Shown in pieces: positions 1-64,000 of a stretch of DNA of 64,000 nucleotides (its first letter is position 1; the number at the start of each line of letters is the position of its first letter). Under the pieces are notes generated by a model, which saw nothing but the letters and a program-made list of their open reading frames with translations, did no database searches and was not told where the DNA came from. The stretch spans positions 496,001 through 560,000 of the forward strand of contig CALUZB010000004.1 of the NCBI GenBank assembly GCA_944325195.1. The letters are read 5' to 3'. The translations under genes were made by a program, and so were the position numbers. This DNA comes from an uncultured Desulfovibrionaceae bacterium. GTDB taxonomy: Bacteria > Desulfobacterota > Desulfovibrionia > Desulfovibrionales > Desulfovibrionaceae.

Positions 1-615
1 CTGACCTTCTTTTTAGACAACCTCGGCTTCAAAGTCTCCACAATCATTGCCGGGCTTGGAATAATGGGCGTTGCCGTAGGTTTGGCCGGGCAAGCCATTC
101 TGGCCGACTTCTTCTCATACCTCGTTATTTTAATCGACAAACCTTTTCAGATCGGCGACTACATCACAATCAACTCCATAGGATTAAGCGGCACAATCGA
201 GCATGTCGGATTAAAGACAACCCATATCCGGGCTCTTTCCGGCGAAGAGATTATTTGCAGTAATTCAGAGTTGACCAGGGGTTTTCTCTCCAATTTTCAC
301 GATATTCAGCAAAGACGAGTCCGTTTGCTTTTTCCCCTGCCTTTTAACCTGACTCCAGCTAAAATCGAAGAGATCTCAGCTAAAATTAAGGAAATAGTCG
401 AAGCAGACAAAGATTGCGTATTCGGAAGAGCTGTATTGCTTGATTTCGGGCCTTGGTCCATGAATTATGAGCTGGTTTATAATGTAAAGTCAGCAGACGT
501 CGTCCAGGCGTTGGCCGTTCAGCATAAAATCAATTTACAAATACTGAACTATTTCGAAGAGCAGAAAATTACTCTGGTTACCAGCCCGGCAAGCAATCCC
601 GGGCTGATCTCATAA
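1..615 (+). CDS. MscS-family mechanosensitive channel, C-terminal part
   Basis: The frame is open to the left window edge, so the gene starts outside. The visible 204 residues begin in the pore-lining helix region rich in Gly and Ala (GLGIMGVAVGLAGQAILADF), followed by the beta domain with the typical run DKPFQIGDYITI and then the mixed alpha/beta cytoplasmic vestibule domain. This order is that of MscS, an inner-membrane channel that opens under membrane tension and releases osmolytes. The transmembrane segments before the pore helix are missing, so the subfamily cannot be judged. A GC-rich inverted repeat spans the last codons (583-605) but is not followed by a T-run. The 229 bases to the convergent trpB end show no gene. 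Confidence 0.9.
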   Translation: MTFFLDNLGFKVSTIIAGLGIMGVAVGLAGQAILADFFSYLVILIDKPFQIGDYITINSIGLSGTIEHVGLKTTHIRALSGEEIICSNSELTRGFLSNFHDIQQRRVRLLFPLPFNLTPAKIEEISAKIKEIVEADKDCVFGRAVLLDFGPWSMNYELVYNVKSADVVQALAVQHKINLQILNYFEEQKITLVTSPASNPGLIS

Positions 616-844
616 ATTACCACACATGACCTGCCTCTATGTCGGCACAAGCAACCTTACGCCACATTTCACCTTCTGTGAGTTCACTTTACCAAACTGT
701 CTGACAACATAACCTGCAACCCACACTTCCGGGACAACCAGGGGAAAAGGCCGGACCATAATGCTTCATGCTGATTTGACTGAAACAGCAAGCAAGGCCG
801 TTTGCTCTGTGCAAAACGACCCTGCTTGATCACGCTTATATTCT

Positions 845-2104
845 TCACCCAAACGTCGGTTCATGTAAAAGCCGGGAAATCTGTTCCACATCCTTGTCAC
901 CGCGTCCGGACAGGCAAACCAGCACACTGGCTTCCCGGGGCATTTCCGCCGCCAGCTTCATTGCTTGGGCCAACGCATGAGAGGACTCTAAAGCAGGTAT
1001 AATTCCTTCTGTACGACTTAAAGTCAGAAAAGCGTCTATTGCTTCCTGGTCACTGGCAAGCAGATAGTCCGCTCGCCCCAGCGCCTTAAGGCTGGCGTGC
1101 TCCGGGCCTACGCCGGGGTAATCAAGCCCGGCTGAAATGGAATATACCGGGGCGACATTACCATGCTCATCTTGCAGAATAAGGCTGCGGTAGCCATGCA
1201 ATACTCCCGGCTTGCCAAAGGTAACAGTCGCCGCGTGTTCACCCAGCTTCAACCCTTTGCCGCTCGGTTCAACTCCAACCAGGCGCACAGATTCATCCTT
1301 TATAAAACCGGAAAATATGCCGATGGCATTGGAGCCGCCCCCCACACAGGCCACTATGCAATCCGGCAACTTGCCGGTCATTTCCAACATCTGCTCACGG
1401 GCTTCTTTGCCAATCACAGATTGAAATGCGCGTACCATCATCGGATAAGGATGCGGGCCTACGGCTGAACCAAGCACATAAAAGGTATTGCCTTTTTGAT
1501 CAATCCAATCTTCAATGGCTACATCCACAGCTTCCTTAAGGGTACGCTGCCCCCGAGTAACGCTTACTACCCTAGCCCCCATCATCTCCATGCGGAATAC
1601 GTTTAATGCCTGGCGCCGGGTATCTTCTTCCCCCATGTACACCACACATTCCATTCCCAGCAAGGCGGCTACAGCCGCAGTTGCCACTCCATGCTGTCCA
1701 GCCCCAGTTTCCGCTATCACTCGTTTTTTACCCATGCGTTTGGCAAGCAGAGCCTGCCCTAAGGCATTATTGACCTTATGCGCTCCAAGGTGGTTCAGAT
1801 CTTCCCGTTTCAGATAGATCTGCGCTCCGCCTATCTGGTCGGACAGGTTGCAGCAATGAAACAGCGGCGTTTTACGTCCGGAATAATTCTGGAGCAAATC
1901 GTTCAGTTCCGTTACAAAAGATGGATCTGCGCTATAATGCTGAAAAGCCTCGTTCAGCTCTTCCAGAATAGGGATTGCCGCTTCCGGCACGTACCGTCCG
2001 CCAAACTCACCAAAATATCCCAGATTGTCGGGTTGAGGGAATTCGTTAGGGTTGAAAGAAAAAATCTCTTCCCCTTTGAAAGGGGCATTTGACGACATGC
2101 ACAT
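845..2104 (-). CDS. trpB: Tryptophan synthase beta chain
   Basis: A 419-residue protein that condenses indole with L-serine to give L-tryptophan using pyridoxal phosphate. The N-terminal motif [13 protein letters not shown], the PLP-lysine segment [13 protein letters not shown], the phosphate-binding GGGSNAIG and the C-terminal LSGRGDKD are all present, and length is normal for TrpB1. The start at 2104 has AGAGGAG six bases upstream; a second ATG lies two codons in. The gene stands alone: trpA and the rest of the pathway are not adjacent, and the next gene downstream is convergent. It is preceded by a trp attenuator and a hairpin covering its ribosome-binding site, so it is probably tryptophan-controlled in its own right. 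An imperfect inverted repeat near 789-828 may end the transcript. Confidence 0.97.
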
Positions 2105-2110
2105 AAAAAA

Positions 2111-2140
2111 CTCCTCTGAATGCTTGTTGCAGCAGAGGAG
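2111..2140 (-). promoter_or_regulatory. Hairpin that masks the trpB ribosome-binding site
   Basis: On the transcribed strand CTCCTCTG (2140-2133) is the exact complement of CAGAGGAG (2118-2111), with a 14-base loop. The right arm is the trpB Shine-Dalgarno sequence, followed by TTTTTT and the ATG. The hairpin could sequester the site or act as a second weak terminator. The left arm can also pair with GCAGAGG in the 5' arm of the upstream attenuator terminator, which would free the ribosome-binding site. Function is inferred from complementarity only. Confidence 0.6.
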
Positions 2141-2147
2141 CTCAAAT

Positions 2148-2181
2148 AAAAAATCGCGGTCAGAGAACCTCTGCCGCGATT
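2148..2181 (-). terminator. trp attenuator (intrinsic terminator)
   Basis: AATCGCGG (2181-2174) pairs with CCGCGATT (2159-2152), with an inner CAGAG/CTCTG extension and a three-base GTT loop (one unpaired A), followed by six T (2153-2148). It lies between the tandem-Trp leader peptide and trpB. The 5' arm can instead pair with GCCGCG..ATT (2217-2207), which overlaps the leader stop codon, giving the alternative antiterminator required for ribosome-mediated attenuation. Confidence 0.88.
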
Positions 2182-2208
2182 AATGCCAAGATATACGCCT
2201 GAAACAAA

Positions 2209-2301
2209 TCACGCGGCCCGAATATAATTCGGGCGCCACCAGTTACCCGCCATCAAAGGCAGATTTAAAACAGCTGATGATTTGTAATAGTTGGATTTCA
2301 T
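2209..2301 (-). CDS. trpL: trp leader peptide with tandem Trp codons
   Basis: An open frame of 30 codons ends in TGA at 2211-2209 and carries two adjacent TGG codons (2241-2236). Its last 14 residues are MAGNWWRPNYIRAA. Two starts are possible: ATG at 2301, which sits at the expected transcription start of the promoter below and would make a leaderless message, or ATG at 2253. Neither has a good Shine-Dalgarno sequence, which favours the leaderless reading. An 8-bp stem (2234-2227 with 2223-2216) begins just after the Trp codons. A ribosome stalled there would block this stem and release the downstream arm to form the antiterminator; a ribosome reaching TGA would cover that arm and permit termination. 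This is the logic of the classical trp attenuator. Confidence 0.82.
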   Translation of the reverse strand: MKSNYYKSSAVLNLPLMAGNWWRPNYIRAA

Positions 2302-2307
2302 GCGTTC

Positions 2308-2335
2308 AATATACCCATGTAAATTATCTTGTCAA
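2308..2335 (-). promoter_or_regulatory. Promoter of the trp leader and trpB
   Basis: TTGACA (2335-2330), a 16-base spacer and TATATT (2313-2308) form a strong sigma-70 type promoter on the minus strand. The expected start point, about seven bases after the -10 box, falls on the ATG at 2301. It lies just beyond the tonB stop codon, so trpB has a promoter separate from the corrinoid operon. Confidence 0.75.
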
Positions 2336-2342
2336 CCCTTTA

Positions 2343-2993
2343 TTATTCTAAGCGAAATTCCACAGGCAGCAGCCGCTCGCTTTGCACAGGCTTCCCCGCT
2401 CGCACAGCCGGTGAAAACCGCCATTTTCCCACTGTATCCAGTGCGCTTTGATCAAGCAAGGAGTAACCGCTGGAATGCTGAACACTTACAGAGACGGGAA
2501 TGCCGTCCGCCGCCACCACGACTTTAAGCACAACTGTTCCTTGCTGCCCGCGTTTGCGGGCAATGAGGGGATAAGGCGGTTTGGGGTTATGCGCCAAAAC
2601 CATCGCCGGGGTTTCCCCAGTCGCGCCACCGGCTAAACCGGCTCCTTTCACACCGCTCGCTTGCCCTGTTGTCTTTTTGTGTTGACTCCTTCGACCGTCA
2701 GAATTCCCTTCCCCCCTGCTCTGCGGATAATCCGATTTGTCTGTGCTCCTTTCCCTATTGAAAGCATTCTTATGCGGATTCCCGGCAATCCCGTCGGAAG
2801 AGCCCGCTTGCTCAACAGCTAAAGGAGCCGCCTCAAATCGGATTTCTATCCCTGCTTGCGCAGAGGGCGCTTCACCCATAAAATTCAACGTCAGGCCAGT
2901 CCGTAAGGTTAAAAAGAGCAGGGCATGGAGCATAGCAGCCGTAATCCAGCAGATCAAATATAAACGGTGTGCTTTTGTACCACACATCATCAC
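2343..2993 (-). CDS. tonB: TonB energy-transducing protein
   Basis: A 216-residue protein with one N-terminal membrane anchor (about residues 10-32), a hydrophilic linker rich in Gly, Ser and Lys, and a C-terminal TonB domain (about 135-216) with YPLIARKRGQQGTVVLKVVV and SSGYSLLDQSALDTVGKWRF. It transmits proton-motive-force energy from ExbB/ExbD to outer-membrane receptors. The start is GTG at 2993, overlapping the exbD stop by four bases. It is the last gene of the riboswitch-controlled corrinoid operon, so it is probably a TonB dedicated to the BtuB receptor encoded in the same transcript. Confidence 0.92.
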   Translation of the reverse strand: MMMCGTKAHRLYLICWITAAMLHALLFLTLRTGLTLNFMGEAPSAQAGIEIRFEAAPLAVEQAGSSDGIAGNPHKNAFNRERSTDKSDYPQSRGEGNSDGRRSQHKKTTGQASGVKGAGLAGGATGETPAMVLAHNPKPPYPLIARKRGQQGTVVLKVVVAADGIPVSVSVQHSSGYSLLDQSALDTVGKWRFSPAVRAGKPVQSERLLPVEFRLE

Positions 2994-3457
2994 CGCGCGC
3001 CTGCTCCAAAGTCCTCATGAGTTTCCACGCCCGGAGATATGCCTAACCTCAGCCCCGACGATGGCGCCGCCTGCAAGGCAATTTCCGTTACCCCCGCTTC
3101 ATTCAGCAGATCCAGCACCCGATACAGGGTCTGATAGTCCAGTTTGCCATCCGCATAAACTTTAACGGAAGGCGGGTGACCACTATTAACAGCATCTGCT
3201 TGTAAAGCTTCAACCAACTCGGATTCCGTTACCGGGAACTTATTCAAATACATACTGCCGTTGGCCGTTATTGAAAGGCTCAACGCCTCTAACTTTATCG
3301 GTTGAGCACGGCTTGATTCCGGCAAATTCAGCCTGGCGGCCTTATCCACCGACATAGTCAGCATCGCATACACAAAAAACACCAGGACCAGAAAGACTAT
3401 GTCCAGCAACGGCATCATTTCCACTCTTGCCCTGTGATGCTGGCGGGGCAATTTCAT
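2990..3457 (-). CDS. exbD: ExbD-type biopolymer transporter
   Basis: A 155-residue protein with a short basic cytoplasmic N terminus, a single membrane helix with the essential Asp (LLDIVFLVLVFFVY, about residues 17-30) and a periplasmic C-terminal domain. This is the ExbD/TolR fold that works with ExbB to use the proton gradient. Start and stop overlap their neighbours (ATGA with exbB, GTGA with tonB), so the three are translationally coupled. Its place beside TonB rather than Pal or TolB argues for ExbD rather than TolR. Confidence 0.9.
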   Translation of the reverse strand: MKLPRQHHRARVEMMPLLDIVFLVLVFFVYAMLTMSVDKAARLNLPESSRAQPIKLEALSLSITANGSMYLNKFPVTESELVEALQADAVNSGHPPSVKVYADGKLDYQTLYRVLDLLNEAGVTEIALQAAPSSGLRLGISPGVETHEDFGAGAR

Positions 3458-4074
3458 TGCTGCTTACACTCAACTTTATCCTGCAGCATCTCCAGTCGGG
3501 TGGCATAGCTTTCCAGGATGTCCTGAGCGCTTTCAATGCGCGAATTGAAATAATTAAATGGAAACAGAGCGCCAATGGAAATGATCAAGCCGGCGGCCGT
3601 GGTTATCAGGGCTTGCGCTATCCCGCCGATTACCGCGTGCGGGTCGTCTGTCCCGGACTGAGCCAGCATATCGAATGAGCTGATAATGCCGGTTACAGTG
3701 CCGAGAATGCCCAGCATTGGAGCGGCGGTAATAATTGTATCAAGAATGCCCATACCGCGCCGCATTCTTTGCACTTCAAGCAAAGCCGCCGCCTCCATAG
3801 CCTTGGTCATTGAAAACCGACTCTGAACAAGGCCGCAAAGAAGCATACGTGTTACTGCGCCGCCCGCCTCCGGGTGTTTCAACCCGATTTCAGAAAGGCA
3901 AGCATCTTCTTTATCCCGACACTCATTCAATAACTTTTCGGCAGCTTTCCGATCATGTTCCACATTAAAGCTGCGCCAGAACCAGGCTCTTTCCAACACT
4001 ACTGTCAAAGCTGTAATAGAACAAAGCAGCAACGGCCACATTACCGGACCGCCGGATTGAAAGAGTTCCCACAT
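3454..4074 (-). CDS. exbB: ExbB-type MotA/TolQ/ExbB proton channel
   Basis: A 206-residue inner-membrane protein with three hydrophobic segments (about residues 10-30, 100-130 and 150-175) and the conserved run LGILGTVTGIISSFDML of the ExbB/TolQ family. With ExbD it forms the proton channel that energises TonB. It starts ten bases after the cbiZ stop and overlaps exbD by ATGA, placing it within the corrinoid operon. Confidence 0.92.
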   Translation of the reverse strand: MWELFQSGGPVMWPLLLCSITALTVVLERAWFWRSFNVEHDRKAAEKLLNECRDKEDACLSEIGLKHPEAGGAVTRMLLCGLVQSRFSMTKAMEAAALLEVQRMRRGMGILDTIITAAPMLGILGTVTGIISSFDMLAQSGTDDPHAVIGGIAQALITTAAGLIISIGALFPFNYFNSRIESAQDILESYATRLEMLQDKVECKQQ

Positions 4075-4083
4075 GGATATACC

Positions 4084-5334
4084 TCATATATTCAAATCAC
4101 CACGCCTGAGCAAACCGTAAACCAAGGCGTTCAGAGATGCCAACAGGGTTGGGTCAACCCGCGCGTCTTCCAGAACCGGCTCAATGCGGCTTATCCGCTC
4201 CCCGGCCAGCTTTGAAGCAACCAGCAGATTCCAGTCTGCAAGAGCAGCCGCTCCAACCGGAACCAGTCCCCGCGAGACAGCATCACTGTGGGCCAAAGCC
4301 ATAGCCGTAAATTCCATATAATAAGGGTCAGACAACAGCAGCAGCAAAGCATCAGCCAAGCACTGCTTTGCAGCCGCATCCCGGATTTTCGGAGAGTTGA
4401 GCACTAGCTGACGCACATCCACGCGGCGCTCCGCCAGCCGCTCCAGTATATCTCTGTCGGCAGTCAGGTTATTCTGTTTTTCCACAGCATCGATAACCGC
4501 CTGATAAACCGCTCTGCCGGTCAACTCGCCCAGCTTGGTATGCGGCCCGGCCATTGTTGCCGGGGCGCCCTCCCCAGCCACGACGATAATATTGTCGGTG
4601 CCTGTGCCGGTGGCCGCTTTTCCGCTGTAACTGCTGCGCACATCCAGGTCTTGCAGAGCGGCGGTTTTGGCTTCTGTAGCCACAATTATCATCTGGCACA
4701 TGGCCGCTGCGGAAAGATGCCGCGAGCTTAGAATAATCAGGTTAATCGTGCCTGGCTCCCAAAATCCGCCCGGGTCGTGTCCAACCCGCACGGCATTGGT
4801 TTCCACTCCAGCAGTGGCAAGTACCCCCAGCCTTATTTCACAACCGTTCTCCGTGGCGTTTGTTTCCACATAAGCATATCGGCCAACATCCGCACCGGTA
4901 TATAAAAAACTGCTGACGGCCGGGTCAAGCTGCAGCAGACGCATACAGTTCAGGTTCATTTGCTCCAGCCCCAGCGTATGGGCTGTCTGCCAGCTCTCCG
5001 GCGGACTATAATGATTACCCACAGTCAGCACGCCGGATTGCCAGCCATGCAGAGTGGAGAGCACCTGCTGGGGCTGCCGGAACTTAATCAGCAAAGATTT
5101 GGCAGGACGCCCGAATTGTATTTCCTCGGTCAACCAGGCCTCCCGAACATAACCAAAGCCGATTTTGAGAGCAGTTTCCGCCAACACCCGGTTATTTTCC
5201 TCTGAGAATATGCGGGAAGAACCGAATTCCGCGTGAACAGGGCGAGCGCTCTGAACAAACAGAACACCCGCCGCAATCAGAATTACGATCAGTTTGGCGT
5301 TTATCCGCCCGGCCAGACATAAAAGGATATTCAC
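4084..5334 (-). CDS. cbiZ: Exported adenosylcobinamide amidohydrolase (CbiZ family)
   Basis: A 416-residue protein whose middle (about residues 160-290) carries CbiZ motifs: TAGVETNAVRVGHD, GTINLIILSSRHLS, a TEAKTAALQDLDVRSSYSG segment and ATGTGTDNIIVVAG. CbiZ cleaves the aminopropanol arm of adenosylcobinamide to give adenosylcobyric acid and so salvages incomplete or foreign corrinoids. Unlike the usual cytoplasmic enzyme of about 220 residues, this one begins with a charged stretch and a hydrophobic segment ending near residue 35 (VHAEF), a likely signal peptide, and has about 120 extra C-terminal residues. It would therefore act in the periplasm, between BtuB and BtuF. The start is GTG, three bases after btuB. 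Confidence 0.85.
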   Translation of the reverse strand: MNILLCLAGRINAKLIVILIAAGVLFVQSARPVHAEFGSSRIFSEENNRVLAETALKIGFGYVREAWLTEEIQFGRPAKSLLIKFRQPQQVLSTLHGWQSGVLTVGNHYSPPESWQTAHTLGLEQMNLNCMRLLQLDPAVSSFLYTGADVGRYAYVETNATENGCEIRLGVLATAGVETNAVRVGHDPGGFWEPGTINLIILSSRHLSAAAMCQMIIVATEAKTAALQDLDVRSSYSGKAATGTGTDNIIVVAGEGAPATMAGPHTKLGELTGRAVYQAVIDAVEKQNNLTADRDILERLAERRVDVRQLVLNSPKIRDAAAKQCLADALLLLLSDPYYMEFTAMALAHSDAVSRGLVPVGAAALADWNLLVASKLAGERISRIEPVLEDARVDPTLLASLNALVYGLLRRGDLNI

Positions 5335-5337
5335 CGC

Positions 5338-7329
5338 CTAGAACTCATATTGCAGACCAAGGTAAAATGAACGCCCCGGCATGGGATAGGCGAAAATGGT
5401 CTGATAGTCCTCATCAAAGATATTTCTGACTTCGCCTTTCACGCTGAGTGTTCCTGCATTTTCAAAGTTATATATGCTTTTGCTCACAAACAAGTCAACC
5501 ACTGTAGTCGGACCGACGGTTACAGGGCCCCCATCCAGCCAATAATTCGCGGCCGTGCCGAAATCCGTCTGCTTCTGCTTACCGTAATAAGTGAACCTTA
5601 AATCTGCCGTCATTCCCCAATCAGGCTGCTCGAAATTCACACCATAAGCAATGTCATGCCGACTCACGTTTTCCAGCCTGTTCCCATTTTCATCTTCATA
5701 CTTGAAAAGTGTAGTCATATTTAAATAAGGACGCAAGGTAAACGGCCAGTCGAACAGTTCCCCCAAATCGTAGCCGGCCTGCACTTCCAGACCCTGGAAT
5801 CTGGATTTGCCGTCAAGGTTATAATACTGGCTGTCCCAACCGACTCGCCGGGTGGCGATTTTATTTTCATAGTCGGTTCGGAAATAAGTCAGGCCCAGAT
5901 TGAGCGTGTTTTTATTTATCTCAAAGCCGATATCCCAACTTCTGCCCTCCTCCGGCTTCAAGTCGGAATTACCCAGATAATTAGCCCAGCCGGAGTCAAA
6001 TCCCAACATCTCCTGCGCCTGCGGAACCCGATAGGATTCACCGTAATTAGTGCGCAAAGTCAGCCAGTCAAGCGGGTTCACGGCCAGACCTATACTGGGA
6101 GTGGTATGGTTCAGGTCGGCGTTTTCCCCCTCATAGCGCAAGTCATAGTCATCATAACGCACCCCACCGGACAAAACCAGCAATTCATCCATAAATGCAA
6201 GCTTGGCCAGCAGAAAAGCGCCGGTGTTATAATATTTATTCCGCTGCTGACTGGTAATAACATCCGTATCGTAATAGAGGTAATCCACTCCCCCGGTCAG
6301 GGTGAGGAACTGCTTGTTCCAACTTACCTGCCCCTGCACGCCCTGATAATCAGTTTCCGATTCGTAACGCCCCAACCCCATGGGATTGGGATCTTCACTC
6401 AAATAATTATCCTGCCCATTAAAATAACGGGCCTTCCACTTAAGCCCCAAATCGGAATAACCACCGTCATAGATGAAGTCCATGGAGTAATTATTACGGT
6501 CGGTGTAAGACAAAAGATCATTTTGCCGAAGTTCATTGGGTGCTCCGGCCTTTTCATTACGTACCCCCAGCATAATCATGCCCAACCGGTTTTCCGGATT
6601 GAAGCTGTAACCCAGATTAAGCGAATAACCCAACCGGTAATCGTTGCCGGTATTATGATAAGTATGTCCACCGCCGGTTTTGTAATCGTGCGCAGTCAAC
6701 CAGGATACTCCACCGGAAAAATCAACTCCAAGCCCTTGGGCGGCCAGTTCCGCCTGGGTTTTATAGGTATCCCAGCTTCCCCCCCCGGCCTCAAGGCGCC
6801 CGGCATACTTCTTAGCCTCGCCGGAAGCATCCGGACCCGGCCCCCGTTTGGTGATTATATTGATTACCCCGCCGATGGCCGAACTGCCGTATTGAACAGA
6901 GCCGGGACCACGGATAATTTCAATCCGTTCAATATTGACCATGGGAACCATGGAAAGATTATCCGTGCCTATTCTCCGCCCGTCTATCAATACCAGCACA
7001 GAGCCCTGCAGGTCATTTCCCATGACTGAAGAACGCACGCCTCTTATAGCTACCTGCCCCAATCCCTCATTTCCGGAATATGAGTTCACCTGAATACCAT
7101 AATTGCGCAACAGACCGCCCAAATCATTGTATTGATTTTTGGCAATTTCCTCCTGGGGGATAATCGTTACTGACTGAGTTACAGAACGCGCCGGTTCCTC
7201 AACCCGTCCGGCTGTAACCACCACCTTATCAAGAATTTCAGGCTCCTGCCCCCAGGCAGTGGCTGCCCCAAACAAAACCGCTGCAAGACTTAGCCCCACC
7301 AACACTCCGCTTTTGATGCTTCCTTTCAT
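5338..7329 (-). CDS. btuB: TonB-dependent outer-membrane corrinoid receptor (BtuB-like)
   Basis: A 663-residue protein with a cleavable signal peptide ending near AWGQ, a TonB-box-like stretch (DKVVVTAGR), a plug domain (about 45-165, including GPGSVQYGSSAIGGVINIITKRG) and a beta-barrel ending in aromatic Phe (YLGLQYEF), as expected for an outer-membrane porin-like receptor. Substrate is inferred from the operon: a cobalamin riboswitch, BtuCDF, CbiZ and TonB/ExbBD. AGGA lies upstream of the ATG. A heme or siderophore ligand cannot be excluded from sequence alone. Confidence 0.9.
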   Translation of the reverse strand: MKGSIKSGVLVGLSLAAVLFGAATAWGQEPEILDKVVVTAGRVEEPARSVTQSVTIIPQEEIAKNQYNDLGGLLRNYGIQVNSYSGNEGLGQVAIRGVRSSVMGNDLQGSVLVLIDGRRIGTDNLSMVPMVNIERIEIIRGPGSVQYGSSAIGGVINIITKRGPGPDASGEAKKYAGRLEAGGGSWDTYKTQAELAAQGLGVDFSGGVSWLTAHDYKTGGGHTYHNTGNDYRLGYSLNLGYSFNPENRLGMIMLGVRNEKAGAPNELRQNDLLSYTDRNNYSMDFIYDGGYSDLGLKWKARYFNGQDNYLSEDPNPMGLGRYESETDYQGVQGQVSWNKQFLTLTGGVDYLYYDTDVITSQQRNKYYNTGAFLLAKLAFMDELLVLSGGVRYDDYDLRYEGENADLNHTTPSIGLAVNPLDWLTLRTNYGESYRVPQAQEMLGFDSGWANYLGNSDLKPEEGRSWDIGFEINKNTLNLGLTYFRTDYENKIATRRVGWDSQYYNLDGKSRFQGLEVQAGYDLGELFDWPFTLRPYLNMTTLFKYEDENGNRLENVSRHDIAYGVNFEQPDWGMTADLRFTYYGKQKQTDFGTAANYWLDGGPVTVGPTTVVDLFVSKSIYNFENAGTLSVKGEVRNIFDEDYQTIFAYPMPGRSFYLGLQYEF

Positions 7330-7349
7330 AATTCATTCCTAATCTTAAG

Positions 7350-8348
7350 TTAAAAGGCGCTGCCGCCTTTATTACAGCGAAATAAAATCCACAGAAAAAA
7401 AGGAGCCCCGATCAACGCAGTCACTATGCCGATGGGCAGTTCTGCCGGAGCCAGAACAGAACGGGCAACCAGATCGCAAAGAGCGAGAAAGCACCCGCCA
7501 CCCAAAAAAACAGCCACCGACAGAGAGCGATGCGTTACAGCGCTCCCCAGCCAGAGTCTGCAAAAATGCGGGACCATCAGCCCGACAAACCCGATTGGCC
7601 CGGCCACAGATACAATTGCCGCTACCAACAAGGAACTCACACCGAATAACTGCAACTTCACCGATTTTACTTCCACCCCCCGGCTCGCAGCCAATTCCTC
7701 ACCAACAAGCAACAGATCTATTTCCGAAGCAAGCCGACGCAAAAACAGAGCGCAGGCCAGAACTACGAAACACAAATCCGGCAGGCGGAGCAAATCCAGG
7801 CCGGTAAGCGACCCCATCAACCAGTGCATTATCCGCAGGGCGTCGTAAGAGGCGCTTAGATATTGAATAAACATAACCAGACTGGAAAAAAAGAAGTTGA
7901 TAATCACCCCGGCCAGCAACATTACAGGGGTGGAAAAACCGCCCCGGGCCCGGGTGATCAGGTAAACCAGCAGCATGGAAACCAGACTGCCGGCAAACGC
8001 GGCCCCCATGCCCCCCAAGCTTGCCAGCAGTCCCCCGCCGCCAGCCGCGCCCAGACCGAAAAACAGGGCGGCCCCAAACGACGCTCCGCTGGAAGCCCCC
8101 AAAGTAAACGGGCTGGCCAGAGGGTTCCTGAACATGGCCTGAAATACCATGCCCGCCATGGACAAACCAGCTCCGGCCAAGAACGCCGCGACAACCCGGG
8201 GCATACGCGCCCGCCAAAAGACCTCGGCATCCGGGCTTCCCCACTTAAAGATTGCATCCGGAGCAATAAAACTCATACCCCCGAACATGGACAACCCGGT
8301 GAGCAGAATACAAATGCCGCCTAGCCATAAAATTTTCTTCCGCAGCAT
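7350..8348 (-). CDS. btuC: Corrinoid ABC transporter permease
   Basis: A FecCD/BtuC-family permease of 332 residues from ATG 8348, with about ten hydrophobic segments and the family signatures PRVVAAFLAGAGLSMAGMVFQAMFRNPLASPFTLG and VAGPIGFVGLMVPHFCR. It forms the inner-membrane channel that moves corrinoid delivered by BtuF. An in-frame TTG at 8384 would add 12 residues and overlap btuD, but the ATG has GGGG eight bases upstream and begins with a typical basic-plus-hydrophobic N terminus, so I prefer it. Confidence 0.92.
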   Translation of the reverse strand: MLRKKILWLGGICILLTGLSMFGGMSFIAPDAIFKWGSPDAEVFWRARMPRVVAAFLAGAGLSMAGMVFQAMFRNPLASPFTLGASSGASFGAALFFGLGAAGGGGLLASLGGMGAAFAGSLVSMLLVYLITRARGGFSTPVMLLAGVIINFFFSSLVMFIQYLSASYDALRIMHWLMGSLTGLDLLRLPDLCFVVLACALFLRRLASEIDLLLVGEELAASRGVEVKSVKLQLFGVSSLLVAAIVSVAGPIGFVGLMVPHFCRLWLGSAVTHRSLSVAVFLGGGCFLALCDLVARSVLAPAELPIGIVTALIGAPFFLWILFRCNKGGSAF

Positions 8349-8362
8349 AACCTTCGCCCCGC

Positions 8363-9157
8363 TCAGACCAAAACCACCGGACAACCGTGCCGCGGGTGCC
8401 TGAAAATGGTAAACTCATATTTGAAAGCCCGGTTCAGGATCTCCCCGTCCAGCAACCCCGCTGTTTCTCCGAAATATAGCTGACTGCCTTCACCCAGAAC
8501 CAATATTTTGTTTTCAGCGGCAAAAGCCTGGTTCAGCTCATGGGTTATACAAATCAGAGTCAGACCTTCAGTCTTGTTCAGCCTGGACAGCAACTGATTC
8601 AGCTCTGCAGCATGTCTGGGATCGAGGAAGGCAGTGGGCTCGTCCAGCAACATGATTTCAGCTTCCTGAGCAAGCGCGGCTGCCACATAAGCCCGCTGGC
8701 GCTCTCCCCCCGACAACGCCCATAATGGACGGGCAGCCAATTTATCCATACTGGTCGCCCGCAAAGCCCGGGCCACAACTTCCCGGCTGGTTTGCGAACT
8801 TTCAGAATTCCCGCCTTTGCGGTAGGAAAACCTGGACAATTCCACAAAGGCCGACACCGTAAACGGAGGTATCCACCCTTCGGCCTGAGGCACATATGAA
8901 AGCAGACGAGCCAGTTCAACACGACTGTATTCAGCCAGAATACGCCCCTTAAGCACAATCTCACCTGTGGGTTCCCCCCGCTCATGCAAACGGAGTAATG
9001 CTTTAAGTAAGGTGGACTTCCCGGCTCCATTCGGTCCGACAACGTATAAAAAATCACCCTTATTCAAACTGAAATTCAAACCCTGGAGGACCTTTTCCCC
9101 CTCAAAAGCAAATCCGAAATTATTTAACAAAAGTATGGGCTTAACGGACTTATTCAT
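8363..9157 (-). CDS. btuD: Corrinoid ABC transporter ATP-binding protein
   Basis: A 264-residue ATPase with Walker A GPNGAGKST (about residues 41-49), signature LSGGERQRA, Walker B IMLLDEPTAFLD and switch His in CITHEL. It drives BtuC. The ATG at 9157 lies eight bases inside the end of btuF, so translation is probably coupled. The family also includes iron-siderophore ATPases; the riboswitch and neighbouring cbiZ make corrinoid the best substrate. Confidence 0.93.
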   Translation of the reverse strand: MNKSVKPILLLNNFGFAFEGEKVLQGLNFSLNKGDFLYVVGPNGAGKSTLLKALLRLHERGEPTGEIVLKGRILAEYSRVELARLLSYVPQAEGWIPPFTVSAFVELSRFSYRKGGNSESSQTSREVVARALRATSMDKLAARPLWALSGGERQRAYVAAALAQEAEIMLLDEPTAFLDPRHAAELNQLLSRLNKTEGLTLICITHELNQAFAAENKILVLGEGSQLYFGETAGLLDGEILNRAFKYEFTIFRHPRHGCPVVLV

Positions 9158-10160
9158 TTATCACCGCCCTTTCCGGGGAATAAGCTCCGGGATTCTCCGG
9201 CATTATTTTATCCAGGCATTCCGGCTCTCTCCACGCTTGGCCGGGCAGTACCGCCGGGACAACGGGAGAATGCAGAATGCAAGACAGGATATTTAAAGTT
9301 TTGGTAAAGCGCGGGCCGGGCACAGTATGCATCTCATCGTTTAAAATAAACACCCGTCCATTCTTAACTGCATTAACAGTGCTGAGGCCCGACCACTCCC
9401 GACCTAATGCCGCTACCTCTTTCCTGCTCAACCCGGACGGCACAACGTCAATGATCACGTCGGGATTCAAATAAATAATCGCTTCCTGCGAAAGGCGCGG
9501 ATAGGCAATTTTTCCCTCATAGACATTCCGTCCGCCTGCCAACTCAATAAGTTCATCATAAAAACCGTCGCGCCCGATTGCCGAAATTTCATTTATCCGC
9601 CCAGCCCCCTGAGCAGAACGCATCACGGAGAAGAGCACACCGGGCCGTGGTTTTCCCAACGACTTCTCCTTTGCCGCCGTCATTTCCTTCTCAATTTCCG
9701 TCAGGAGTTTTTCTGCCGGCTCCGGGTTGCCGGCCAAAGCGCCAAGCCGTTGAATTCCCTGGACAAGGCCCGCCAAACTGCGCACTTCAACGCCCAGTGT
9801 GGGGATGCCCAGCCGCTCAAGCTGAATTTTATTCCAGACTTTATCTTCAGGAATTACCACCAACCCGGGGCGAATCCTCAATAATGCTTCCACATTCAAC
9901 TCACTGAACCCGGCAACTTTCGGCAGAGGCGATACTTCCGGCGGATACGTGCAAAAGCGCGTAACTCCAACCACATTCGGGCCAAGCCCTACCGCAAATA
10001 AGGTTTCAGTAATGCTGGGGGCAAGGGAAACAACACGCAGTTTGTCCGGCGGGGTAACCGTTATCGTTGGAGAGGCTAACCGCTCCAAGCCCAACCGCCC
10101 GCCTAAACAGCAAAGGAATAAAAGCAGAAGTATAACAGTGAATTTCACAGCCTGCACCAA
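9150..10160 (-). CDS. btuF: Periplasmic corrinoid-binding protein (BtuF-like)
   Basis: A 336-residue class III solute-binding protein with an N-terminal hydrophobic segment (about residues 5-20) and the two-lobed fold marked by LRVVSLAPSITETLFAVGLGPNVVGVTRFC, VEALLRIRPGLVVI and SQEAIIYLNPDVIIDV. It would pass corrinoid from the periplasm to BtuCD. The start is TTG at 10160 with AAAGGGAG nine bases upstream; GTG one codon later is the alternative. It is the first gene behind the riboswitch. The C terminus runs about 40 residues past the last clear family motif. Confidence 0.88.
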   Translation of the reverse strand: MVQAVKFTVILLLLFLCCLGGRLGLERLASPTITVTPPDKLRVVSLAPSITETLFAVGLGPNVVGVTRFCTYPPEVSPLPKVAGFSELNVEALLRIRPGLVVIPEDKVWNKIQLERLGIPTLGVEVRSLAGLVQGIQRLGALAGNPEPAEKLLTEIEKEMTAAKEKSLGKPRPGVLFSVMRSAQGAGRINEISAIGRDGFYDELIELAGGRNVYEGKIAYPRLSQEAIIYLNPDVIIDVVPSGLSRKEVAALGREWSGLSTVNAVKNGRVFILNDEMHTVPGPRFTKTLNILSCILHSPVVPAVLPGQAWREPECLDKIMPENPGAYSPERAVINE

Positions 10161-10285
10161 AGCACACTAACTCCCTTTAAACTTACTTCATCCCTGGAAC
10201 GGCCTGAGCAGTAGCTAGGATAAAGCAGGCGCAATGCCTATTGGGAAGACAGCATGACTTTCGATTGCCAGCCGGAAGACAAGAC

Positions 10286-10319
10286 AAAAAAAGCGGATTG
10301 ACGACAAGCGTCAATCCGC
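10286..10319 (-). terminator. Riboswitch expression-platform terminator
   Basis: GCGGATTGACG (10319-10309) pairs perfectly with CGTCAATCCGC (10303-10293) around a five-base loop, followed by seven T (10292-10286). It lies between the cobalamin aptamer and btuF, where it would stop transcription when corrinoid is bound. Confidence 0.9.
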
Positions 10320-10380
10320 AATCCGTTTTAATTGCAGTGCCGGATTCCCAAAGCCAACCTCGAGCCGGAAATCGAAAATC

Positions 10381-10562
10381 AAGGCAGGTCTTCTGGCTCC
10401 CGGATCTCAGACGAGCGGTTCAATATGGAAACAATCACTCCTATTGCCAAACCTTCCCGTATTTACAGTGGCCGGCCGCTTTTTCAGGCCTGCTGGCAAG
10501 TCTCCCCGGTTACAGCGGCGGGTCCGCAACGGTTTTGCACCGTTTTCCCTTTTAAAGCCCGA
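10381..10562 (-). promoter_or_regulatory. Cobalamin riboswitch
   Basis: On the minus strand the aptamer shows, in order, GGTGCAAAACCG, GCGGACCCGCCGCTGTAA, AGACTTGCCAGCAGGCC, the core GGCCACTG, GGGAAGG and the 3' B12 box AGCCAGAAGACCTGCC. These are the conserved elements of the adenosylcobalamin-class riboswitch. It sits downstream of a promoter and upstream of an intrinsic terminator and the corrinoid uptake operon, so it should repress the operon when cobalamin is plentiful. Confidence 0.95.
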
Positions 10563-10579
10563 CGGGCTACCTTAGCTGG

Positions 10580-10608
10580 ACTATAGTAAAGCCGTCTGGG
10601 CAAGTCAA
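10580..10608 (-). promoter_or_regulatory. Promoter of the corrinoid operon
   Basis: TTGACT (10608-10603), a 17-base spacer and TATAGT (10585-10580) lie just upstream of the riboswitch aptamer on the minus strand. Confidence 0.7.
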
Positions 10609-11055
10609 TGTAAAAATAAGCGGATAACGCCGAATAAATGGACAGCCTTGAAAAGCGATGCTGGCCTGTAATCCGGTTTGCCCCAAAACAGTTGGAATAC
10701 CTTGAACGATCTGCCAAGCTTACAGTCTGGACGGCCATGTAATGCAAATTGTTGCCTTTATGACGTTCAACCTTGCTCCTGCATACTCAACTGTCAGGAC
10801 ACTACTACCCGGCTGCTTCCTAAGTGCTTCTGTCATTGCTTACTTGCCGTACTCCATCGATTTGCTCCGCAAGATGCCGAGGAAATACAGCATGAGCTGT
10901 TGCAATTTCAATGCGGTTCCTGACGTCCGTCAAGTAAAACTCGTCACAGCGGGCCTGATGGGCTTCCAACTCAAAAGGGAATATCAGGCAAAAGCCGATA
11001 GTATTGAATACAACATTATAAATGAACAGAAACTTGTACTTGATTTTAAACATGG
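10609..11055. other. Intergenic stretch, no recognised gene
   Basis: About 450 bases between the corrinoid promoter and the lipoprotein gene. Short open frames exist on both strands, but they overlap each other, lack ribosome-binding sites and match nothing I recognise. No hairpin with a T-run is evident. Confidence 0.5.
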
Positions 11056-11763
11056 CTATTCAACCAAGTAAGCCTGATCGGCCAGAATTTCCTGTTCAGC
11101 CAGAAAAGCTGCCTGTGCGGGGCTAAGGCGGCCAGACGCCGGTCCCCTTCCGTCTCCATGCTCATAAACAAGTTGCAGCTCAGCATCGTTGTTCAGAAAA
11201 TCCGCTTCAGCCATAAGCCAAGGACTTACAAGCAAATCCTCCGGGATCGGTATGCCGTATGCAATCACAATCAATTTGCCGGGGATATTTGTGCCAGGCA
11301 GGCCGGCTCCCCGGTTGACGGGTTCAGCCGGGTAAGCAGCGGGCACAAACAGATATTCCGAGCGCAACAAATTAATGCAGCAAGGAGTTTTATTTCCGGT
11401 AATTCTTATCCAACGCGGCCCGGTGGTTTCTTTTATGGGGAATTCCCAATCAGTATTTGCCGGGGCGACAACTGCGCGACGCATTTCCTCTGAGTTGGAA
11501 TCAAATATACTTACAGTCAAAAAGGCACCATTGAGTCCGGCGAATATCTGACGTTTCGTTCCCCCGTGTAAAGAAGGAATAATTTCCGCGCCTGCATACC
11601 GGAAGTTGTTGTCTATTTTGATCGAAGGGCCGTTTACAATGTCTATGAGGTTGCCGTTTACCACATACGGCTGTGCCTGCTCAGGTTTTATCGGCGCGGC
11701 ACAGCCTGCTACAAAAAGCAGACTTGTCAGAACCAGGAATTCTTTTAAGATACGGATAAACAT
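11056..11763 (-). CDS. Predicted lipoprotein, function unknown
   Basis: From ATG 11763 (GGGAG eight bases upstream) the product has 235 residues and opens with a lipoprotein signal ending in the lipobox LLFVAGC, so Cys would be lipidated and the protein held at a membrane facing the periplasm. A longer in-frame start at 11835 would bury this signal and is less likely. The mature part contains two Cys (TPCC) and no domain I recognise. It runs in the same direction as the upstream CDF gene but 167 bases away. Confidence 0.75.
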   Translation of the reverse strand: MFIRILKEFLVLTSLLFVAGCAAPIKPEQAQPYVVNGNLIDIVNGPSIKIDNNFRYAGAEIIPSLHGGTKRQIFAGLNGAFLTVSIFDSNSEEMRRAVVAPANTDWEFPIKETTGPRWIRITGNKTPCCINLLRSEYLFVPAAYPAEPVNRGAGLPGTNIPGKLIVIAYGIPIPEDLLVSPWLMAEADFLNNDAELQLVYEHGDGRGPASGRLSPAQAAFLAEQEILADQAYLVE

Positions 11764-11930
11764 ATGTTCTCCCATGGCCATTCCAAAGTTGGTATAATTA
11801 TAAACCCCGGCTGCGGGCTTCGTCAAACAAAGCATTTCGACCTGCTTGCCCCCAGCCCCGATAACACTGTCAGTTACATATTCTCAAAGCGTACGGACGA
11901 GAGGCAGCGGTGTCAGCCTTAAAACCCGAC

Positions 11931-12860
11931 TTATTTGTTGCCCGAATCAAACCAAGGCTCTATGTGAATGGTTACATGACTGATTTCCGGCCCCAGCGCG
12001 CGCAAGGCATCTTCCGCCTGGTGAGCGATAATATGTCCCGCTTCCACAGTAATGTGGGCATCTACCATGATATGCATACTCACGTCCACGCCCTGCCCCA
12101 AAAAACGAGTGCGCATGGCATGCACATCGCGCACGCCGCTTATTTGCATAACTGTTCCATATATTTTCGCTCGGGTTTCGCGTCCGGCACTGCCGTCAAT
12201 TAAGGCGTTAATCGCGGGCATAGAAATTTTCCAGGCAGCCCAGGCTATAAAAATGGCAATAATAATTGCTCCCGTCAAATCCACAATTTTCAAATCAGGC
12301 CTGAGCATTGCCAACCCTGCTGCAAGAACTGCCGGTATGGAACTGAGGGCGTCACTGCGATGATGCCAGGCATTGGCAAACAGCGCGGAAGAATGATATT
12401 TCCGCCCTTGATGCTTAGTCCAGCGGTATAAAGCTTCTTTTACAATGATCGAGAGTAAGGCGGCAAATACCGCTATTTTTTCGGGACGGAGCTGAGCACC
12501 AGCCATATAATTGCTGATAGAGCCCCAAACCAGCCCCCCCGCCGTAAAAATGAGAATAGCCGCTATACCCAGCGAAATCAAATATTCAATGCGGGCGTGC
12601 CCGTAAGGATGGCTTTCATCGGGAGCAGCAGTCCAGAAGCGTACTCCTATCAACAGCGCCACATCTGTAAGCAAATCGGAAATACTGTGAAAACCATCCG
12701 CCAACACTGCGTAGCTGTTGCCGAAAACCCCCGCTACAATTTTTAATATGGAAAGGGCAATGTTAATCGCCAGACCAACCAGGGTGACGAAAGTAACCCC
12801 TTTAACCTGGCATTCCCTTTCTGACTGTTGGGGTGGATATGGATTGCATTTGAAGGACAT
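11931..12860 (-). CDS. Cation diffusion facilitator (CDF) metal transporter
   Basis: A 309-residue protein with six predicted membrane helices (about residues 20-215) and a cytoplasmic C-terminal domain. The metal sites are visible as ADGFHSISDLLTD in helix 2 and HHRSDALSS in helix 5. The family exports Zn, Fe, Co or Mn by proton antiport; HxxxD in helix 2 and HxxxD in helix 5 give no firm metal choice. The start has AAGG eight bases upstream, inside the end of the preceding wcbI-like gene, so the two are probably co-transcribed. Confidence 0.92.
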   Translation of the reverse strand: MSFKCNPYPPQQSERECQVKGVTFVTLVGLAINIALSILKIVAGVFGNSYAVLADGFHSISDLLTDVALLIGVRFWTAAPDESHPYGHARIEYLISLGIAAILIFTAGGLVWGSISNYMAGAQLRPEKIAVFAALLSIIVKEALYRWTKHQGRKYHSSALFANAWHHRSDALSSIPAVLAAGLAMLRPDLKIVDLTGAIIIAIFIAWAAWKISMPAINALIDGSAGRETRAKIYGTVMQISGVRDVHAMRTRFLGQGVDVSMHIMVDAHITVEAGHIIAHQAEDALRALGPEISHVTIHIEPWFDSGNK

Positions 12861-12870
12861 TTGCGTAACC

Positions 12871-13689
12871 TTAGACTATGTGCAGGTAGGCACTGAGCGG
12901 AGTAATGTTTAAAAGCTGGCTGTCTACATAGTTGGAAGCATACTCCGCATATGTTTTCTGTTTCCCGAAAATACTGTAGCGGGTATGCTCATCTGCAAAT
13001 TTGAGGCCATGAATTTTAGCCACCTGGGGATGTATTGGAAGATTGAAGTCCGGGTACAGATTTGGAATTATCTCCGGCAAATTTCGCGGCACTACCAGCT
13101 CAAGCTCATGATATACGGCTTCACAAAGCTTGGCCAGCAGTTCCATGCCCGGATGATTGATTGTATAAAACAATGACCTGTCACGAAAATTTTCAAGTAT
13201 CCAATCCACAGTGCCGATAAGCGCGCCTTTTTCTTTTTCCCTTTCAAGCATAATCGACTTTTCAAATATGGCTGGAATATCAAACTTCTTTTCCAAATTC
13301 CCATGCAGACAAATGTGCATTATTTCAGACTTGTTCAGATTCATGTTAATCAACTGGTCTAAAAAAAGATCGCCATGCTCTGAAGGGCTGTGGTTTGTCC
13401 AGAACGGCCAATAGCCCTTGAAAAACATATTCGGTATCTTTATTGCCCGGGCTTTGGGATTAAGCCGCTTAAGCAGGGTGGAAGATGAAAGTTGTTCCCA
13501 CTTGTCACCCAGGTGCTGATAGAAGAAAAACGCACAGGAAGCAAGTTCGTTCGCTGGAACCGACTCGCGAAGGAAATTTGTATAACGCCGCAGCTCATAG
13601 CGGCTGGTAAACTGACTGTCCAGGCAAAGCAGCCTGATCAAACTGTCGATTTGGCAGTTCGCCTGAAAAATACACAACTGTTTAGCCAT
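12871..13689 (-). CDS. WcbI-like polysaccharide biosynthesis protein
   Basis: A 272-residue protein beginning with KQLCIFQANCQIDSL, close to the N-terminal motif of WcbI, a capsule-biosynthesis protein with a proposed acetyltransferase role. Other family-like features are the central FFKGYWPFW and TINHPGMELL. No signal peptide is seen, so it should be cytosolic. No other capsule gene lies next to it; it is followed ten bases later by a CDF transporter. The family assignment is from motif memory, and the substrate is unknown. Confidence 0.65.
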   Translation of the reverse strand: MAKQLCIFQANCQIDSLIRLLCLDSQFTSRYELRRYTNFLRESVPANELASCAFFFYQHLGDKWEQLSSSTLLKRLNPKARAIKIPNMFFKGYWPFWTNHSPSEHGDLFLDQLINMNLNKSEIMHICLHGNLEKKFDIPAIFEKSIMLEREKEKGALIGTVDWILENFRDRSLFYTINHPGMELLAKLCEAVYHELELVVPRNLPEIIPNLYPDFNLPIHPQVAKIHGLKFADEHTRYSIFGKQKTYAEYASNYVDSQLLNITPLSAYLHIV

Positions 13690-13724
13690 TTAAATAGGTT
13701 CAGATTGTATATGTTTTTAAAAGC

Positions 13725-13756
13725 TGCTTTACAAATTCATCAAGATGCTTTACAAA
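13725..13756 (+). repeat. 11-bp direct repeat upstream of pyrB leader
   Basis: TGCTTTACAAA occurs at 13725-13735 and 13746-13756, 21 bases apart, i.e. two helical turns on the same face. TTTACA at 13728 and TACAAA at 13751 are also spaced as a possible weak promoter. Regulatory use is only a suggestion. Confidence 0.4.
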
Positions 13757-13800
13757 CCTGATGTTTTATGCAAAACAATTTAAAACAATTTGCCGAAGCT

Positions 13801-13863
13801 ATGTTAACCAGAAAGAAACGTTTTTACCCCAGCCTTATTCAGGGCTTTTGTTTTAGAGCATAG
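13801..13863 (+). CDS. Candidate pyrB leader peptide
   Basis: ATG at 13801 opens a 20-codon frame ending at TAG 13861-13863, 13 bases before a strong intrinsic terminator. The frame contains several T-runs (TTTTT at 13820, TTTTG and TTTT around 13856), and more T-runs lie between it and the hairpin. This resembles the UTP-sensitive pyrBI leader of enteric bacteria, where RNA polymerase pausing at U-runs couples leader translation to read-through. The ribosome-binding site is weak (only GAAG-like). I rate the peptide as possible, not established. Confidence 0.45.
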   Translation: MLTRKKRFYPSLIQGFCFRA

Positions 13864-13876
13864 CTTTGTTGTTTTC

Positions 13877-13905
13877 AAAATCCGGTACCACCCGGATTTT
13901 TTTTT
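13877..13905 (+). terminator. Intrinsic terminator upstream of pyrB (possible attenuator)
   Basis: AAAATCCGG pairs with CCGGATTTT around a six-base loop, with a run of nine T ending at 13905. No gene on the plus strand precedes it, so its natural role would be to attenuate transcription into pyrB. It could alternatively end a short unrecognised transcript. Confidence 0.8.
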
Positions 13906-14059
13906 GTCGGATTATGACCCCGGCTGGGGAACAGCCGAACAATTTTCCGGTATCAAAGTGGTTATAAGCTTAACAGCTTTTGAAATAAAGTAAATTTATA
14001 CAATCAAACCAAAACCGCACTGGGGGCGCGCACCGGCCCAAGGCGGGCACGAGGAAGCC

Positions 14060-15028
14060 ATGCAGCAGGAAAACCATTTTGAATGGAAGCACAAAGATTT
14101 GCTTGATGTGGATACGCTGTCGGTTGAAGACGTGATGCATGTGTTCAAAACCGCAGATCAGTTTCATGAAATCAATAACCGTCCGGTAAAAAAAATCCCC
14201 ACCCTTAAGGGGCGCAGTGTAATTCTTTTCTTTTACGAGCCCAGCACTCGCACTAAAACCTCTTTTGATATGGCGGGGAAACGCCTCTCCGCCGATACCT
14301 TCAGCCTGGCGAAAAGCGGGTCGGCCCTACAAAAAGGAGAAAGCCTTAAAGATACTGCCCTGACTCTACAGGCGATGAACCCGGATATTATTGTCCTGCG
14401 CCATTCCAGCTCAGGGGCAGCTCAATTCCTGGCAGACCGTCTGCCCTGCTCGGTTATCAATGGCGGAGACGGCTGGCACGCCCACCCTACCCAGGCTCTT
14501 TTAGACAGCTTCACTCTGCGGCAGCATTGGGGCGATGATTTTTACGGAAAAGAAGTGTTGATCTTGGGCGATATTGCCCATTCCAGAGTAGTGCGCTCCA
14601 ATGTGCAACTGCTTTCCAAGCTAGGGGTGCGCGTGCGTTTATGCGCTCCGCGCACACTGCTTCCGCGCGGAGTGGAAAGCTGGAACGCCAAGGTGTTTAC
14701 CCGGTTGGAATATGCGGTTGAGGGTGTTGATGCCGTAATGTGTTTGCGTTTGCAGCTTGAACGGCAACAAGCCGGGCTATTGCCGTCGCTGGAAGAATAT
14801 TCCCGCACCCATTGCTTAACTGCCCGCCATCTGGAATTGGCTCAGCCGAATGCTCTGGTCATGCACCCAGGCCCCATGAACCGCGGTTTGGAAATAGCTT
14901 CAGACTTAGCCGATGCCCCCAACAGTGTAATCCTTGAGCAGGTAAGCTCTGGGGTTGCGATTCGCATGGCTCTTCTTTTCCTGTTTGCAACTCGTAACGA
15001 TCGGCATGTCGATCAGGGAGACGCATAA
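14060..15028 (+). CDS. pyrB: Aspartate carbamoyltransferase catalytic subunit
   Basis: A 322-residue enzyme joining carbamoyl phosphate and L-aspartate in pyrimidine synthesis. The carbamoyl-phosphate motif [15 protein letters not shown], the [18 protein letters not shown] segment and the aspartate-domain [12 protein letters not shown] are intact. GAGGAAGCC precedes the ATG. No regulatory subunit pyrI follows; instead pyrC begins at the last base of the pyrB stop codon. An upstream terminator suggests attenuation. Confidence 0.97.
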
Positions 15029-16359
15029 TGAATTCATTTATTCTGAAGAATGCCCGGTTGGGCAGCCGGGAGCTGAACATTCTGGTTCTGGATGGCAAAA
15101 TCGCCCACGTTTACCCCGCCGGAGCTGGGAGCGACCTGCCCGGAGAAATCCCCGCTGATATTCGCGAAGCAATGCCTTTTGACATTCCTTCCACTGATGA
15201 ACTGGCCGGACTGCCGGTTGAAGACGCCGGCGGCCTGAAAGCAATGCCCAGCCTGATTGACGCGCATGTGCATTTACGTGAGCCGGGGCAGGAATGGAAG
15301 GAAACAATTGCAACCGGATTGAAAGCGGCTGTTCACGGCGGTTTCGGCTCTGTGATGTGCATGGCAAATACCGATCCGGTCAATGATAACGCAGCAGTAA
15401 CCAGATTGATGCTTGAACAGGCGCGGCAGCACTTTCCCCACGGTCCGCGTCTTTACCCGGTGGGAGCACTTACTAAAAATCTTGAGGGAAAAGAACTGGC
15501 TCCCATGGCTGAGCTGGCCGCTGCAGGCTGCATTGCTTTTTCCAATGACGGCCGTCCGGTGACAAATACTGAAATCATGCGCCGGGCAATGGAGTACGCC
15601 AATGATCAGGATTGCATAGTGTTGGACCATTGTGAGGACGAATACCTGGCAAATAAAGCTCAGATGAATGAGTCAGCTCTGTCGGGTAAACTGGGCCTCA
15701 AGGGGCAACCCGCCATTGGCGAAACCATTCAGGTAACCAGGGATATCTTGCTGGCCGAATATTTAAAAGTGCCTGTGCACATTCAGCATGTGTCACATCG
15801 GCGCTCCATAGACGCCATTTCCAACGCTAAGCAACTGCATGTGCCCGTAACCTGTGAAACCTGTCCGCACTATCTTTTCCTTTCAGAAGAAGCAGTACGC
15901 GGTTATGATACCGCCGCCAAGGTTAATCCGCCGTTGCGCGGTCAGGAAGACGTGGAATCTCTGCGCAATGCCTTAACTACCGGAGCCATTGATATTCTGG
16001 TTACCGACCATGCTCCGCATTCAGCCCAGGAAAAGGAGGTTGAGTTCGATCAGGCCCCCAACGGCATTTCCGGTCTGGACAGCGCTCTTTCCCTCACTTG
16101 GGAACTGGTGCGCCAAGGCGTGATCACTGAAATTGATATGCTGAAACTCTGGTGTTATAACCCCGGACGGATTTTCGGCATTCCAGTCAATACTTTCAGA
16201 TGTGGCGATCCGGCGGACTTCTTCCTGTTCGACCCGGAGGAACGTTGGAAGCTTACTCCTGAAACCATGCACTCTAAAGGCAAAAATTCTCCCTTTATCG
16301 GACGCCAGCTTGTGGGTAAGGTCAAGGCCCACTGGATCGGCGGGTACAAAGTAGTTTAG
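15028..16359 (+). CDS. pyrC: Dihydroorotase, type I
   Basis: A 443-residue amidohydrolase closing carbamoyl aspartate to dihydroorotate. The metal-binding HVHLREPGQE, the conserved CMANTDPVNDN substrate segment, His residues in VPVHIQHVSH and the catalytic TDHAPH are present. It shares one base with the pyrB stop (TAATG), so it is translationally coupled. PyrC type I often associates with PyrB in bacteria, which fits this gene pair. Confidence 0.96.
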   Translation: MNSFILKNARLGSRELNILVLDGKIAHVYPAGAGSDLPGEIPADIREAMPFDIPSTDELAGLPVEDAGGLKAMPSLIDAHVHLREPGQEWKETIATGLKAAVHGGFGSVMCMANTDPVNDNAAVTRLMLEQARQHFPHGPRLYPVGALTKNLEGKELAPMAELAAAGCIAFSNDGRPVTNTEIMRRAMEYANDQDCIVLDHCEDEYLANKAQMNESALSGKLGLKGQPAIGETIQVTRDILLAEYLKVPVHIQHVSHRRSIDAISNAKQLHVPVTCETCPHYLFLSEEAVRGYDTAAKVNPPLRGQEDVESLRNALTTGAIDILVTDHAPHSAQEKEVEFDQAPNGISGLDSALSLTWELVRQGVITEIDMLKLWCYNPGRIFGIPVNTFRCGDPADFFLFDPEERWKLTPETMHSKGKNSPFIGRQLVGKVKAHWIGGYKVV

Positions 16360-16784
16360 CGGTCATTGCCTGATAGTTTGTAGGGTGGGGGAGGTAGCTT
16401 TGCAGTTGCCTCCCCCTCTGTTCTGCCATGTGGCAAAATACAGTATATCCGTCCGCTAATGGAAGGGAATACTCCGTTACCATGACTTAAAGCTTTTCAC
16501 CTTAATGCTTAAGTGAACTATGTCTTCAAAACCTGACAACAAGTGGATTCAAAGGCGGCAAACCTCTGTTAAAGAATATTTGAAAAATGTTGAGCAAAAG
16601 CAAAGCGCGATCAGCCTTGCTTTCAGAAGCGGTGGGACCAGAAGTCTGCCGCTCTCTCTGTGCGGGCAGCCGCCGGCATAACCACCAAAACACATTCCCT
16701 TTAGAAGTTAAGCGGCTCTAACGCTTGCTTGCACATTGCTGCAATGATAAGTTGAATTTTTTAAGCCTATTAAGTTGGTTGCCG
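16360..16784. other. Intergenic stretch with hairpin after pyrC
   Basis: GGGGGAGG (16387-16394) and CCTCCCCC (16409-16416) form a strong stem that may stabilise the pyrC 3' end, though a T-run is lacking. The rest up to recD2 shows no gene; TTG at 16725 is in frame with recD2 but an unlikely start. Confidence 0.6.
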
Positions 16785-19109
16785 ATGATTAATTCATTTA
16801 CCGATCCTTTTTTACCCGGCCTTGATATGAACAGACCGGAAGAACTGCATGGCTTGCTTGAACGGGTGGTGTTTCATAACGAAGAAAATGGATACACCGT
16901 GTTCAGGTTGAAAATAGACGACAAAATCGATCCGGTGTCAGTAGTCGGGTATATGAATAACCCTCAGCCGGGAGCCAATTTGCGGGTCTGGGGCAGTTGG
17001 GAAAACAATCCGCGCTGGGGCAAGCAGTTTAAAATGGAGGGCTCCGAGCAGGAAATGCCCACAACTTTAGATGGAATTTCCCAATATCTTTCATCCGGTT
17101 TGATTAAAGGAATAGGCCCCAGCCTTGCAAAACGGATTGTTCAGAAATTCGGGGAAGCAACTTTTGAAATAATGGATAAAGAAGCAGAGCGGTTGCTGGA
17201 AGTGCAGGGCATTGGCGATAAAAACTTTAAAAGGATTTGCGAAGCCTGGAATGCACAACGTGGGATTAAAGATTTGATGATGTTTTTGCAGCCCCACGAT
17301 ATTTCCACCGCCTATGCTGTGCGCATTTACAAGTATTACGGCCAGGGAGCTTTGGAGGTGGTACAGGAAAATCCTTATCGTCTGTCTATGGATATACCCG
17401 GCATCGGCTTTGTAACCGCAGACATGCTTGCCCGTAAACTTGGCTTTGAGCTGGAAAACGAATTGCGGGCCGAGGCGGGGGTGATCTACACATTGAACAA
17501 CTTGGGAAAAGACGGACATGTTTGTTACCCCCGTGCCCAGCTTTGCGAATTGTGCGAGAAAAATTTAGCTGTGCCTTTGGAGCTGGCAAATCAAGCGATA
17601 GACAAGCTTGTTGAGGATGAGCGCCTGGTGTGTGAGTTAATGCCGCCCCAGCCTGTGGACTCAGGCTTGCCACTTGAGCCCGAGATGAGCCGCAGCAGGC
17701 AGACAGAAGCAGAAGAAGCCGCTCCCTATGTTTATCTGCGCCGGCAATACTATTACGAATCTTCCATAGCCCACTATCTGGGACGTCTGATGCTTTCCCC
17801 CAAATCCGTGCATTTTGGTGATGAAGAAAAAGCGCTTGCGGAAATAAAGAATAATCTTGATATTGAACTTGCGCCGGAACAGGAGCAGGCGGTTCTTATG
17901 GCTGCCCGCAACAAGGTCCTGGTGATAACCGGCGGACCGGGTACAGGAAAAACAACTATCATCAACGCGATTATTAAGCTGTTCCGCTCTCGTTCGGCTC
18001 GGGTTATGGCCGCCGCCCCAACCGGACGAGCCGCAAAGCGCTTATCTGAAACCAGCAACCTGGAAGCCAAAACCATTCATCGCCTGCTGGAATACAGTCC
18101 CCAGGAAGAGGGCTTCGCACGTAATGAAGATATGCCGCTTGCCTGCTCGCTTTTGGTCATAGACGAGGCCTCCATGCTGGATATCCAGCTAACCTGCCAT
18201 TTGATGAAGGCGGTACCCTTGGGGGCTACGTTTATTTTAGTGGGAGATGTCAACCAGTTGCCGTCGGTTGGTCCGGGCAATGTTCTTAAAGACATCATCA
18301 ATTCCGGAGTAGTCCCAGTGGTTGAACTGACCCAGGTGTTTCGTCAGGCGGAACAAAGCGATATCATTCTGAACGCCCACCTGATAAACCATGGCCAGAT
18401 GCCGGAGTTGCGTCCCCCGGAAACAGGTCTTTCGGATTTTTATTTCATTAACCAGGAAGAGCCTGAAGACGCGGTGGACATGATTGTCAGTCTGGTGCGT
18501 GAGCATATCCCCCGTCGCTTTAAACTGGATCCGGTAGAAGATATTCAGGTATTATCTCCCATGAACAAGGGGCTTGCCGGCGCAATAAATCTGAATAGCC
18601 GTTTACAGGAAGTGCTGAACTCCGGGCCGGGGCGTTTGCCGCATGTACAACGGGGGGAACGGATTTTCCGGTTAAATGATAAGGTTATGCAAATTCGCAA
18701 CAACTATGATAAGGATGTATTTAATGGGGACATCGGGCGGATTTGTGTAATGAGTGCGGAAGACCGGGAATTAACGGTTCGTTATGATGACCGTAATGTG
18801 ACTTACGATTTTGACGATCTGGACGAATTAGTTCCGGCCTACTCCATTTCCATTCATAAATCACAAGGCTCGGAATACCCGGCAGTGGTAATCCCGGTGC
18901 TGACCCAGCATTATATCATGTTGCAACGCAATTTGATTTACACAGCGGTTACCCGGGGACGCAAGCTGGTTGTTTTGGTTGGCTCACGCCGGGCTCTGGC
19001 AATGGCAATTAACAACAACAAAACCCAAAAGCGCTATACCTGGCTTGCTCAACGTCTGGCCAGCCTGCTTCCCGCTTTAAATATAGAATTAGACGTTTGT
19101 TATCAATGA
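16785..19109 (+). CDS. recD2: RecD2-type ATP-dependent DNA helicase
   Basis: From ATG 16785 the product has 774 residues. It has an N-terminal OB-like segment (LHGLLERVVFHNEENGYTVFRL), helix-hairpin-helix repeats (SSGLIKGIGPSLAKRIV, VQGIGDKNFKRIC), Walker A GGPGTGKTT, DEASMLD, the LVGDVNQLPSVGPG and TQVFRQAE motifs, and a C-terminal UvrD_C_2 piece (SISIHKSQGSEYPAVV). This is the RecD2 family, a 5'-3' helicase acting without RecBC. The exact start is unsure: ATG 16827 is also reasonable and no start has a strong ribosome-binding site. Confidence 0.93.
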   Translation: MINSFTDPFLPGLDMNRPEELHGLLERVVFHNEENGYTVFRLKIDDKIDPVSVVGYMNNPQPGANLRVWGSWENNPRWGKQFKMEGSEQEMPTTLDGISQYLSSGLIKGIGPSLAKRIVQKFGEATFEIMDKEAERLLEVQGIGDKNFKRICEAWNAQRGIKDLMMFLQPHDISTAYAVRIYKYYGQGALEVVQENPYRLSMDIPGIGFVTADMLARKLGFELENELRAEAGVIYTLNNLGKDGHVCYPRAQLCELCEKNLAVPLELANQAIDKLVEDERLVCELMPPQPVDSGLPLEPEMSRSRQTEAEEAAPYVYLRRQYYYESSIAHYLGRLMLSPKSVHFGDEEKALAEIKNNLDIELAPEQEQAVLMAARNKVLVITGGPGTGKTTIINAIIKLFRSRSARVMAAAPTGRAAKRLSETSNLEAKTIHRLLEYSPQEEGFARNEDMPLACSLLVIDEASMLDIQLTCHLMKAVPLGATFILVGDVNQLPSVGPGNVLKDIINSGVVPVVELTQVFRQAEQSDIILNAHLINHGQMPELRPPETGLSDFYFINQEEPEDAVDMIVSLVREHIPRRFKLDPVEDIQVLSPMNKGLAGAINLNSRLQEVLNSGPGRLPHVQRGERIFRLNDKVMQIRNNYDKDVFNGDIGRICVMSAEDRELTVRYDDRNVTYDFDDLDELVPAYSISIHKSQGSEYPAVVIPVLTQHYIMLQRNLIYTAVTRGRKLVVLVGSRRALAMAINNNKTQKRYTWLAQRLASLLPALNIELDVCYQ

Positions 19110-19144
19110 AAAGGTGATAACAACCTGCTCATGGAGACTTTCGG

Positions 19145-20485
19145 TTGATTATGACTAAATTCCGTTTAAGCAGCCTGTCAGGCGTATTGCTGCTTCTGCT
19201 GCTTCTCAGTGGTTGTGGAGGTAAAAAAGTGGCCTGGCATGGGCCGGTTGCCGACCTAAACAACTACCCTCAAAATCTTCAAGCGTACATTCAGCCTGAC
19301 CAGGCAGACAAACCTCTGATTGATGATGCTGAGCAGATTGCAGCGACACAGCGTTACAAGCGTTTGTTTTTCAAACCCTGGAGTCAGGAGAAAAGCATAT
19401 TCCCCCTAAAGGAGGCGGCGTGGGCTCCAAAGCACTACGCAGGCAAATCCAGTTGGACTTCGGAAGGAAAGAAGGTTGGCTCAGAAGTCTGGCAGTCTGC
19501 CGCAGATAATGCGAATATAAAGAAATTCCCCAGCCTGGGCTGGAAAGGCATCTTGATTGAAAATGCTTCCTTACGGGCCCTGCCTACAAGTACCCCATAT
19601 TACAGAAATCCGAACAACCCCGGGGAAGGATATCCCTTTGACTATATGGCGTTTAGTGTGCTTTGGATTGGTACGCCGGTGTTTGTAAGTCACATTTCGC
19701 TTGATGGACAATGGTTGTTCTGTGAAACTGCTCTGCTTTCCGGTTGGGTTCCGACCAAGGCAGTGCGCTCGGTAAGCTCTGAGTTCATCAATCTGTGGTT
19801 GAGTTTGCCTCTGGCTGCGCTTGCCAAAGACAGAATTCCACTTGATTACGTATTGGGCGGAACAGGCGGAAGCAACACCAGAGATTTGCGAATCGGCACT
19901 ATATTACCGCAGCAGGGGGGGAGCGTGCTGGTACCGGTGGCTCAAGGTAATGCGGCGGGTTGGCGGGCAATTGCACTGCCGCCGAACACAATAGTGGATT
20001 TCCCCATGCCGTTTACAGCCGGGAATGTTGCCTTGGTGGGCAATGAAATGATGGGGGAACATTACGGCTGGGGAGGAATTGATTACCTGCGCGACTGTTC
20101 AGCAATGCTGCGTGATCTGTTCACTACTTTCGGAATATGGCTTCCCCGCAACTCGAGCCAGCAGCTTAAAGTCGGCGAGGTAAGCAATATTTCAGGCATG
20201 TTGCCGCCGGCTAAAGAAAAAAGGTTGAAGGATTCCGGAAAACCGTTCCGCACCCTGGTAGGAATGCCCGGGCATGTCATGCTCTATATTGGCCAGTATA
20301 ACGACCGAGCGGTGGTTTACCATGATGTTTGGGGAACCCGGACCGACTTGGGAAAAGATGGACAGGGGCGGCTGATAATCGGTAAAGTATCGGTCACCTC
20401 TCTGGAACCCGGGGAAGAGCACCAGGAAGTACGCCGGGCGGGCACATTATTGAAGAGGGTACAAACTTTTACTGTAATTCCCTGA
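19145..20485 (+). CDS. NlpC/P60 lipoprotein with SH3 domains (peptidoglycan endopeptidase)
   Basis: A 446-residue protein with a lipoprotein signal (LLLLLLLSGC, Cys near residue 25), an N-terminal helper region, two SH3-like segments (about 130-290) and a C-terminal NlpC/P60 domain with catalytic DCSAMLRD Cys and GMPGHVMLYIG His. It should cut peptide stems in peptidoglycan in the periplasm. TTG at 19145 has GGAG eight bases upstream; ATG at 19151 is the alternative. This three-part layout is common in Desulfovibrio-like bacteria. Confidence 0.88.
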   Translation: MIMTKFRLSSLSGVLLLLLLLSGCGGKKVAWHGPVADLNNYPQNLQAYIQPDQADKPLIDDAEQIAATQRYKRLFFKPWSQEKSIFPLKEAAWAPKHYAGKSSWTSEGKKVGSEVWQSAADNANIKKFPSLGWKGILIENASLRALPTSTPYYRNPNNPGEGYPFDYMAFSVLWIGTPVFVSHISLDGQWLFCETALLSGWVPTKAVRSVSSEFINLWLSLPLAALAKDRIPLDYVLGGTGGSNTRDLRIGTILPQQGGSVLVPVAQGNAAGWRAIALPPNTIVDFPMPFTAGNVALVGNEMMGEHYGWGGIDYLRDCSAMLRDLFTTFGIWLPRNSSQQLKVGEVSNISGMLPPAKEKRLKDSGKPFRTLVGMPGHVMLYIGQYNDRAVVYHDVWGTRTDLGKDGQGRLIIGKVSVTSLEPGEEHQEVRRAGTLLKRVQTFTVIP

Positions 20486-20612
20486 GTCTCCAGTCTGCAT
20501 GGAAGCGAAGAAAATTACCGGTATTTGAATTATACCCAAACCTTTGAAAACCAGGGAAATTTATCACCGCTGGACGCCGGACAGTGGGATATTAATACTC
20601 TGGTGTAATTTT

Positions 20613-21338
20613 ATGCCTCAAAAATCAGAAACTCATAAGGAAATTCGTTCAGGTGAATTTACACTGCAGATCGTCCGTAAACCAATTCGGCACGTTTATC
20701 TCCGAGTGTGTCCGCAAACCGGGAAAGTCCGAATCAGCGCGCCTATCCGGATATCAAACGACGCTATTCTGGAAATCGTCGCACATAAAACCGCTTGGTT
20801 GCAAAAGCAACAAAAGGTCATGGCCGAGCGGCGCAAGCTTGCTGAACTGCATTACACCGACGGTGAACGGCATTTATTTCTGGGACGGGAATACCCTTTG
20901 AAACTACGGGAATGCTCTGGAGCCGGTTGGGCCGGGCTCAGCAGTGCCGGTGAAATAGAGATATTTGCGCCGGGCGGTGCAAGCCCGGCTTACCTTAAAA
21001 ATCTGATCCGGCATTGGTACCGTAGGGAGTTGACTTCCAGAGCTGAGGCAATGCGTCTGAAGTGGCAGGAAAGAATGGGCGTGCACGCTTCTGAATTGCG
21101 CATTCGCCAAATGCGCACCCGCTGGGGTTCTTGCAATACTCAGAAAAGGCGGATCTGGCTTAACCTTGAGCTGGTAAAAAAAGACCTGGATTGCATAGAG
21201 TATGTGTTGGTACATGAACTGGCGCATTTGCTTGAGCGTGGCCATACCAAAACGTTTTGGGCTGTGGTTGAGGCGCATTTGCCCAATTGGCGGCAATTGC
21301 GAATGAAGCTGAATGACACACCGCAGGCTGCGTTTTAA
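20613..21338 (+). CDS. YgjP-like zinc metalloprotease (SprT-related)
   Basis: From ATG 20613 the protein has 241 residues. The C-terminal zinc motif HELAHLLERGHTKTFW (HExxH followed by a third ligand His) and RQMRTRWGSCNTQKRRIWLNLELV are the signatures of the YgjP/DUF45 metallopeptidase family. No signal peptide, so cytosolic. A longer frame from TTG 20544 adds 23 residues unlike the family start and is rejected. Substrates of the family are not well defined. Confidence 0.88.
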   Translation: MPQKSETHKEIRSGEFTLQIVRKPIRHVYLRVCPQTGKVRISAPIRISNDAILEIVAHKTAWLQKQQKVMAERRKLAELHYTDGERHLFLGREYPLKLRECSGAGWAGLSSAGEIEIFAPGGASPAYLKNLIRHWYRRELTSRAEAMRLKWQERMGVHASELRIRQMRTRWGSCNTQKRRIWLNLELVKKDLDCIEYVLVHELAHLLERGHTKTFWAVVEAHLPNWRQLRMKLNDTPQAAF

Positions 21339-21590
21339 ACCATTGCAGGCCCTCCTCAACAAAACAAACAATGGGCTTTCCCGGGGTTGATTTAATAAAT
21401 ATCCGCTTCTGACATCACCCAGACAGATTAACCAGCAATATATCCAAAAAGCCGGCTGTCTTTAAGTTGAGTAAGTACTCGGCTGCCTTTCAGGCACAGC
21501 AGCCCCAAAAACTTGGGGCAGTACCCCAAAGTCGGCTGCGACATTTTGTACCGGTGTAACCTCTCATCTTTACCAGAGTAGGATTTCCGA

Positions 21591-22952
21591 TTAACCGAAC
21601 ATGTTATGTTGTTCCTGTACAGGCTCAACCAACAGGCATTCTTGCTCGCGGCCCATAACATGCGTCCTGGTAATGACTTTGGGGCCAGCCATTTCGGGAA
21701 TGCTGATGAATTTGCACTCTGTATAATACTCACTTATTCCTGCACCCTCAACACTGTTTTCCAGCACTACTCTGAGTTCCGCATGCTCACTAGCCAACTC
21801 CTCAAGAAAGCGGCCTTTCTTTTCTTGAACAGTTTGGCGCAAGACTGCGGATCGATTTGACAGTACAGACTTGGCAAGCTGACCCGGCATGGTTGCGGCA
21901 ACAGTCCCTGGTCGGCGTGAATAAGGAAATACATGGGCATAGGTCAGAGGCAAGGAGTCAACCAGTTGTAATGTTTCCTGAAATTCAGAATCGTTTTCTC
22001 CAGGGAACCCCACAAGCAAATCCACGCCCAACCCAAATCTGGGCCAGATGTTTTTCAGTTTTTTACAAAATTCCGGCAACAGGTCAGGTTGATAGTGCCC
22101 GCGTCCCATTCGTTTTAACATACTGTTGCTGCCGCTTTGCAAAGAAATATGCAGATGCGGGCAAACTAATTGGGAATGTGCCAAGATATCTAAGGCCTGC
22201 TCGTTCAATTGGCCGGGCTCCAACGAACTGATGCGCAAACGGGCAGTTCCTTTCCATTCCGACGCCAGTTCCAGCTCAAGATGTTCAAGCAGTGACCAAA
22301 ATCCTTTTCTCTCACCAGACTGTGTAGTTGACGGCAGTCGGTATTGGCTTAAATTGATACCGCTTAAAATAATTTCGCGGAACCCGGCTTCCAGTAAACG
22401 GCGCGCTTCAGCAAGCACCTCGTCCGGCGGCCTGCTTACCGCGGCTCCTCTTGCTAAAGGCACAATGCAATAAGTGCAACCGTGGGAGCAGCCATCCTGG
22501 ATTTTGAGCACCGGCCGGGCCCGCCGATAGGTTGAAATTGAAAATGGCGGGTAGATGCGTTTCCCGTCAGGCGCAGCCAGCTCTTCAGATTTTTGCTCTC
22601 CCCTAAGCCATTGCTCCGGATATTTAAGCAGTTCCGGTTTACGGGCTGTGGGAATGACTGCCTGCACCCCGGGAAGCGCCTTCATTTCGAGACGGTGAGT
22701 TTGAGCGGAGCAACCGACTATCCAGATCTGTGCAAAAGGGTTTTCCCGATGCAGGCGACGCACAGTTGCACGCACATCCGCCACAGCAGAAGCTGTTACC
22801 GCGCAGGAATTCACCAAAAGGACTCCGCCGGACGCGACTTCTCCAGAGGAATATCTTTCCTGCCAACCCAAGCTCTGCCATGCTTCAGCCAAGGCCTGGC
22901 TTTCATATTGGTTTACTTTGCAACCAAGAGTAGTAATAAAAAATTCCGGCAT
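21591..22952 (-). CDS. mtaB: tRNA threonylcarbamoyladenosine methylthiotransferase (MtaB-like)
   Basis: A 453-residue radical-SAM enzyme. The N-terminal UPF0004 domain has three cluster Cys (TTLGCKVNQYES, VNSCAVT, VGCSAQ), the radical-SAM motif is CSHGCTYC, and a short TRAM-like C terminus follows. TLGCKVNQYES is typical for MtaB (ms2t6A at position 37) rather than MiaB or RimO. The chosen start begins at MPEFF; ATG 22964 is four codons earlier, and a longer frame to 23084 lacks family similarity. Confidence 0.9.
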   Translation of the reverse strand: MPEFFITTLGCKVNQYESQALAEAWQSLGWQERYSSGEVASGGVLLVNSCAVTASAVADVRATVRRLHRENPFAQIWIVGCSAQTHRLEMKALPGVQAVIPTARKPELLKYPEQWLRGEQKSEELAAPDGKRIYPPFSISTYRRARPVLKIQDGCSHGCTYCIVPLARGAAVSRPPDEVLAEARRLLEAGFREIILSGINLSQYRLPSTTQSGERKGFWSLLEHLELELASEWKGTARLRISSLEPGQLNEQALDILAHSQLVCPHLHISLQSGSNSMLKRMGRGHYQPDLLPEFCKKLKNIWPRFGLGVDLLVGFPGENDSEFQETLQLVDSLPLTYAHVFPYSRRPGTVAATMPGQLAKSVLSNRSAVLRQTVQEKKGRFLEELASEHAELRVVLENSVEGAGISEYYTECKFISIPEMAGPKVITRTHVMGREQECLLVEPVQEQHNMFG

Positions 22953-23350
22953 CTGCGTAACCATACCTGAGGCAGAGTTTAGAAATAGCCCCAGCCATGC
23001 CTTCCCACTGGGGAACCGACCTAACAAAGTTATGTTATAGTGGATTGCCGGTACATCTGCAATATTAGCGACGCTCAACTGCATTTAACTTCATCAGGCC
23101 AGATCGCCAACAATCCCGTTATCTCTTTGTAAAATTAGACGCAATTGGGCTTATTCCACCTGGCTATCCAGGTTGTTGTGTTCTTTCAGGCGGATTGACT
23201 TTAAATTAATACGCGGCCTTCAACACTCTAAAACTGATTTTCCCTTACTTTCAACGTAGCCGGAGCACCCCACAGAGTATCCGCCCCCACGTCCGCTGGA
23301 GTCTTCAGTTTTCAAAGTTAAAAGTCCTGAGTTCAGATAAACGCCGGACG
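22953..23350. other. Intergenic stretch upstream of mtaB, no recognised gene
   Basis: About 400 bases between mtaB and the terminator of a small gene. I see only short inverted repeats (for example CCTGG/CCAGG near 23160) and no coding frame with a ribosome-binding site. Confidence 0.5.
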
Positions 23351-23379
23351 TAAAAAAAGCAGAGAAATCTCTGCTTTTT
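23351..23379 (-). terminator. Terminator of the 55-residue small gene
   Basis: AAAAAGCAGAG and CTCTGCTTTTT form a stem with a short loop and flanking A and T runs, so it can end transcription from both sides. It lies 17 bases after the small gene stop. Confidence 0.85.
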
Positions 23380-23395
23380 ACATGCTGTTTAAAGG

Positions 23396-23563
23396 CTAAA
23401 CGCCGAATTTGTCATGCAAGTGTCTATCCCACTCGGAATAACACACTGCCGCAACCTGAGCCTGGGAAGAAAAGTGGGCTTTTTCCTTGTCGGTAATGCT
23501 TTGAATACAACGGAAAATGAACTTTTCCTTAGGCTCGCGATGTTTAGGTGCTGGTACCGGCAT
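23396..23563 (-). CDS. Small basic protein, 55 residues, unknown function
   Basis: ATG at 23563 is preceded by a perfect AGGAGG (five-base spacing) and opens a 55-codon frame that begins MPVPAPKHREPKEKF and ends HDKFGV. It is followed at once by a strong terminator and preceded by an AT-rich stretch that could hold a promoter (TTGATT-17-TATAGA-like). The peptide has a basic N-terminal half, two Cys (FRCI and VCYSEWD) and a C-terminal WDRHLHDKFG. These features mark a real, autonomously transcribed gene. I do not recognise the family. Confidence 0.8.
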   Translation of the reverse strand: MPVPAPKHREPKEKFIFRCIQSITDKEKAHFSSQAQVAAVCYSEWDRHLHDKFGV

Positions 23564-23687
23564 AGGTTCCTCCTTACAAGTGTAATAGTTAATTCTATAT
23601 ATATTTTTATATTAAAAATCAACTACTATTTTCAATCAATTTGTGTATGATAAAAACCCGTTGCAGTACCTTATCTCAACGAATTCC

Positions 23688-24692
23688 TTAGGAAACAATA
23701 CCGGCTTCAGAGCTTACTTTTGGCTTGTTGAGCGACGAGGGATCTTTCAAACTTTTTTCAATCAGGTCCAGAGCTCTTCGGGCCACTGTAGTGATTTCCG
23801 GTTTTGAAACTTGTTCGTCTGCCCCCACTGAATCGCCCTTATGCCTGAGCTTATCGGTTATCAGCGATGAAAAAAGCATTACCGGCAGTCTTTTAAGAAT
23901 GTTGTCTTCCTTTATACGTTTAGTCAGGTTGTGCCCATCCATACTGGGCATTTCAATGTCGGAGATGACTATCTGCACATAATCGTTAATGGCCTTGCCT
24001 TCTTCCTCTGCCTTTTCTTTGAGGGAAAGCAGGCGTTCCCAAGCTTGCCGTCCGTTGTTATGAACTTCTACAACAAAATTGGCAAGTTCAAGCTGATCCT
24101 TAATCATACCCCGGATCAGGGCAGAGTCATCGGCAATAAGAGCCCGATAACAGGGGTTTCCACTCCAATCAACTGCTGTGTCGAGCTTAAGCGCCAGTTG
24201 CGGGTTGAGATCTGCGACTATCTTTTCCAAGTCGAGCAGGAAGATTATCCGCCCTTCAAGTTTAACTACTCCATTAATGGAATCTTTACTTAAAGAAGCC
24301 ATGTAGGCGGTTGGCGGCTCTACTTCCTCCCAACTTATTCTGTGTATCCGGTTAACGCCGGACACCATAAAAGCAGTATTAACATTATTAAATTCGGTTA
24401 CAATGACTTTTGCCGTTGCTTCATTGTGCGACGGTTTATCAAGCCAGCAACTTAAATCAACTAAGGGAATAATCTGGTTACGCAAGTTGAACGCTCCCAG
24501 GACGGAAGGATGATGCACTTCCGGAAGTTCCGTTACCTTAGGCATTTGAATTATTTCCAATACCTTTGCAACGTTAACGGCATAATACCCCCGGTAATCT
24601 TCTTCAGAACTTCCACCAGTCTCATCAAGGTAAAACTCTACGATTTCGACTTCGTTAGTTCCTGCTTCCAGAAGTATGTCGCTATGTCTCAT
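23688..24692 (-). CDS. cheV: Chemotaxis scaffold-receiver protein CheV
   Basis: A 334-residue protein with an N-terminal CheW domain (about 1-165; GYYAVNVAKVLEI, LGAFNLRNQIIPLVDL) and a C-terminal receiver domain (about 185-320) with phosphoacceptor Asp in VISDIEMPSMDG, upstream acidic pair ADDS and Lys in SKPE. CheV couples receptors to CheA and adapts by phosphorylation. ATG 24692 is preceded by AGGAGG; a start nine codons earlier is in frame but lacks a site. No other chemotaxis gene lies nearby. Confidence 0.95.
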   Translation of the reverse strand: MRHSDILLEAGTNEVEIVEFYLDETGGSSEEDYRGYYAVNVAKVLEIIQMPKVTELPEVHHPSVLGAFNLRNQIIPLVDLSCWLDKPSHNEATAKVIVTEFNNVNTAFMVSGVNRIHRISWEEVEPPTAYMASLSKDSINGVVKLEGRIIFLLDLEKIVADLNPQLALKLDTAVDWSGNPCYRALIADDSALIRGMIKDQLELANFVVEVHNNGRQAWERLLSLKEKAEEEGKAINDYVQIVISDIEMPSMDGHNLTKRIKEDNILKRLPVMLFSSLITDKLRHKGDSVGADEQVSKPEITTVARRALDLIEKSLKDPSSLNKPKVSSEAGIVS

Positions 24693-24879
24693 TTCAGCCT
24701 CCTGGGCATAATTAAACACCCTATGTGGGAGTGTACAGGGTAGTTTGTTTCAGACTTGCAGCTTACCGACAGACAAGTCCACCTATGTCATTTTTGGGCC
24801 CGGCAGCTCATTTGTGCACCCGGTTATTTATCCGACACCAAACTTCTGTGAGCCAAACTGCTTTAGCTGTAATGATTAA

Positions 24880-25731
24880 TCAAAGTTTTTGCAAGAGCGC
24901 AAAAGCAGCTTCAATTAAAAAGTTTGGCGTAGATGCACCGGCAGTGAGCCCTACCTTGTCACCGGGACTAAACACATCAGGGTTTATTTCTTGCGGAGTT
25001 TCCACATGCAACACCCTTTTTCCCGCTGCTTTAACGGCTTCAGCCAAACGCCTGGTGTTCCCGCTGTCATAACCGCCCATTACAACTACTATATCGGTTT
25101 TTTCGGCCAGTTCTAAAGTACCCTGCATTCTTTTCCTGGTCGCACTGCAAACTGTATTTAAAGCCACCGGCTTGTACCCCAACTTTTTCTCGGCATACGC
25201 TATTATTTTATCATACTGAATGATATCCTGTGTGGTCTGAGCAGCCAGAAAATAAGTTGTGTCGTTTATGAGCCTCAAACAACAGAATTCTTCAAGATTA
25301 TTGAAAACCATAGAGCCGGGCCCTGCATAGCTTAAAAGTCCGCGCACTTCCGGGTGGTCGGCTTCTCCAAATAAGAGCAGAGTCTGCCCATCTGCAAACA
25401 TCCTTGCAATCCCTAATTGGGCTCTTTTGACTTTGGGGCAGGTAGCGTCAATAATGGTAACACCCAGTTTCTTTAAAGCCTGTTCCTTGTCGTGTGGAAT
25501 TCCATGAGCGCGAATAAGTACTCTGTCGCCGGGCTGCAGTTCTGAAATATCTGAAGCCTGAATTACCCCTTGTTGCGCATATTTTTCAATAACCTGAGGA
25601 TTATGGATAATTGAGCCCAGTGTAACAATTCTTCCCGAGTGTTCGCCTTTTTTCAGCTCATCGTCCAGTTTATTTAATGCCAAGCTGACGCCCATACAAA
25701 ACCCGGCCGTTTTTGCCTGAATTACTTCCAT
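24880..25731 (-). CDS. ispH: 4-hydroxy-3-methylbut-2-enyl diphosphate reductase
   Basis: A 283-residue iron-sulfur enzyme making IPP and DMAPP at the end of the MEP isoprenoid pathway. The three cluster Cys are in AGFCMGV, DATCPKV and NTVCSAT; the SGNTRRLAE phosphate site is present. GGGGG lies seven bases before ATG 25731, which begins MEVIQAKTAGFC; the more upstream in-frame starts are too close to or beyond that site. It follows the dus stop by two bases, forming an hldD-dus-ispH transcript. Confidence 0.95.
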   Translation of the reverse strand: MEVIQAKTAGFCMGVSLALNKLDDELKKGEHSGRIVTLGSIIHNPQVIEKYAQQGVIQASDISELQPGDRVLIRAHGIPHDKEQALKKLGVTIIDATCPKVKRAQLGIARMFADGQTLLLFGEADHPEVRGLLSYAGPGSMVFNNLEEFCCLRLINDTTYFLAAQTTQDIIQYDKIIAYAEKKLGYKPVALNTVCSATRKRMQGTLELAEKTDIVVVMGGYDSGNTRRLAEAVKAAGKRVLHVETPQEINPDVFSPGDKVGLTAGASTPNFLIEAAFALLQKL

Positions 25732-25733
25732 GC

Positions 25734-26783
25734 TCATTCCCCCGGATCTGCTGTTTGACTGGCTATAAATTGTGAAATAATCGCATTTAACTGTTCCCGA
25801 TTGCGGCAAGCCGTAAGTTGCTGACGCAATGCTCGTACTCCCGCGAAATGATGCACATAACGCGGGATAAATCCGCGCATTTGACTTAATGCATAGCGCT
25901 CATCCAACCATGCCCAGGCAAGACTGGCGTGTTGACTGATAGCGTCCATGAGTTCAGCCAGTGTGGGGCGAGCAGTGTTTTCCCCTTGCATCAACCGGCT
26001 GAACTCTCTAAAAATAAATGGGTTATTCATCGCTCCTCGTGCGAACATCACGGCGTCTGCTCCGGTTTGTTCCAGGCAACTCTTCGCAGCTGCGGCAGAA
26101 AGCAGATCGCCGCTGGCCAGCACGGGAATAGACAGTTCCTGTTTAAGAGCGGCGATTTTTGACCAGTCCGCCTTGCCGGTAAATGCCTGTTTGCCGTAGC
26201 GGGGGTGCAGAGTAATCCAGGCCGCGCCCGCATCTTCAAGCTGCTTGCCGAGCTTAAGGTAAATATTTTCGCCGTTAAGCCAACCCAGTCGAAGTTTAAA
26301 GCCGACTTTACCTGCACCGGCTGCAGCAATTAAAGCCTCAGCCACCTTTAAGGCATTAACCGGATCAGCCAACATCACCGCCCCGGAGCCGGTTTTGACT
26401 ACTTTGGGCACAGAGCAGCCCATATTCAGGTCAAAATATATTTCTCTTCCCGCAAATAACTGTAATATGGATTCTGCGGCGATTGCAACGATATCAGGTT
26501 CCGCCCCGAAAAGTTGGATAATCAGAGGTGATTCTTCTTCCGGGCTTGCCAGCAACGCCCAGGAGCCTTTGCCTTTTTGCATATTGATGTTTCCCGGGCC
26601 TGGAAGGCGGAAAGACCTGCAGCCATTGGGGTGCAGAGAATAATAGATGCCTTTGGCGCTCACCATTTCCGTGCATGTTGCGTATGCGCCCATGTGACGA
26701 CAAAGCAGACGGAAAGGCGCGTTGGAGTATCCGGCTAAGGGGGCCAACCACGGCAAATACGGCTTTATTTCCAGGGACGGCAT
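25734..26783 (-). CDS. tRNA-dihydrouridine synthase
   Basis: A 349-residue FMN enzyme of the Dus family, reducing uridine in tRNA. Visible motifs are LAPLAGYSNAPFRLLC, TEMVSAKGI, the catalytic Cys in YFDLNMGCSVPKV, KLRLGW, HPRYGKQAF and ASGDLLS. It starts five bases after hldD and ends two bases before ispH. Whether it is the DusB type or another bacterial Dus cannot be decided from motifs alone. Confidence 0.92.
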   Translation of the reverse strand: MPSLEIKPYLPWLAPLAGYSNAPFRLLCRHMGAYATCTEMVSAKGIYYSLHPNGCRSFRLPGPGNINMQKGKGSWALLASPEEESPLIIQLFGAEPDIVAIAAESILQLFAGREIYFDLNMGCSVPKVVKTGSGAVMLADPVNALKVAEALIAAAGAGKVGFKLRLGWLNGENIYLKLGKQLEDAGAAWITLHPRYGKQAFTGKADWSKIAALKQELSIPVLASGDLLSAAAAKSCLEQTGADAVMFARGAMNNPFIFREFSRLMQGENTARPTLAELMDAISQHASLAWAWLDERYALSQMRGFIPRYVHHFAGVRALRQQLTACRNREQLNAIISQFIASQTADPGE

Positions 26784-26788
26784 AGCAG

Positions 26789-27790
26789 TTACAAGTCTGC
26801 CCCGGGATTATTGCCGAGATAAGGATTATCCGGATGCGACAGGTAATTTCTCACATAATCGGCAACGCCGGCCTCCAGACTGTAAAATTTGCTCAAATCC
26901 AGGCCCAATCCAACAAGTTTATCCATTTGGGCCTCAGTATAATTTTGATACTGCCCGGCCAGAGTTTCGGGCATATCAATATAGTCAATGGCTGCAGGAA
27001 GATCCATAGAAGCAAAAACCGCTGCTGCCAAGTCGTTCCAGGTACGGGCCCTTCCGGTTCCCAAATTAAAGATACCGCAAATTTCCGGATTATCCAACAA
27101 CCAGCAAATTGTGCGGGCACAGTCCTTTACATAAATGAAATCACGCATTTGAGCGCCGTCCCCAAAATCAGGGTGATTGGATTTAAACAGCTTTATCCGG
27201 CCGCTCGCTTTAATCTCAGCATAAGCCTTGCAGACCATACTGCGCATATTGTTTTTATGGTACTCGTTGGGGCCATATACGTTAAAAAACTTCAAAGAAA
27301 CGATTTTCTGCTCCAGGTGTTCGCGTACTGTCCATAAATCGAATAAATGCTTGGAATAACCATACATATTCAACGGACGCAAACAGGGCAGACCGGATTG
27401 CTCGTCGGAAAAACCCTGCGCTCCAGCTCCATATGTGGCTGCGCTGGAAGCATTAATCAGCCGAATGCCCGCCTTAACTGCATAATTACAGACTTCCTGA
27501 CTGTAATGCAGATTATTCTGAATCAGAAAATCGGCGTTTGTTTCCGTGGTGCTGGAACAGGCCCCCATATGGATAATAGCTCGTGGGCGTTGGGGAAGGC
27601 TGTCACGCCGCAACAAATCGAGAAAGTCGTCGCGATCAATAAAGTTACTGAAAGACAGGTTGACCAGATTTTTCCATTTTTGCGCATGGCCTAACCGGTC
27701 CACTATTAAAATGTCTGACTCGCCGCGGCGGTTTAATTCCCAAACCACCGCGCTGCCGATAAAGCCCGCGCCACCGGTGACTATAATCAT
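26789..27790 (-). CDS. hldD: ADP-L-glycero-D-manno-heptose 6-epimerase
   Basis: A 333-residue extended SDR enzyme with NAD-binding GGAGFIGS, the catalytic YGYSK motif and the family-like run FNVYGPNEYHK. It makes ADP-L-glycero-D-manno-heptose for the inner core of lipopolysaccharide, which supports a Gram-negative envelope. First gene of the hldD-dus-ispH group; icd ends 126 bases upstream with a hairpin between them. Confidence 0.93.
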   Translation of the reverse strand: MIIVTGGAGFIGSAVVWELNRRGESDILIVDRLGHAQKWKNLVNLSFSNFIDRDDFLDLLRRDSLPQRPRAIIHMGACSSTTETNADFLIQNNLHYSQEVCNYAVKAGIRLINASSAATYGAGAQGFSDEQSGLPCLRPLNMYGYSKHLFDLWTVREHLEQKIVSLKFFNVYGPNEYHKNNMRSMVCKAYAEIKASGRIKLFKSNHPDFGDGAQMRDFIYVKDCARTICWLLDNPEICGIFNLGTGRARTWNDLAAAVFASMDLPAAIDYIDMPETLAGQYQNYTEAQMDKLVGLGLDLSKFYSLEAGVADYVRNYLSHPDNPYLGNNPGADL

Positions 27791-27869
27791 TATTTTCGTC
27801 TCGTTCGGATAGGTCTTACATCAGAATGTCAAAACAATTACTGATTGAAGTTAAAAACAGTCCGGCAGG

Positions 27870-27902
27870 CACGGAGAAGAACCGTTGTGTTCTTTCTCCG
27901 TG
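27870..27902 (-). terminator. Hairpin after icd
   Basis: CACGGAGAAAGAAC pairs with GTTCTTCTCCGTG (one bulge) around a short loop. There is no T-run directly after it, so it may be a 3'-end stabiliser rather than a strong terminator. Confidence 0.55.
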
Positions 27903-27915
27903 CACATAGTCTCAC

Positions 27916-29064
27916 TTAAAGGGCAGCCAGCAAAAGCTCGCCGAACTCTTTGCAGCCAACTGTAATTCCACCTTCCATCTGAGCGGCCAAGTCACGCGGA
28001 ACCTTTTTGGAAGCAATGGTTTTAAGCATGGCGTTTTGAACCAGGTCTGCCGCCTGCTGCAGGCCCATTTGCTCAAGCATCATCGCGCCTGAAAGCAGGA
28101 TTGAGCCTGGATTGGCGGTATCTTTTCCGGCATGCTTAGGGGCAGTGCCGTGAGTTGCTTCAAAAAAGGCCAATTGATCGGAACAGTTCATCCCGGGGGC
28201 AATACCCAAGCCGCCCACCTGAGCCGCCAGCGCATCGGACAGATAGTCTCCGTTCAGGTTGGGGGTGGCAAGCACGCTGTATAGTTCCGGCTTCATCAGA
28301 ACCTGCTGGAACATGTTATCTGCAATCCTGTCTTTAATCACCAGCTTATTATTATACTGAGTTTCCTCCGCTTCCACAACTGTTTGACCACTGAACTCAG
28401 TGGCGGCAAGCTCATAACCCCAGCGGGCAAAAGCACCCTCTGTAAACTTCATGATGTTTCCCTTGTGGACAAGAGTAACGCTGGGTTTTCCCTTGGCAAG
28501 CGCATACTGAATGGCCTTGCGCACCAAGCGCTTGGAGCCGTGTTCAGTCATCGGCTTAATGCCTATTCCGGCGGCAGGATCTACATCAGCGCCGAGTTCA
28601 TCTCTTAAAAAAGCAATCAGGCGCTTCGCTTCCGGGGTGTTTGATTCATATTCAATGCCAGCGTACACGTCCTCCGTATTTTCCCTGAATACAATCATAT
28701 CCACCTTCTCCGGCCGGCGCACGGGCGAAACTATGCCGGGATAATAACGAATGGGACGGATACAGGCATACAGGTCAAGTATTTGCCGGAGCGCCACGTT
28801 CAAGCTGCGGAAACCACCGCCAACCGGTGTGGTCAACGGGCCTTTAATAGCAAATTCCGCATTGCGCAAAGTATCAATGGTCGCCTGGGGCAGATATTCC
28901 CCGGTTTCATTCAGGGCCTTTTCTCCTGCCAGAATTTCACGCCACTCGATTTTATGTTTACCGCCGGTGGCCTTTTCCACGGCCGCATCCAGTACGGGGC
29001 GGGCTGCTCCCCAAATTTCCGGACCTATGCCGTCGCCTTCGATAAAATAGACTGTATGCTTCAT
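27916..29064 (-). CDS. icd: Isocitrate dehydrogenase
   Basis: A 382-residue enzyme with [56 protein letters not shown] and [17 protein letters not shown], the isocitrate/isopropylmalate dehydrogenase pattern with the Icd-specific substrate residues. It oxidises isocitrate to 2-oxoglutarate, here likely with NADP, feeding glutamate synthesis. The length and sequence style match Desulfovibrio-type enzymes. Confidence 0.93.
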
Positions 29065-29110
29065 TTATCATTCCTTCCACAATACAATGTTGGCGCACAA
29101 ATATGGATAC

Positions 29111-29128
29111 GCTGAAATACTTTTCAGC
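29111..29128. repeat. Inverted repeat between icd and peroxiredoxin genes
   Basis: GCTGAAA-TACT-TTTCAGC is a perfect 7-bp inverted repeat in the divergent intergenic region. It could be an operator for one of the flanking genes; nothing else supports this. Confidence 0.3.
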
Positions 29129-29298
29129 ATACTGGTTTTGACTTGGTCGGGCAAGGGAATTATTTTAACTTATGGCGCGAAGAACCGTAGCTTGATGATT
29201 ATATCCTACTCCTTTAGAAAACGGTTGACTATTTTCAGAGGAGCAGATAAAAGATTTCTGTATTGATAATAATTCCTAAATACTTTAAGGAGATTGAT

Positions 29299-29907
29299 AT
29301 GTGTGATTGCGAATTTGCAAGGATAGGGCACAAGGTTAAGGATTTCAAAATTGAGACTTATAATCCTGTTAATTATGGTTTTGACGAAGTTGATTTCGCC
29401 AAACTGCAAAAGGAAGGTAAGTGGGTAATCCTGTTTTTCTACCCGGCTGACTTCACCTTTGTATGCCCAACCGAACTGGCTGATCTCGCTGATATCGACA
29501 AAAACTTAAAGGACATGGATATTACTGTTGTTTCCATGTCTTGTGATACCAAATTTTCGCATATGGCCTGGCGCAACAGCGAAAAGCTCCTGGAAAATGT
29601 GAAGTATCAGATGGGCGCTGACCCCACCGGCGAAGTGGCCAGATATTTCGGTGTATACGACTACGAATCCGGCGTAACTTACCGCGGTACATTTATCATT
29701 GATCCGGACGGCAAACTGGTCGGACAGGAAGTGAACTTCAACAATGTCGGCCGCAATTCTGAAGAGCTTTTACGCAAAATGCGGGCATTCACCTATGTGC
29801 GTGCAAACCCGGCTGAAGTATGTCCGGCCCGCTGGAAGCCCAGCGATAAAACCCTTACCCCCTCTGAAAAGTTGGTGGGCAATGTGTTTGACGCTCTGAA
29901 AGGGTAA
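29299..29907 (+). CDS. Peroxiredoxin (AhpC/Prx1 type)
   Basis: A 202-residue typical 2-Cys peroxiredoxin. The peroxidatic Cys is in FVCPTE (residue 56) and the resolving Cys in EVCPA near residue 171. It reduces hydrogen peroxide and organic peroxides in the cytosol. ATG 29299 has AAGGAG with good spacing; the longer in-frame start at 29263 lacks one. No AhpF or thioredoxin reductase gene is adjacent, so the electron donor is unknown. Confidence 0.95.
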   Translation: MCDCEFARIGHKVKDFKIETYNPVNYGFDEVDFAKLQKEGKWVILFFYPADFTFVCPTELADLADIDKNLKDMDITVVSMSCDTKFSHMAWRNSEKLLENVKYQMGADPTGEVARYFGVYDYESGVTYRGTFIIDPDGKLVGQEVNFNNVGRNSEELLRKMRAFTYVRANPAEVCPARWKPSDKTLTPSEKLVGNVFDALKG

Positions 29908-29980
29908 CTAAAGATTTTGAATTCTGGAGTATGAGCAGCTCCAGTCAACGCTCATTCCAGGCGCTTTTTATAATACCGTT

Positions 29981-30015
29981 AAAAACAAACCGCCCTATAA
30001 GGGCGGTTTGTTTTT
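29981..30015. terminator. Bidirectional terminator between peroxiredoxin and tolB
   Basis: AAACAAACCGCCC and GGGCGGTTTGTTT form a perfect stem with a five-base loop, with A and T runs on both sides. It serves the converging peroxiredoxin and tolB transcripts. Confidence 0.93.
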
Positions 30016-30042
30016 AAGTCCTATCTCTGGCAGCAGAGCAGC

Positions 30043-31347
30043 TCAGTTTTCCGGAACCATTCCCCAAGCAGGAAATGAAGCATTCCCGGGGCCGGTAGGC
30101 ACTTGTTTAGCCGGACCACCGTGGCGGGTAGTCAAATAAATCTGCTTTGAACCACCGCGGGTGGAAGTAAACGCCAGGAAGTAAGAGTCCGGACAAAAAG
30201 ACGGCTGTTCATCAGAACCGGGCCCGAAAGTCACTTGGGTTTCTTTCCCGGTAAGCAGGTCATGCACAAAAATACGGTGCCCGCCGGACATCATTCTGGA
30301 AAAGGCCACTAATGTACCATCAGGGCTGATAGAGGGCTCGGTATTATAAGTGCCGTCATCGGAGATACGACGCACGCTTCCGGAATTCAAATCTTTCATG
30401 AATACGTGCGGGTTGCCCAAACGCGACGAAGTAAAAGCCATTTTGGTGCCGGTGGAGTCAATGGAAGGAGACACGTCAATACCACCGCTTGACTCTAACA
30501 CGCCTTTCCGTTTGAATGAGTGATCCAGACGGTAAATATCCGGATATCCTTTTTCAGCCAGACCAACCGCTACTTCATTATTGGGGAAAAAAGTGGGCCC
30601 GATAAGCGTGTTGCCCGGGAATTTAACCCGTTGGGTCCGACGGCTGTTTCTGTCCCATACCCCAAGTGCGTGAGTGCGGTCATCAATGTGAGAAAACAGA
30701 ATAAAGCGTCCATCCGGCGACCAGGCCGGGCTCATACCGATGCCGGTCATATTGGTAATTTGGGTAAGCTCACGCCCGGTTGGACGCACAGTCCAGATAT
30801 TCCGGTTTTGGCCGCTGTCTTTAGCAAAGGCCAAAGTTGACAGGAAAAATTCCCCTTTGCCGGTAAGGGCTTTCATAAACTCCGAGCAGAAACGGTCAGC
30901 CACCCGGCCCAAGTTACCCTGATTTACATCGGAATAAGCTTTACCGAAAACAAGCTGGCCGGTAACCGGCTCATAAACGCGCAGTTCAACAGTACTGCCG
31001 CTGACCCAACCGGTGGTAATCAGCAGGCTGGCGTCGGCCATCTGGAATCGGTTGAAATCAACATCCGGAGACTTGAAACCGTTAAGCCTGGTTCCACCCA
31101 TAATTCCCTCTTTGGGGATTATTCTGATAAACGGCAGAAACGAAAGATTTTCATTGATCAGTTTGTCCAGCTCCGCGGACATTGCCGAGGTGCGGCCCAG
31201 TGGCTCCGCGCTGGCCAGGTTCAGCACCCTTTGGCCGGGTCCGAAAATATCAAGCCGCACCGGAGCTTGCGCCGGGGCGGAAAGTGGAGCGGCAGTTACA
31301 AAAATCAGAGCCAGAATGGCGAGTACGGGTCTGCTAAAGACATTCAT
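30043..31347 (-). CDS. tolB: Tol-Pal system translocation protein TolB
   Basis: A 434-residue periplasmic protein with a signal peptide (cut near PAQA), an N-terminal alpha/beta domain (about 30-165) and a C-terminal six-bladed WD40-like propeller with repeated units such as SPAWSPDGRFILFSH, SPSIDSTGTKMAFTSSR and EPSISPDGTLVAFSR. TolB binds Pal and helps outer-membrane constriction. The usual tolQRA-tolB-pal cluster is broken here: pal is 29 kb away and tolQRA are not adjacent. Confidence 0.95.
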   Translation of the reverse strand: MNVFSRPVLAILALIFVTAAPLSAPAQAPVRLDIFGPGQRVLNLASAEPLGRTSAMSAELDKLINENLSFLPFIRIIPKEGIMGGTRLNGFKSPDVDFNRFQMADASLLITTGWVSGSTVELRVYEPVTGQLVFGKAYSDVNQGNLGRVADRFCSEFMKALTGKGEFFLSTLAFAKDSGQNRNIWTVRPTGRELTQITNMTGIGMSPAWSPDGRFILFSHIDDRTHALGVWDRNSRRTQRVKFPGNTLIGPTFFPNNEVAVGLAEKGYPDIYRLDHSFKRKGVLESSGGIDVSPSIDSTGTKMAFTSSRLGNPHVFMKDLNSGSVRRISDDGTYNTEPSISPDGTLVAFSRMMSGGHRIFVHDLLTGKETQVTFGPGSDEQPSFCPDSYFLAFTSTRGGSKQIYLTTRHGGPAKQVPTGPGNASFPAWGMVPEN

Positions 31348-31836
31348 AAGTACCTCTGGTTTCAGGCCGGCTTACATTACCGGCTTGTTGTTAAATTAAC
31401 TGCTAGCAGCAACGCTATGCGTTTTACATCAACGTCTTGTATGTAATCCTGTGCCGGGTTCAGACTTTACATTCATATCCGCATTTGTTTAACCTTTTCC
31501 GCATGGCTTTTCAATGGAAACAATCTGATAAATCTTCAGCTTTTTTAATATTCAGGCCTATAACATTAAGCTGCACAGACGTTCAGAGCCGGCCGGGCAT
31601 TCCGGCTTCCCCCAAGCCTGAACTATAAGAAACACTCACCTTCTGCTGCTGTTTAAAGGCAACGCAGGTGAATATGCTCTGCGGCTGCGCTAGCAACCGG
31701 CCGCAAAAGCCGTGCGCAATGATTTGCGCTGTTAAATGCCGGAACGGGCGTGTCTTGCAGTTGAGATGACAAATATCAAATTAATATGTCTATTGGAACG
31801 GTTGTATAAGCGTGACGGTTTTGATATTGGAAGGAA
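31348..31836. other. Divergent intergenic stretch between tolB and dapF-like gene
   Basis: About 490 bases with no coding frame carrying a ribosome-binding site. GCGCA/TGCGC near 31710-31730 is a short inverted repeat. Promoters for both flanking genes must lie here but none is clear. Confidence 0.5.
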
Positions 31837-32829
31837 ATGAACAAAGCTAAATGGATCAGATTTTTCAAAGTCAGTCCGGGCGGTAACACCACTATTCTGC
31901 TGGATCAGAGTCAGGTTAAACCAGAAGCAGGAGCGCAACTGGCCGCGCGACTTATGGAGAATATGAACTTGGGCGGTGAGCAGGTAGGGTTTATTGATTG
32001 GCCCGGCAAAAAGCGTAAGCCCACTGCAGGAAGCCTTCCTTCCCTCAGGATGATGGGGGGTGAATTCTGCGCAAATGCAGTTCGCGCATATGCCGGAATC
32101 CTGGCCTGCCACGAAGTTGACAGCTTGCCTTGGCGTGGGAAAATAAAAAGCAGTGGTATTTCTGCCCCGATAAATGCTTATGTTGCTGGAGAAAAACAGA
32201 TTGATGCAGCTATCGAAGTACCCCTGGGTGAGGAATATGCCATAGCCCCTCTGGACGAAACGCAAGGAACGGCTTCGCTTGAGCAAGGAGCAGTGGTTAG
32301 TTTGCCGGGCATAACTCATATAATTTTGCCTGGTATTCCGGACGGTGAAGGCTCTGACCTGAAGCTGGACAAGGACCTAATGCTGTCGGCCCAAAACCGG
32401 CGCAGAGCGCTTGGTCTTGAAAATCAGGCTGCAGTAGGCTGTATTTGGTTTGATTTGAAAAAAGATATGGTGTCTATGTTGCCGTTGGTTTGGGTACGCG
32501 ACACCAATACCTGTTGCCTGGAGACAAGTTGCGGCTCCGGCGCCTTGGCTTTGGCGCTGTTTTTAGGCAAAACCGGCGGCAAAGCCGGAACCAGGTGCGC
32601 TAATGACCCCAGACCGCGCGGCGTGAATTCGCCACCCTATGCTTCATACACCAATTTTTATTGGATTATGCAGCCTAGTGGTGAAGCGTTATGGGTTTCA
32701 TATACATTACAAAAAAATGATAACGCCGGATCAGGAACGACTTTATTCCAGCCAAGCAATATCTGGCTGGGCGGGCCATTTCGAATAATCGCACGGGGGG
32801 AAACTCTTCAGTGTTCAGAGCTTGCATGA
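31837..32829 (+). CDS. DapF-like cofactor-independent amino acid racemase/epimerase
   Basis: A 330-residue two-domain protein with one catalytic-type Cys in MMGGEFCANAVRAYAG and another in ETSCGSGALALALF, the paired Cys of the diaminopimelate epimerase fold that removes and returns the alpha proton without PLP. The first motif differs from standard DapF (MCGNGxRC), which points to a relative such as the CntK-type histidine racemases. It has no obvious partner gene: no opine synthase or lysine pathway gene is adjacent. Substrate unknown. Confidence 0.75.
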   Translation: MNKAKWIRFFKVSPGGNTTILLDQSQVKPEAGAQLAARLMENMNLGGEQVGFIDWPGKKRKPTAGSLPSLRMMGGEFCANAVRAYAGILACHEVDSLPWRGKIKSSGISAPINAYVAGEKQIDAAIEVPLGEEYAIAPLDETQGTASLEQGAVVSLPGITHIILPGIPDGEGSDLKLDKDLMLSAQNRRRALGLENQAAVGCIWFDLKKDMVSMLPLVWVRDTNTCCLETSCGSGALALALFLGKTGGKAGTRCANDPRPRGVNSPPYASYTNFYWIMQPSGEALWVSYTLQKNDNAGSGTTLFQPSNIWLGGPFRIIARGETLQCSELA

Positions 32830-33490
32830 ACGCTATTGTGCCCACGATGAATCATGCCTCTCAATTTGGCTCCGACATTTCACCAAGCCGATCAGCGGCC
32901 CTGCACCTGTGGTTTCTCATTGGAGTGCGTAAAAGCGTTCCCCTACTCTAGTGGCTGTTATATGCTCAGGTCAAAGTATGCTTATCAGGCCGTCGTCCAA
33001 TCCCGCATTCCCTTACCCAAACAAGAAATGAAAGTCATAAAAGCCCTGCTGCGCAAACCAAACAAAAGAAAGGCGGGGAATCTGACTGGCGCATCTGCTG
33101 TCTTTATGCGTCTTCCGGTCAAAACACTGCCGGCTCAATTCAGGCACTGCAAAAATAAACTCCCTTGGCTCGGCTACACGTTGTTCTCCAAATAAACTTT
33201 AATTGACAGATGTACTGTCAATGTTTTAATAGAAAACGGTCATTCAAAGCGATTTTTTTAAGAGGATAGTGAAAATAATTTCATTAAAAATTATTCTCTG
33301 GCTTGATACCGTACTAAAGACGGAAAAAAGCAAGTTGATAAATCAATGAAACCGGCGGTTGCTTCAGTCATTCTCGGGTTGGGGCGAGACTGAAGCATCT
33401 AAAACCAATCCGGGATTTTCGAGGCACTGCCATACTCGTTTTCTCTCTTTCAATTGATGCTTAAAGTGTTATACGGGGCTCTTCGTACAA
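32830..33490. other. Intergenic stretch before the polysaccharide island
   Basis: About 660 bases. A Cys-bearing 113-codon frame (32854-33195) lacks a ribosome-binding site and family resemblance, so I do not call it. Two palindromes are present: ATTGACAG/CTGTCAAT at 33202-33222 and GCTTCAGTC/GACTGAAGC at 33361-33396. Confidence 0.5.
33202..33232 (+). promoter_or_regulatory. Candidate promoter with palindromic operator
   Basis: A perfect inverted repeat ATTGACAG-5-CTGTCAAT contains TTGACA, which is followed after 18 bases by TAATAG. A repressor dimer bound at the palindrome would cover the -35 box of a promoter for the polysaccharide genes that begin at 33491. Confidence 0.45.
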
Positions 33491-34486
33491 ATGGAAATCG
33501 GAGTTGTGGTTCTCAACTATAATGGCTGGCAGGATACTATTGCCTGTGTTGAGTCGGTATTGGCAAGTTCAGAGCCGCCTGTTTGGGTTATTATTGTAGA
33601 CAACTCCTCTACCAATGATTCAATACGTTGGTTGCGCCACTGGGCTGCCGGGAATCTGGAGTTTGCCCTGTCAGAGTTAGGGGCCCCGTCCAGTTATCCC
33701 AAGCCGTTGGCATTATTGGATATTGTCACTGAAGAAGCTCCGAATTCATTCCCCGGCGGGGTAGTATTATTGCGCCGCAGTCGGAATGATGGTTATGCAG
33801 CAGGAAATAATGCGGGAATTCGCCTGCTCATGCGTTGGGGTGCAGATGCCGTATGGATTCTGAATAATGATACAATAGTGGATAGAGACGCTTTAGGAGC
33901 TATGGCGCGACGACTGTTCTCCAAAGCTCGCCCCGGCTTGTGCGGTTCACTGCTGCGTTACACAGAGGGCGAAAAGCTTGTGCAGTGCAGGGCTGGCGGC
34001 TACCTTAACAAATGGACTGCCCTGTCCTCTCTTGACGGGAATATGGAAGATGTTGCTGTGGCTTTAAGTATTGATCCCGCTATTGTTGAACAGCGTATCA
34101 ACTACATATGCGGCGCCAGTGTAATGGCCAGTAGGGCATTTATTGAGCAGGTCGGCCTGATGGATGAAAGCTATTTTCTTTATTGTGAGGAGAGGGACTG
34201 GGCCTGTCGGGCGAACGGAAGATTTGATTTTGCCTATGCGCCGGACGCGCTGGTATATCACAAAGAAGGCGGCAGTACCGACTTTTCCCACAACAAATTC
34301 AAGCTGCGCCCTATTCTGTCACTTATCCGCAGCCGCCTGTTGCTTACCGCAAAACACAATCCGATAGGCTTGCCGATAGCTTGTTTTTCCATTATTTATG
34401 CAGCATTACGCATGGTTTGGCGGCGCTTAGTACGGAGATCCGCCGCAACAAAAAAAGCAGTTGCAACCACAAGCTTAGAGAGGTAG
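33491..34486 (+). CDS. Family 2 glycosyltransferase
   Basis: A 331-residue GT-A enzyme starting MEIGVVVLNYNGWQDTIACVESVL, with the nucleotide-sugar site VDNSSTNDS, acidic WILNNDTIVD, GASVMASRAFIEQVGLMDESYFLYCEERDW and a hydrophobic C-terminal patch. This resembles rhamnosyl- or related transferases of surface polysaccharide assembly. First gene of a tight plus-strand cluster with three nucleotide-sugar enzymes (gaps 4 and 12 bases, then a 4-base overlap). Confidence 0.9.
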   Translation: MEIGVVVLNYNGWQDTIACVESVLASSEPPVWVIIVDNSSTNDSIRWLRHWAAGNLEFALSELGAPSSYPKPLALLDIVTEEAPNSFPGGVVLLRRSRNDGYAAGNNAGIRLLMRWGADAVWILNNDTIVDRDALGAMARRLFSKARPGLCGSLLRYTEGEKLVQCRAGGYLNKWTALSSLDGNMEDVAVALSIDPAIVEQRINYICGASVMASRAFIEQVGLMDESYFLYCEERDWACRANGRFDFAYAPDALVYHKEGGSTDFSHNKFKLRPILSLIRSRLLLTAKHNPIGLPIACFSIIYAALRMVWRRLVRRSAATKKAVATTSLER

Positions 34487-34490
34487 AGCC

Positions 34491-35363
34491 ATGAAAGTTC
34501 TTATTCTGGGCGCTTCCGGTATGCTCGGGCATATGCTTTTTGCCGGATTGCTGAAACGGGGGATTGATGTTTACGGCTCCACGCGCACGCCTCTACACTG
34601 TTGTAAGAGCTGGCAGGGAAGATTGCGGCACGGCATAAATGCTTTGGACCTGCCAAGCATTATTGCTTTACTGGACGAGGTCCGGCCGAATGTGCTTGTA
34701 AATGCAGTAGGGCTTATCCGCCAGCTCCCGGAAGGACAGGAGGCTTTACCCTGCCTTCTGGTCAATGCGGTCCTTCCGCATCAATTGCTGGAGCTTTGTC
34801 GGGAACGCGGAATCAGACTAATTCACTACAGCACCGATTGCGTATTCGACGGCAAAGCAGGCCGCCCTTATACAGAAGAAGACCGCCCCACTGCAACAGA
34901 TATTTATGGGTTGACTAAATTCCTGGGAGAAGTAAGCTCCCCCCCGGCTTTGACCATTCGCACATCCATCATCGGGCCGGAATTGCGCGGCAAACATTCT
35001 CTGGTAGAGTGGTTTCTTGCCCAAAAAAAATGTGTATCCGGCTATACAGAAGTTATTTATACCGGTTTGCCGACCAGTGAGCATGTCCATATACTGGCCG
35101 AATACATTTTACCCAGGAAGGATTTGTACGGACTGTTTCAGGTAGCGGCAGAGCCTATTTCAAAACATGATCTGCTCAGTCTTGTAGCCGCTATCTATCA
35201 AAAAGATATTCAAATTTTGCCGGACTCGAGCGTAAAAGAAGATAAACGCCTTTCCGGAGAGGCATTTTATCGCGCTACAGGCTATATAGCCCCGCCGTGG
35301 CCGGAAATGATCGCTGAAATGCATCGGGCACACCAGCGCAATGCCATCAATTTTATACGATAG
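34491..35363 (+). CDS. RmlD-like nucleotide-sugar 4-ketoreductase
   Basis: A 290-residue SDR with GASGMLGHML, the STDCVFDGKAGRPYTEEDRPTATDIYGLTKFLGE stretch holding the catalytic YxxxK, and NAVGLIRQ. It resembles dTDP-4-dehydrorhamnose reductase. Since the next two genes encode a 4,6-dehydratase and a 2-epimerase of the UDP-GlcNAc branch, its substrate is more likely the 4-keto intermediate of UDP-L-QuiNAc or UDP-L-FucNAc synthesis. It lacks the C-terminal cupin domain of CapF, which favours the L-QuiNAc type (WbvR/QnlA). Confidence 0.85.
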   Translation: MKVLILGASGMLGHMLFAGLLKRGIDVYGSTRTPLHCCKSWQGRLRHGINALDLPSIIALLDEVRPNVLVNAVGLIRQLPEGQEALPCLLVNAVLPHQLLELCRERGIRLIHYSTDCVFDGKAGRPYTEEDRPTATDIYGLTKFLGEVSSPPALTIRTSIIGPELRGKHSLVEWFLAQKKCVSGYTEVIYTGLPTSEHVHILAEYILPRKDLYGLFQVAAEPISKHDLLSLVAAIYQKDIQILPDSSVKEDKRLSGEAFYRATGYIAPPWPEMIAEMHRAHQRNAINFIR

Positions 35364-35375
35364 CGAGAAAAAATC

Positions 35376-36443
35376 ATGCAGACAGTCTTTCAGGATAAAA
35401 GTGTTCTTATTACCGGCGGCACAGGTTCTTTAGGGAAAACCCTGACCCGCCAGCTCCTGGCCGGACAATACGGCCTTCCACGCAAAATCATCATTTTCTC
35501 CCGCGATGAGGCAAAACAGCACTTTATGCGTGTGGCTTATTCCACCTTGAAAAGTCCTACCGATGAAGTGATTTATGACAATTTCCGCCGCCTGCTTTCT
35601 TTTCGCATTGGGGATGTGCGCAACTATGCTTCACTGTGCGGAGCACTGCACGATATTGACATTGTGATTAATGCAGCGGCGCTGAAACAAGTGCCGTCCT
35701 GCGAATACTTCGTCAATGAAGCCTGCCTGACCAATATCACCGGGGCCGCCAATATTGTGCGCGCCATTGAGGAACACAATTTTCCAGTGGAAACCGTGGT
35801 TGGGGTAACTACCGACAAGGCTTGTTTGCCGGTCAATGCCATGGGCATGACCAAAGCCCTGCAGGAACGCATGTTCATAGCGGGAAACGTCACCTGTCCC
35901 AATACCCGATTTATCTGCACCCGCTATGGTAATGTGTTGGCCTCGCGCGGCTCAGTCATTCCACTCTTCCACGAACAGATTCAATGCGGTGGTCCGGTTA
36001 CCATCACTACCCCGGATATGACTCGTTTCCTACTTCCACTTTCCTATGCCGTGACCACTATAGCAACCGCTATCAAACAGGCTCAGCCGGGTGAAACCTA
36101 TATTCCGAAAATTCCGGCGGCGCGCATTGTGGACGTGGCCAAAGCCCTGATCGGAGACCGGGGTATTGAAACAAAAATTATCGGCATCCGGCCGGGCGAA
36201 AAAATTCATGAGCTGATGATTTCACCGGAAGAAGGCGTTCGCGCCTACGACCGTGGTGACTTTTTCGCTATTGCGCCTATGTTGCCGGAACTGCAACGTA
36301 AAGAAAACATCTCGCCCCGCGGCCGCTCTTACGGCTCCAATGACAGCGTCATGACCTTTGAAGAAACAAAGGCTCTGCTCCAGAAATATAAACTGATGCC
36401 CGGTGACGATCGCAGCGGCGTTGATGAGGAAATGTTGGCATGA
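35376..36443 (+). CDS. UDP-GlcNAc 4,6-dehydratase/5-epimerase (CapE/FnlA-like)
   Basis: A 355-residue extended SDR beginning with the NAD site TGGTGSLGKTLTRQLL, followed by FSRDEAKQ, GDVRNY and AAALKQVPSCEY. Its active-site region reads TDKACLPVNAMGMTKALQE, where MGMTK replaces YGxTK as in inverting dehydratases of the CapE/FlaA1 group. It would start conversion of UDP-GlcNAc to 6-deoxy-L-sugars. ATGA overlap with the next gene. Confidence 0.88.
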   Translation: MQTVFQDKSVLITGGTGSLGKTLTRQLLAGQYGLPRKIIIFSRDEAKQHFMRVAYSTLKSPTDEVIYDNFRRLLSFRIGDVRNYASLCGALHDIDIVINAAALKQVPSCEYFVNEACLTNITGAANIVRAIEEHNFPVETVVGVTTDKACLPVNAMGMTKALQERMFIAGNVTCPNTRFICTRYGNVLASRGSVIPLFHEQIQCGGPVTITTPDMTRFLLPLSYAVTTIATAIKQAQPGETYIPKIPAARIVDVAKALIGDRGIETKIIGIRPGEKIHELMISPEEGVRAYDRGDFFAIAPMLPELQRKENISPRGRSYGSNDSVMTFEETKALLQKYKLMPGDDRSGVDEEMLA

Positions 36444-37528
36444 AAATCATGACTGTGCTCGGCACCAGGCCGGAAATCATTCGCCTTTCACGGGTTATAT
36501 CCGGGTTAGATGCCATTTGTAAGCATGTACTTGTCTTTACCGGCCAGAATTATGACCCCAACCTCTCAACGCTGTTTTTTGAGCAGATGGGCATACGCCG
36601 CCCCAACTACAGCCTGGAAACAAAAGCAGCAACTACCTGGGAGCAGATCGGCAAGATCCTGGCCCAAACTGACGCTGTGCTGGAAAAAGAACATCCGGAC
36701 CGTTTTCTGGTGCTGGGCGATACCAATTCTGCACTGACAGTCCAATGCGCCAAGCGACGCGGTATTCCGGTTTACCACATGGAGGCGGGCAATCGCTGTT
36801 TTGATGATCGTGTGCCGGAAGAGGTTAATCGTAGAGTCATTGATCATTCTTCCGACGTACTTCTACCCTACACCAATCGCAGCCGCGATCATCTCCTGCG
36901 GGAAGGCTTCCACCCCAGCCGGGTATATGTAACCGGAAACCCCATCAAGGAAGTGATGGATTTTTATGCACCGCAAATAGACAGCAGTGACGTACTGGCC
37001 CGTTTAAATCTTGAAGCAGGCCGCTATTTTCTGGTAACCCTACACCGCGCTGAAAATGTGGACATCCCGGAACGCCTTGAAAGCTTTCTGAACGCCTTTG
37101 AAACAATGGGGGCAAAATACGATGTGCCTGTGCTTCTGTCTTTACACCCCCGCACCCGCGCCCGGCTTGCAGCTGGACGCCGCGCTCCGGATAAATATAT
37201 CCGGTTTATGGAGCCGCCGGGATTTTTTGACTTTGTGCATCTGGAAAAACATGCCAAAGCGCTGCTGTCAGACAGCGGTACTGTGCAGGAGGAGGGCTGT
37301 ATCATGAAACGGCCCACTGTAACCCTGCGTGATGTGACTGAACGCCCGGAAACCATTGAATGCGGCAGCAATATCCTCAGCGGTTGCGGTGTGGACGAAA
37401 TTCTGCGTTGTTTGGAACTGGTCATGGGCCGGTCCGGCAACTGGAGTGTGCCGACTGAGTATTTGGAAACACAGGTCAGCAATGTGGTTGTAAATCTGCT
37501 GAGCAGCTATCGAAGAACCTGCTACTAA
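36440..37528 (+). CDS. UDP-N-acetyl-hexosamine 2-epimerase (WecB/FnlC-like)
   Basis: A 362-residue GT-B-fold epimerase with GTRPEIIRLSRV, TGQNYDPNLS, LGDTNSAL, HMEAGNRCFDDRVPEEVNRR, TGNPIKEV, LHRAENVD and LLSDSGTVQEEG. In this cluster it would act last, inverting C2 of the reduced 6-deoxy-sugar, as CapG/FnlC/QnlB do. Its last codons (37497-37517) recur with one mismatch at 39122-39142. Confidence 0.9.
   Translation: MKIMTVLGTRPEIIRLSRVISGLDAICKHVLVFTGQNYDPNLSTLFFEQMGIRRPNYSLETKAATTWEQIGKILAQTDAVLEKEHPDRFLVLGDTNSALTVQCAKRRGIPVYHMEAGNRCFDDRVPEEVNRRVIDHSSDVLLPYTNRSRDHLLREGFHPSRVYVTGNPIKEVMDFYAPQIDSSDVLARLNLEAGRYFLVTLHRAENVDIPERLESFLNAFETMGAKYDVPVLLSLHPRTRARLAAGRRAPDKYIRFMEPPGFFDFVHLEKHAKALLSDSGTVQEEGCIMKRPTVTLRDVTERPETIECGSNILSGCGVDEILRCLELVMGRSGNWSVPTEYLETQVSNVVVNLLSSYRRTCY
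37497..37517 (+). repeat. 21-bp repeat, copy 1 (end of 2-epimerase gene)
   Basis: TGCTGAGCAGCTATCGAAGAA codes for LLSSYRR-like residues at the end of the 2-epimerase. Copy 2 at 39122-39142 differs at one base and lies outside any intact gene, so it looks like the scar of a lost second epimerase gene. Confidence 0.7.
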
Positions 37529-37541
37529 AGGAGAGCTGATA

Positions 37542-38240
37542 ATGTTTGGATGGCTAAAAGAACTTTTTACACATAAAAAGGTTGATCTGAGCATGGACTT
37601 GTCCAGCATAGATGCAGACATGAAAAAGATACGTTCTTATTGTGAGCAGGAAGGGAAGATATCGTGGACCAGCAGGTAATACCAGGAAGCTATCCACGCT
37701 GTTCTTCTGGACGACGCCTTATCACCGGGCTCAGTTGTTGAAGTTGGTTGCTACAAAGGCGGGCTTTCAGCCCAACTGGCTTATTTTTGCAACCTGTTGA
37801 ACAAGAAATTTACATTTATTGATATTGACCAGAATTATCTGAATTCAACCGGAAAGTTGCTCAAAGATCTGGGGTTGGATAAAAATACTAAAGGTTTTTT
37901 GGGGTCATTTTCAGATTATATGTCTAATCATGGCGTTGAGGAGCCTATATCTCTTGCCGTTATTGATGGCGATCATGACTATGATGCCACCAAAACTGAT
38001 ATACACGCGCTTTTAAGCTCTCCACCCCAGTGGGCAATCTTCCATGATTACTCACTGAGAAGTTTTAATACAAATGAAAATGTCCAAAAGGCAATTGAAG
38101 AAATCCTGACAGGGTACCCAAAAATCAAAATCGGTACACAATTCACCGGAGTCGGGCATCCAACCAGGGATAATCCGGACAAAGAGGGACATTATTGGGA
38201 AGTGCCGGGTTCCGAAGGTCTCAAGGTAAAAATAAGGTAA
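37542..38240 (+). pseudogene. Class I SAM methyltransferase interrupted by an in-frame stop
   Basis: ATG 37542 (AAAGGAG upstream) opens a frame that meets TAA at 37677-37679, codon 46, and then continues without shift to 38240. Residues after the stop include motif I VVEVGCYKGGLSAQ, FIDIDQN, and LAVIDGDHDYDATKTDI with IFHDYSLR, a Methyltransf_24-like pattern. The stop falls before motif I, so the first piece alone cannot work. Restart downstream would lose the N-terminal helix region. A sequencing error is the main alternative. It follows the 2-epimerase by 13 bases. Confidence 0.8.
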
Positions 38241-38275
38241 AAATTCGGGATTAATATAAAGAGATAGAAAAATAT

Positions 38276-39113
38276 ATGAATTTCATCGGTCGCAACATTA
38301 TATATATGCGTTATAGCCGTTGCAATATGCGCTTATCACTTCCTCTCCAAGGAGAATATTCATAGTGATGAATACTCGACTGTTGCGCTTGAACATGAAA
38401 TCAATGCGATTATGGACGAACAAAATGTATCTTTTATAGAAGCCGTCCGGTTTTATGTAAGAGAAAACTCGGAACATAACTACAGAGAATCGCCGATTGA
38501 TGATTATGAAAATGTCATAGTGAATATATACAAGGCCTCGCAAGGAGAAAGAGAAAAGGAAGTTCTGCTGTGTGGTGAGATCGCCTCTACCATGGCTCAT
38601 ATATTGAATAAGTTCGGGCATGAGTATCGCTTCATCCGGGTGGGATATGTTCTGGGTGGGCATAAAGCCACCCGGGAAAGATTTTTGGATCATGTTGTGC
38701 TGGAAGTAAAAAATAAGGATACCGGTAAATATGAACTGCATGATCCTGATTTTAACGTGCATTATGTCAAAGCCGACGACCCCGACATGACTCCGCTTTC
38801 TGTGGAGGAAATGTATCTTACGAAAAATATAGACCAGGAAGTTATCCCCGTACGCGGGCAGACCGCCGGCAGACTACTGCCGACAGAGGAAACCATCAAT
38901 CGCAATGTATGCAGAATGGGTTGCAATACCATGGAAGAAGTATTCTATAATCAGCAATTTTTCGTTGCTGCAGAAAACCAGACCAACGGGGAGCTCTATT
39001 TCAATTTCCCGCAGTTGGGGCAGGATAAAGAGCGCGCGGCTGATTTTATGCTTTGGTTTATTTCTACCAGCAACCAGAGAAACGATATCTTAAAAATTTC
39101 TGTTCGCCGATAG
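38276..39113 (+). pseudogene. Membrane-anchored transglutaminase-like protein with N-terminal frameshift
   Basis: The intact frame from ATG 38412 gives 233 residues with a transglutaminase-like triad: Cys54 (LLCGEIAST), His94 (LDHVVLEV) and Asp111 (HDPDFN). Upstream in the same frame, 38280-38411 encodes a hydrophobic anchor (ATLYICVIAVAICAYHFLS) but no start codon. ATG 38276 is in another frame; removing one G at 38288-38289 joins them to give MNFIVATLYICVIAV. So the gene probably lost its anchor by a one-base insertion. A soluble form from 38412 remains possible. Confidence 0.7.
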
Positions 39114-39121
39114 AGTGATAT

Positions 39122-39142
39122 TGCTGAGCAGTTATCGAAGAA
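39122..39142 (+). repeat. 21-bp repeat, copy 2
   Basis: TGCTGAGCAGTTATCGAAGAA, one base different from 37497-37517. It lies between the transglutaminase-like gene and the truncated flippase-like gene and would encode LLSSYRRM and a stop in one frame, like the end of the 2-epimerase. Confidence 0.7.
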
Positions 39143-39143
39143 T

Positions 39144-39502
39144 GTGAGTAACATGGAATTCATGCTTGTGGCAAAAAAGCACATCAAATTCATATCAGCC
39201 GGCATTGTAACCATAGCCGGCATATTTCTTTTAATTAGAACTTTGGATTTCGGCACTGTCATTTCAGAGTTATCAAAAGTAAACTATTACATTTTGATCT
39301 TGTTCATTCCCATATTCGCATTGAATATGGTGTGCCGCGCCATACGCTGGAAACTGCTCATTGGAAAGGGTTATAATACCCGATTCACACCCACATTATA
39401 CGCATTGTTAATAGGCAATTTTTATAATTCCGTGCTTCCTGCAAAGGCTGGCGATATAACAATTTGAGTGCCGTTCTTATCAAGCAAGGACGGGCTATAT
39501 AA
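39144..39502 (+). pseudogene. Truncated LPG-synthase-type membrane protein (UPF0104)
   Basis: GTG 39144 or ATG 39153 opens a frame with a hydrophobic helix (ISAGIVTIAGIFLLI), a second (YYILILFIPIFALNMV), RAIRWKLLI and the family motif NSVLPAKAGDI, then ends at 39467 after about 105 residues. In a shifted frame the next bases read LSAVLIKQGRAI and stop at 39502, which looks like the continuation of the family. Full proteins have about 320 residues, so only the first third remains. A bacterial glycolipid or polysaccharide transporter role is unlikely now. Confidence 0.7.
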
Positions 39503-39599
39503 AAATACAAGGCTATAAAGCAAATCACCCGAAAATTGTTTTATAACAAATATGTCCTTATATTTCTGGGGCCCCCCTGTCATCCGGAAATCTCCGGGC

Positions 39600-40031
39600 T
39601 TAAGCTTTCGCCTCAACCAGCGACATCAACTCGCTAATCTGAGAGACAATAGAGTCGATTTGTGCCTGTACCGCTTCCATCCGCCCCTGTTTGGAATTCT
39701 CACTGCCTTCAGCAGAACGGGCAAGCTCATTCTGCAGCTTTTCCAGCTTTTCCTTCAGCTTTTCAATCATTTCCAGGGGATCACCTGCGCTGACGCTCTC
39801 TCCCCTTGCCTCTTCCAGATAATCTCTGAACTGCTTCACAGGCCCATCAAACTCCTCCGCTTCTGCCTCAGACCGCATGGCGGCATAGGCTGCACGGGCT
39901 TCCTCTGAAATATGCACATCATCCGGCTGCCAGTCCACGGGCAAAGCCCGGCCTGCTTCATTGCGTTTGCCTGAAACAGTACGGGAATCAGAGTAAACCG
40001 GTTCCGCTCCTAAAAGAGAGTTTATATACAT
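39600..40031 (-). CDS. Conserved-looking coiled-coil protein, function unknown
   Basis: From ATG 40031 (GGAGG upstream) the protein has 143 residues. An N-terminal segment ends with VHISEEARAAYAAM, a phrase found in various small flagellum-associated or cytosolic Desulfovibrio proteins, and a heptad-like helix (MIEKLKEKLEKLQNELA) occupies residues 85-110. No signal peptide. It is free-standing between the decayed polysaccharide genes and metK. I do not recognise a family. Confidence 0.65.
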   Translation of the reverse strand: MYINSLLGAEPVYSDSRTVSGKRNEAGRALPVDWQPDDVHISEEARAAYAAMRSEAEAEEFDGPVKQFRDYLEEARGESVSAGDPLEMIEKLKEKLEKLQNELARSAEGSENSKQGRMEAVQAQIDSIVSQISELMSLVEAKA

Positions 40032-40488
40032 GACCTGCCTCCAAGTTGAAAAAGTTTCCCCTTCCAACAGGGAGCATAAATCATGCCGCCGGCCAATCCG
40101 GCAGTCTTTACCGGATATACAGAACTGTGGCGAATAATATGCAGAGTACTGCAGCTAATGCAAGGCATGCTCACGTTGAATTCAGGTACATACAAGTTTC
40201 GGTAAGTATGTCGCAAGTAGCGGGTAATTGCTTTTCAAGCTGGTCTAATATAAGTGAATACCGCCCTAGAACATACAGCTTAGAGCTGATGAATCTATGC
40301 TTGCTGCCGGATCGTCCAAAATACTTAAAAGTATTGCACTGCAAACAGTCAGAAGCAGACGTAATTCAACTTTTAGATCATGATTCTAAACAAGCATCCT
40401 TTCAGTAATACTGTAGAAGTTGGGGAAGATAAATCAGATTCAGGGGACCGCCCGCTATTCAGTCGGCCCCCTGTAGTCGGCACAATGC
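40032..40488. other. Intergenic stretch with metK terminator
   Basis: No gene recognised in about 455 bases. A plus-strand frame of 120 codons (40046-40408) has no ribosome-binding site or family match. On the minus strand AGGGGGCCGAC and GGCGGTCCCCT (40441-40472) form a hairpin that probably ends the metK transcript. Confidence 0.5.
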
Positions 40489-41661
40489 TTATAACCTGTT
40501 CACGGCCGCTTTGAGAGCTGCCACTTTATCTGTCTGCTCCCATTTAAACTCGGGAAGTTCACGCCCGAAATGTCCGTAACAAGTTGTTTTTCGATAAATC
40601 GGCGATTTCAGGTTGAGCTCCTTGATGATATGGTAGGGGCGCATATCAAACACTTCTTTTACGGCCTTAGTCAGGATATCGTCCGGAACTTCTCCCCGGC
40701 CCCGTGCAGAAGCAATAACTGAAATGGGATCGGCCACACCAATAGCGTAAGCAATTTGCACTTCACAGTCATTGGCCAAGCCGGCGGCCACTACGTTCTT
40801 GGCGATGTAGCGGGCCATGTAGGCTGCAGAACGGTCCACCTTGGAAGGGTCCTTTCCGGAAAAAGCGCCGCCGCCATGGCCGCCCATGCCGCCGTAAGTA
40901 TCCTGAATGATTTTGCGTCCGGTCAGCCCCGCGTCCCCCATAGGACCACCGATTACAAAGCGTCCGGTGGTGTTGATAAAAATTCTTGTGTTCCGATCAA
41001 CTAAGTCTTCGGGCAAAGTTTTGTTAATCACCTCGGCTTTGATGGCGTCGCACAGATCTGCATAGGAAATATCGGGGTGATGCTGTGCTGCAATTACCAC
41101 AGTATCAATACATACCGGCTTGCCGTTTTCATATTCAAAAGCAACCGCAGTTTTGCCGTCCGGCCGTAAGAAATCAAGCACTCCGGTTTTGCGCACTTCT
41201 GTAAGGCGTTCGGACAAACGATGCGCCCAGTAAATAGGGGCAGGCATAAGGGTGGGGGTATCATTACAGGCATAGCCGAACATCATCCCCTGATCGCCTG
41301 CGCCCTGTTCTTCATCTTTTGCCCGGTCAACGCCCTGAGCAATATCTGTAGATTGCTTGTCAATTGATGACATCACTGCGCAGGTTTCATAGTCAAAGCC
41401 CATGTCAGAGCTGGTATATCCGATTTCTTTAATCGTTTCGCGCACTACTTTGGGCAAATCGGCATACCCCTTGGTGGTTATTTCACCGGCGATAAAAGCC
41501 ATACCGGTAGTGACCAAAGTTTCACACGCCACACGGGAGTTTGGATCCTGCTCAATCAACGCGTCCAACACTGCATCGGAAATACAGTCGGCCACCTTAT
41601 CGGGATGCCCCTCAGTTACAGATTCCGATGTGAAATAATACTTGCCCTTTTCAGGAATCAT
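40489..41661 (-). CDS. metK: S-adenosylmethionine synthetase
   Basis: A 390-residue enzyme making SAM from methionine and ATP. Motifs [30 protein letters not shown] and [22 protein letters not shown] are intact. It is the last gene of the minus-strand run that starts at rpsP or ffh; 107 bases separate it from panC, and I see no SAM or SAH riboswitch in that gap. Confidence 0.97.
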
Positions 41662-41768
41662 CTTTTGTCTCCTTCATTTGTCCGGTAAGGACTGTTAAAT
41701 CGGCGCCGCCGGTACTTTGCTTGCCGCCCGGTTATTTTCTGTTTCCAGTTTAACCTGTAGTATTGAAT

Positions 41769-42617
41769 CTATGACCTGATCAGCAAATTATCTATCAGCC
41801 GAGCTTTACCAAGCCGCATTGCAACCGCAACCAATGTTTCACCCTGAACAGCATCTACCCGCTCAATTTTGACCGGGTTTACAAATTCCAGATAATCTAT
41901 TTCTCCAAGCGGGAGATGCTCCTGCCAATATTCCTCAACAGCTTTTTTCAGTTGGCGTGGGTCGTGTTCACCGTTCCGCGCAAGCTTCTGCACCAACTTA
42001 AGGCCCTTAAAAATGTGGGGGGCCTGTTGACGTTCAGACTGAGTTAAATAAGAATTACGTGAAGAAAGGGCCAGCCCGTCCGGCTCGCGCACAATCGGGC
42101 ATCCTTCCACCTGAACCGGCAGATTAAGATCTCTGGTCATAGCTTTGATGATGGCCAGTTGTTGCCAATCTTTCTCGCCGAATAAGGCAAAGGTCGGCAT
42201 ACAAAGATTGAACAGCTTCAACACTACTGTGCACACACCGCGAAAATGAGTGGGACGGCTGGCTCCGCATAATTCTTTCGCAAGCTCCGGCGCTTCCACC
42301 CACGTGGCATGGTCAGGACCATACATGGCTTCCGGCTTAGGAGCAAAAACAATATCTACCCCCACTTCCTCGGCAATTTTTACATCGCGGTTGAAATCAC
42401 GGGGATATGCTTCCAAGTCTTCGCCAGGCCCGAACTGGGTAGGGTTTACAAAAATACTTAAAATGACTTTTTCAGCCCGGTTTTTGGCGGCCAAAAGCAG
42501 GCTTTTGTGCCCGTCATGCAGAAAACCCATAGTCGGGACTAAAGCTGTGGTCACCCCTGAAAAACGGAGCCCCCGGCAAAGTGCCTGTATTTCTTGAGGG
42601 TCGGAAATTATTTTCAT
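41769..42617 (-). CDS. panC: Pantothenate synthetase
   Basis: A 282-residue ligase joining pantoate and beta-alanine. PTMGFLHDGHKSLL (with the HIGH-type motif), IFVNPTQFGPGEDLEAYPRD, FGEKDWQQL and the LSSRNSYLT segment are typical. panB and panD are not adjacent. It lies 64 bases after aroE, in the same direction. Confidence 0.96.
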   Translation of the reverse strand: MKIISDPQEIQALCRGLRFSGVTTALVPTMGFLHDGHKSLLLAAKNRAEKVILSIFVNPTQFGPGEDLEAYPRDFNRDVKIAEEVGVDIVFAPKPEAMYGPDHATWVEAPELAKELCGASRPTHFRGVCTVVLKLFNLCMPTFALFGEKDWQQLAIIKAMTRDLNLPVQVEGCPIVREPDGLALSSRNSYLTQSERQQAPHIFKGLKLVQKLARNGEHDPRQLKKAVEEYWQEHLPLGEIDYLEFVNPVKIERVDAVQGETLVAVAMRLGKARLIDNLLIRS

Positions 42618-42681
42618 ATCAATTTATCCTTATATAATTATACATATGAAGGCTGTTCTTGGCAAGCAAAGCAATTCAGCT

Positions 42682-43542
42682 TCAGTCAAAAGAAACAAAA
42701 CCCTGTTCCACCAGCATATTACGAATCTGGCTTTTAGCCGGGAGCTCAATAATCCCGGTCCATAGTTTAATTTGTTCCAGTCCTTGGGCAATCAGCATAT
42801 CCAGGCCGTCCTGTACCTTCCAGGCAGCAGCTTTGGCTGCGGTTAAAAACGGGGTTTCTAAAGGATTGTACACCAAATCGTAAGCCAAACAGCTCTCATT
42901 TCCCCGGCCTATAGCAGTGAATTCTTCTACGCAAAGCGGAGAAGCTTCCGGAGCCGGTCCGCCTTTCATACCCATAGGGGTTGTGTTCACAATCAGATTG
43001 ACTCTGGCCTTTCCCCGCTCAGACCAGTTTAAGTACCTGACCCCGAAATCATTACTTATCTTTATTGCCTTATCCATACTTCTGGCAGATATAAAAATCT
43101 GAGGGCGCATGGGGAGTTCGCACAGTCCAGCCAACACCGCCCGACTGGCTCCTCCCGCACCAAGAACCAACACTGCTGTGGGGCGGAACCCGCGTTCTTT
43201 TAAAGGATCCATAAAACCAAGAACATCGGTATTAGCTCCGGCAAGTCGGGCATCTTTCCAAAAAAGTGTATTTACAGCCCCCACCTGTGCGGCCAGAGGC
43301 GTAAGCTTGTCAATATACTGAACTATGCTTTGCTTGTGGGGTATGGTTATGGAAACACCGTTCAGAGGGGTTTTCCGCACGTTATGGACAAAATTTTCCA
43401 AACTGTCAGGCGGGGTCGCCCAAGCCTGATAAGAAGCATTAAGTCCGATTTCTTTATATACCCAATTATGAATAACCGGACTTAATGAGTGCCCTAGGGG
43501 GTATCCTGCAATCCCAAAAACTAAACTGGTGTGACTGAGCAT
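42682..43542 (-). CDS. aroE: Shikimate dehydrogenase
   Basis: A 286-residue enzyme reducing 3-dehydroshikimate. GYPLGHSLSPVIHNW (shikimate site), catalytic Lys in ITIPHKQSI, GAGGASRAV (nucleotide site) and DLVYNPLETPFL are all present. It begins six bases after rimM, where trmD is found in many bacteria. Confidence 0.96.
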   Translation of the reverse strand: MLSHTSLVFGIAGYPLGHSLSPVIHNWVYKEIGLNASYQAWATPPDSLENFVHNVRKTPLNGVSITIPHKQSIVQYIDKLTPLAAQVGAVNTLFWKDARLAGANTDVLGFMDPLKERGFRPTAVLVLGAGGASRAVLAGLCELPMRPQIFISARSMDKAIKISNDFGVRYLNWSERGKARVNLIVNTTPMGMKGGPAPEASPLCVEEFTAIGRGNESCLAYDLVYNPLETPFLTAAKAAAWKVQDGLDMLIAQGLEQIKLWTGIIELPAKSQIRNMLVEQGFVSFD

Positions 43543-43548
43543 AATAGA

Positions 43549-44061
43549 CTAAAGGTAAATTTCCAACAGCCCGTCAGGAGGACGAATAGTCACCTGACCT
43601 TTTTCAAGGTCAATGGATTCAATAAACTCTGACACCGCCGGAAATAATATTTCTTTGCCCGATGGGGTCTCAATGAACCAGATTTCCTGATCGGGGTTCG
43701 CGCTTACGTCCGAAACAATTCCAATATATTCAAAATTTGCCGCCTCAAACACTTCCAGTCCGATTATATCCTGAAGATACACCTCGCCCGGATCAGCAGG
43801 AACAAGGCGCGACTTAGGGATTAAGACCATTGCCCCACGTAATTCTTCAGCCAGATTACGATTATTCACTTCTTTGAAGGTCAACAATACTCTGTTTTGA
43901 TGAGTGCGTTGAAAAGTTGTCGTATAAGCGCGCGGCGGTTCCTTGCGGGTTTGTAAATAAATTTCTCCACAGAAAAGAGAAGGGGAGTCAAGGTAGCTTT
44001 CTACCGAGACTTCCCCTTTAATTCCGTGCGGTTTAATTATTTTTCCTGCCGTAATGAGCAT
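43549..44061 (-). CDS. rimM: Ribosome maturation factor RimM
   Basis: From ATG 44061 the product has 170 residues with N-terminal GKIIKPHGIKGEVSV and a C-terminal PRC-barrel (VYLQDIIGLEVFEA). RimM helps mature the 30S subunit by binding S19. A TTG at 44088, overlapping the KH gene by eight bases, would add nine residues and is the alternative start. Confidence 0.93.
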   Translation of the reverse strand: MLITAGKIIKPHGIKGEVSVESYLDSPSLFCGEIYLQTRKEPPRAYTTTFQRTHQNRVLLTFKEVNNRNLAEELRGAMVLIPKSRLVPADPGEVYLQDIIGLEVFEAANFEYIGIVSDVSANPDQEIWFIETPSGKEILFPAVSEFIESIDLEKGQVTIRPPDGLLEIYL

Positions 44062-44080
44062 GGACTGATTTAATCGCGCG

Positions 44081-44314
44081 CTATTCAAGGATTTCCAACA
44101 CGCATCGCTTTTTGGCCTTTGTTGAGGCCGCAGTTAGAATTACCCGCATCGCTCTGGCAGTTCTGCCCTGTTTGCCAATTACCTTGCCCAGATCTTCTTT
44201 GGCCACCTTCAATTCGAGCACAGAAGTCTGTTCTCCTTCAACTTCAGTAACCACTACTTCGTCAGGATTATCAACAAGCGACTTGGCTATGTATTCAACT
44301 AGTTCTTTCAGCAT
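44081..44314 (-). CDS. KH-domain RNA-binding protein (KhpA-like)
   Basis: A 77-residue single KH protein starting [20 protein letters not shown] with the [15 protein letters not shown] loop. It binds RNA, and in some bacteria pairs with KhpB. ATG 44314 has GAGGTG with good spacing; an earlier in-frame start (44344) lacks it. The position between rpsP and rimM is standard. Confidence 0.94.
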
Positions 44315-44548
44315 TTGGCACCTCGTTGGTTGGATAATGTCCATTCAATTTGAGCAGCAACAGGTTAATTGGTTGCATTAACATAAATTAATGCTGGATT
44401 ATGAAAAGTAAACTGTAAGCTCGGCCCAACAATCAGGTAGAAGTGCCTTGAAAACCGAAATCAGCTAAGCATCATCAACAACGTCCCTATGGCGCTTTTT
44501 ATTAACAACTCCATGCGGGCGGCTTGCTGAAATGCCTTTGCCAGCAGC

Positions 44549-44788
44549 TTAAGGATTTGCCTTTTTAAGCAGGCTGTTCACTGTTTCAGTTGCTTCTGCG
44601 CCGCGCTCGAGCCACTTTTGCAGTTTTTCATTATCTACCTTAATATCAGCCGGTTCTGTCATGGGGTTATAGTAACCAATTGTATCAAGAGTACGCCCGT
44701 CACGACGAACTTCAGAATTTATAGCCACAATCCGGTAAAAAGGTTTTTTCTTGGACCCCATACGGGTCAAGCGAATTTTAACAGACAT
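44549..44788 (-). CDS. rpsP: 30S ribosomal protein S16
   Basis: A 79-residue protein starting [22 protein letters not shown] with [15 protein letters not shown], the invariant S16 pattern. It lies between ffh and the KH gene, the usual order. Confidence 0.97.
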
Positions 44789-45054
44789 TATACATCTCCC
44801 AATATTTCTTTTTATAATTAAAGTATTTGCCTAAAAGGTGCAAGCATCATTATTACTCTGAGCAGGCGGTATTCAACGAAGGTACCTGCTCGTCTCATCG
44901 GGGTCTGGAAATCAAATTGTTCCAGGGAATGCATTGCAAGCAAACTTCCTCATGCAACAACATGCGAACAGTTCCCTGCTCTAATATAAATTTTTGTAGA
45001 AATCCAGAAAAATCTCTGCAGGCTGACAGACATCAGTCCGGGCCTGCACCTTGG

Positions 45055-46557
45055 TCATCGTCGCTTTTTATTTTGCCGTTCCTTTTTGCGCTCGGCCTTT
45101 TTTTTGTTTTTATCCGCTTTGCTCATGCTTTTGGGAGAGCTGCCCCCAGCGCCTATGCCGGGGAATCCGCCCAGCCCCGGCAACCCGCCCATACCTCCCA
45201 AACCGCCCAATGCGCTCATGTTACCCAGCCCGGGCATACCGCCGCCGAATTTACCAAAACCGCCTTTACCCATTCTTTTCATCAGCTCTCGCATCTGTTC
45301 AAACTGACGCATCAATTTATTTACATCTGCAACCTGAGTGCCGCTGCCTTTTGCGATACGGCTACGCCGGCTTCCGTTCAACAGCTTGGGGTTGCGGCGT
45401 TCTTCGCGGGTCATTGAATTGATAATCGCTTCAACCTTATTCATTTCTTTCTCAGGCGGGGCCATATTGCCCAACTTCTCACGTAGAGCCCCCATACCGG
45501 GAATAAGTTTGAGCAAGCCTTCCAACGGTCCCATATTGCGGATTTTACGCATCTGTTCCTGGAAATCTTCCAGGTTGAACTCTGCGGAAAGCATCTTGCG
45601 GGAAAGGGCTTCCGCCTCTTCCTGGTCGATGTGTTCCTGGGCTTTTTCAATCAGAGTCAACACGTCGCCCATGCCCAAAATGCGGCCGGCGATGCGGTCG
45701 GGATAAAACAGCTCAAGATCTTCAATCTTTTCGCCCATTCCCACAAATTTGACCGGGGCCCCGGATACTGATTTCACAGACAATGCCGCACCGCCGCGGG
45801 CATCGCCATCCATTTTAGTCAGCACCACCCCTGTAATCCCAAGCGCTTTATTAAAGGCGTCAGCCGCAGCGACTGCATCCTGACCAGTCATGGCATCGGC
45901 AACGAACAGAATTTCTTCCGGTTTAACCAGCGCCTTAATTTCCACCAACTCCTGCATCAATTTCTCATCAACATGCAGACGACCGGCTGTATCGAGAATG
46001 AGCACAGTGCATTGATGTTGGGCAGCGTCTTTCACAGCAGCCTGCACAACTTTTACCGGATCGTCATTAGGCTTGGTGGGATAAACCGGCACATCCAACT
46101 GCGCTCCCAAAGTCTGCAACTGATCTATGGCCGCGGGACGGTATACGTCCAGCGGAACAAGGTAGGGGCGCATCTTCTGGCGCCGCAAAAAGTTGGCCAG
46201 CTTCGCGGTGGAAGTAGTTTTACCGGACCCCTGCAACCCGGCCATCATAATTAAATGCGGCTCCGGTCCCTTGAACTCCAGCCCTTTGAATTCCCCGCCA
46301 AGCAATTCGATGAGTTCCTCATTTACAACTTTAATCAGATGCTGGCCCGGGGTAAGGTCTTTCATTACCGCCTGTCCCAGAGCGCGCTCGCGCACTCTGT
46401 CGATGAACTCTTTGACCACCTGAAGGTTTACGTCAGCTTCAAGCAAAGCCATGCGTACTTCGCGCAAGCCTTCCTGGATATTTTCTTCCGTAAGGCGTAT
46501 TTGCCTGCCCAAGCGACGGAAAACACTGTTTAATCTGTTAGATAGGGCCTCAAACAT
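45055..46557 (-). CDS. ffh: Signal recognition particle protein Ffh
   Basis: From ATG 46557 the protein has 500 residues: helical N domain, GTPase G domain with AGLQGSGKTTSTAKLA, DTAGRLHVDE and TKMDGDARGG, then the Met-rich M domain. The tail after about residue 425 is an unusual Gly/Met/Pro stretch with GLGG-type repeats followed by a Lys/Arg-rich end (KNKKKAERKKERQNKKRR). It targets nascent membrane proteins to FtsY with the SRP RNA, which I did not find in the window. Confidence 0.96.
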   Translation of the reverse strand: MFEALSNRLNSVFRRLGRQIRLTEENIQEGLREVRMALLEADVNLQVVKEFIDRVRERALGQAVMKDLTPGQHLIKVVNEELIELLGGEFKGLEFKGPEPHLIMMAGLQGSGKTTSTAKLANFLRRQKMRPYLVPLDVYRPAAIDQLQTLGAQLDVPVYPTKPNDDPVKVVQAAVKDAAQHQCTVLILDTAGRLHVDEKLMQELVEIKALVKPEEILFVADAMTGQDAVAAADAFNKALGITGVVLTKMDGDARGGAALSVKSVSGAPVKFVGMGEKIEDLELFYPDRIAGRILGMGDVLTLIEKAQEHIDQEEAEALSRKMLSAEFNLEDFQEQMRKIRNMGPLEGLLKLIPGMGALREKLGNMAPPEKEMNKVEAIINSMTREERRNPKLLNGSRRSRIAKGSGTQVADVNKLMRQFEQMRELMKRMGKGGFGKFGGGMPGLGNMSALGGLGGMGGLPGLGGFPGIGAGGSSPKSMSKADKNKKKAERKKERQNKKRR

Positions 46558-46749
46558 ATATTTTACCTGCAATAAGCGTGGGATGAATGGTCTGTTTCAG
46601 CGGTATGCTGCTCCCGTCATGCTGAAATAGTTCTTTCAATGCCGGATTTACAATAAACTTATTCGATACGGAAGTTTCCGATTTAAGTCAAGCCGCGCCG
46701 GGGCACCACCACAGCCTGAAGTTCTGTATCTATATTCGACAATATCTAT

Positions 46750-47868
46750 TCACTCGGGGTCATCGCTGTTTCGAGAGGATATTTCCTCAAAACCAGAGGG
46801 ATCACTTGGTTCTTCAGGGACAATGAGCTCTGGAGAAGGATAAATTGTCTTCCAGTCTTCACGCATGTCTATTAACAACCAGCCGTTGCTTTCAGACTGT
46901 TCCAGCCCTTTACGCAACTTGCCGTGAACTGACTCCCGGTCGTAGGCAAATTCCCGTTCCGCATCGGTGTGATGAATAATCATGCCTAACCGACGACCCG
47001 GCGACTGGGTAGTTAATTTCAACATTTCCAGATCGTTATCGGAGTTGCCGGCTGCAAACAAAGGGGGAATCCCGATACGCGAGGAAATGTTCAGAGCTTT
47101 TGCAGGGCCAGAGTTCAGACTGCTGAAACGAGGCTCCGTGTTGACAGCAAGACGACCAGCTTTCTCCTCAAAGCTATAGCGCATCTCCGAGCCGATGACC
47201 TGAGGCGGCGGAATATTGAAAAGCTCCTGCGCCAAGGCACGGGCAAGCTCCTGTTCAGTGCCGGTAACCAAATATACCTGGAACTGATTGCTCCGTAAAT
47301 AATCCATCAATTCCAACATGGGAAGGTAAACCGAGTCACGCCAGCGGCGTTCTGCTTCCTGTGAGTACGGATAGGGCTGATCCAGCCAAGCAGCTACGTC
47401 TCCGGCCAGCATTGCGGAGTCGTCACGGGCGTACATCGCCACCAGAACTTCCATAGTTCTCTTGGCGTTCAAAGCCATGGCGCTTTCCAGATCGTTTTGC
47501 TTCAACTTTTCCAGAATCATTTCACTGTTTCCGCTGTTTTCTTTCAATTCCGGCGTGGCCGTCTGAAAGCGGCGGTAAGCATACTCAACCATAAAGGAAT
47601 TTGGGATTTCCGGAATCAGAGTGCCGTCGCAGTCGAACACGGCAATTCTTTCAGCCGGCGGCACATAGTCCGGGCTATCAGAATTGCTTACTGCATTTAC
47701 AAAATCAATAATCGCCTGCTTACCGGCAGTGTCTTCCCAAGAACTCAACGGCTTCGGGGAATCAGCTGCTGCGTTCACAGGTATGCCTGAGACCAATACA
47801 CACACAGCCAGCCAGATCAGAAAAATGGACGCAAAGATACGTGAAGCTGTCACTCTAGTTAACCTCAA
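46750..47868 (-). CDS. Exported HAD-family phosphatase
   Basis: A 372-residue protein with a signal peptide or anchor (about residues 8-33, ending PVNAAA), HAD motif I in FDCDGTLIPE, motif II in LVTGTEQ, and motif IV in AAGNSDNDLEML. This is a phosphoserine-phosphatase-like HAD enzyme acting in the periplasm. The substrate is unknown. The C-terminal 40 residues are acidic and probably flexible. Confidence 0.85.
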   Translation of the reverse strand: MRLTRVTASRIFASIFLIWLAVCVLVSGIPVNAAADSPKPLSSWEDTAGKQAIIDFVNAVSNSDSPDYVPPAERIAVFDCDGTLIPEIPNSFMVEYAYRRFQTATPELKENSGNSEMILEKLKQNDLESAMALNAKRTMEVLVAMYARDDSAMLAGDVAAWLDQPYPYSQEAERRWRDSVYLPMLELMDYLRSNQFQVYLVTGTEQELARALAQELFNIPPPQVIGSEMRYSFEEKAGRLAVNTEPRFSSLNSGPAKALNISSRIGIPPLFAAGNSDNDLEMLKLTTQSPGRRLGMIIHHTDAEREFAYDRESVHGKLRKGLEQSESNGWLLIDMREDWKTIYPSPELIVPEEPSDPSGFEEISSRNSDDPE

Positions 47869-48209
47869 ACTTTAAAATTGACTCGGTCACTGGAACATAT
47901 TGTAGCTGATATGTATTGTCCAGTCTTCCGAGCAGGAACTTTTCTGTTTCTATAAGATGAGGTCAACCCGTCGCGGTCAAGGACGATATCAACTCAGGAA
48001 TGTTTGGTAGGTACAGGCGGATTAATTGGAGAGAGTCCCCCGAAAACAAACGGTTTATCGCGGGGCTGTGTTGAGGATCCCGGGCTGCTTTTGTTGCCGG
48101 GGATCCTCGCCCACCGCGGGGAAGCCTGTTTCCCTCAGCCTGATAAGGCCAGTCAAGTTCTAATGAACCAGGGAATAGACCAGATTAAAATGCTCGCGCG
48201 CTTGCCGGT
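47869..48209. other. Intergenic stretch with hairpin after amidinotransferase genes
   Basis: On the minus strand GAGGATCCCCGGC and GCCCGGGATCCTC (48073-48108) form a long stem, probably the 3' end of the amidinotransferase transcript, though no T-run follows. A plus-strand frame of 69 codons (48004-48213) starts with TTG and is not convincing. Confidence 0.55.
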
Positions 48210-49397
48210 CTAATACCCGCCGATCTGTTTCGGGAAATAGTCTTCAAGCCCACCCTCTCTGCAAATATCAAGAGTTGTGCAGTGCAGCATTCCGCCGAAC
48301 CTGAACACAGCCTCATATTGAATGGGAAGTACTTCAAAGCCGAGCTTATTCAATTGTTCGCAAAATGCCGTTTCATTGGCATCAACACAAACAGTTTTGG
48401 GATCCAATGAAAGCACGTTCATGGATATCCAGTTTACTCCATTCTGGCCTTGACCTTTAACAGTATTGCACAGCGTCAACTTGTCGGTCCAGTGATAAAC
48501 CGGATCGGCTGCGGGAATCATCTCCCAGTCGTTCAGCCTGAACAGCTCAACCGCCTCTCGGGTCAGGGGCGGCTTGCCCGGGCAGGTTATCGCCGTACCG
48601 GGCTTCAGCAGACTGATTGAGCAGTCAATATGCCACGGCCGATAGAACTGACTTACGGAGGTATCAAATTCAATCCTGTGCACCCTGAAACCGGAGCGTG
48701 AAAGGTAACGTTTAATCCATTCGAACCCTTTTCTATTGGTTACAGCGGAAGGTTGCAGGAAAATATCTTTTCCTGCTCTGCAAGCATCGGCTGCATCCCA
48801 CAAAGGTTCTTTCTCTGTGAGTTGATATTGACCTTTACGTTGCATCTCCGCTTTTTTATTGTCATCCCATACGTTATCGTAGTCATAATAATAGTTCTTT
48901 ACATATGACTCATCGGTTAAACGCGGCTTCGGGGCTGAAGTCCAGATGAACTCGGGATCGTCTTCAAACCACTTTTCAAACAGAGGTCTTAAAGCCAGGT
49001 ATTCATACCAGCGGGAACGCAAGGACCCGGTTGCTTCAATAATTTCATTGCCGAGTACCAGAAACAGATCGCGAGGGTTGGATATCCCCCTCTGGTTCAA
49101 CTGGGTCCAATCAGGGGTGGAGACGGCCTGCACGCGCAACATAGACTCGTGCGGCACTACCCTGTCAACCACAACCCCTCTTTTTTGCATCGCCTTGCAG
49201 AACCCGTTCTGCTGTTCACAGGCCCGTTCAACCATTTCTTCCGGGAAGGGGCCATATTCACCGAAAGGAAAGCCCCCGTTAACATTGTTATAATGCCACG
49301 CCGGTTCCGGAGCCGGAATCTGGGTACCCTTTGCCGTTCCTAAAACCACCCGTCTCAGCGGATCCCATTCATTCCAGGAATTTACTATTCTGGCCAT
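48210..49397 (-). CDS. AGAT-family amidinotransferase, paralogue 1
   Basis: A 395-residue enzyme aligned without gaps to its neighbour. Catalytic residues of the glycine amidinotransferase family are visible: Asp201/Asp204 in EPLWDAADACRAGKD, His256 and Asp258 in WHIDCS, and the nucleophile Cys373 in GGMLHCTTLD. The family moves the amidino group of arginine to an amine, releasing ornithine. The acceptor here is not known; glycine, taurine, beta-alanine or another amine are possible. It lacks a signal peptide. Third gene after a sodium symporter and paralogue 2. Confidence 0.85.
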   Translation of the reverse strand: MARIVNSWNEWDPLRRVVLGTAKGTQIPAPEPAWHYNNVNGGFPFGEYGPFPEEMVERACEQQNGFCKAMQKRGVVVDRVVPHESMLRVQAVSTPDWTQLNQRGISNPRDLFLVLGNEIIEATGSLRSRWYEYLALRPLFEKWFEDDPEFIWTSAPKPRLTDESYVKNYYYDYDNVWDDNKKAEMQRKGQYQLTEKEPLWDAADACRAGKDIFLQPSAVTNRKGFEWIKRYLSRSGFRVHRIEFDTSVSQFYRPWHIDCSISLLKPGTAITCPGKPPLTREAVELFRLNDWEMIPAADPVYHWTDKLTLCNTVKGQGQNGVNWISMNVLSLDPKTVCVDANETAFCEQLNKLGFEVLPIQYEAVFRFGGMLHCTTLDICREGGLEDYFPKQIGGY

Positions 49398-49438
49398 ATC
49401 AATACTCCCATATTAAGATATACTTTCAGAGGTGTCTG

Positions 49439-50614
49439 CTACTGGTTCGGGAAGTAATCCTCACACTTCCCCTCGCGATAAATGTCAAGGGTATTGCAGT
49501 GCAACATGCCGCCGAACTTGTAAACTTTATCATAAGCTACAGGAATGACCTCGAAGCCGAGTTTGTCCAACTGGGCCTGATAGTCTTTTTCATATTCAAA
49601 CACACAAATTTCTTTGGGGCTCAATGAAAGAGTATTCATGCCGATCCAGTTGGGGCCATGGATGCCTTTACCATGGTAGGGCGCGGACATGGTCAGCTCA
49701 TCATTCCAATCGTAGCTGGGGCGCACCGCCGGTACTATTTCCCAGTCATTTTTCCTGAAGAATTCAACAAAGCCCGGGGTTATCGGTTCCTTGTCCGGGC
49801 AGAACATAACCAGACCAGGCCTTACGGGAATAACCACAACATCGATGTGCCAAGGCCGCCAGTAGTTGGCCTTGGTGGAGTCAAAGGCAACCGAATGCAC
49901 CCGTATGCCCTTCTGAGCCAGATAGCGGGTAATCCACTCAATGCCGGCCTTATTGGAAACGCAAGAGTGCTGCCATATGATATCTTTGCCCAGACGGGTT
50001 GCGTCCGCGGCATCCCACATCGGCTCTTTCTCTGTGAGATGGTATTCGCTTTTCAACATCTTTTCTTTCCGAGTAGCTTCGTCCCAAACGAATGCAAAGT
50101 CATAATAGTAGCCGTTGACATAACTTTCATCAGTCAAACGCGGCTTCGGGGCCGCACTCCAGATGAATTCCGGGTCTTGCTTAAACCACTGTTCAAAAAG
50201 GGGCCTCATACACAGATATTCGTAGTGCCTGGAACGGCGCGAGCACGGGGCCTCCATAATTTCATTGCCAATAGGCAGAAAAGCGTCCCTCGGGTTGTTT
50301 ACATTATGCAGGTTGATTTGAGTCCAATCAGGCAGTACAACCGGTCTCTGCTCTTTTATAATATCCGGCACGACTACTCGGTCGACTTTAATGCCGCGAT
50401 TTTCCATTATCTTCTTAAATCCCTCCTGCTGTTCTTTAGCTGCTTCGATCTGTTCTTCAGGAAAGCGCCCATAATATCCCAAAGGCATTCCCCCTGAAGC
50501 CGCATTATATTGCCAGTCAGGGCCCGGTGCGGTTAAGGCGCTTCCGGTTGGATCGCCGAGCACTACATGCTTCAACGTATCCCATTCATTCCATGAATTA
50601 ACGATTTTAGCCAT
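49439..50614 (-). CDS. AGAT-family amidinotransferase, paralogue 2
   Basis: A 391-residue relative of the preceding gene product, sharing most motifs: Asp201/Asp204 in EPMWDAADATRLGKD, His256 and Asp258 in WHIDVV, Cys373 in GGMLHCNTLD. Differences cluster at the residues just after Asp204 and around 250-262, where acceptor choice is likely made, so the two may use different amines. ATG 50614 lies eight bases inside the symporter gene, with AGGAGG in the symporter end, so synthesis is coupled to the transporter. Confidence 0.87.
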   Translation of the reverse strand: MAKIVNSWNEWDTLKHVVLGDPTGSALTAPGPDWQYNAASGGMPLGYYGRFPEEQIEAAKEQQEGFKKIMENRGIKVDRVVVPDIIKEQRPVVLPDWTQINLHNVNNPRDAFLPIGNEIMEAPCSRRSRHYEYLCMRPLFEQWFKQDPEFIWSAAPKPRLTDESYVNGYYYDFAFVWDEATRKEKMLKSEYHLTEKEPMWDAADATRLGKDIIWQHSCVSNKAGIEWITRYLAQKGIRVHSVAFDSTKANYWRPWHIDVVVIPVRPGLVMFCPDKEPITPGFVEFFRKNDWEIVPAVRPSYDWNDELTMSAPYHGKGIHGPNWIGMNTLSLSPKEICVFEYEKDYQAQLDKLGFEVIPVAYDKVYKFGGMLHCNTLDIYREGKCEDYFPNQ

Positions 50615-52157
50615 TGCTGCCTCCTGTCGTTAGAGTTTCTATTGTAAGCGGCGTATCATTCTCATCAAAATGAAAGCCGTATTCATTGGAAGGGCATTGT
50701 TTTTGGGTGACCAGACTTACGGCCCAGGTAACCATAAAGGCCACCACTGGCCCCAGCAGAGTATAAACGTACCAACCCGGAGCGCTGGAGCAGATTCCGA
50801 CCAGGGTAAATCCATTGGCTATTCCGGCTGGAATAATCCTTACAACCGCCCCGGCGATAATCCCGGCGATTGCGCCATAGCTGTTTGCTTTTCTCCAGAA
50901 CATGCCTAAAGTCATACAGGCCAACAGGCTGGACATGATCAGATCGAATCCGAAAGCCAGAAGCAGGAAAACATACTTCAAATTCAGGGCCGCCCAAAGC
51001 GACATTATGGCGAAAATAACCACACAGACCCGGCTTACCCTCAACAGTTGTCCGTCATTGATATCCGGCTTGATAAAGTCTTTGACAATGTTTTTGCTCA
51101 TCATGCCCGACATTGCCAAAAGCGCCGATGAGGCTGCGCCCATAACGGCAGATAAACAGGCTCCCATAAAGATGATCATCACTGGAAGCGGCAGGAAATC
51201 CCTTACCATAACCGGTACAATCAACTCCATGTCGCCCTTAAGCGAGTCCTCGGGAATGATCCCGTCTTGAACAAGAATATAACCGATAAAGGCAATACCG
51301 ATCATCACAATGCTGAGGGCTGTCTTTATAATTGCGGCGATTATAGCGGAGTTGAGGGCTACCGCCGGGGTTTTGGCTGCAAAGGCCCTTTGCATCAGGT
51401 CAGGACTGACGATGCCCCCAATACCGATAATGGCCCAGCAGGCAAGCCATGCCAACCATACCTCACCACCGGCATCCCACGCGGGCAACACCTGAGTCCG
51501 GTCAGCCGGAATATTGGCCATGAAATTTTCCCAGCCGCCCGCCAACCCCAATACAATCGGGAATAAAATAACGACGCCTAGAGAAACCAGGCCCACCTGA
51601 ATGGCATCTGTGGCCATAACCGCCCACAAGCCGCCCATGGTGGTATAGATTGTAATAATGGTTATCCCGACTATGGCTGAGGTCACCAGCGGCCAGCCCA
51701 GAAAAACCGTGCAGATTTTGGCGAACACCAAAATTTGCACCGCCACCCAGAACACGAATGTAATTACTGTGATAATGCTGACCACAAACCCTGTGGTTCT
51801 GCCGAACCGCAGATAGAAGAAATCGCCCAATGAAAGCAATTTAAGCCGCCACAATTTGGGCATATAGAAAACCCCTGCAAGCAAAAGGCAGATTACTCCG
51901 CCTAATGACACCGCTCCCCCCCACATAGTATCATCATTCCAAACGCCCATGCCGTAAGCCAGGCCCGGTAACGACAACACCAGCGACCCCCCAAGGAAAC
52001 AGGCGGTCAGTGCCGGAGCGTTCATCATTAGTGAGAAGGATCTTCCCGCCACTAAATATGCTTCTGAAGTTTTGATTTTGCTTTTTACAATATAGCCTAC
52101 TGTGAGCATTGCAGCAAAGTATAGTCCCACCCCGATGTAAACTATAGTCGTGTTCAT
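50607..52157 (-). CDS. Sodium/solute symporter (SSS family)
   Basis: A 516-residue inner-membrane protein with about 13 hydrophobic segments and SSS-family features: KTSEAYLVAGRS in the first loop, TTMGGLWAVMATDAIQ, and SALLAMSGMMSKNIVKDF. Members import amino acids, choline or sugars with sodium. Overlap with the amidinotransferase gene suggests the substrate is an amidino acceptor or product. AAGGAGGG precedes the ATG. It is divergent from a TPR regulator gene across 208 bases containing tandem repeats. Confidence 0.9.
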   Translation of the reverse strand: MNTTIVYIGVGLYFAAMLTVGYIVKSKIKTSEAYLVAGRSFSLMMNAPALTACFLGGSLVLSLPGLAYGMGVWNDDTMWGGAVSLGGVICLLLAGVFYMPKLWRLKLLSLGDFFYLRFGRTTGFVVSIITVITFVFWVAVQILVFAKICTVFLGWPLVTSAIVGITIITIYTTMGGLWAVMATDAIQVGLVSLGVVILFPIVLGLAGGWENFMANIPADRTQVLPAWDAGGEVWLAWLACWAIIGIGGIVSPDLMQRAFAAKTPAVALNSAIIAAIIKTALSIVMIGIAFIGYILVQDGIIPEDSLKGDMELIVPVMVRDFLPLPVMIIFMGACLSAVMGAASSALLAMSGMMSKNIVKDFIKPDINDGQLLRVSRVCVVIFAIMSLWAALNLKYVFLLLAFGFDLIMSSLLACMTLGMFWRKANSYGAIAGIIAGAVVRIIPAGIANGFTLVGICSSAPGWYVYTLLGPVVAFMVTWAVSLVTQKQCPSNEYGFHFDENDTPLTIETLTTGGSNG

Positions 52158-52197
52158 CTCTCCCTCCTTAATGTTGCTGATGCGAGCATGAACTGCC

Positions 52198-52216
52198 TGA
52201 TGTTATGATGTTATGA
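52198..52216. repeat. 8-bp tandem repeat in symporter/regulator promoter region
   Basis: TGATGTTA occurs twice in direct succession, followed by TGA. It lies about 40 bases upstream of the symporter start. Confidence 0.6.
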
Positions 52217-52245
52217 AAATTTCGAAGCATTAAAAGAGGGATACT

Positions 52246-52267
52246 GTTAAGCATACGTTAAGCATAC
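52246..52267. repeat. 11-bp perfect tandem repeat, candidate operator
   Basis: GTTAAGCATAC is repeated exactly and without spacer. The period of 11 bases matches one helical turn, as for a protein binding side by side. It sits between the divergent symporter operon and the TPR regulator gene, the natural position of an operator. Confidence 0.65.
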
Positions 52268-52365
52268 AGAAACGGAGCGGCATGGTTTTACAATTACCTT
52301 GAAATTGTTTATGCTGAATGAAAATGGGCTTTCAGGCCAACAAAGCTCTTAGTTGGGGGGGCTAC

Positions 52366-53940
52366 ATGGACAGGGGCATGAATGAAGAGATCCATTTTCA
52401 GTTGAAGACCATTATTGGAAGCAGCAGTTTTTCCGCATCCACCCGGATGAGGGACTTTCTGCGTTTTCTTGTTGAAGAAACCCTGGCCGGCCGGGCGCAC
52501 CAACTGAAAGCATATACCATTGGAGTTGAGGTTTTTAAGCGGGGAAAGGATTTTGACCCACTTGTTGATCCTGTGGTCAGGGTTGAGGCGGGGAAACTGC
52601 GCAACAGGCTGAACCAATATTATGCCGACAATGAAGGTAGTGGCGTTGACTTGGTTCGTATAGATATTCCCAAAGGAAGCTATGTCCCCACTTTCAAGAG
52701 AATTTCTCCGGAAAAGAACCTTCCTGCGGCAGAGCCCGGCTTTAACCCGGTCCAGGCCAGCATAGCCATTCTTCCATTTTGCAACATCGGCAACCTTCGT
52801 GAAATAGACTACCTGCTCAGTGGTCTGGCTGAAGAACTGACCATGGCTCTTACTAAATTTGAAGACCTTACAGTCATAAGTGCCAGAGGAATGAAGGGAA
52901 ATGACGGAGAACTTGACAGGGAAACGGCGGCCCTTGCCGGGCAATTGGGTGTAAGGTTCATGCTCAGCGGCAACGCGCAAGTTGTTGACAGCACAATCCG
53001 AGTAAGAATTAATCTTACCGATACAGCAACACACAAGATTTTATGGGCGGAAAAGTTTGAACGTTTTTACAACATTGGAAACCTATTCGATATTATTGAC
53101 TCGACTGTCGCCCAGGTGGCATCGAAGATAGGCGACAGCTTCGGTTGGATAAAGCGGACTTTGTACCAGGAGTTCCCGGAATCGAAGAGAACGAGTGAAC
53201 TTAAAGCTTACGAAGCAGTGCTCAGCTACCACCATTGGGCGGCCAATCTGGCGGAAGATCGGTTTAACTCCGCACAGGCCGCACTGGAACAAGCTATTCA
53301 GGCCGATCCCGGGTATGCTCTTGCCCACGGTATGCTTTCAGATATCTATGCAACCCGCTACCAATGGAATATGGAAGCTTCCCCCGAACTGCTTGCTTTA
53401 GCTGAAAATTTGGCAAACAGGGCGCTGATTTTGAACCCGCAGTCACAATACGGGCTTTGGGCCAAAGGTTATAACTGTTTCCTGCGGGGAGAGGCGGATA
53501 ACTTCTTTGAATATGCGCGCAAGGCTATCAGCATAAATCCGGCCGACACTTATCTCATGGCCGTTATCGGCGTGAAAATAGCTGTTTCAGGAAACTGGCA
53601 TGAAGGTCGGGAGCTTATTCAAAAAGCGCGGCGGTTAAATCCGTTTCTGCCCGATTGGTATCATACCGCCGATTTGTTTTACCACTTGGTGAATAACGAT
53701 CTTGAAAAGGCAATGCAGGAAGCCAGACAAATTACTTCCCCTTCTGTGTGTGGACCAATGTTTCGCACAGCGCTTTATGGAGCAATGGGACTGAAACGGG
53801 AAGCGCAGAAAGAGCTTAAGCTGGTTTTGAAAATTCACCCCGGTTTCCAGCGGGAATATAAGGGATTCCTTCATCGGATGTTTTTCAATAATGCAATTAT
53901 CTCAGAGTTGGTAGCCGGGTTTGCGGCGGCTGGTTTATAA
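52366..53940 (+). CDS. TPR-domain regulator with FlgO-like middle domain
   Basis: From ATG 52366 the protein has 524 residues. The N-terminal 100 residues (STRMRDFLRFLVEETLAGR, LKAYTIGVEVFKRG, DPVVRVEAGKLRNRL) are a conserved head found on many TPR proteins often mislabelled adenylate cyclase. A FlgO/TolB-N-like domain follows (about 130-270, SIAILPFCNIGN, GLAEELTMAL) and then TPR-like helices. The head is thought to bind DNA, but this is not shown here. No membrane segment. An earlier ATG at 52318 is in frame. It probably controls the divergent symporter operon. Confidence 0.75.
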   Translation: MDRGMNEEIHFQLKTIIGSSSFSASTRMRDFLRFLVEETLAGRAHQLKAYTIGVEVFKRGKDFDPLVDPVVRVEAGKLRNRLNQYYADNEGSGVDLVRIDIPKGSYVPTFKRISPEKNLPAAEPGFNPVQASIAILPFCNIGNLREIDYLLSGLAEELTMALTKFEDLTVISARGMKGNDGELDRETAALAGQLGVRFMLSGNAQVVDSTIRVRINLTDTATHKILWAEKFERFYNIGNLFDIIDSTVAQVASKIGDSFGWIKRTLYQEFPESKRTSELKAYEAVLSYHHWAANLAEDRFNSAQAALEQAIQADPGYALAHGMLSDIYATRYQWNMEASPELLALAENLANRALILNPQSQYGLWAKGYNCFLRGEADNFFEYARKAISINPADTYLMAVIGVKIAVSGNWHEGRELIQKARRLNPFLPDWYHTADLFYHLVNNDLEKAMQEARQITSPSVCGPMFRTALYGAMGLKREAQKELKLVLKIHPGFQREYKGFLHRMFFNNAIISELVAGFAAAGL

Positions 53941-54092
53941 GCCGTTCATGCTTGAATACCAATGACGGACAAGCAAACATTCAAAGCAAAGGCCTGAAAA
54001 GAGCAGTCCTCAAGAACAACCTCAAGCTGCAGCGACGCCACATTGCCTGTTTTAATGTATAGGAACTGCCCTCTTCACCCCGGAAGCATTAT

Positions 54093-54539
54093 TCACTTTA
54101 TAAACACTTCTAATTCTTCCTCGCTTATTACCTCAATCCCGTTTTCGCGCAATAAAGCGGTGGTAATGCCCTGTCCAGGTATCTTTACACCGCTGAAACT
54201 GCCGTCATAAATCATTTTACTGCCGCAAGAAGGGCTGCGCTCTTTTAATATGGCCCGGGTAATTCCATATTTTCCGGCAAGAGCAAGCGTCCTTTCTGCA
54301 CCAAGCCTGAACTGGGCAGTAACATCCCGGCCGCAGGCATCAACCACCCGCTCCAATTGTATTTCAGCGGGCGGGCGCGGAATTTTAAGCCCGCCCAGAC
54401 ATTCAGGACAAACGATAACCGCCTGACCGCACTTATATAACTCGCATAACCTGTCCACAGTGCCGGCTGTGCCGTTATACCGACACTTCTTACCGCACAA
54501 GCAGGCACTGACCAAATATTTGGGAAGCGACGCGTTCAT
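54093..54539 (-). CDS. DUF523 protein
   Basis: A 148-residue protein with the family Cys motifs SACLCGKKCRYNG near the N terminus and VCPECLGGL, plus RSPSCGS near the middle. The family is small, cytosolic and uncharacterised; clustered Cys suggest metal or iron-sulfur binding. It lies between the TPR regulator and the APC transporter and runs in the same direction as the latter, 56 bases downstream. Confidence 0.85.
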   Translation of the reverse strand: MNASLPKYLVSACLCGKKCRYNGTAGTVDRLCELYKCGQAVIVCPECLGGLKIPRPPAEIQLERVVDACGRDVTAQFRLGAERTLALAGKYGITRAILKERSPSCGSKMIYDGSFSGVKIPGQGITTALLRENGIEVISEEELEVFIK

Positions 54540-54595
54540 ATATCAACCGCCAGGTTCAGGGCGAGGGCTGTATCTTACAGTCCTCACCCTGTTCA

Positions 54596-56110
54596 TTATA
54601 TGGAGATATGTCCAACCGCCAGCATATAAGCTGAAATCAAAGCCAGGAAGAACAACCCGAGAATTGCAACCAGTTCTTCCGGACTCTTGACCAGCGGTTT
54701 TCTGTCAGCATGGCGGCGATATAAAAACAAAACAATACAAGGTGCATACAACAACATGGACACAAGCAGGAAATCAAGCCCGCCCGCAAAAATCAACCAC
54801 ACCCCATACAGCGTGGCAAGCAAACAAGTTATCAGAAATTTAATATCCCGTCGGCCTGAAGCATCAGGACTGGCGGCAACTCCCATACCGTAAATGGCGT
54901 TAAGGAAATACGGTATCAGGTACATTGATGTAGCGAGCAGGATAAGCTCATTGTAACCCTTCCCCCAAATTAACGACATGATCAATATCACGCTGACCAC
55001 GATGTTGGTCCACCACAAGGCAACTACAGGCGCCCCTTTAGAATTGGTTTTGCCGAAGAAGCGGGGCCCGGTGTCATCATCCTCTAAAGCAGTAATATAC
55101 AGGCTTTCAGCGGCCAGCATGGTCCAAGCCAGAAATGCCCCGGCAATGGAGATGATAATACCGAGGTTAATGACCATGGCGGCTCCAGGCCCAAGCACAG
55201 CGGCCATGATAATCCGCATGGACGGGTTGCTCATATTCGCCAGTTCGGCTTGCGGGATAAGGCCAAGCGAGAGCAGTGAAACAGACATGTACAATACCAT
55301 GGTAATGGCAAAGCCAAGCACTGTGGCCCGGGCAACTGTCTTCATGTCCTTGGCGCGGGCTGAATAAAGGCTGGCGCTTTCCACGCCCACGAATACCCAG
55401 GCGGTATAGAGCATACCATCCTTAATCTGCCCGAACAGGATATCACGCGCCTCGGGCGAACTCATGATCAGACCGATGCTTCCTTGCCCGCCCAGATTTT
55501 CCCGCAACCGGCTAATTAAAACTTCCAGGCCGCCCGGCCCCCAAAAGCTCTGCTCAAATACATTTGAGTTGAACAAGGCAACAGCCACTGCAATAAAAAA
55601 CAAAATCGGAAGTATCTTGGCCAAGGTAATGAAAGTATTGACAAAAGCCGCTGTGCGCACCCCCATAAAACAGAGTAAATGGGTAAGCCAAAGCGCAATC
55701 AAAGCGCCGATTGTTCCGGCCAGGTTCTCACCGTTTCCGATAAAGCTGAAGACACTGAAGCCGCCGAATGCAGCCATTAACATTACCAGATACCCGGCGT
55801 TGCCGCTCATTGAGGCAATCCAGCGCCCCCACGCAACCGCAAACCCAACAAAATCCCCGAACCCTTCGCGGGCATAAATATAAGGACCGCCATACAAATC
55901 GGGTTTGCGTAAAGAGAGTTTCTGATAAAGCCTGGTCAGACAAAACATTCCTATGGCAGTAATAATCCAGGCAATGATAATGGCCAGACCACCCGAATTC
56001 TCAGCCATGTTTTGCGGTAAATTAAACATGCCGCTACCGATGATTGAACCCACAACCAACGCAGTTAAAGGAAACAATGAAAGACCGGCGGTTTTGGATG
56101 GTGAAGCCAT
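54596..56110 (-). CDS. APC-family amino acid antiporter, arginine/ornithine type
   Basis: A 504-residue membrane protein with about 13 hydrophobic segments. GSIIGSGMFNLPQNMAENSG in helix 1, GGPYIYAREGFGDFVGF and the VGVESASLYSARAKDMKTVARAT loop are typical of the basic amino acid/polyamine antiporter subfamily that includes ArcD. An arginine/ornithine exchange would supply the neighbouring amidinotransferases and remove their product, but substrate is inferred. AAAGGAG precedes ATG 56110. Confidence 0.85.
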   Translation of the reverse strand: MASPSKTAGLSLFPLTALVVGSIIGSGMFNLPQNMAENSGGLAIIIAWIITAIGMFCLTRLYQKLSLRKPDLYGGPYIYAREGFGDFVGFAVAWGRWIASMSGNAGYLVMLMAAFGGFSVFSFIGNGENLAGTIGALIALWLTHLLCFMGVRTAAFVNTFITLAKILPILFFIAVAVALFNSNVFEQSFWGPGGLEVLISRLRENLGGQGSIGLIMSSPEARDILFGQIKDGMLYTAWVFVGVESASLYSARAKDMKTVARATVLGFAITMVLYMSVSLLSLGLIPQAELANMSNPSMRIIMAAVLGPGAAMVINLGIIISIAGAFLAWTMLAAESLYITALEDDDTGPRFFGKTNSKGAPVVALWWTNIVVSVILIMSLIWGKGYNELILLATSMYLIPYFLNAIYGMGVAASPDASGRRDIKFLITCLLATLYGVWLIFAGGLDFLLVSMLLYAPCIVLFLYRRHADRKPLVKSPEELVAILGLFFLALISAYMLAVGHISI

Positions 56111-56454
56111 ACTACTCTCCTTTCCTAATTTGTTTTGACATCGCGACTATAAATACCCACGTAATGACCATGCCAAATTATCGTCAATATATTACCATTA
56201 ATGGATTATAGCTACAAGTATATTAATCCAGCTCATTATAAATAAACAGATAAAACCTCCAAGATTGACCTGAATTTTCACCAATAAACTCGTATTCAAG
56301 CATCCTGCCGCCCTTAAAAGACTCCGCCTAAATAAGTTATTAAATTTAATAAATTTATTTTTTTATCTTTAAAAATATTTTTCTATATGCTATCACATAT
56401 ATTATTGCCTAAACCATAATCTTGCCTGCATATGCCGGCTAAATGAGGATCATT
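56111..56454. other. AT-rich divergent promoter region of APC and aspT genes
   Basis: About 345 bases, strongly AT-rich toward aspT (56335-56400). On the minus strand TTGGCA (56176-56171), 17 bases, TTTATA (56153-56148) is a possible promoter for the antiporter gene. No clear promoter for aspT is identified. Confidence 0.55.
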
Positions 56455-58155
56455 ATGGAAACAATATACAACTTCATCCACTACGTTTTCAGTCATGTGC
56501 CTGAAATTGCTTTGTTCCTTTCCCTGGCTTTGGGATATTATGTTGGAAAAATAGCCTTCGGAAAATTTCAGTTAGGCGGAGTGGCAGGTTCCCTGCTTGC
56601 AGCAGTCTGCTTCAGCCAATTTGACGTGCACATTGATGACACTGTCAAAAACATATTGTTCGCCTTATTCATATTTGCTGTAGGTTATACCAGCGGACCA
56701 ATGTTTTTCCACTCATTGGGCAAAAAATCCTTAAAAGAAATCCTTCTGGCTTCAATGCTGGCAATCAGCGGGCTGATTACCGTGTTAGTGCTGGTAAAGA
56801 TATTTCATTTGGACAAAGGGCTTGCCGCCGGCATCGCCGCTGGCGGCCTTACCCAGTCTGCGATTATGGGAACAGCGGAATCCGCAATCAACAGCATGAA
56901 CCTGGGTGCAGCGGAAACAGCTAAACTAGTGACGAACATTTCTGTCGGATATGGTGTAACCTATATTTTCGGTTCGTTCGGCACAATTATAATATGCGTG
57001 AATGTGCTTGAAAAATTCATGAAACGCAGCATCCGCGACGATGCACTTAAAGCGGAGGCGGCTCACCACAGCGGCGGCATTATTCTTGGAGCGGGAGAGC
57101 AATTCGCCGTGCCTCACTTGGTTGGCCGGATTTTTCTGGTAGGACAGGCAGCAGGAAAAACCGTACAGGAGTTGGAAGACTGCTGTGGGGTTCCGCCCAT
57201 CACTATAGAGCGGATCAAACGCGGCTCCAGCATTGTGGCGGTTACTCCCACTACACGTCTTCTGGCCGAAGACAAAATTTTAGTTATTGGCCGTCGCTCC
57301 GCAATTGTCAGTGTAATGAGTCAACTGGGCAAAGAACTTGCCCAGGAAGACAATATGGAAGTATTGATTCAAGCCCGGGAAGTGGTTGTTACCAATGAAC
57401 GGTTAGTAGGAAAAAGCTTACAGGAATTGGGGCAGCAGACTTCACCGGAGATGAAGCATGGGCTTTACATCACCAATATTTGTCGCGACGGCAAGAATGT
57501 GCCGCCCGCACTGGATACCAAGTTGGAAAAAGGTGACATCATTACCTTTTACGGTGCGCTGCAAGACGTGCGCCGGGTGTCTGCAGCGGTTGGCTATCCG
57601 ATTGTGGTCAGCGACAAAACCGATATGGTCTTCATGAGCCTGGGCCTGGTGCTGGGCCTGCTCATCGGCATGATTGTCATTCATGCTTCCAGCATTCCAA
57701 TCACCTTAGGTTCCGGGGGCGGCTGTCTCCTGTCCGGCCTGTTGTTCGGTTGGCTACGCTCCCGACACATGAATATGGGGGCATTGCCCACTCCGGCCTC
57801 TCAACTTTTGAAAGACCTGGGGCTTTCCGGGTTTGTGGCGGTTGTCGGCCTTAATTACGGTATGCAGGCAGTACAAACAGTAAAAACTCAAGGGCTGACG
57901 ATCTTTTTAGTGGGCGCACTTGTCACCATTATCCCCCTGCTTATAACCATGCTTTTCGGGCGCTACATACTTCGTTATGACAACGCCGCCGTTTTTGCCG
58001 GAGCATTATCAGGCTCACGCAGCGCCAACCCCGCCTTTGGCGAGGTGCTCAACAAAGCAGAAAACTCTGTGCCTACTGTTCCCTTTGCAATTACTTATAC
58101 CTTGGCCAATGTATTTCTAACTTTGCTCGGGCCTATGGTAGTAGCCTTTGCCTAG
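56455..58155 (+). CDS. aspT: Aspartate:alanine exchanger AspT
   Basis: A 566-residue inner-membrane protein with two hydrophobic halves (about 1-170 and 385-566), each beginning with the Asp-Ala exchanger duplication, and two TrkA-C-type domains between them (about 210-375). GGLTQSAIMGTAESAI and the second-half GALSGSRSANPAFGEV are the characteristic repeats. AspT swaps external aspartate for internal alanine. Its partner decarboxylase follows. ATG 56455 has GAGG six bases upstream; the start four codons earlier is weaker. Confidence 0.93.
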   Translation: METIYNFIHYVFSHVPEIALFLSLALGYYVGKIAFGKFQLGGVAGSLLAAVCFSQFDVHIDDTVKNILFALFIFAVGYTSGPMFFHSLGKKSLKEILLASMLAISGLITVLVLVKIFHLDKGLAAGIAAGGLTQSAIMGTAESAINSMNLGAAETAKLVTNISVGYGVTYIFGSFGTIIICVNVLEKFMKRSIRDDALKAEAAHHSGGIILGAGEQFAVPHLVGRIFLVGQAAGKTVQELEDCCGVPPITIERIKRGSSIVAVTPTTRLLAEDKILVIGRRSAIVSVMSQLGKELAQEDNMEVLIQAREVVVTNERLVGKSLQELGQQTSPEMKHGLYITNICRDGKNVPPALDTKLEKGDIITFYGALQDVRRVSAAVGYPIVVSDKTDMVFMSLGLVLGLLIGMIVIHASSIPITLGSGGGCLLSGLLFGWLRSRHMNMGALPTPASQLLKDLGLSGFVAVVGLNYGMQAVQTVKTQGLTIFLVGALVTIIPLLITMLFGRYILRYDNAAVFAGALSGSRSANPAFGEVLNKAENSVPTVPFAITYTLANVFLTLLGPMVVAFA

Positions 58156-58264
58156 ACGTCCCCTCTATACGGCACGAAGGCAAAGCCGTCGCAAGATACA
58201 CGTTTTCCGGCGGATATAATCCCGTCAGACGATTTATTAAATATTGCAATAAAAGGAGTTACCT

Positions 58265-59869
58265 ATGTCGAATATGGAACCTGAAGATCTTAGTGAACTT
58301 AGTCCATTTGAATTAAAAAACTTTCTGACTGATACTGCGGCAAAGAGCGGCCGTTTGTTGCTGAATGCCGGCCGGGGAAACCCGAACTTTCTGGCAACAG
58401 AACCGCGACATGCCTTTTTCCAATGGGGACGCTTTGCCATGCTTGAATCTGAACGTTCATTCAGCTATATGCGGGAAGGCGTCGGCGGTTTTCCGGAATT
58501 AAAAGGTATTGAAGAGCGCTTTGAAATATTTCTCAGCCATAACCAGAATGTTCCCGGTGTGAAAATGATGGCGGACAGCGTATCTTATGTGCGCGACCAC
58601 CTTGGGCTTCCGGCTCCTGACTTCATTTATGAAATGACAGAAGGTATTCTGGGGTGTATGTATCCGGTGCCGGACAGAATGCTGAAACTGTCTGAACAAA
58701 TTGTATCTGAATATCTGCGTCAGGAAATGGTGGGAGAACATCCGTTCCAGGGTAATTTTGACCTTTTTGCCGTGGAAGGCGGAACCGCCGCCATTACCTA
58801 CATTTTCAATACTCTGAAGGAAAACCGGCTTATCATTCCCGGCGACTCCATTGCTCTCGGCTTACCCATATTTACACCGTATATTGAAATCCCGGCGCTT
58901 TCCGAATACCAACTCAATGAGGTGTTCATAAACGCATCCCCAGAGCTGGACTGGCAGTATTCCACTCATGAGCTGAACAAACTGCTCGATCCCAAGGTCA
59001 AAGCCTTTTTCCTGGTTAACCCCAGCAATCCGCCCTCGGTAAAAATGAGTGAACAAAGCCTGCGTTATCTGGCGGATATTGTGAAACAACGCCCCGACTT
59101 AGTTATCCTTACTGATGATGTTTACGGCACTTTTGCCGATGACTTCACTTCCCTGTTTGCAATGTGCCCCCATAATACCATTCTGGTCTATTCATATTCC
59201 AAATACTTTGGTGCTACCGGCTGGAGACTGGGGGTTATTGCCACTCATGAAGACAACATCCTGGATCAAGCTATCCAGGATTTGCCGGAAGCGGTTCAGC
59301 AGCAGTTGGACAAGCGCTATGAGAGCATAGTGACAAACCCGCGCAAGTTAAAATTTATTGACCGCCTGGTTGCAGACTCCCGTACTGTAGCTCTTAACCA
59401 TACCGCCGGATTGTCTACTCCGGCCCAGGTTCAAATGGTCCTCTTTTCTCTCTTTTCCTTAATGGATGAAGAAAAGCGATACCGGAAAACCATGCAGCAG
59501 GTAATCCGGCGGCGGCTCCAGGCACTATACAAAAATGCCCCGATTAAACCGAAATTTGATGCGGAAAGCGTCGATTATTACCATTTAATGGATATGGAAA
59601 TATTGGGCAATGAAATCTATGGACCTGATTTCATCAAGTGGCTGCTTAACCGCCTGACGCCCAATGAATTCTTATTCACTTTGGCCGCCAAATCCGGGGT
59701 GGTGCTTCTGCCCGGCAAAGGGTTTGGCACAAGTCACCCTTCCGCACGCATCTCTTTAGCAAATCTTAAGGAAGTGCAGTACTGTCAAATCGGCCAGGCC
59801 TTGAAAGAACTGATGGCGGATTATAAAGCTGAATATGTTAAAGTAACAGGCAAATCACCTGACAAGTAA
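58265..59869 (+). CDS. asdA: Aspartate 4-decarboxylase
   Basis: A 534-residue PLP enzyme of normal length for the family. The PLP lysine is in SYSKYFGATGWRLG; YMREGVGGFPELKGIEERF and FLVNPSNPP are typical. It splits L-aspartate to L-alanine and CO2, consuming a cytosolic proton, and has side aminotransferase activity. With AspT it forms a proton-motive metabolic cycle. AAAAGGAG precedes the ATG. A TATAAT at 58215-58220 hints at its own promoter besides read-through from aspT. Confidence 0.95.
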   Translation: MSNMEPEDLSELSPFELKNFLTDTAAKSGRLLLNAGRGNPNFLATEPRHAFFQWGRFAMLESERSFSYMREGVGGFPELKGIEERFEIFLSHNQNVPGVKMMADSVSYVRDHLGLPAPDFIYEMTEGILGCMYPVPDRMLKLSEQIVSEYLRQEMVGEHPFQGNFDLFAVEGGTAAITYIFNTLKENRLIIPGDSIALGLPIFTPYIEIPALSEYQLNEVFINASPELDWQYSTHELNKLLDPKVKAFFLVNPSNPPSVKMSEQSLRYLADIVKQRPDLVILTDDVYGTFADDFTSLFAMCPHNTILVYSYSKYFGATGWRLGVIATHEDNILDQAIQDLPEAVQQQLDKRYESIVTNPRKLKFIDRLVADSRTVALNHTAGLSTPAQVQMVLFSLFSLMDEEKRYRKTMQQVIRRRLQALYKNAPIKPKFDAESVDYYHLMDMEILGNEIYGPDFIKWLLNRLTPNEFLFTLAAKSGVVLLPGKGFGTSHPSARISLANLKEVQYCQIGQALKELMADYKAEYVKVTGKSPDK

Positions 59870-60181
59870 GTTGAACCCTATATTTAAACCGGCTAAACGC
59901 TTGCAGTAGTTAAAACGCAGGCCGCCTCGCAATGTAATCACCCCAAATTTCCGCTATCTGGTGTTTGGGGTGATATCTTTGCTCCATGTTCTAACCAGGC
60001 TCAGCACTGCCTTACCAAAACTGCCTGGAAAGCTGTTCCCAATTCAACACCTGCTTAAAGCAGACAAATGCCATTGAGGTCAACACAAAAGTGAATTCCA
60101 CAACTGTGAACCTGTTGTCGGGAGCTGTCATAAAAAAAGCCGGCCAATAAGACCGGCTTTTTACACAAGCATTGCTATTGA
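59870..60181. other. Convergent intergenic stretch between asdA and pal
   Basis: ATCACCCCAAA and TTTGGGGTGAT (59937-59974) form a perfect 11-bp stem likely ending the aspT-asdA transcript. A second hairpin ends pal. No gene is seen. Confidence 0.6.
60132..60162 (-). terminator. Terminator after pal
   Basis: AAAAAGCCGG and CCGGCTTTTT form a perfect stem with a nine-base loop and flanking A/T runs; 20 bases beyond the pal stop codon. Confidence 0.9.
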
Positions 60182-60658
60182 CTAGTAGCCAATAATCACA
60201 AACTCGTCACGACGGTTCTGGGCCCATACAGCTTCACCAGTTCCGGTAACGGCAGGACGTTCTTTACCGTAAGAAATCATCTGCATCTGATTTGCGGGCA
60301 CGCCAAGACGGAGCAGATATTCATACGCTGCCCGGGCACGGCGTTCGCCAAGAGCCAAGTTGTATTCCTGAGTACCACGCTCGTCGCAGTTCCCTTGGAT
60401 CTGAACAATAATGCTCGGATAGGTACGCAAAGCATTGGCCTTTTGCTTCAGGATTTCCTGAGAATCAAGGCTGATGTCATAGCGGTCAAATGCAAAGTAG
60501 ATCTTATCGTTGGTAATAGTGTCCATTGCAGCTTGCATTTCAGGGGTGATCTGGCTGGTTGTCGTCTGTTCAGCAACGTCGCTGGATTTAGAACAACCAA
60601 AACCAACCATCAGGGCAAGGGCCATAGTCAAGAGTAAGGCATAGCGTTTAATAGTCAT
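60182..60658 (-). CDS. pal: Peptidoglycan-associated lipoprotein Pal
   Basis: From ATG 60658 the protein has 158 residues: lipoprotein signal ending in LMVGFGC, a short linker and an OmpA-like domain with IYFAFDRYDIS and GNCDERGTQEYNLALGERRARAAYEYL, which binds diaminopimelate in peptidoglycan. It anchors the outer membrane and partners TolB, whose gene is elsewhere in the window. AGGAGGG precedes the ATG. A plus-strand neighbour converges from asdA. Confidence 0.95.
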   Translation of the reverse strand: MTIKRYALLLTMALALMVGFGCSKSSDVAEQTTTSQITPEMQAAMDTITNDKIYFAFDRYDISLDSQEILKQKANALRTYPSIIVQIQGNCDERGTQEYNLALGERRARAAYEYLLRLGVPANQMQMISYGKERPAVTGTGEAVWAQNRRDEFVIIGY

Positions 60659-60746
60659 TTGCGAATCCCTCCTAGGACGGCTCTCCATAAGTTTTTCCTT
60701 ACTTCACCTGCAATAAACAGGCGCATAAACGTAGTTATGTCGACTT

Positions 60747-60774
60747 ATCGTACATAATGCACTGAATTTGTCAA
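60747..60774 (-). promoter_or_regulatory. Candidate promoter of pal
   Basis: TTGACA (60774-60769), 16 bases and TACGAT (60752-60747), about 90 bases upstream of pal on the minus strand. Confidence 0.5.
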
Positions 60775-60901
60775 GCGAATTATGGACTTAAGCCTCAACA
60801 AACAAGCGTTTGCTCTAAATTGCCGGTTTTGTCAACTATTTTGCATTAAATTCCTGGAACAATCCGGATATGCGCCCTACCCATACACTAAATCAAGACA
60901 A

Positions 60902-61345
60902 TCATCTGACTAGGGTATATTTCACCCGCCGCGATTTGAGGAAGTATATTATCCATAGGATGCTGATAATCACAAATATTGCTATCATTCCACCAAATAG
61001 AAGCATCCATATCAGCATATCTACGTATCCTTGACCGATGACTAGCATTATCAATGCAAAATCGTCGATATACGTTATACACCACAGATTGTAAACGATG
61101 TTCAAGACTTCGCACAGGATATTGACCTTAACTGCCAGCCGTTTGCGTTGAAATATCAGAACCAGACCTGCAATTAAGGTTATAATTATAGAGACGCTGA
61201 GGAAAAAAGATAAGCTGTCCAGCGGCCCGCATAGACTGAGCAATGTCAGAATGCCGCTGAGAACAGATAAAACAACATAAAAGAGAAGCCAGCCGCCAAT
61301 TCCGGTCAGGCGCCGGCGTTCCAGCTCAGCAATGACGGCAAGCAT
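60902..61345 (-). CDS. DUF2569-like membrane protein
   Basis: A 147-residue protein with four hydrophobic segments (about 17-35, 45-62, 75-100, 110-135), the start LTGIGGWLLFYVV and the end LWIIYFLKSRRVK, both typical of DUF2569. Function unknown. The same frame extends upstream to ATG 61450 but for one TAA at 61360-61358, so this gene may be the remainder of a longer one. The internal ATG at 61345 has only a weak GGA site. Confidence 0.7.
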   Translation of the reverse strand: MLAVIAELERRRLTGIGGWLLFYVVLSVLSGILTLLSLCGPLDSLSFFLSVSIIITLIAGLVLIFQRKRLAVKVNILCEVLNIVYNLWCITYIDDFALIMLVIGQGYVDMLIWMLLFGGMIAIFVIISILWIIYFLKSRRVKYTLVR

Positions 61346-61357
61346 TTCGTCCGATAT

Positions 61358-61450
61358 TTACGATGTATTTTGAAAATCGAACTCCTGTGTCGGCTCCACA
61401 TTGCGAAAATAGCTGCCAGGATCGAATGCGTTATCATTTTGCTTGTTCAT
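61358..61450 (-). CDS. 30-codon frame coupled to the glycosylase gene, in frame with DUF2569 gene
   Basis: ATG 61450 follows the glycosylase stop by one base and has AGGA seven bases upstream inside the glycosylase end. It encodes 30 residues beginning MNKQNDNAFDPG and stops at TAA 61360-61358. Without that stop it would read directly into the DUF2569 protein. It is either a hydrophilic N terminus cut off by a nonsense mutation or a genuine tiny gene. I favour the first. Confidence 0.5.
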   Translation of the reverse strand: MNKQNDNAFDPGSYFRNVEPTQEFDFQNTS

Positions 61451-61451
61451 T

Positions 61452-62162
61452 TTATTCCTGCTCCCTCGAGTACTTATTTATAAGGTCCAGATATTTATCA
61501 ATATAAACCTGGCTCTGCCTGGATTTATACTGAATAATGTACCGGGGATGTTCGAGCGGGACGACTTGCTCAAAAAAACCGTATTCCCGGTTCAACCTGG
61601 ATATGAAATCCATGTTCTTTCCGGTTCCCAGCACAAAACACACTTCCCGCTGAATGCCGAAATCAAGCTGGCGCCGCAGACATTCAAGCATAAACGGCCG
61701 CGCGGCTTCAGCCAAGGCACTGTTATCATAATAATTATAGTTAACTTCTCTGCCGTTAGCCTGCTTAGCTACAAATCCAAGAGGACAAATGGAATTGATA
61801 TAAACGCGGGAGTAAAACTGACTTACGCCCCCATACTGCCTGATTACTTCATAAATGAATACACTGGATGGCTCATGCGCAGGCGGCCCGGCATAGCAAT
61901 GAATATCGCATTCCGACTCAAGTCGTTTAGGATCGGTGAACGGCACTCCGGTGAGGCCGGCCCCAAACCGCCCGGGGTTGATGCCCAACATCATTATGCG
62001 CGGCAATCTGTCATTATAATACTTGCGGTAAAAGGACGACGATGCCGCCAAGGCGGCCGGATTTTCCCTGAACGGGTTCATCACCTCTATGCCATGCGGC
62101 AAGGCCCCTGGAAACTGCAAGCTCTGGTTAAAAGCAATAACGGATTCCGCAAATGTCGGCAT
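61452..62162 (-). CDS. SMUG2-like uracil-DNA glycosylase family protein (DUF4918)
   Basis: A 236-residue protein with the glycosylase motif MLGINPGRFGAGLTGVPFTD and the C-terminal EHPRYIIQYKSR carrying the motif-II-type His. SINSICPLGF matches the segment that stacks the flipped base. This places it in the SMUG2/DUF4918 branch, presumably removing damaged uracil from DNA. It lies two bases before a small coupled frame and 54 bases after UspA in the same direction. Confidence 0.85.
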   Translation of the reverse strand: MPTFAESVIAFNQSLQFPGALPHGIEVMNPFRENPAALAASSSFYRKYYNDRLPRIMMLGINPGRFGAGLTGVPFTDPKRLESECDIHCYAGPPAHEPSSVFIYEVIRQYGGVSQFYSRVYINSICPLGFVAKQANGREVNYNYYDNSALAEAARPFMLECLRRQLDFGIQREVCFVLGTGKNMDFISRLNREYGFFEQVVPLEHPRYIIQYKSRQSQVYIDKYLDLINKYSREQE

Positions 62163-62216
62163 AGTTCACCCAAGGGCGCCTGAGCGGCGCCCTTCCTTCA
62201 CGGCATGATCTGACGA

Positions 62217-62657
62217 TTAGTCAAATTCTTTTTTCTCCGGAACTAAAAGCACCGGCAGATTAGTGTTATGAATCACCGCATTGCTCACACTTCCCAGCAC
62301 CAGACTGCCCAAGTTGCCCAAACCACGGGTTCCCATAATAATTACATCTGCACCCTGTTCGTCAGCGGCCTCGGCAAGAGTAGGCCCCTGACTGCCATAC
62401 AGCACTAAAGTTTCCACCGGAATATGGGCTTGATCGAAATAAACACGACATTCTTTAAAAATTCTGTCCGCTTCCTCTTTCAAGTCCTCTTCCAAAACTT
62501 CCAACGCGTGTCCCTGAATGCGCTGGGGTATAGGGTCATGGCAATGCGCCAAAATAACTTTTTTATTTCCCGCTTCCGCCATGCGAACCGCCGCCTGGCA
62601 GGCAAGCTTGGAGTTATCTGAACCATCAACAGGAATAAACAGCTTGAGAAAAGACAT
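62217..62657 (-). CDS. Universal stress protein UspA
   Basis: A 146-residue single-domain Usp starting LKLFIPVDGSDNS, with the ATP-binding pattern MGTRGLGNLGSLVLGSVSNAVI near the C terminus (GxxGx9GS). Cytosolic; members respond to starvation and stress. GGAGG precedes the ATG. Confidence 0.93.
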   Translation of the reverse strand: MSFLKLFIPVDGSDNSKLACQAAVRMAEAGNKKVILAHCHDPIPQRIQGHALEVLEEDLKEEADRIFKECRVYFDQAHIPVETLVLYGSQGPTLAEAADEQGADVIIMGTRGLGNLGSLVLGSVSNAVIHNTNLPVLLVPEKKEFD

Positions 62658-62884
62658 ACTTTACCTCCATTATCTGAATGAGCGCCTTAATTCCAGCGCA
62701 CAGTTTTCTGGTTGGATCAGAGCAGACACAAACGTCCGGAACAGCCCGCGCCTGTCATCCTGAAAACAACTTTCAAGTTTTACGTTCCAAATAAGTTAAT
62801 GCTTAAAGGCTGAAGACCATGCCTCATCCATACCAGATGTGTTTATGCGCCCCCGACATGGATACCGCAAACCAAGCCAAGACA

Positions 62885-64000
62885 TCAGACTATCCCGGAT
62901 TTGTACAAAATTTCAGCTACCATATCTATCCGCTCCTGTTTAAACAGCAATCCTTTAAGAAACTGTTCACGGTGCTTGACAAAATCCGGATCCAATTCAA
63001 ATAAGCGCTGGCTTGCCCCCTTTAATAAGGTATGCTGCCCCAGTTGATAATAGACCAGAATTCTCAATACAGGGTCCCAAGCATTGGTGGGTACATTGAG
63101 CCGCAAAGTCTCTTTCAATGCCGCTTCATAATTACCCTTCCCGAAATGGTAGAAAAAAGGCACAATCCGATGATAGCCCGGCTGCACTGAATTCAATTTC
63201 GCAGCGTTTTCAATTAGTTCCAAGCCTCGCTCCAAATCAAATGCCAAAGCCATAAAAAAACCGGTCATACTTTGCGCATAAGGGGTGAGTTCTGGCATTT
63301 CAAGGATAATTTCCAACGCATCTTCCAATGGTTCGGGGCTGTGACGAGCAAATAAGCTGTGCGCAATTGCAATATGTCCGCCAACATAGTCGCGACTTTT
63401 GCTGACAGCCAGCTTAGCCAAATCCATCCCTATATCCAGATTGTTCTCAATAGCCCCTATAGCCTGCTGATAATCAGATGCGGCAATGCGCGATAGATAC
63501 GCCAAGAGCAATGGATTATGAGGATCTTGCTGTAAATTGCGTTCCAAAGCTTCTTTGGCACGCTCAAAATTGCCTTTATCCCAAGTGCCCTCCCACAGAC
63601 CATACAACAACGAAGCGCCATATGAGTCGATTTCCTCCTGAGGCAGATAGGTGGCTTCCTGCATCAACATGCGCGCTAAAACCCCAAAGCGGTCGGCAAG
63701 CTCAGCCCAGACTTTAGCGCTGATTTGATCCTGCAAGCTCAACAGGTCCAGCCCCTCCAGGGGAGCGTCGAACCTCTCAGTCCATATCCGACGCCGATTT
63801 GAAGCATCTGTAAGCGACACATATACTCTGAGCAAAGACTCTCTGCTCTGTACCCTCCCATGCAGAATAAACCTGGCTCGTGATTCCGCAGCCAGCTCAA
63901 CCACTTCAAAAGGGTCTGTTCCGCCCTCAGTGGCAATTGTTGGCGCAAACAACACGTCAAACAGCTCGCTGCAATCCATGCGCATAAGCAAATCTTCAGC
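62885..64000 (-). CDS. TPR regulator, partial at window edge
   Basis: The frame is open at the right edge, so the N terminus lies outside. The visible 371 residues hold the end of a FlgO-like domain (RARFILHGRVQ, RRRIWTERFDAPLEGLD) and TPR-like helices. Its C terminus (LDPDFVKHREQFLKGLLF) corresponds to that of the regulator at 52366-53940 (IHPGFQREYKGFLHRMFF), so they are paralogues. The missing head presumably carries the same N-terminal domain. Target genes are not visible. Confidence 0.8.
   Translation of the reverse strand, partial: AEDLLMRMDCSELFDVLFAPTIATEGGTDPFEVVELAAESRARFILHGRVQSRESLLRVYVSLTDASNRRRIWTERFDAPLEGLDLLSLQDQISAKVWAELADRFGVLARMLMQEATYLPQEEIDSYGASLLYGLWEGTWDKGNFERAKEALERNLQQDPHNPLLLAYLSRIAASDYQQAIGAIENNLDIGMDLAKLAVSKSRDYVGGHIAIAHSLFARHSPEPLEDALEIILEMPELTPYAQSMTGFFMALAFDLERGLELIENAAKLNSVQPGYHRIVPFFYHFGKGNYEAALKETLRLNVPTNAWDPVLRILVYYQLGQHTLLKGASQRLFELDPDFVKHREQFLKGLLFKQERIDMVAEILYKSGIV

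Follow-up and report, generated by a model that had tools for sequence, protein, structure and literature searches.

The window analysed here, a 64,000-nucleotide stretch of a contig from an uncultured Desulfovibrionaceae bacterium, carries on its minus strand a gene for the tryptophan synthase beta chain, trpB, whose product passes the NCBIfam trpB equivalog TIGR00263 with 608.7 bits against a cut-off of 392.45. The gene is monocistronic, since the nearest downstream gene lies on the other strand, and its downstream neighbours vary between genera. Just before the trpB promoter, and on the same strand, ends a likely B12-uptake locus (window positions 2343-10589), which is headed by a cobalamin riboswitch (10589-10366, minus strand) and contains in order a permease, a BtuB-like receptor, a CbiS-like gene, exbB, exbD and tonB. 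Between tonB and trpB are a promoter, a leader open reading frame (ORF) and a set of mutually complementary segments (Table 1).

Table 1. Features of the trpB leader region, in window coordinates (SD, Shine-Dalgarno sequence).
Feature	Position	Strand	Details
Sigma-70-type promoter	2308..2335	minus	-35 TTGACA 2335-2330, 16-nt spacer, -10 TATATT 2313-2308
Leader ORF, MKSNYYKSSAVLNLPLMAGNWWRPNYIRAA	2209..2301	minus	ATG 2301-2299, TGA 2211-2209; 30 codons
Helix 0:2b	2204..2285	minus	ACAAATCA (2285-2278) with TGATTTGT (2211-2204); closes the 1:2 hairpin
Tandem Trp codons, TGG TGG	2236..2241	minus	Abut segment 1 on its 5' side
1:2 anti-antiterminator hairpin, GCGCCCGAAT-TAT-ATTCGGGC-CGC	2213..2236	minus	From fold and pair types across 41 genomes
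1:2 stem core, GCCCGAAT/ATTCGGGC	2234-2216	minus	Extendable to 2236-2213
Segment 2, GCCGCG-tg-ATT	2207..2217	minus	5' strand of the 2:3 antiterminator; holds the leader stop codon
Segment 3, AATCGCGGC	2173..2181	minus	Common to 2:3, 3:4 and 3:5
3:4 intrinsic terminator	2148..2181	minus	Hairpin 2181-2152, six-T tract 2153-2148; precedes trpB
Segment 5, CCTCTGCTGC	2129..2138	minus	Complements GCGGCAGAGG (2177-2168), in the 5' arm and loop of the terminator
SD-sequestering hairpin	2111..2140	minus	CTCCTCTG (2140-2133) with trpB Shine-Dalgarno CAGAGGAG (2118-2111); from fold
trpB, tryptophan synthase beta chain	845..2104	minus	ATG 2104; TIGR00263

The promoter agrees with the consensus at 11 of 12 positions in a promoter scan. 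The two Trp codons of the leader sit where a stalled ribosome would cover segment 1, and segment 2 contains the stop codon. The leader ORF, the mutually exclusive 1:2/3:4 and 2:3 helices, the U-tract terminator and this codon geometry, which together form the anatomy of a ribosome-mediated trp attenuator, are all present. The leader folds with a free energy of -59.5 kcal/mol, compared with -40.4 +/- 3.7 kcal/mol for dinucleotide shuffles (z -5.1, 0/200). Besides the helices of attenuation, the 5' part of the leader ORF pairs with the stretch just after segment 2 to form helix 0:2b; this pairing is present in the minimum free energy fold of the window, yet is weaker there than in most relatives. 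A generic terminator scan of the window did not list the 3:4 hairpin, an omission probably explained by a one-base bulge.

In about 57 genomes (two overlapping sets) the spacing from TTGAC to the leader ATG is 34-40 nt, with a mode of 36. Transcription is predicted to start at about 2301-2302, on the leader ATG or no more than 1-2 nt from it, and because the spacing places the predicted start at the ATG, this ORF is probably leaderless. The leader RNA of Sinorhizobium meliloti trpLE(G) starts with the trpL ATG, and transcriptional repression is absent there (PMC7298713). The trpB leader shares with that system a leaderless Trp-codon leader (here predicted) and attenuation, but the S. meliloti attenuator controls trpE(G), whereas the target here is trpB, and trans action is hypothetical.

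We collected relatives of trpB and compared their upstream regions. Leaders ending in WW or WWW, the 1:2 stem and a ACCGCGGCAG...CTGACCGCGGTTTTTT terminator were found again across genera; every aligned relative has WW or WWW in its leader, and both the placing of this motif near the leader end and the position of the ORF relative to the promoter are kept from genus to genus. Three Trp codons are usual in the aligned leaders; the leader of the window has two, is long, and is among the most divergent of those aligned. When 23 relatives were used to build a covariance model, with the window excluded, that model recovered the element in the 64 kb with E = 3.9e-8 (the next match having 0.11), and across the window's genome the trpB leader was its sole match at E <= 0.01. 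With a model that included the window, the attenuator was found in 80 of 288 genomes of the family, representing 21 of 44 genera, with 67 of the 80 genome matches at E below 1e-11. All 44 strong matches whose surroundings were examined lie directly upstream of an orthologous trpB; a few weaker matches are not before trpB. The attenuator is missing from trpB in L018, L024, L027 and L028. L018, from the same genus as L008, L015 and L016, retains the promoter upstream of trpB and has lost the leader, a natural attenuator deletion. The other three are the genomes from genus g40 whose trpB upstream regions were examined; one g40 genome has a related leader before trpE.

The stems have also changed in concert. 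At position 3 of the 1:2 stem G-C, C-G, U-A and A-U pairs all occur among 41 genomes. In genus g8 (L008, L015, L016, L128 and L130) segments 2, 3 and 4 carry matching substitutions (C to U in segment 2, G to A in segment 3, C to U in segment 4), so that GCCGCG/CGCGGC/CCGCG becomes GTCGCG/CGCGAC/TCGCG with both antiterminator and terminator kept, and in L160 the three have been exchanged as a set (GGTCG/CGACC/GGTCG). At register 0, 92% of cells in the 2:3 strands are paired, compared with 22-54% when one is slid. In a swap test over 41 genomes with 5000 permutations, in which each segment was paired with its own partner or with that of another genome, own partners were favoured for 2:3 (z -5.3), 0:2b (z -10.1) and terminator:5 (z -11.9), with 0/5000 permutations as good, while the control pairs 0:5, 2b:5 and 0:terminator gave z values of -0.9, -1.3 and +1.4. 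Partners exchanged between close relatives also pair well, which makes the test conservative in that respect, and it is not a phylogenetic test. The window's own 0:2b and 2:3 pairings are average against swapped partners, at ranks 29 and 28 of 41. Misalignment of the 1:2 arms of L015 and L016 leads MAFFT-based pair counts to underestimate covariation, so counts anchored on structure and partner swaps were used.

These comparisons bear on whether the hairpins and the WW leader could be a chance arrangement, or the ordinary terminator of the tonB/exbBD operon, without any part in trpB regulation. Such an origin would accord with the position of tonB, which is read from the same strand and ends shortly before the element, at 2343, and with the generic terminator scan, which showed no excess of sites. 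The element, however, follows its own promoter, trpB is the neighbour shared by every strong match examined, and the Trp codons and covarying stems are conserved; the comparative data refute this explanation, which we consider exceedingly improbable.

We are confident, instead, that the element is a ribosome-mediated transcription attenuator that tunes trpB by the supply of tryptophanyl-tRNA. Transcription would begin on the leader ATG or beside it, giving a leaderless RNA on which a ribosome would load. When charged Trp-tRNA is scarce, the ribosome would stall at the two Trp codons and cover segment 1, allowing 2:3 to pair and transcription to read through into trpB. With ample tryptophan, a ribosome reaching the stop codon would block segment 2, so that 3:4 forms and transcription ends near 2148. 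Without translation, the 1:2 hairpin closed by 0:2b would hold segment 2, and 3:4 would again form. When equilibrium folding was carried out with the ribosome at different codons, 3:4 and a hidden SD won every time. The 2:3 helix is short and equilibrium always prefers 3:4, so the choice must be kinetic, made during transcription.

The first-pass annotation of this DNA had proposed a classical trp attenuator controlling trpB alone. Its promoter, Trp-codon leader, 1:2, 2:3 and 3:4 pairings and run of six T all lie within a base or two of where it had placed them, and the geometry it described is borne out by the anatomy, the conserved Trp codons and the compensatory changes in the stems. The alignment of relatives' upstream regions that it had advised showed Trp codons kept and stems compensated in dozens of genomes, and control of trpB alone agrees with the monocistronic gene and with the neighbour common to the strong matches. 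Some of its descriptions need amending. The four segments of a classical attenuator are there, but 0:2b and segment 5 make the architecture richer; and control of a lone trpB, which it had called unusual, is not peculiar to this genome, given its presence in nearly half of the family's sampled genera.

Segment 5 is located between the terminator and the trpB SD. Its pairing with the terminator (t:5) amounts to -25.1 kcal/mol, with a z of -4.1 in the window against shuffled partners. Terminator loops differ freely between genomes and segment 5 tracks them (GTGAA/TTCAC, GATTAC/GTAATC, GGGGTAC/GTACCCC and CGAACT/AGTTCG). The same region can pair with the SD itself; in the window this hairpin has -19.2 kcal/mol, the duplex z is -6.1 and the SD is fully paired at equilibrium. 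Strong 5:SD pairing is seen in the window and in L017, L020, L025, L147, L148 and L155 (z -1.7 to -6.1), and own 5:SD pairs are better than 4988 of 5000 permutations. Hiding of the SD by segment 5 is not a rule for the whole family, the pattern being confined to a minority of relatives.

For the window, these pairings raise the prospect of a two-gate attenuator, in which the same strands control first transcription and then translation of trpB; we put this forward tentatively, as an unlikely proposal. On read-through, with 2:3 formed, the free terminator loop would capture segment 5 as it emerges and leave the SD open. In transcripts that leak past a formed 3:4 hairpin, segment 5 would cover the SD and trpB would stay silent. 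The 5' part of the leaderless leader would later be buried in 0:2b, permitting only one or a few rounds of sensing. In the Bacillus trp operon, one signal, acting through TRAP, governs both termination and an SD-blocking hairpin. The possible likeness lies in the pairing of transcriptional and translational gates, but those of Bacillus are protein-mediated and only RNA helices and the ribosome are proposed here. Given its Trp codons and ribosome geometry, the present leader does not call for a TRAP protein.

A rather better prospect, to which we give a little less than an even chance, is that attenuation is real and segment 5 does not gate the SD, t:5 serving as a processing mark, as a stabiliser of the read-through mRNA, or in an action in trans of the released leader on trpB mRNA. 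In keeping with this, t:5 is conserved even in genera that leave the SD open, such as g22 and g8, and the equilibrium fold has 3:4 and a hidden SD irrespective of ribosome position; a trans-acting trp leader RNA is also known, Sinorhizobium rnTrpL acting on trpDC (PMC7298713). What speaks against it is the strength of 5:SD pairing in the window and the six relatives named above, and its superiority over nearly all permuted partners. The trans variant faces the added difficulty that each trpB mRNA has its own copy of the loop in cis, at a higher local concentration.

The stand-alone trpB is not the only tryptophan synthase gene of this bacterium. A complete trpE-GD-C-F-B-A operon lies elsewhere in the same genome (G000:C4, about 90.8-97.2 kb) with its own second trpB, 55% identical to the stand-alone gene. 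Ahead of the operon is a tandem pair of Trp leaders, MIATANNIFTISGSHFVWWRGCLRPLI and MNQQFVSSIFNWRWQPCIIT, and each is followed by a terminator. They lie upstream of trpE at about 90280-90815 of G000:C4 (L112 5265-5815), a WW leader followed by a WRW leader, and none of the relatives examined has two clear leader-terminator pairs before trpE. Since the operon also carries Trp-codon leaders, both trp loci should sense the same shortage of Trp-tRNA. Searches of the window's genome for TrpR and for tryptophanase found neither, and the negative result for TrpR accords with control by attenuation.

Five genomes at least 95% complete have an attenuated trpB and no trpA or trpC: G034 and G098 (96-97%), G039 (99%, one contig), G011 (98%) and G008 (95%). 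In the four of these tested for it (G034, G039, G011 and G008; G098 lay outside that sample) trpE is absent as well. Because such near-complete relatives keep the attenuated trpB in the absence of trpA and trpC, a role for the stand-alone TrpB in salvaging indole to tryptophan gains support and is plausible on this genomic evidence. Indole salvage by TrpB is known elsewhere, being described in bifidobacteria and, for TrpB paralogues, in Thermococcus kodakarensis in the part of the source consulted (PMC11085991); the use by TrpB of free indole outside the TrpA-fed pathway would be common to those organisms and this one, and that part of the source mentions no attenuator. Conversely, the ordinary trpB equivalog score and the presence of trpA in the window's genome would suit a gene that supplies the TrpAB complex with a spare beta subunit, and not a salvage enzyme. 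This we think somewhat unlikely, given that relatives without trpA keep the stand-alone TrpB and that the operon has its own trpB. For the salvage enzyme, induction of trpB in tryptophan shortage would most likely serve to convert free or scavenged indole, with serine, to tryptophan, and trpB should be switched on only when tryptophan is short. Of the independent indole-to-tryptophan control suggested by the first-pass annotation, salvage is thus favoured by the retention of trpB without trpA and trpC, but an independent signal is not, in view of the Trp leaders of the operon.

Leaders of this kind also occur before other genes. In genus g9 this leader type occurs a second time (E about 1e-10), in L145 (G008:C2:404548-404685) and L146 (G049:C229:3354-3489); the copy of L145 precedes a gene that by eye resembles one for phenylacetate-CoA ligase, a hint that tryptophan controls an aromatic-acid ligase there. 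In other families of the phylum the model matched WWW leaders followed, again by eye, by genes for tryptophanyl-tRNA synthetase (L166), DAHP-synthase (L165 and L167) and a TIGR01415-type TrpB-like protein (L169). Across the phylum, Trp attenuators may commonly control scattered single genes.

Attenuation by means of Trp codons is textbook knowledge, and trpL of Escherichia coli is the classical four-segment attenuator of a trp operon. The present leader shares with it the tandem Trp codons, the 1:2, 2:3 and 3:4 helices with a U tract, and the stall and stop geometry. It differs in its lone trpB target, its apparently leaderless ORF, the stop codon inside segment 2, the extra helices 0:2b and t:5, and a genome in which TrpR was not found. 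In Actinobacteria, attenuators have been predicted upstream of trpS and of the split trp operons trpB1EDGC and trpB2A (PMC1262725); Trp attenuation of partial trp loci is common to both cases, but the targets there are operons or a tRNA synthetase gene and here a monocistronic trpB. Against Rfam (4227 models) the leader had no match at gathering score and nothing relevant at E up to 10, and the leaders of nine relatives likewise had no match at gathering score. The literature searched, which took in few subscription papers, so that an earlier mention is possible, held no relevant trp attenuator from Desulfovibrio. As far as we found, what is new is a lone trpB as the target in many genera, a predicted leaderless geometry of the leader in this family, and a pair of extra coevolving helices.

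The family that includes Desulfovibrio thus has a conserved Trp-sensing leader that is absent from Rfam and is tied to a lone trpB that outlasts loss of the remaining tryptophan pathway. It offers a handle on two questions: whether a fifth segment lets a ribosome-mediated attenuator control translation as well, and whether members of the family recycle indole to tryptophan.

Follow-up and report, generated by a model that had tools for sequence, protein, structure and literature searches.

Known leader peptides at transcript 5' ends

Classical trp attenuators of enteric bacteria carry tandem Trp codons before a terminator, and their leader has a 5' UTR with a Shine-Dalgarno (SD) sequence. Leader peptides encoded by leaderless mRNA are already known from Sinorhizobium, Streptomyces, and Corynebacterium. 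In Sinorhizobium meliloti, the transcript of trpL (rnTrpL), the attenuator of trpE(G), has the leader ORF at its very 5' end and acts by attenuation through Trp codons and a terminator, and the rnTrpL RNA and peptide also act in trans (PMC7298713). Streptomyces lividans has a leaderless trpL1 before trpE, identified by RNA-seq, with three Trp codons and a terminator, and further leaderless leader peptides are described in the same source (PMC8079986). In the ilvBNC attenuator of Corynebacterium glutamicum, the +1 lies one nucleotide from the leader start codon, and a change of this codon lowers expression (PMC11857589). A leaderless leader peptide of C. glutamicum (PMC4046766) and leaderless polycysteine ORFs of mycobacteria (PMC13236596) also appear as reference titles.

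The locus described here shares with the two trp systems a Trp leader ORF at the predicted 5' end, Trp codons, and a terminator, and with ilvBNC a start codon at or next to the +1, which is predicted for this locus. It differs from each of them in target and lineage. S. meliloti trpL controls trpE(G) through a 14-residue peptide in Alphaproteobacteria (PMC7298713); S. lividans is an actinobacterium in which 17% of the primary starts are leaderless and trpE is the target (PMC8079986); and ilvBNC, also in a phylum different from that of this locus, senses branched-chain amino acids and follows a three-hairpin model (PMC11857589). Neither Trp leader peptides nor leaderless leader peptides were recognised in the open-access literature for Desulfovibrio or its phylum. 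A transcription-start mapping study of D. vulgaris reportedly exists. What is new here is the bacterial group and the target, a stand-alone trpB.

Promoter and leader of the stand-alone trpB

The window, a stretch of 64,000 nt, belongs to the genome (G000, 2.48 Mb in 27 contigs) of a member of the Desulfovibrionaceae. Its minus strand carries a trpB gene preceded by a promoter and a short ORF, which are most probably (probability about 0.85, judged from sequence) parts of a classical ribosome-mediated Trp attenuator whose leader peptide would be read from leaderless mRNA. The relevant features are the following.

2330..2335, minus strand: -35 box TTGACA (sequence and promoter scan)
2308..2313, minus strand: -10 box TATATT, with a spacer of 16 nt to the -35 box (sequence and promoter scan)
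2301..2301, minus strand: predicted +1, the A of the leader ATG, with C at 2302 before it
2209..2301, minus strand: leader peptide ORF of 30 codons, MKSNYYKSSAVLNLPLMAGNWWRPNYIRAA, stop codon TGA 2209 (sequence)
2236..2241, minus strand: tandem Trp codons TGGTGG, codons 21-22 of the leader ORF (sequence)
845..2104, minus strand: stand-alone trpB, tryptophan synthase beta subunit (TIGR00263, 608.7 bits, cut-off 392.45)

In the promoter scan, TTGACA and TATATT match the consensus at 11 of 12 positions. The six nucleotides GAACGC lie between the -10 box and ATG 2301, and the A of this ATG is the seventh base past TATATT. Start sites usually combine a pyrimidine at -1 with a purine at +1. The initial annotation had placed ATG 2301 at the expected +1 and had read the frame of the Trp codons as open back to it; both readings hold in the sequence, with the ORF running to TGA 2209. 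Transcription typically begins 7-8 bp past the -10 box, at a purine (PMC5101437). A promoter matching at least 11 of 12 positions, with an ATG 5-7 nt past the -10 box and a pyrimidine at -1, occurs a single time on both strands of the 64-kb window, at this site, and the same combination was found in 1 of 20 first-order random windows, with thresholds that were chosen after the site was known.

SD pairing energy was calculated for the 20 nt upstream of each start against CCUCCUUA. It is -2.2 kcal/mol at ATG 2301, +1.7 at the internal in-frame ATG 2253, and +1.2 at TTG 2256, as against -8.6 kcal/mol at trpB ATG 2104, which is preceded by the SD sequence AGAGGAG. The values of -2.2 and +1.7 bear out the earlier statement that both leader ATGs lack an SD.

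Conservation in Desulfovibrionales

With the window trpB as query, 146 of 348 genomes of the order matched at E 1e-152 or better, and 144 stand-alone trpB loci were read out (G174 and G342 were left out). The criterion for a leader was a short ORF that contained TGGTGG and had an ATG anywhere upstream in the same frame, the distance to the promoter not being set; only ATG starts were considered, and at loci with several candidates preference went to one that had TTGAC on its 5' side and a T-run on its 3' side. Such Trp-Trp leader ORFs are present at 97 of the 144 loci, and 93 of these 97 leaders have an ATG in frame 28-34 nt past the end of TTGACN (28 nt in 1 leader, 29 in 19, 30 in 34, 31 in 19, 32 in 7, 33 in 12, and 34 in 1), the ATG nearest 30.5 nt being chosen where several in-frame ATGs occurred at 22-38 nt.

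Four of the 97 are exceptions. L175 and L186, both of genus g53, have the ATG 58 and 52 nt past TTGAC, respectively, with an SD (GAGGA) ahead of the ATG in at least L175. In L183 and L219, TTGAC is missing, and these ORFs are perhaps not leaders. Among the 47 loci without a leader, 41 belong to genus g53 and six to others, one of the latter (L051) covering only 57 nt upstream. The Trp-Trp leader before trpB is missing at 41 of 44 loci in g53, and the whole arrangement is found at 93 of 100 loci outside this genus. A leaderless-type trpB leader conserved in Desulfovibrionales is the best reading of this comparison. The 47 loci that lack a leader and the longer distances in L175 and L186 speak against it, and the conservation in relatives is the strongest evidence against a chance origin of the promoter-ATG arrangement.

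In six loci of genus g48 (L048, L053, L058, L144, L147, and L148), the 29-nt spacing is kept and the ATG lies 31 codons before the Trp-Trp pair. Their attenuator may be decaying, because no T-run was found downstream of the leader.

The 93 leaders form 48 clusters at 75% identity, from 23 genera. Between the -35 and -10 boxes these clusters share no sequence, none of the positions -29 to -13 exceeding 0.2 bits. Immediately before the leader ATG, 36 clusters have C, 12 have T, and none has A or G, and such a pyrimidine at -1 in all 48 clusters is expected if the A of the ATG is the +1. For comparison, a pyrimidine precedes 281 of 530 other ATGs of the same regions (Fisher p 5.9e-13) and 30 of 45 trpB starts (Fisher p 4.4e-6), the clusters still sharing descent, so that these values are not strict probabilities. 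The best -10 boxes have a median score of 1.45 as against -1.54 in shifted controls (p 8e-12), several individual boxes being weak. Of the 48 clusters, 34 have a gap of 6 or 7 nt between -10 box and ATG, 5 have one of 5 or 8 nt, and 9 have one of 9-12 nt.

This spread of gaps leaves some room for a transcript that is nearly but not strictly leaderless, starting a few nucleotides before the ATG (5' UTR of 1-8 nt). In 14 of the 48 clusters the gap is 5 or 8-12 nt, and a 5' UTR of a few nucleotides is possible in nine of them, because the best -10 box lies 9-12 nt upstream, in some cases with a poor score. The +1 of C. glutamicum ilvL, one nucleotide from the start codon (PMC11857589), would be a precedent. 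Against such a start, every one of the 48 clusters has a pyrimidine before the A of the ATG, the expected start dinucleotide, and other nearby positions are not conserved. A short 5' UTR thus appears rather unlikely, and it would be functionally nearly equivalent to strict leaderlessness, since no SD fits into it.

The pairing energies of the 48 clusters point the same way as those of the window. The leader ATG has a median of -1.4, control 20-mers have one of -2.3, and trpB starts one of -8.2, and values of -4.5 or lower are found in 10 of 48 leader clusters, 103 of 470 control 20-mers, and 42 of 45 trpB starts. With the distance from -35 box to ATG fixed in 93 of 97 leaders, the invariant pyrimidine at -1, and SD pairing not above background, the sequence comparison supports the proposal of the initial annotation that translation of the leader may begin on an AUG placed at the +1.

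An ordinary leadered ORF, in which a 14-residue peptide is translated from ATG 2253 (or TTG 2256), is very improbable. ATG 2253 is in frame and four codons ahead of the Trp codons, and it is this position, 49 nt into the predicted transcript and only 4 codons from Trp, together with the missing SD (+1.7 at ATG 2253, +1.2 at TTG 2256), that led to its rejection as the start; furthermore, the promoter-fixed ATG of most relatives sits 10-15 codons before the Trp codons. Slightly less probable still is translation of the leader mainly by read-through from the tonB operon and coupled re-initiation, for which the position of tonB would speak, its stop codon ending at 2343, 7 nt ahead of the -35 box on the minus strand. 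However, a near-consensus promoter lies between the two, and relatives with different surrounding sequence have preserved the promoter-ATG spacing. The leaderless reading thus remains preferred for the trpB leader.

Predicted attenuator structure and proposed mechanism

Downstream of the Trp codons, the leader region contains the elements of a trp-type attenuator.

2216..2234, minus strand: 1:2 hairpin GCCCGAAT-TAT-ATTCGGGC, directly 3' of the Trp codons (fold and alignment covariation)
2212..2217, minus strand: strand 2 of the antiterminator, GCCGCG, pairing with 2178-2173 (fold and alignment)
2173..2178, minus strand: strand 3, CGCGGC, common to antiterminator and terminator (fold and alignment)
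2144..2181, minus strand: intrinsic terminator 3:4 with U-tract (hairpin 2181-2152, dG -18.4 kcal/mol)

In the window fold, tandem Trp codons, a terminator, and a mutually exclusive antiterminator are all present, and the fold z-score is -4.05. In the proposed mechanism, RNA polymerase would start at A2301, so that the transcript opens with the leader AUG, and a ribosome would bind this 5' AUG without an SD. When charged tRNA-Trp is scarce, the ribosome would stall on Trp codons 2241-2236 and cover strand 1, leaving strand 2 (2217-2212) to pair with strand 3 (2178-2173); no terminator would form and trpB would be transcribed. When Trp is plentiful, the ribosome would reach the stop codon at 2209 and cover strand 2, strand 3 would pair with strand 4, and transcription would stop near 2150.

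Folding of the window sequence agrees with both states. With a ribosome stalled at the first Trp codon, the RNA 2226-2168 folds 2217-2212 on 2178-2173 and the terminator is blocked, and strand 3 stays almost unpaired once the ribosome has moved to the stop codon. In a masking model applied to 47 cluster representatives, strand 3 (6 nt or more of it) is sequestered in 41 when the ribosome is stalled, in 7 when it sits on the stop codon, and in 27 when there is none; the window's own row in this set was scored on the downstream hairpin, and the window was folded separately.

A terminator lies between leader ORF and gene in 47 of the 48 cluster representatives. Alignment A1 comprises these 47 sequences, L048 being left out, as its terminator was not found. 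The 1:2 helix pairs in 90.4% and the terminator helix in 90.0% of the cells of A1, and the covariation score of each was reached by 0 of 500 shuffles. The 2:3 helix pairs in 88.4% of cells as against 28.6-57.9% in slid controls, but its covariation is weak, 16 of 500 shuffles scoring at least as high. The Rfam Trp leader families gave no match to the leader at the gathering score or at E up to 5. Openness of the first 25 nt, examined as a hallmark of leaderless mRNAs, does not exceed that of composition-shuffled controls (median 0.46 vs 0.47 unpaired, p 0.57). This null result and the weak covariation of the 2:3 helix weigh against the proposed reading.

A chance origin of the ORF and the promoter-ATG spacing, without a functioning attenuator, is hardly credible, for although single short ORFs and hairpins are common, the fold z-score of -4.05 and the conservation of Trp-Trp codons, three helices, and promoter-ATG distance across 23 genera speak against it.

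A second, SD-led Trp leader in the same genome

The genome of the window has a second trpB, 55% identical to the first and located on the same contig in the trp operon with trpB-trpA. The stand-alone TrpB would salvage indole into Trp, and the attenuator would couple its gene to Trp starvation.

The trpE leader of the same genome (L003 from 3318) encodes MIATANNIFTISGSHFVWWRGCLRPLI, has the promoter TTGACA-17-TATGAA and the SD sequence AGAGGA, and starts at an ATG 44 nt past TTGACA with an SD energy of -5.8; its predicted 5' UTR is longer than that of the trpB leader. The region L003:3268-3460 thus appears as an SD-led Trp attenuator ahead of the trp operon, with its own terminator-like hairpin and T-run. 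Like the enteric trp attenuator, this leader shares the tandem Trp codons and terminator with the trpB leader and differs from it by the SD-led 5' UTR. A leaderless AUG might help to synchronise translation with attenuation, as the initial annotation suggested, but the mechanism can do without it, since this SD-led leader has an attenuator layout as well.

Among the 48 representative genomes, 38 have a trpE match, and 30 trpE loci were examined. A crude search gave a candidate leader at eight of the 30; six of these were read, and the remaining two, L294 and L296, are doubtful. The trpE leaders of G000, G102, G248, and G260 are SD-led, with the ATG 44-72 nt past TTGAC and SD energies of -5.8 to -6.9, and those of G200 and G201 have the ATG at 49 and 61-64 nt and weaker SDs. 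As all six genomes also have a leaderless-type trpB leader, the SD-led and leaderless modes coexist.

Two Trp attenuators with two initiation modes, SD-led on the trp operon and leaderless on the probably indole-salvaging trpB, could allow the two TrpB enzymes to be induced under different conditions, if the leaderless one, besides Trp-tRNA charging, sensed the state of the ribosomes, such as levels of 70S particles or initiation factors, or stress; this idea is speculative and rather doubtful. The presence of both types in one genome would offer a natural experiment on initiation mode and translation-transcription coupling.

Trp leaders elsewhere in the phylum

The pattern TTGACA-N26..34-ATG-N18..48-TGGTGGTGG occurs in 91 of the 395 genomes searched in the phylum, as against 8 for the reversed control (controls counted by eye). 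Many of these matches sit inside ordinary genes, and the analysis was confined to loci that carry a Trp-Trp-Trp ORF in frame; the fixed promoter-ATG distance is imposed by the pattern and hence is not evidence. Such an ORF is present at 24 of 30 loci retrieved from the matches, 22 of the 24 having a long ORF downstream. A pyrimidine occupies -1 in 21 of these 22 loci (L263 has A). Nine of the 22 downstream genes were tested, giving seven TrpE and two TrpD, with TrpE pieces that are cut at the locus end and score below curated cut-offs. The loci stem from five further families (f14, f16, f39, f47, and f54).

A wider pattern (35-64 nt) gave in-frame leaders at 7 of 22 new loci (L270-L291), with the ATG at 41, 50, 52, 52, 53, 54, and 57 nt and an SD-like sequence in several. 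Since both searches gave in-frame leaders, Trp leaders of the leaderless and the leadered type both appear to occur in the phylum. At L273, a Trp-Trp-Trp leader-like ORF, with its ATG 41 nt past TTGACA, precedes an aminotransferase-like ORF (named by eye) and not a trp gene.

If the leaderless reading is correct, leaderless regulatory leader peptides are a conserved design across Desulfovibrionales, beyond a few Alphaproteobacteria and Actinobacteria, and probably also stand before trpE or trpD in the five further families. The signature of TTGACA, about 30 nt, and Y-ATG would be usable for finding unannotated leader peptides.

Surroundings of the trpB leader

Directly ahead of trpB ATG 2104, at 2143-2108 of the window (minus strand), lies a further hairpin, GAGCTCCTCTG...CAGAGGAG, with a T-run (dG -19.2). 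The SD of trpB is buried in this hairpin, which may serve as a second terminator or as a switch of translation.

On the other side of the leader, a minus-strand gene cluster finishes just ahead of the leader promoter. It is preceded by a cobalamin riboswitch (10366-10589 of the window, minus strand, 95.5 bits) and contains an ABC permease-like ORF (named by eye), a TonB-dependent receptor, a CbiS-like protein, ExbB, ExbD, and TonB.
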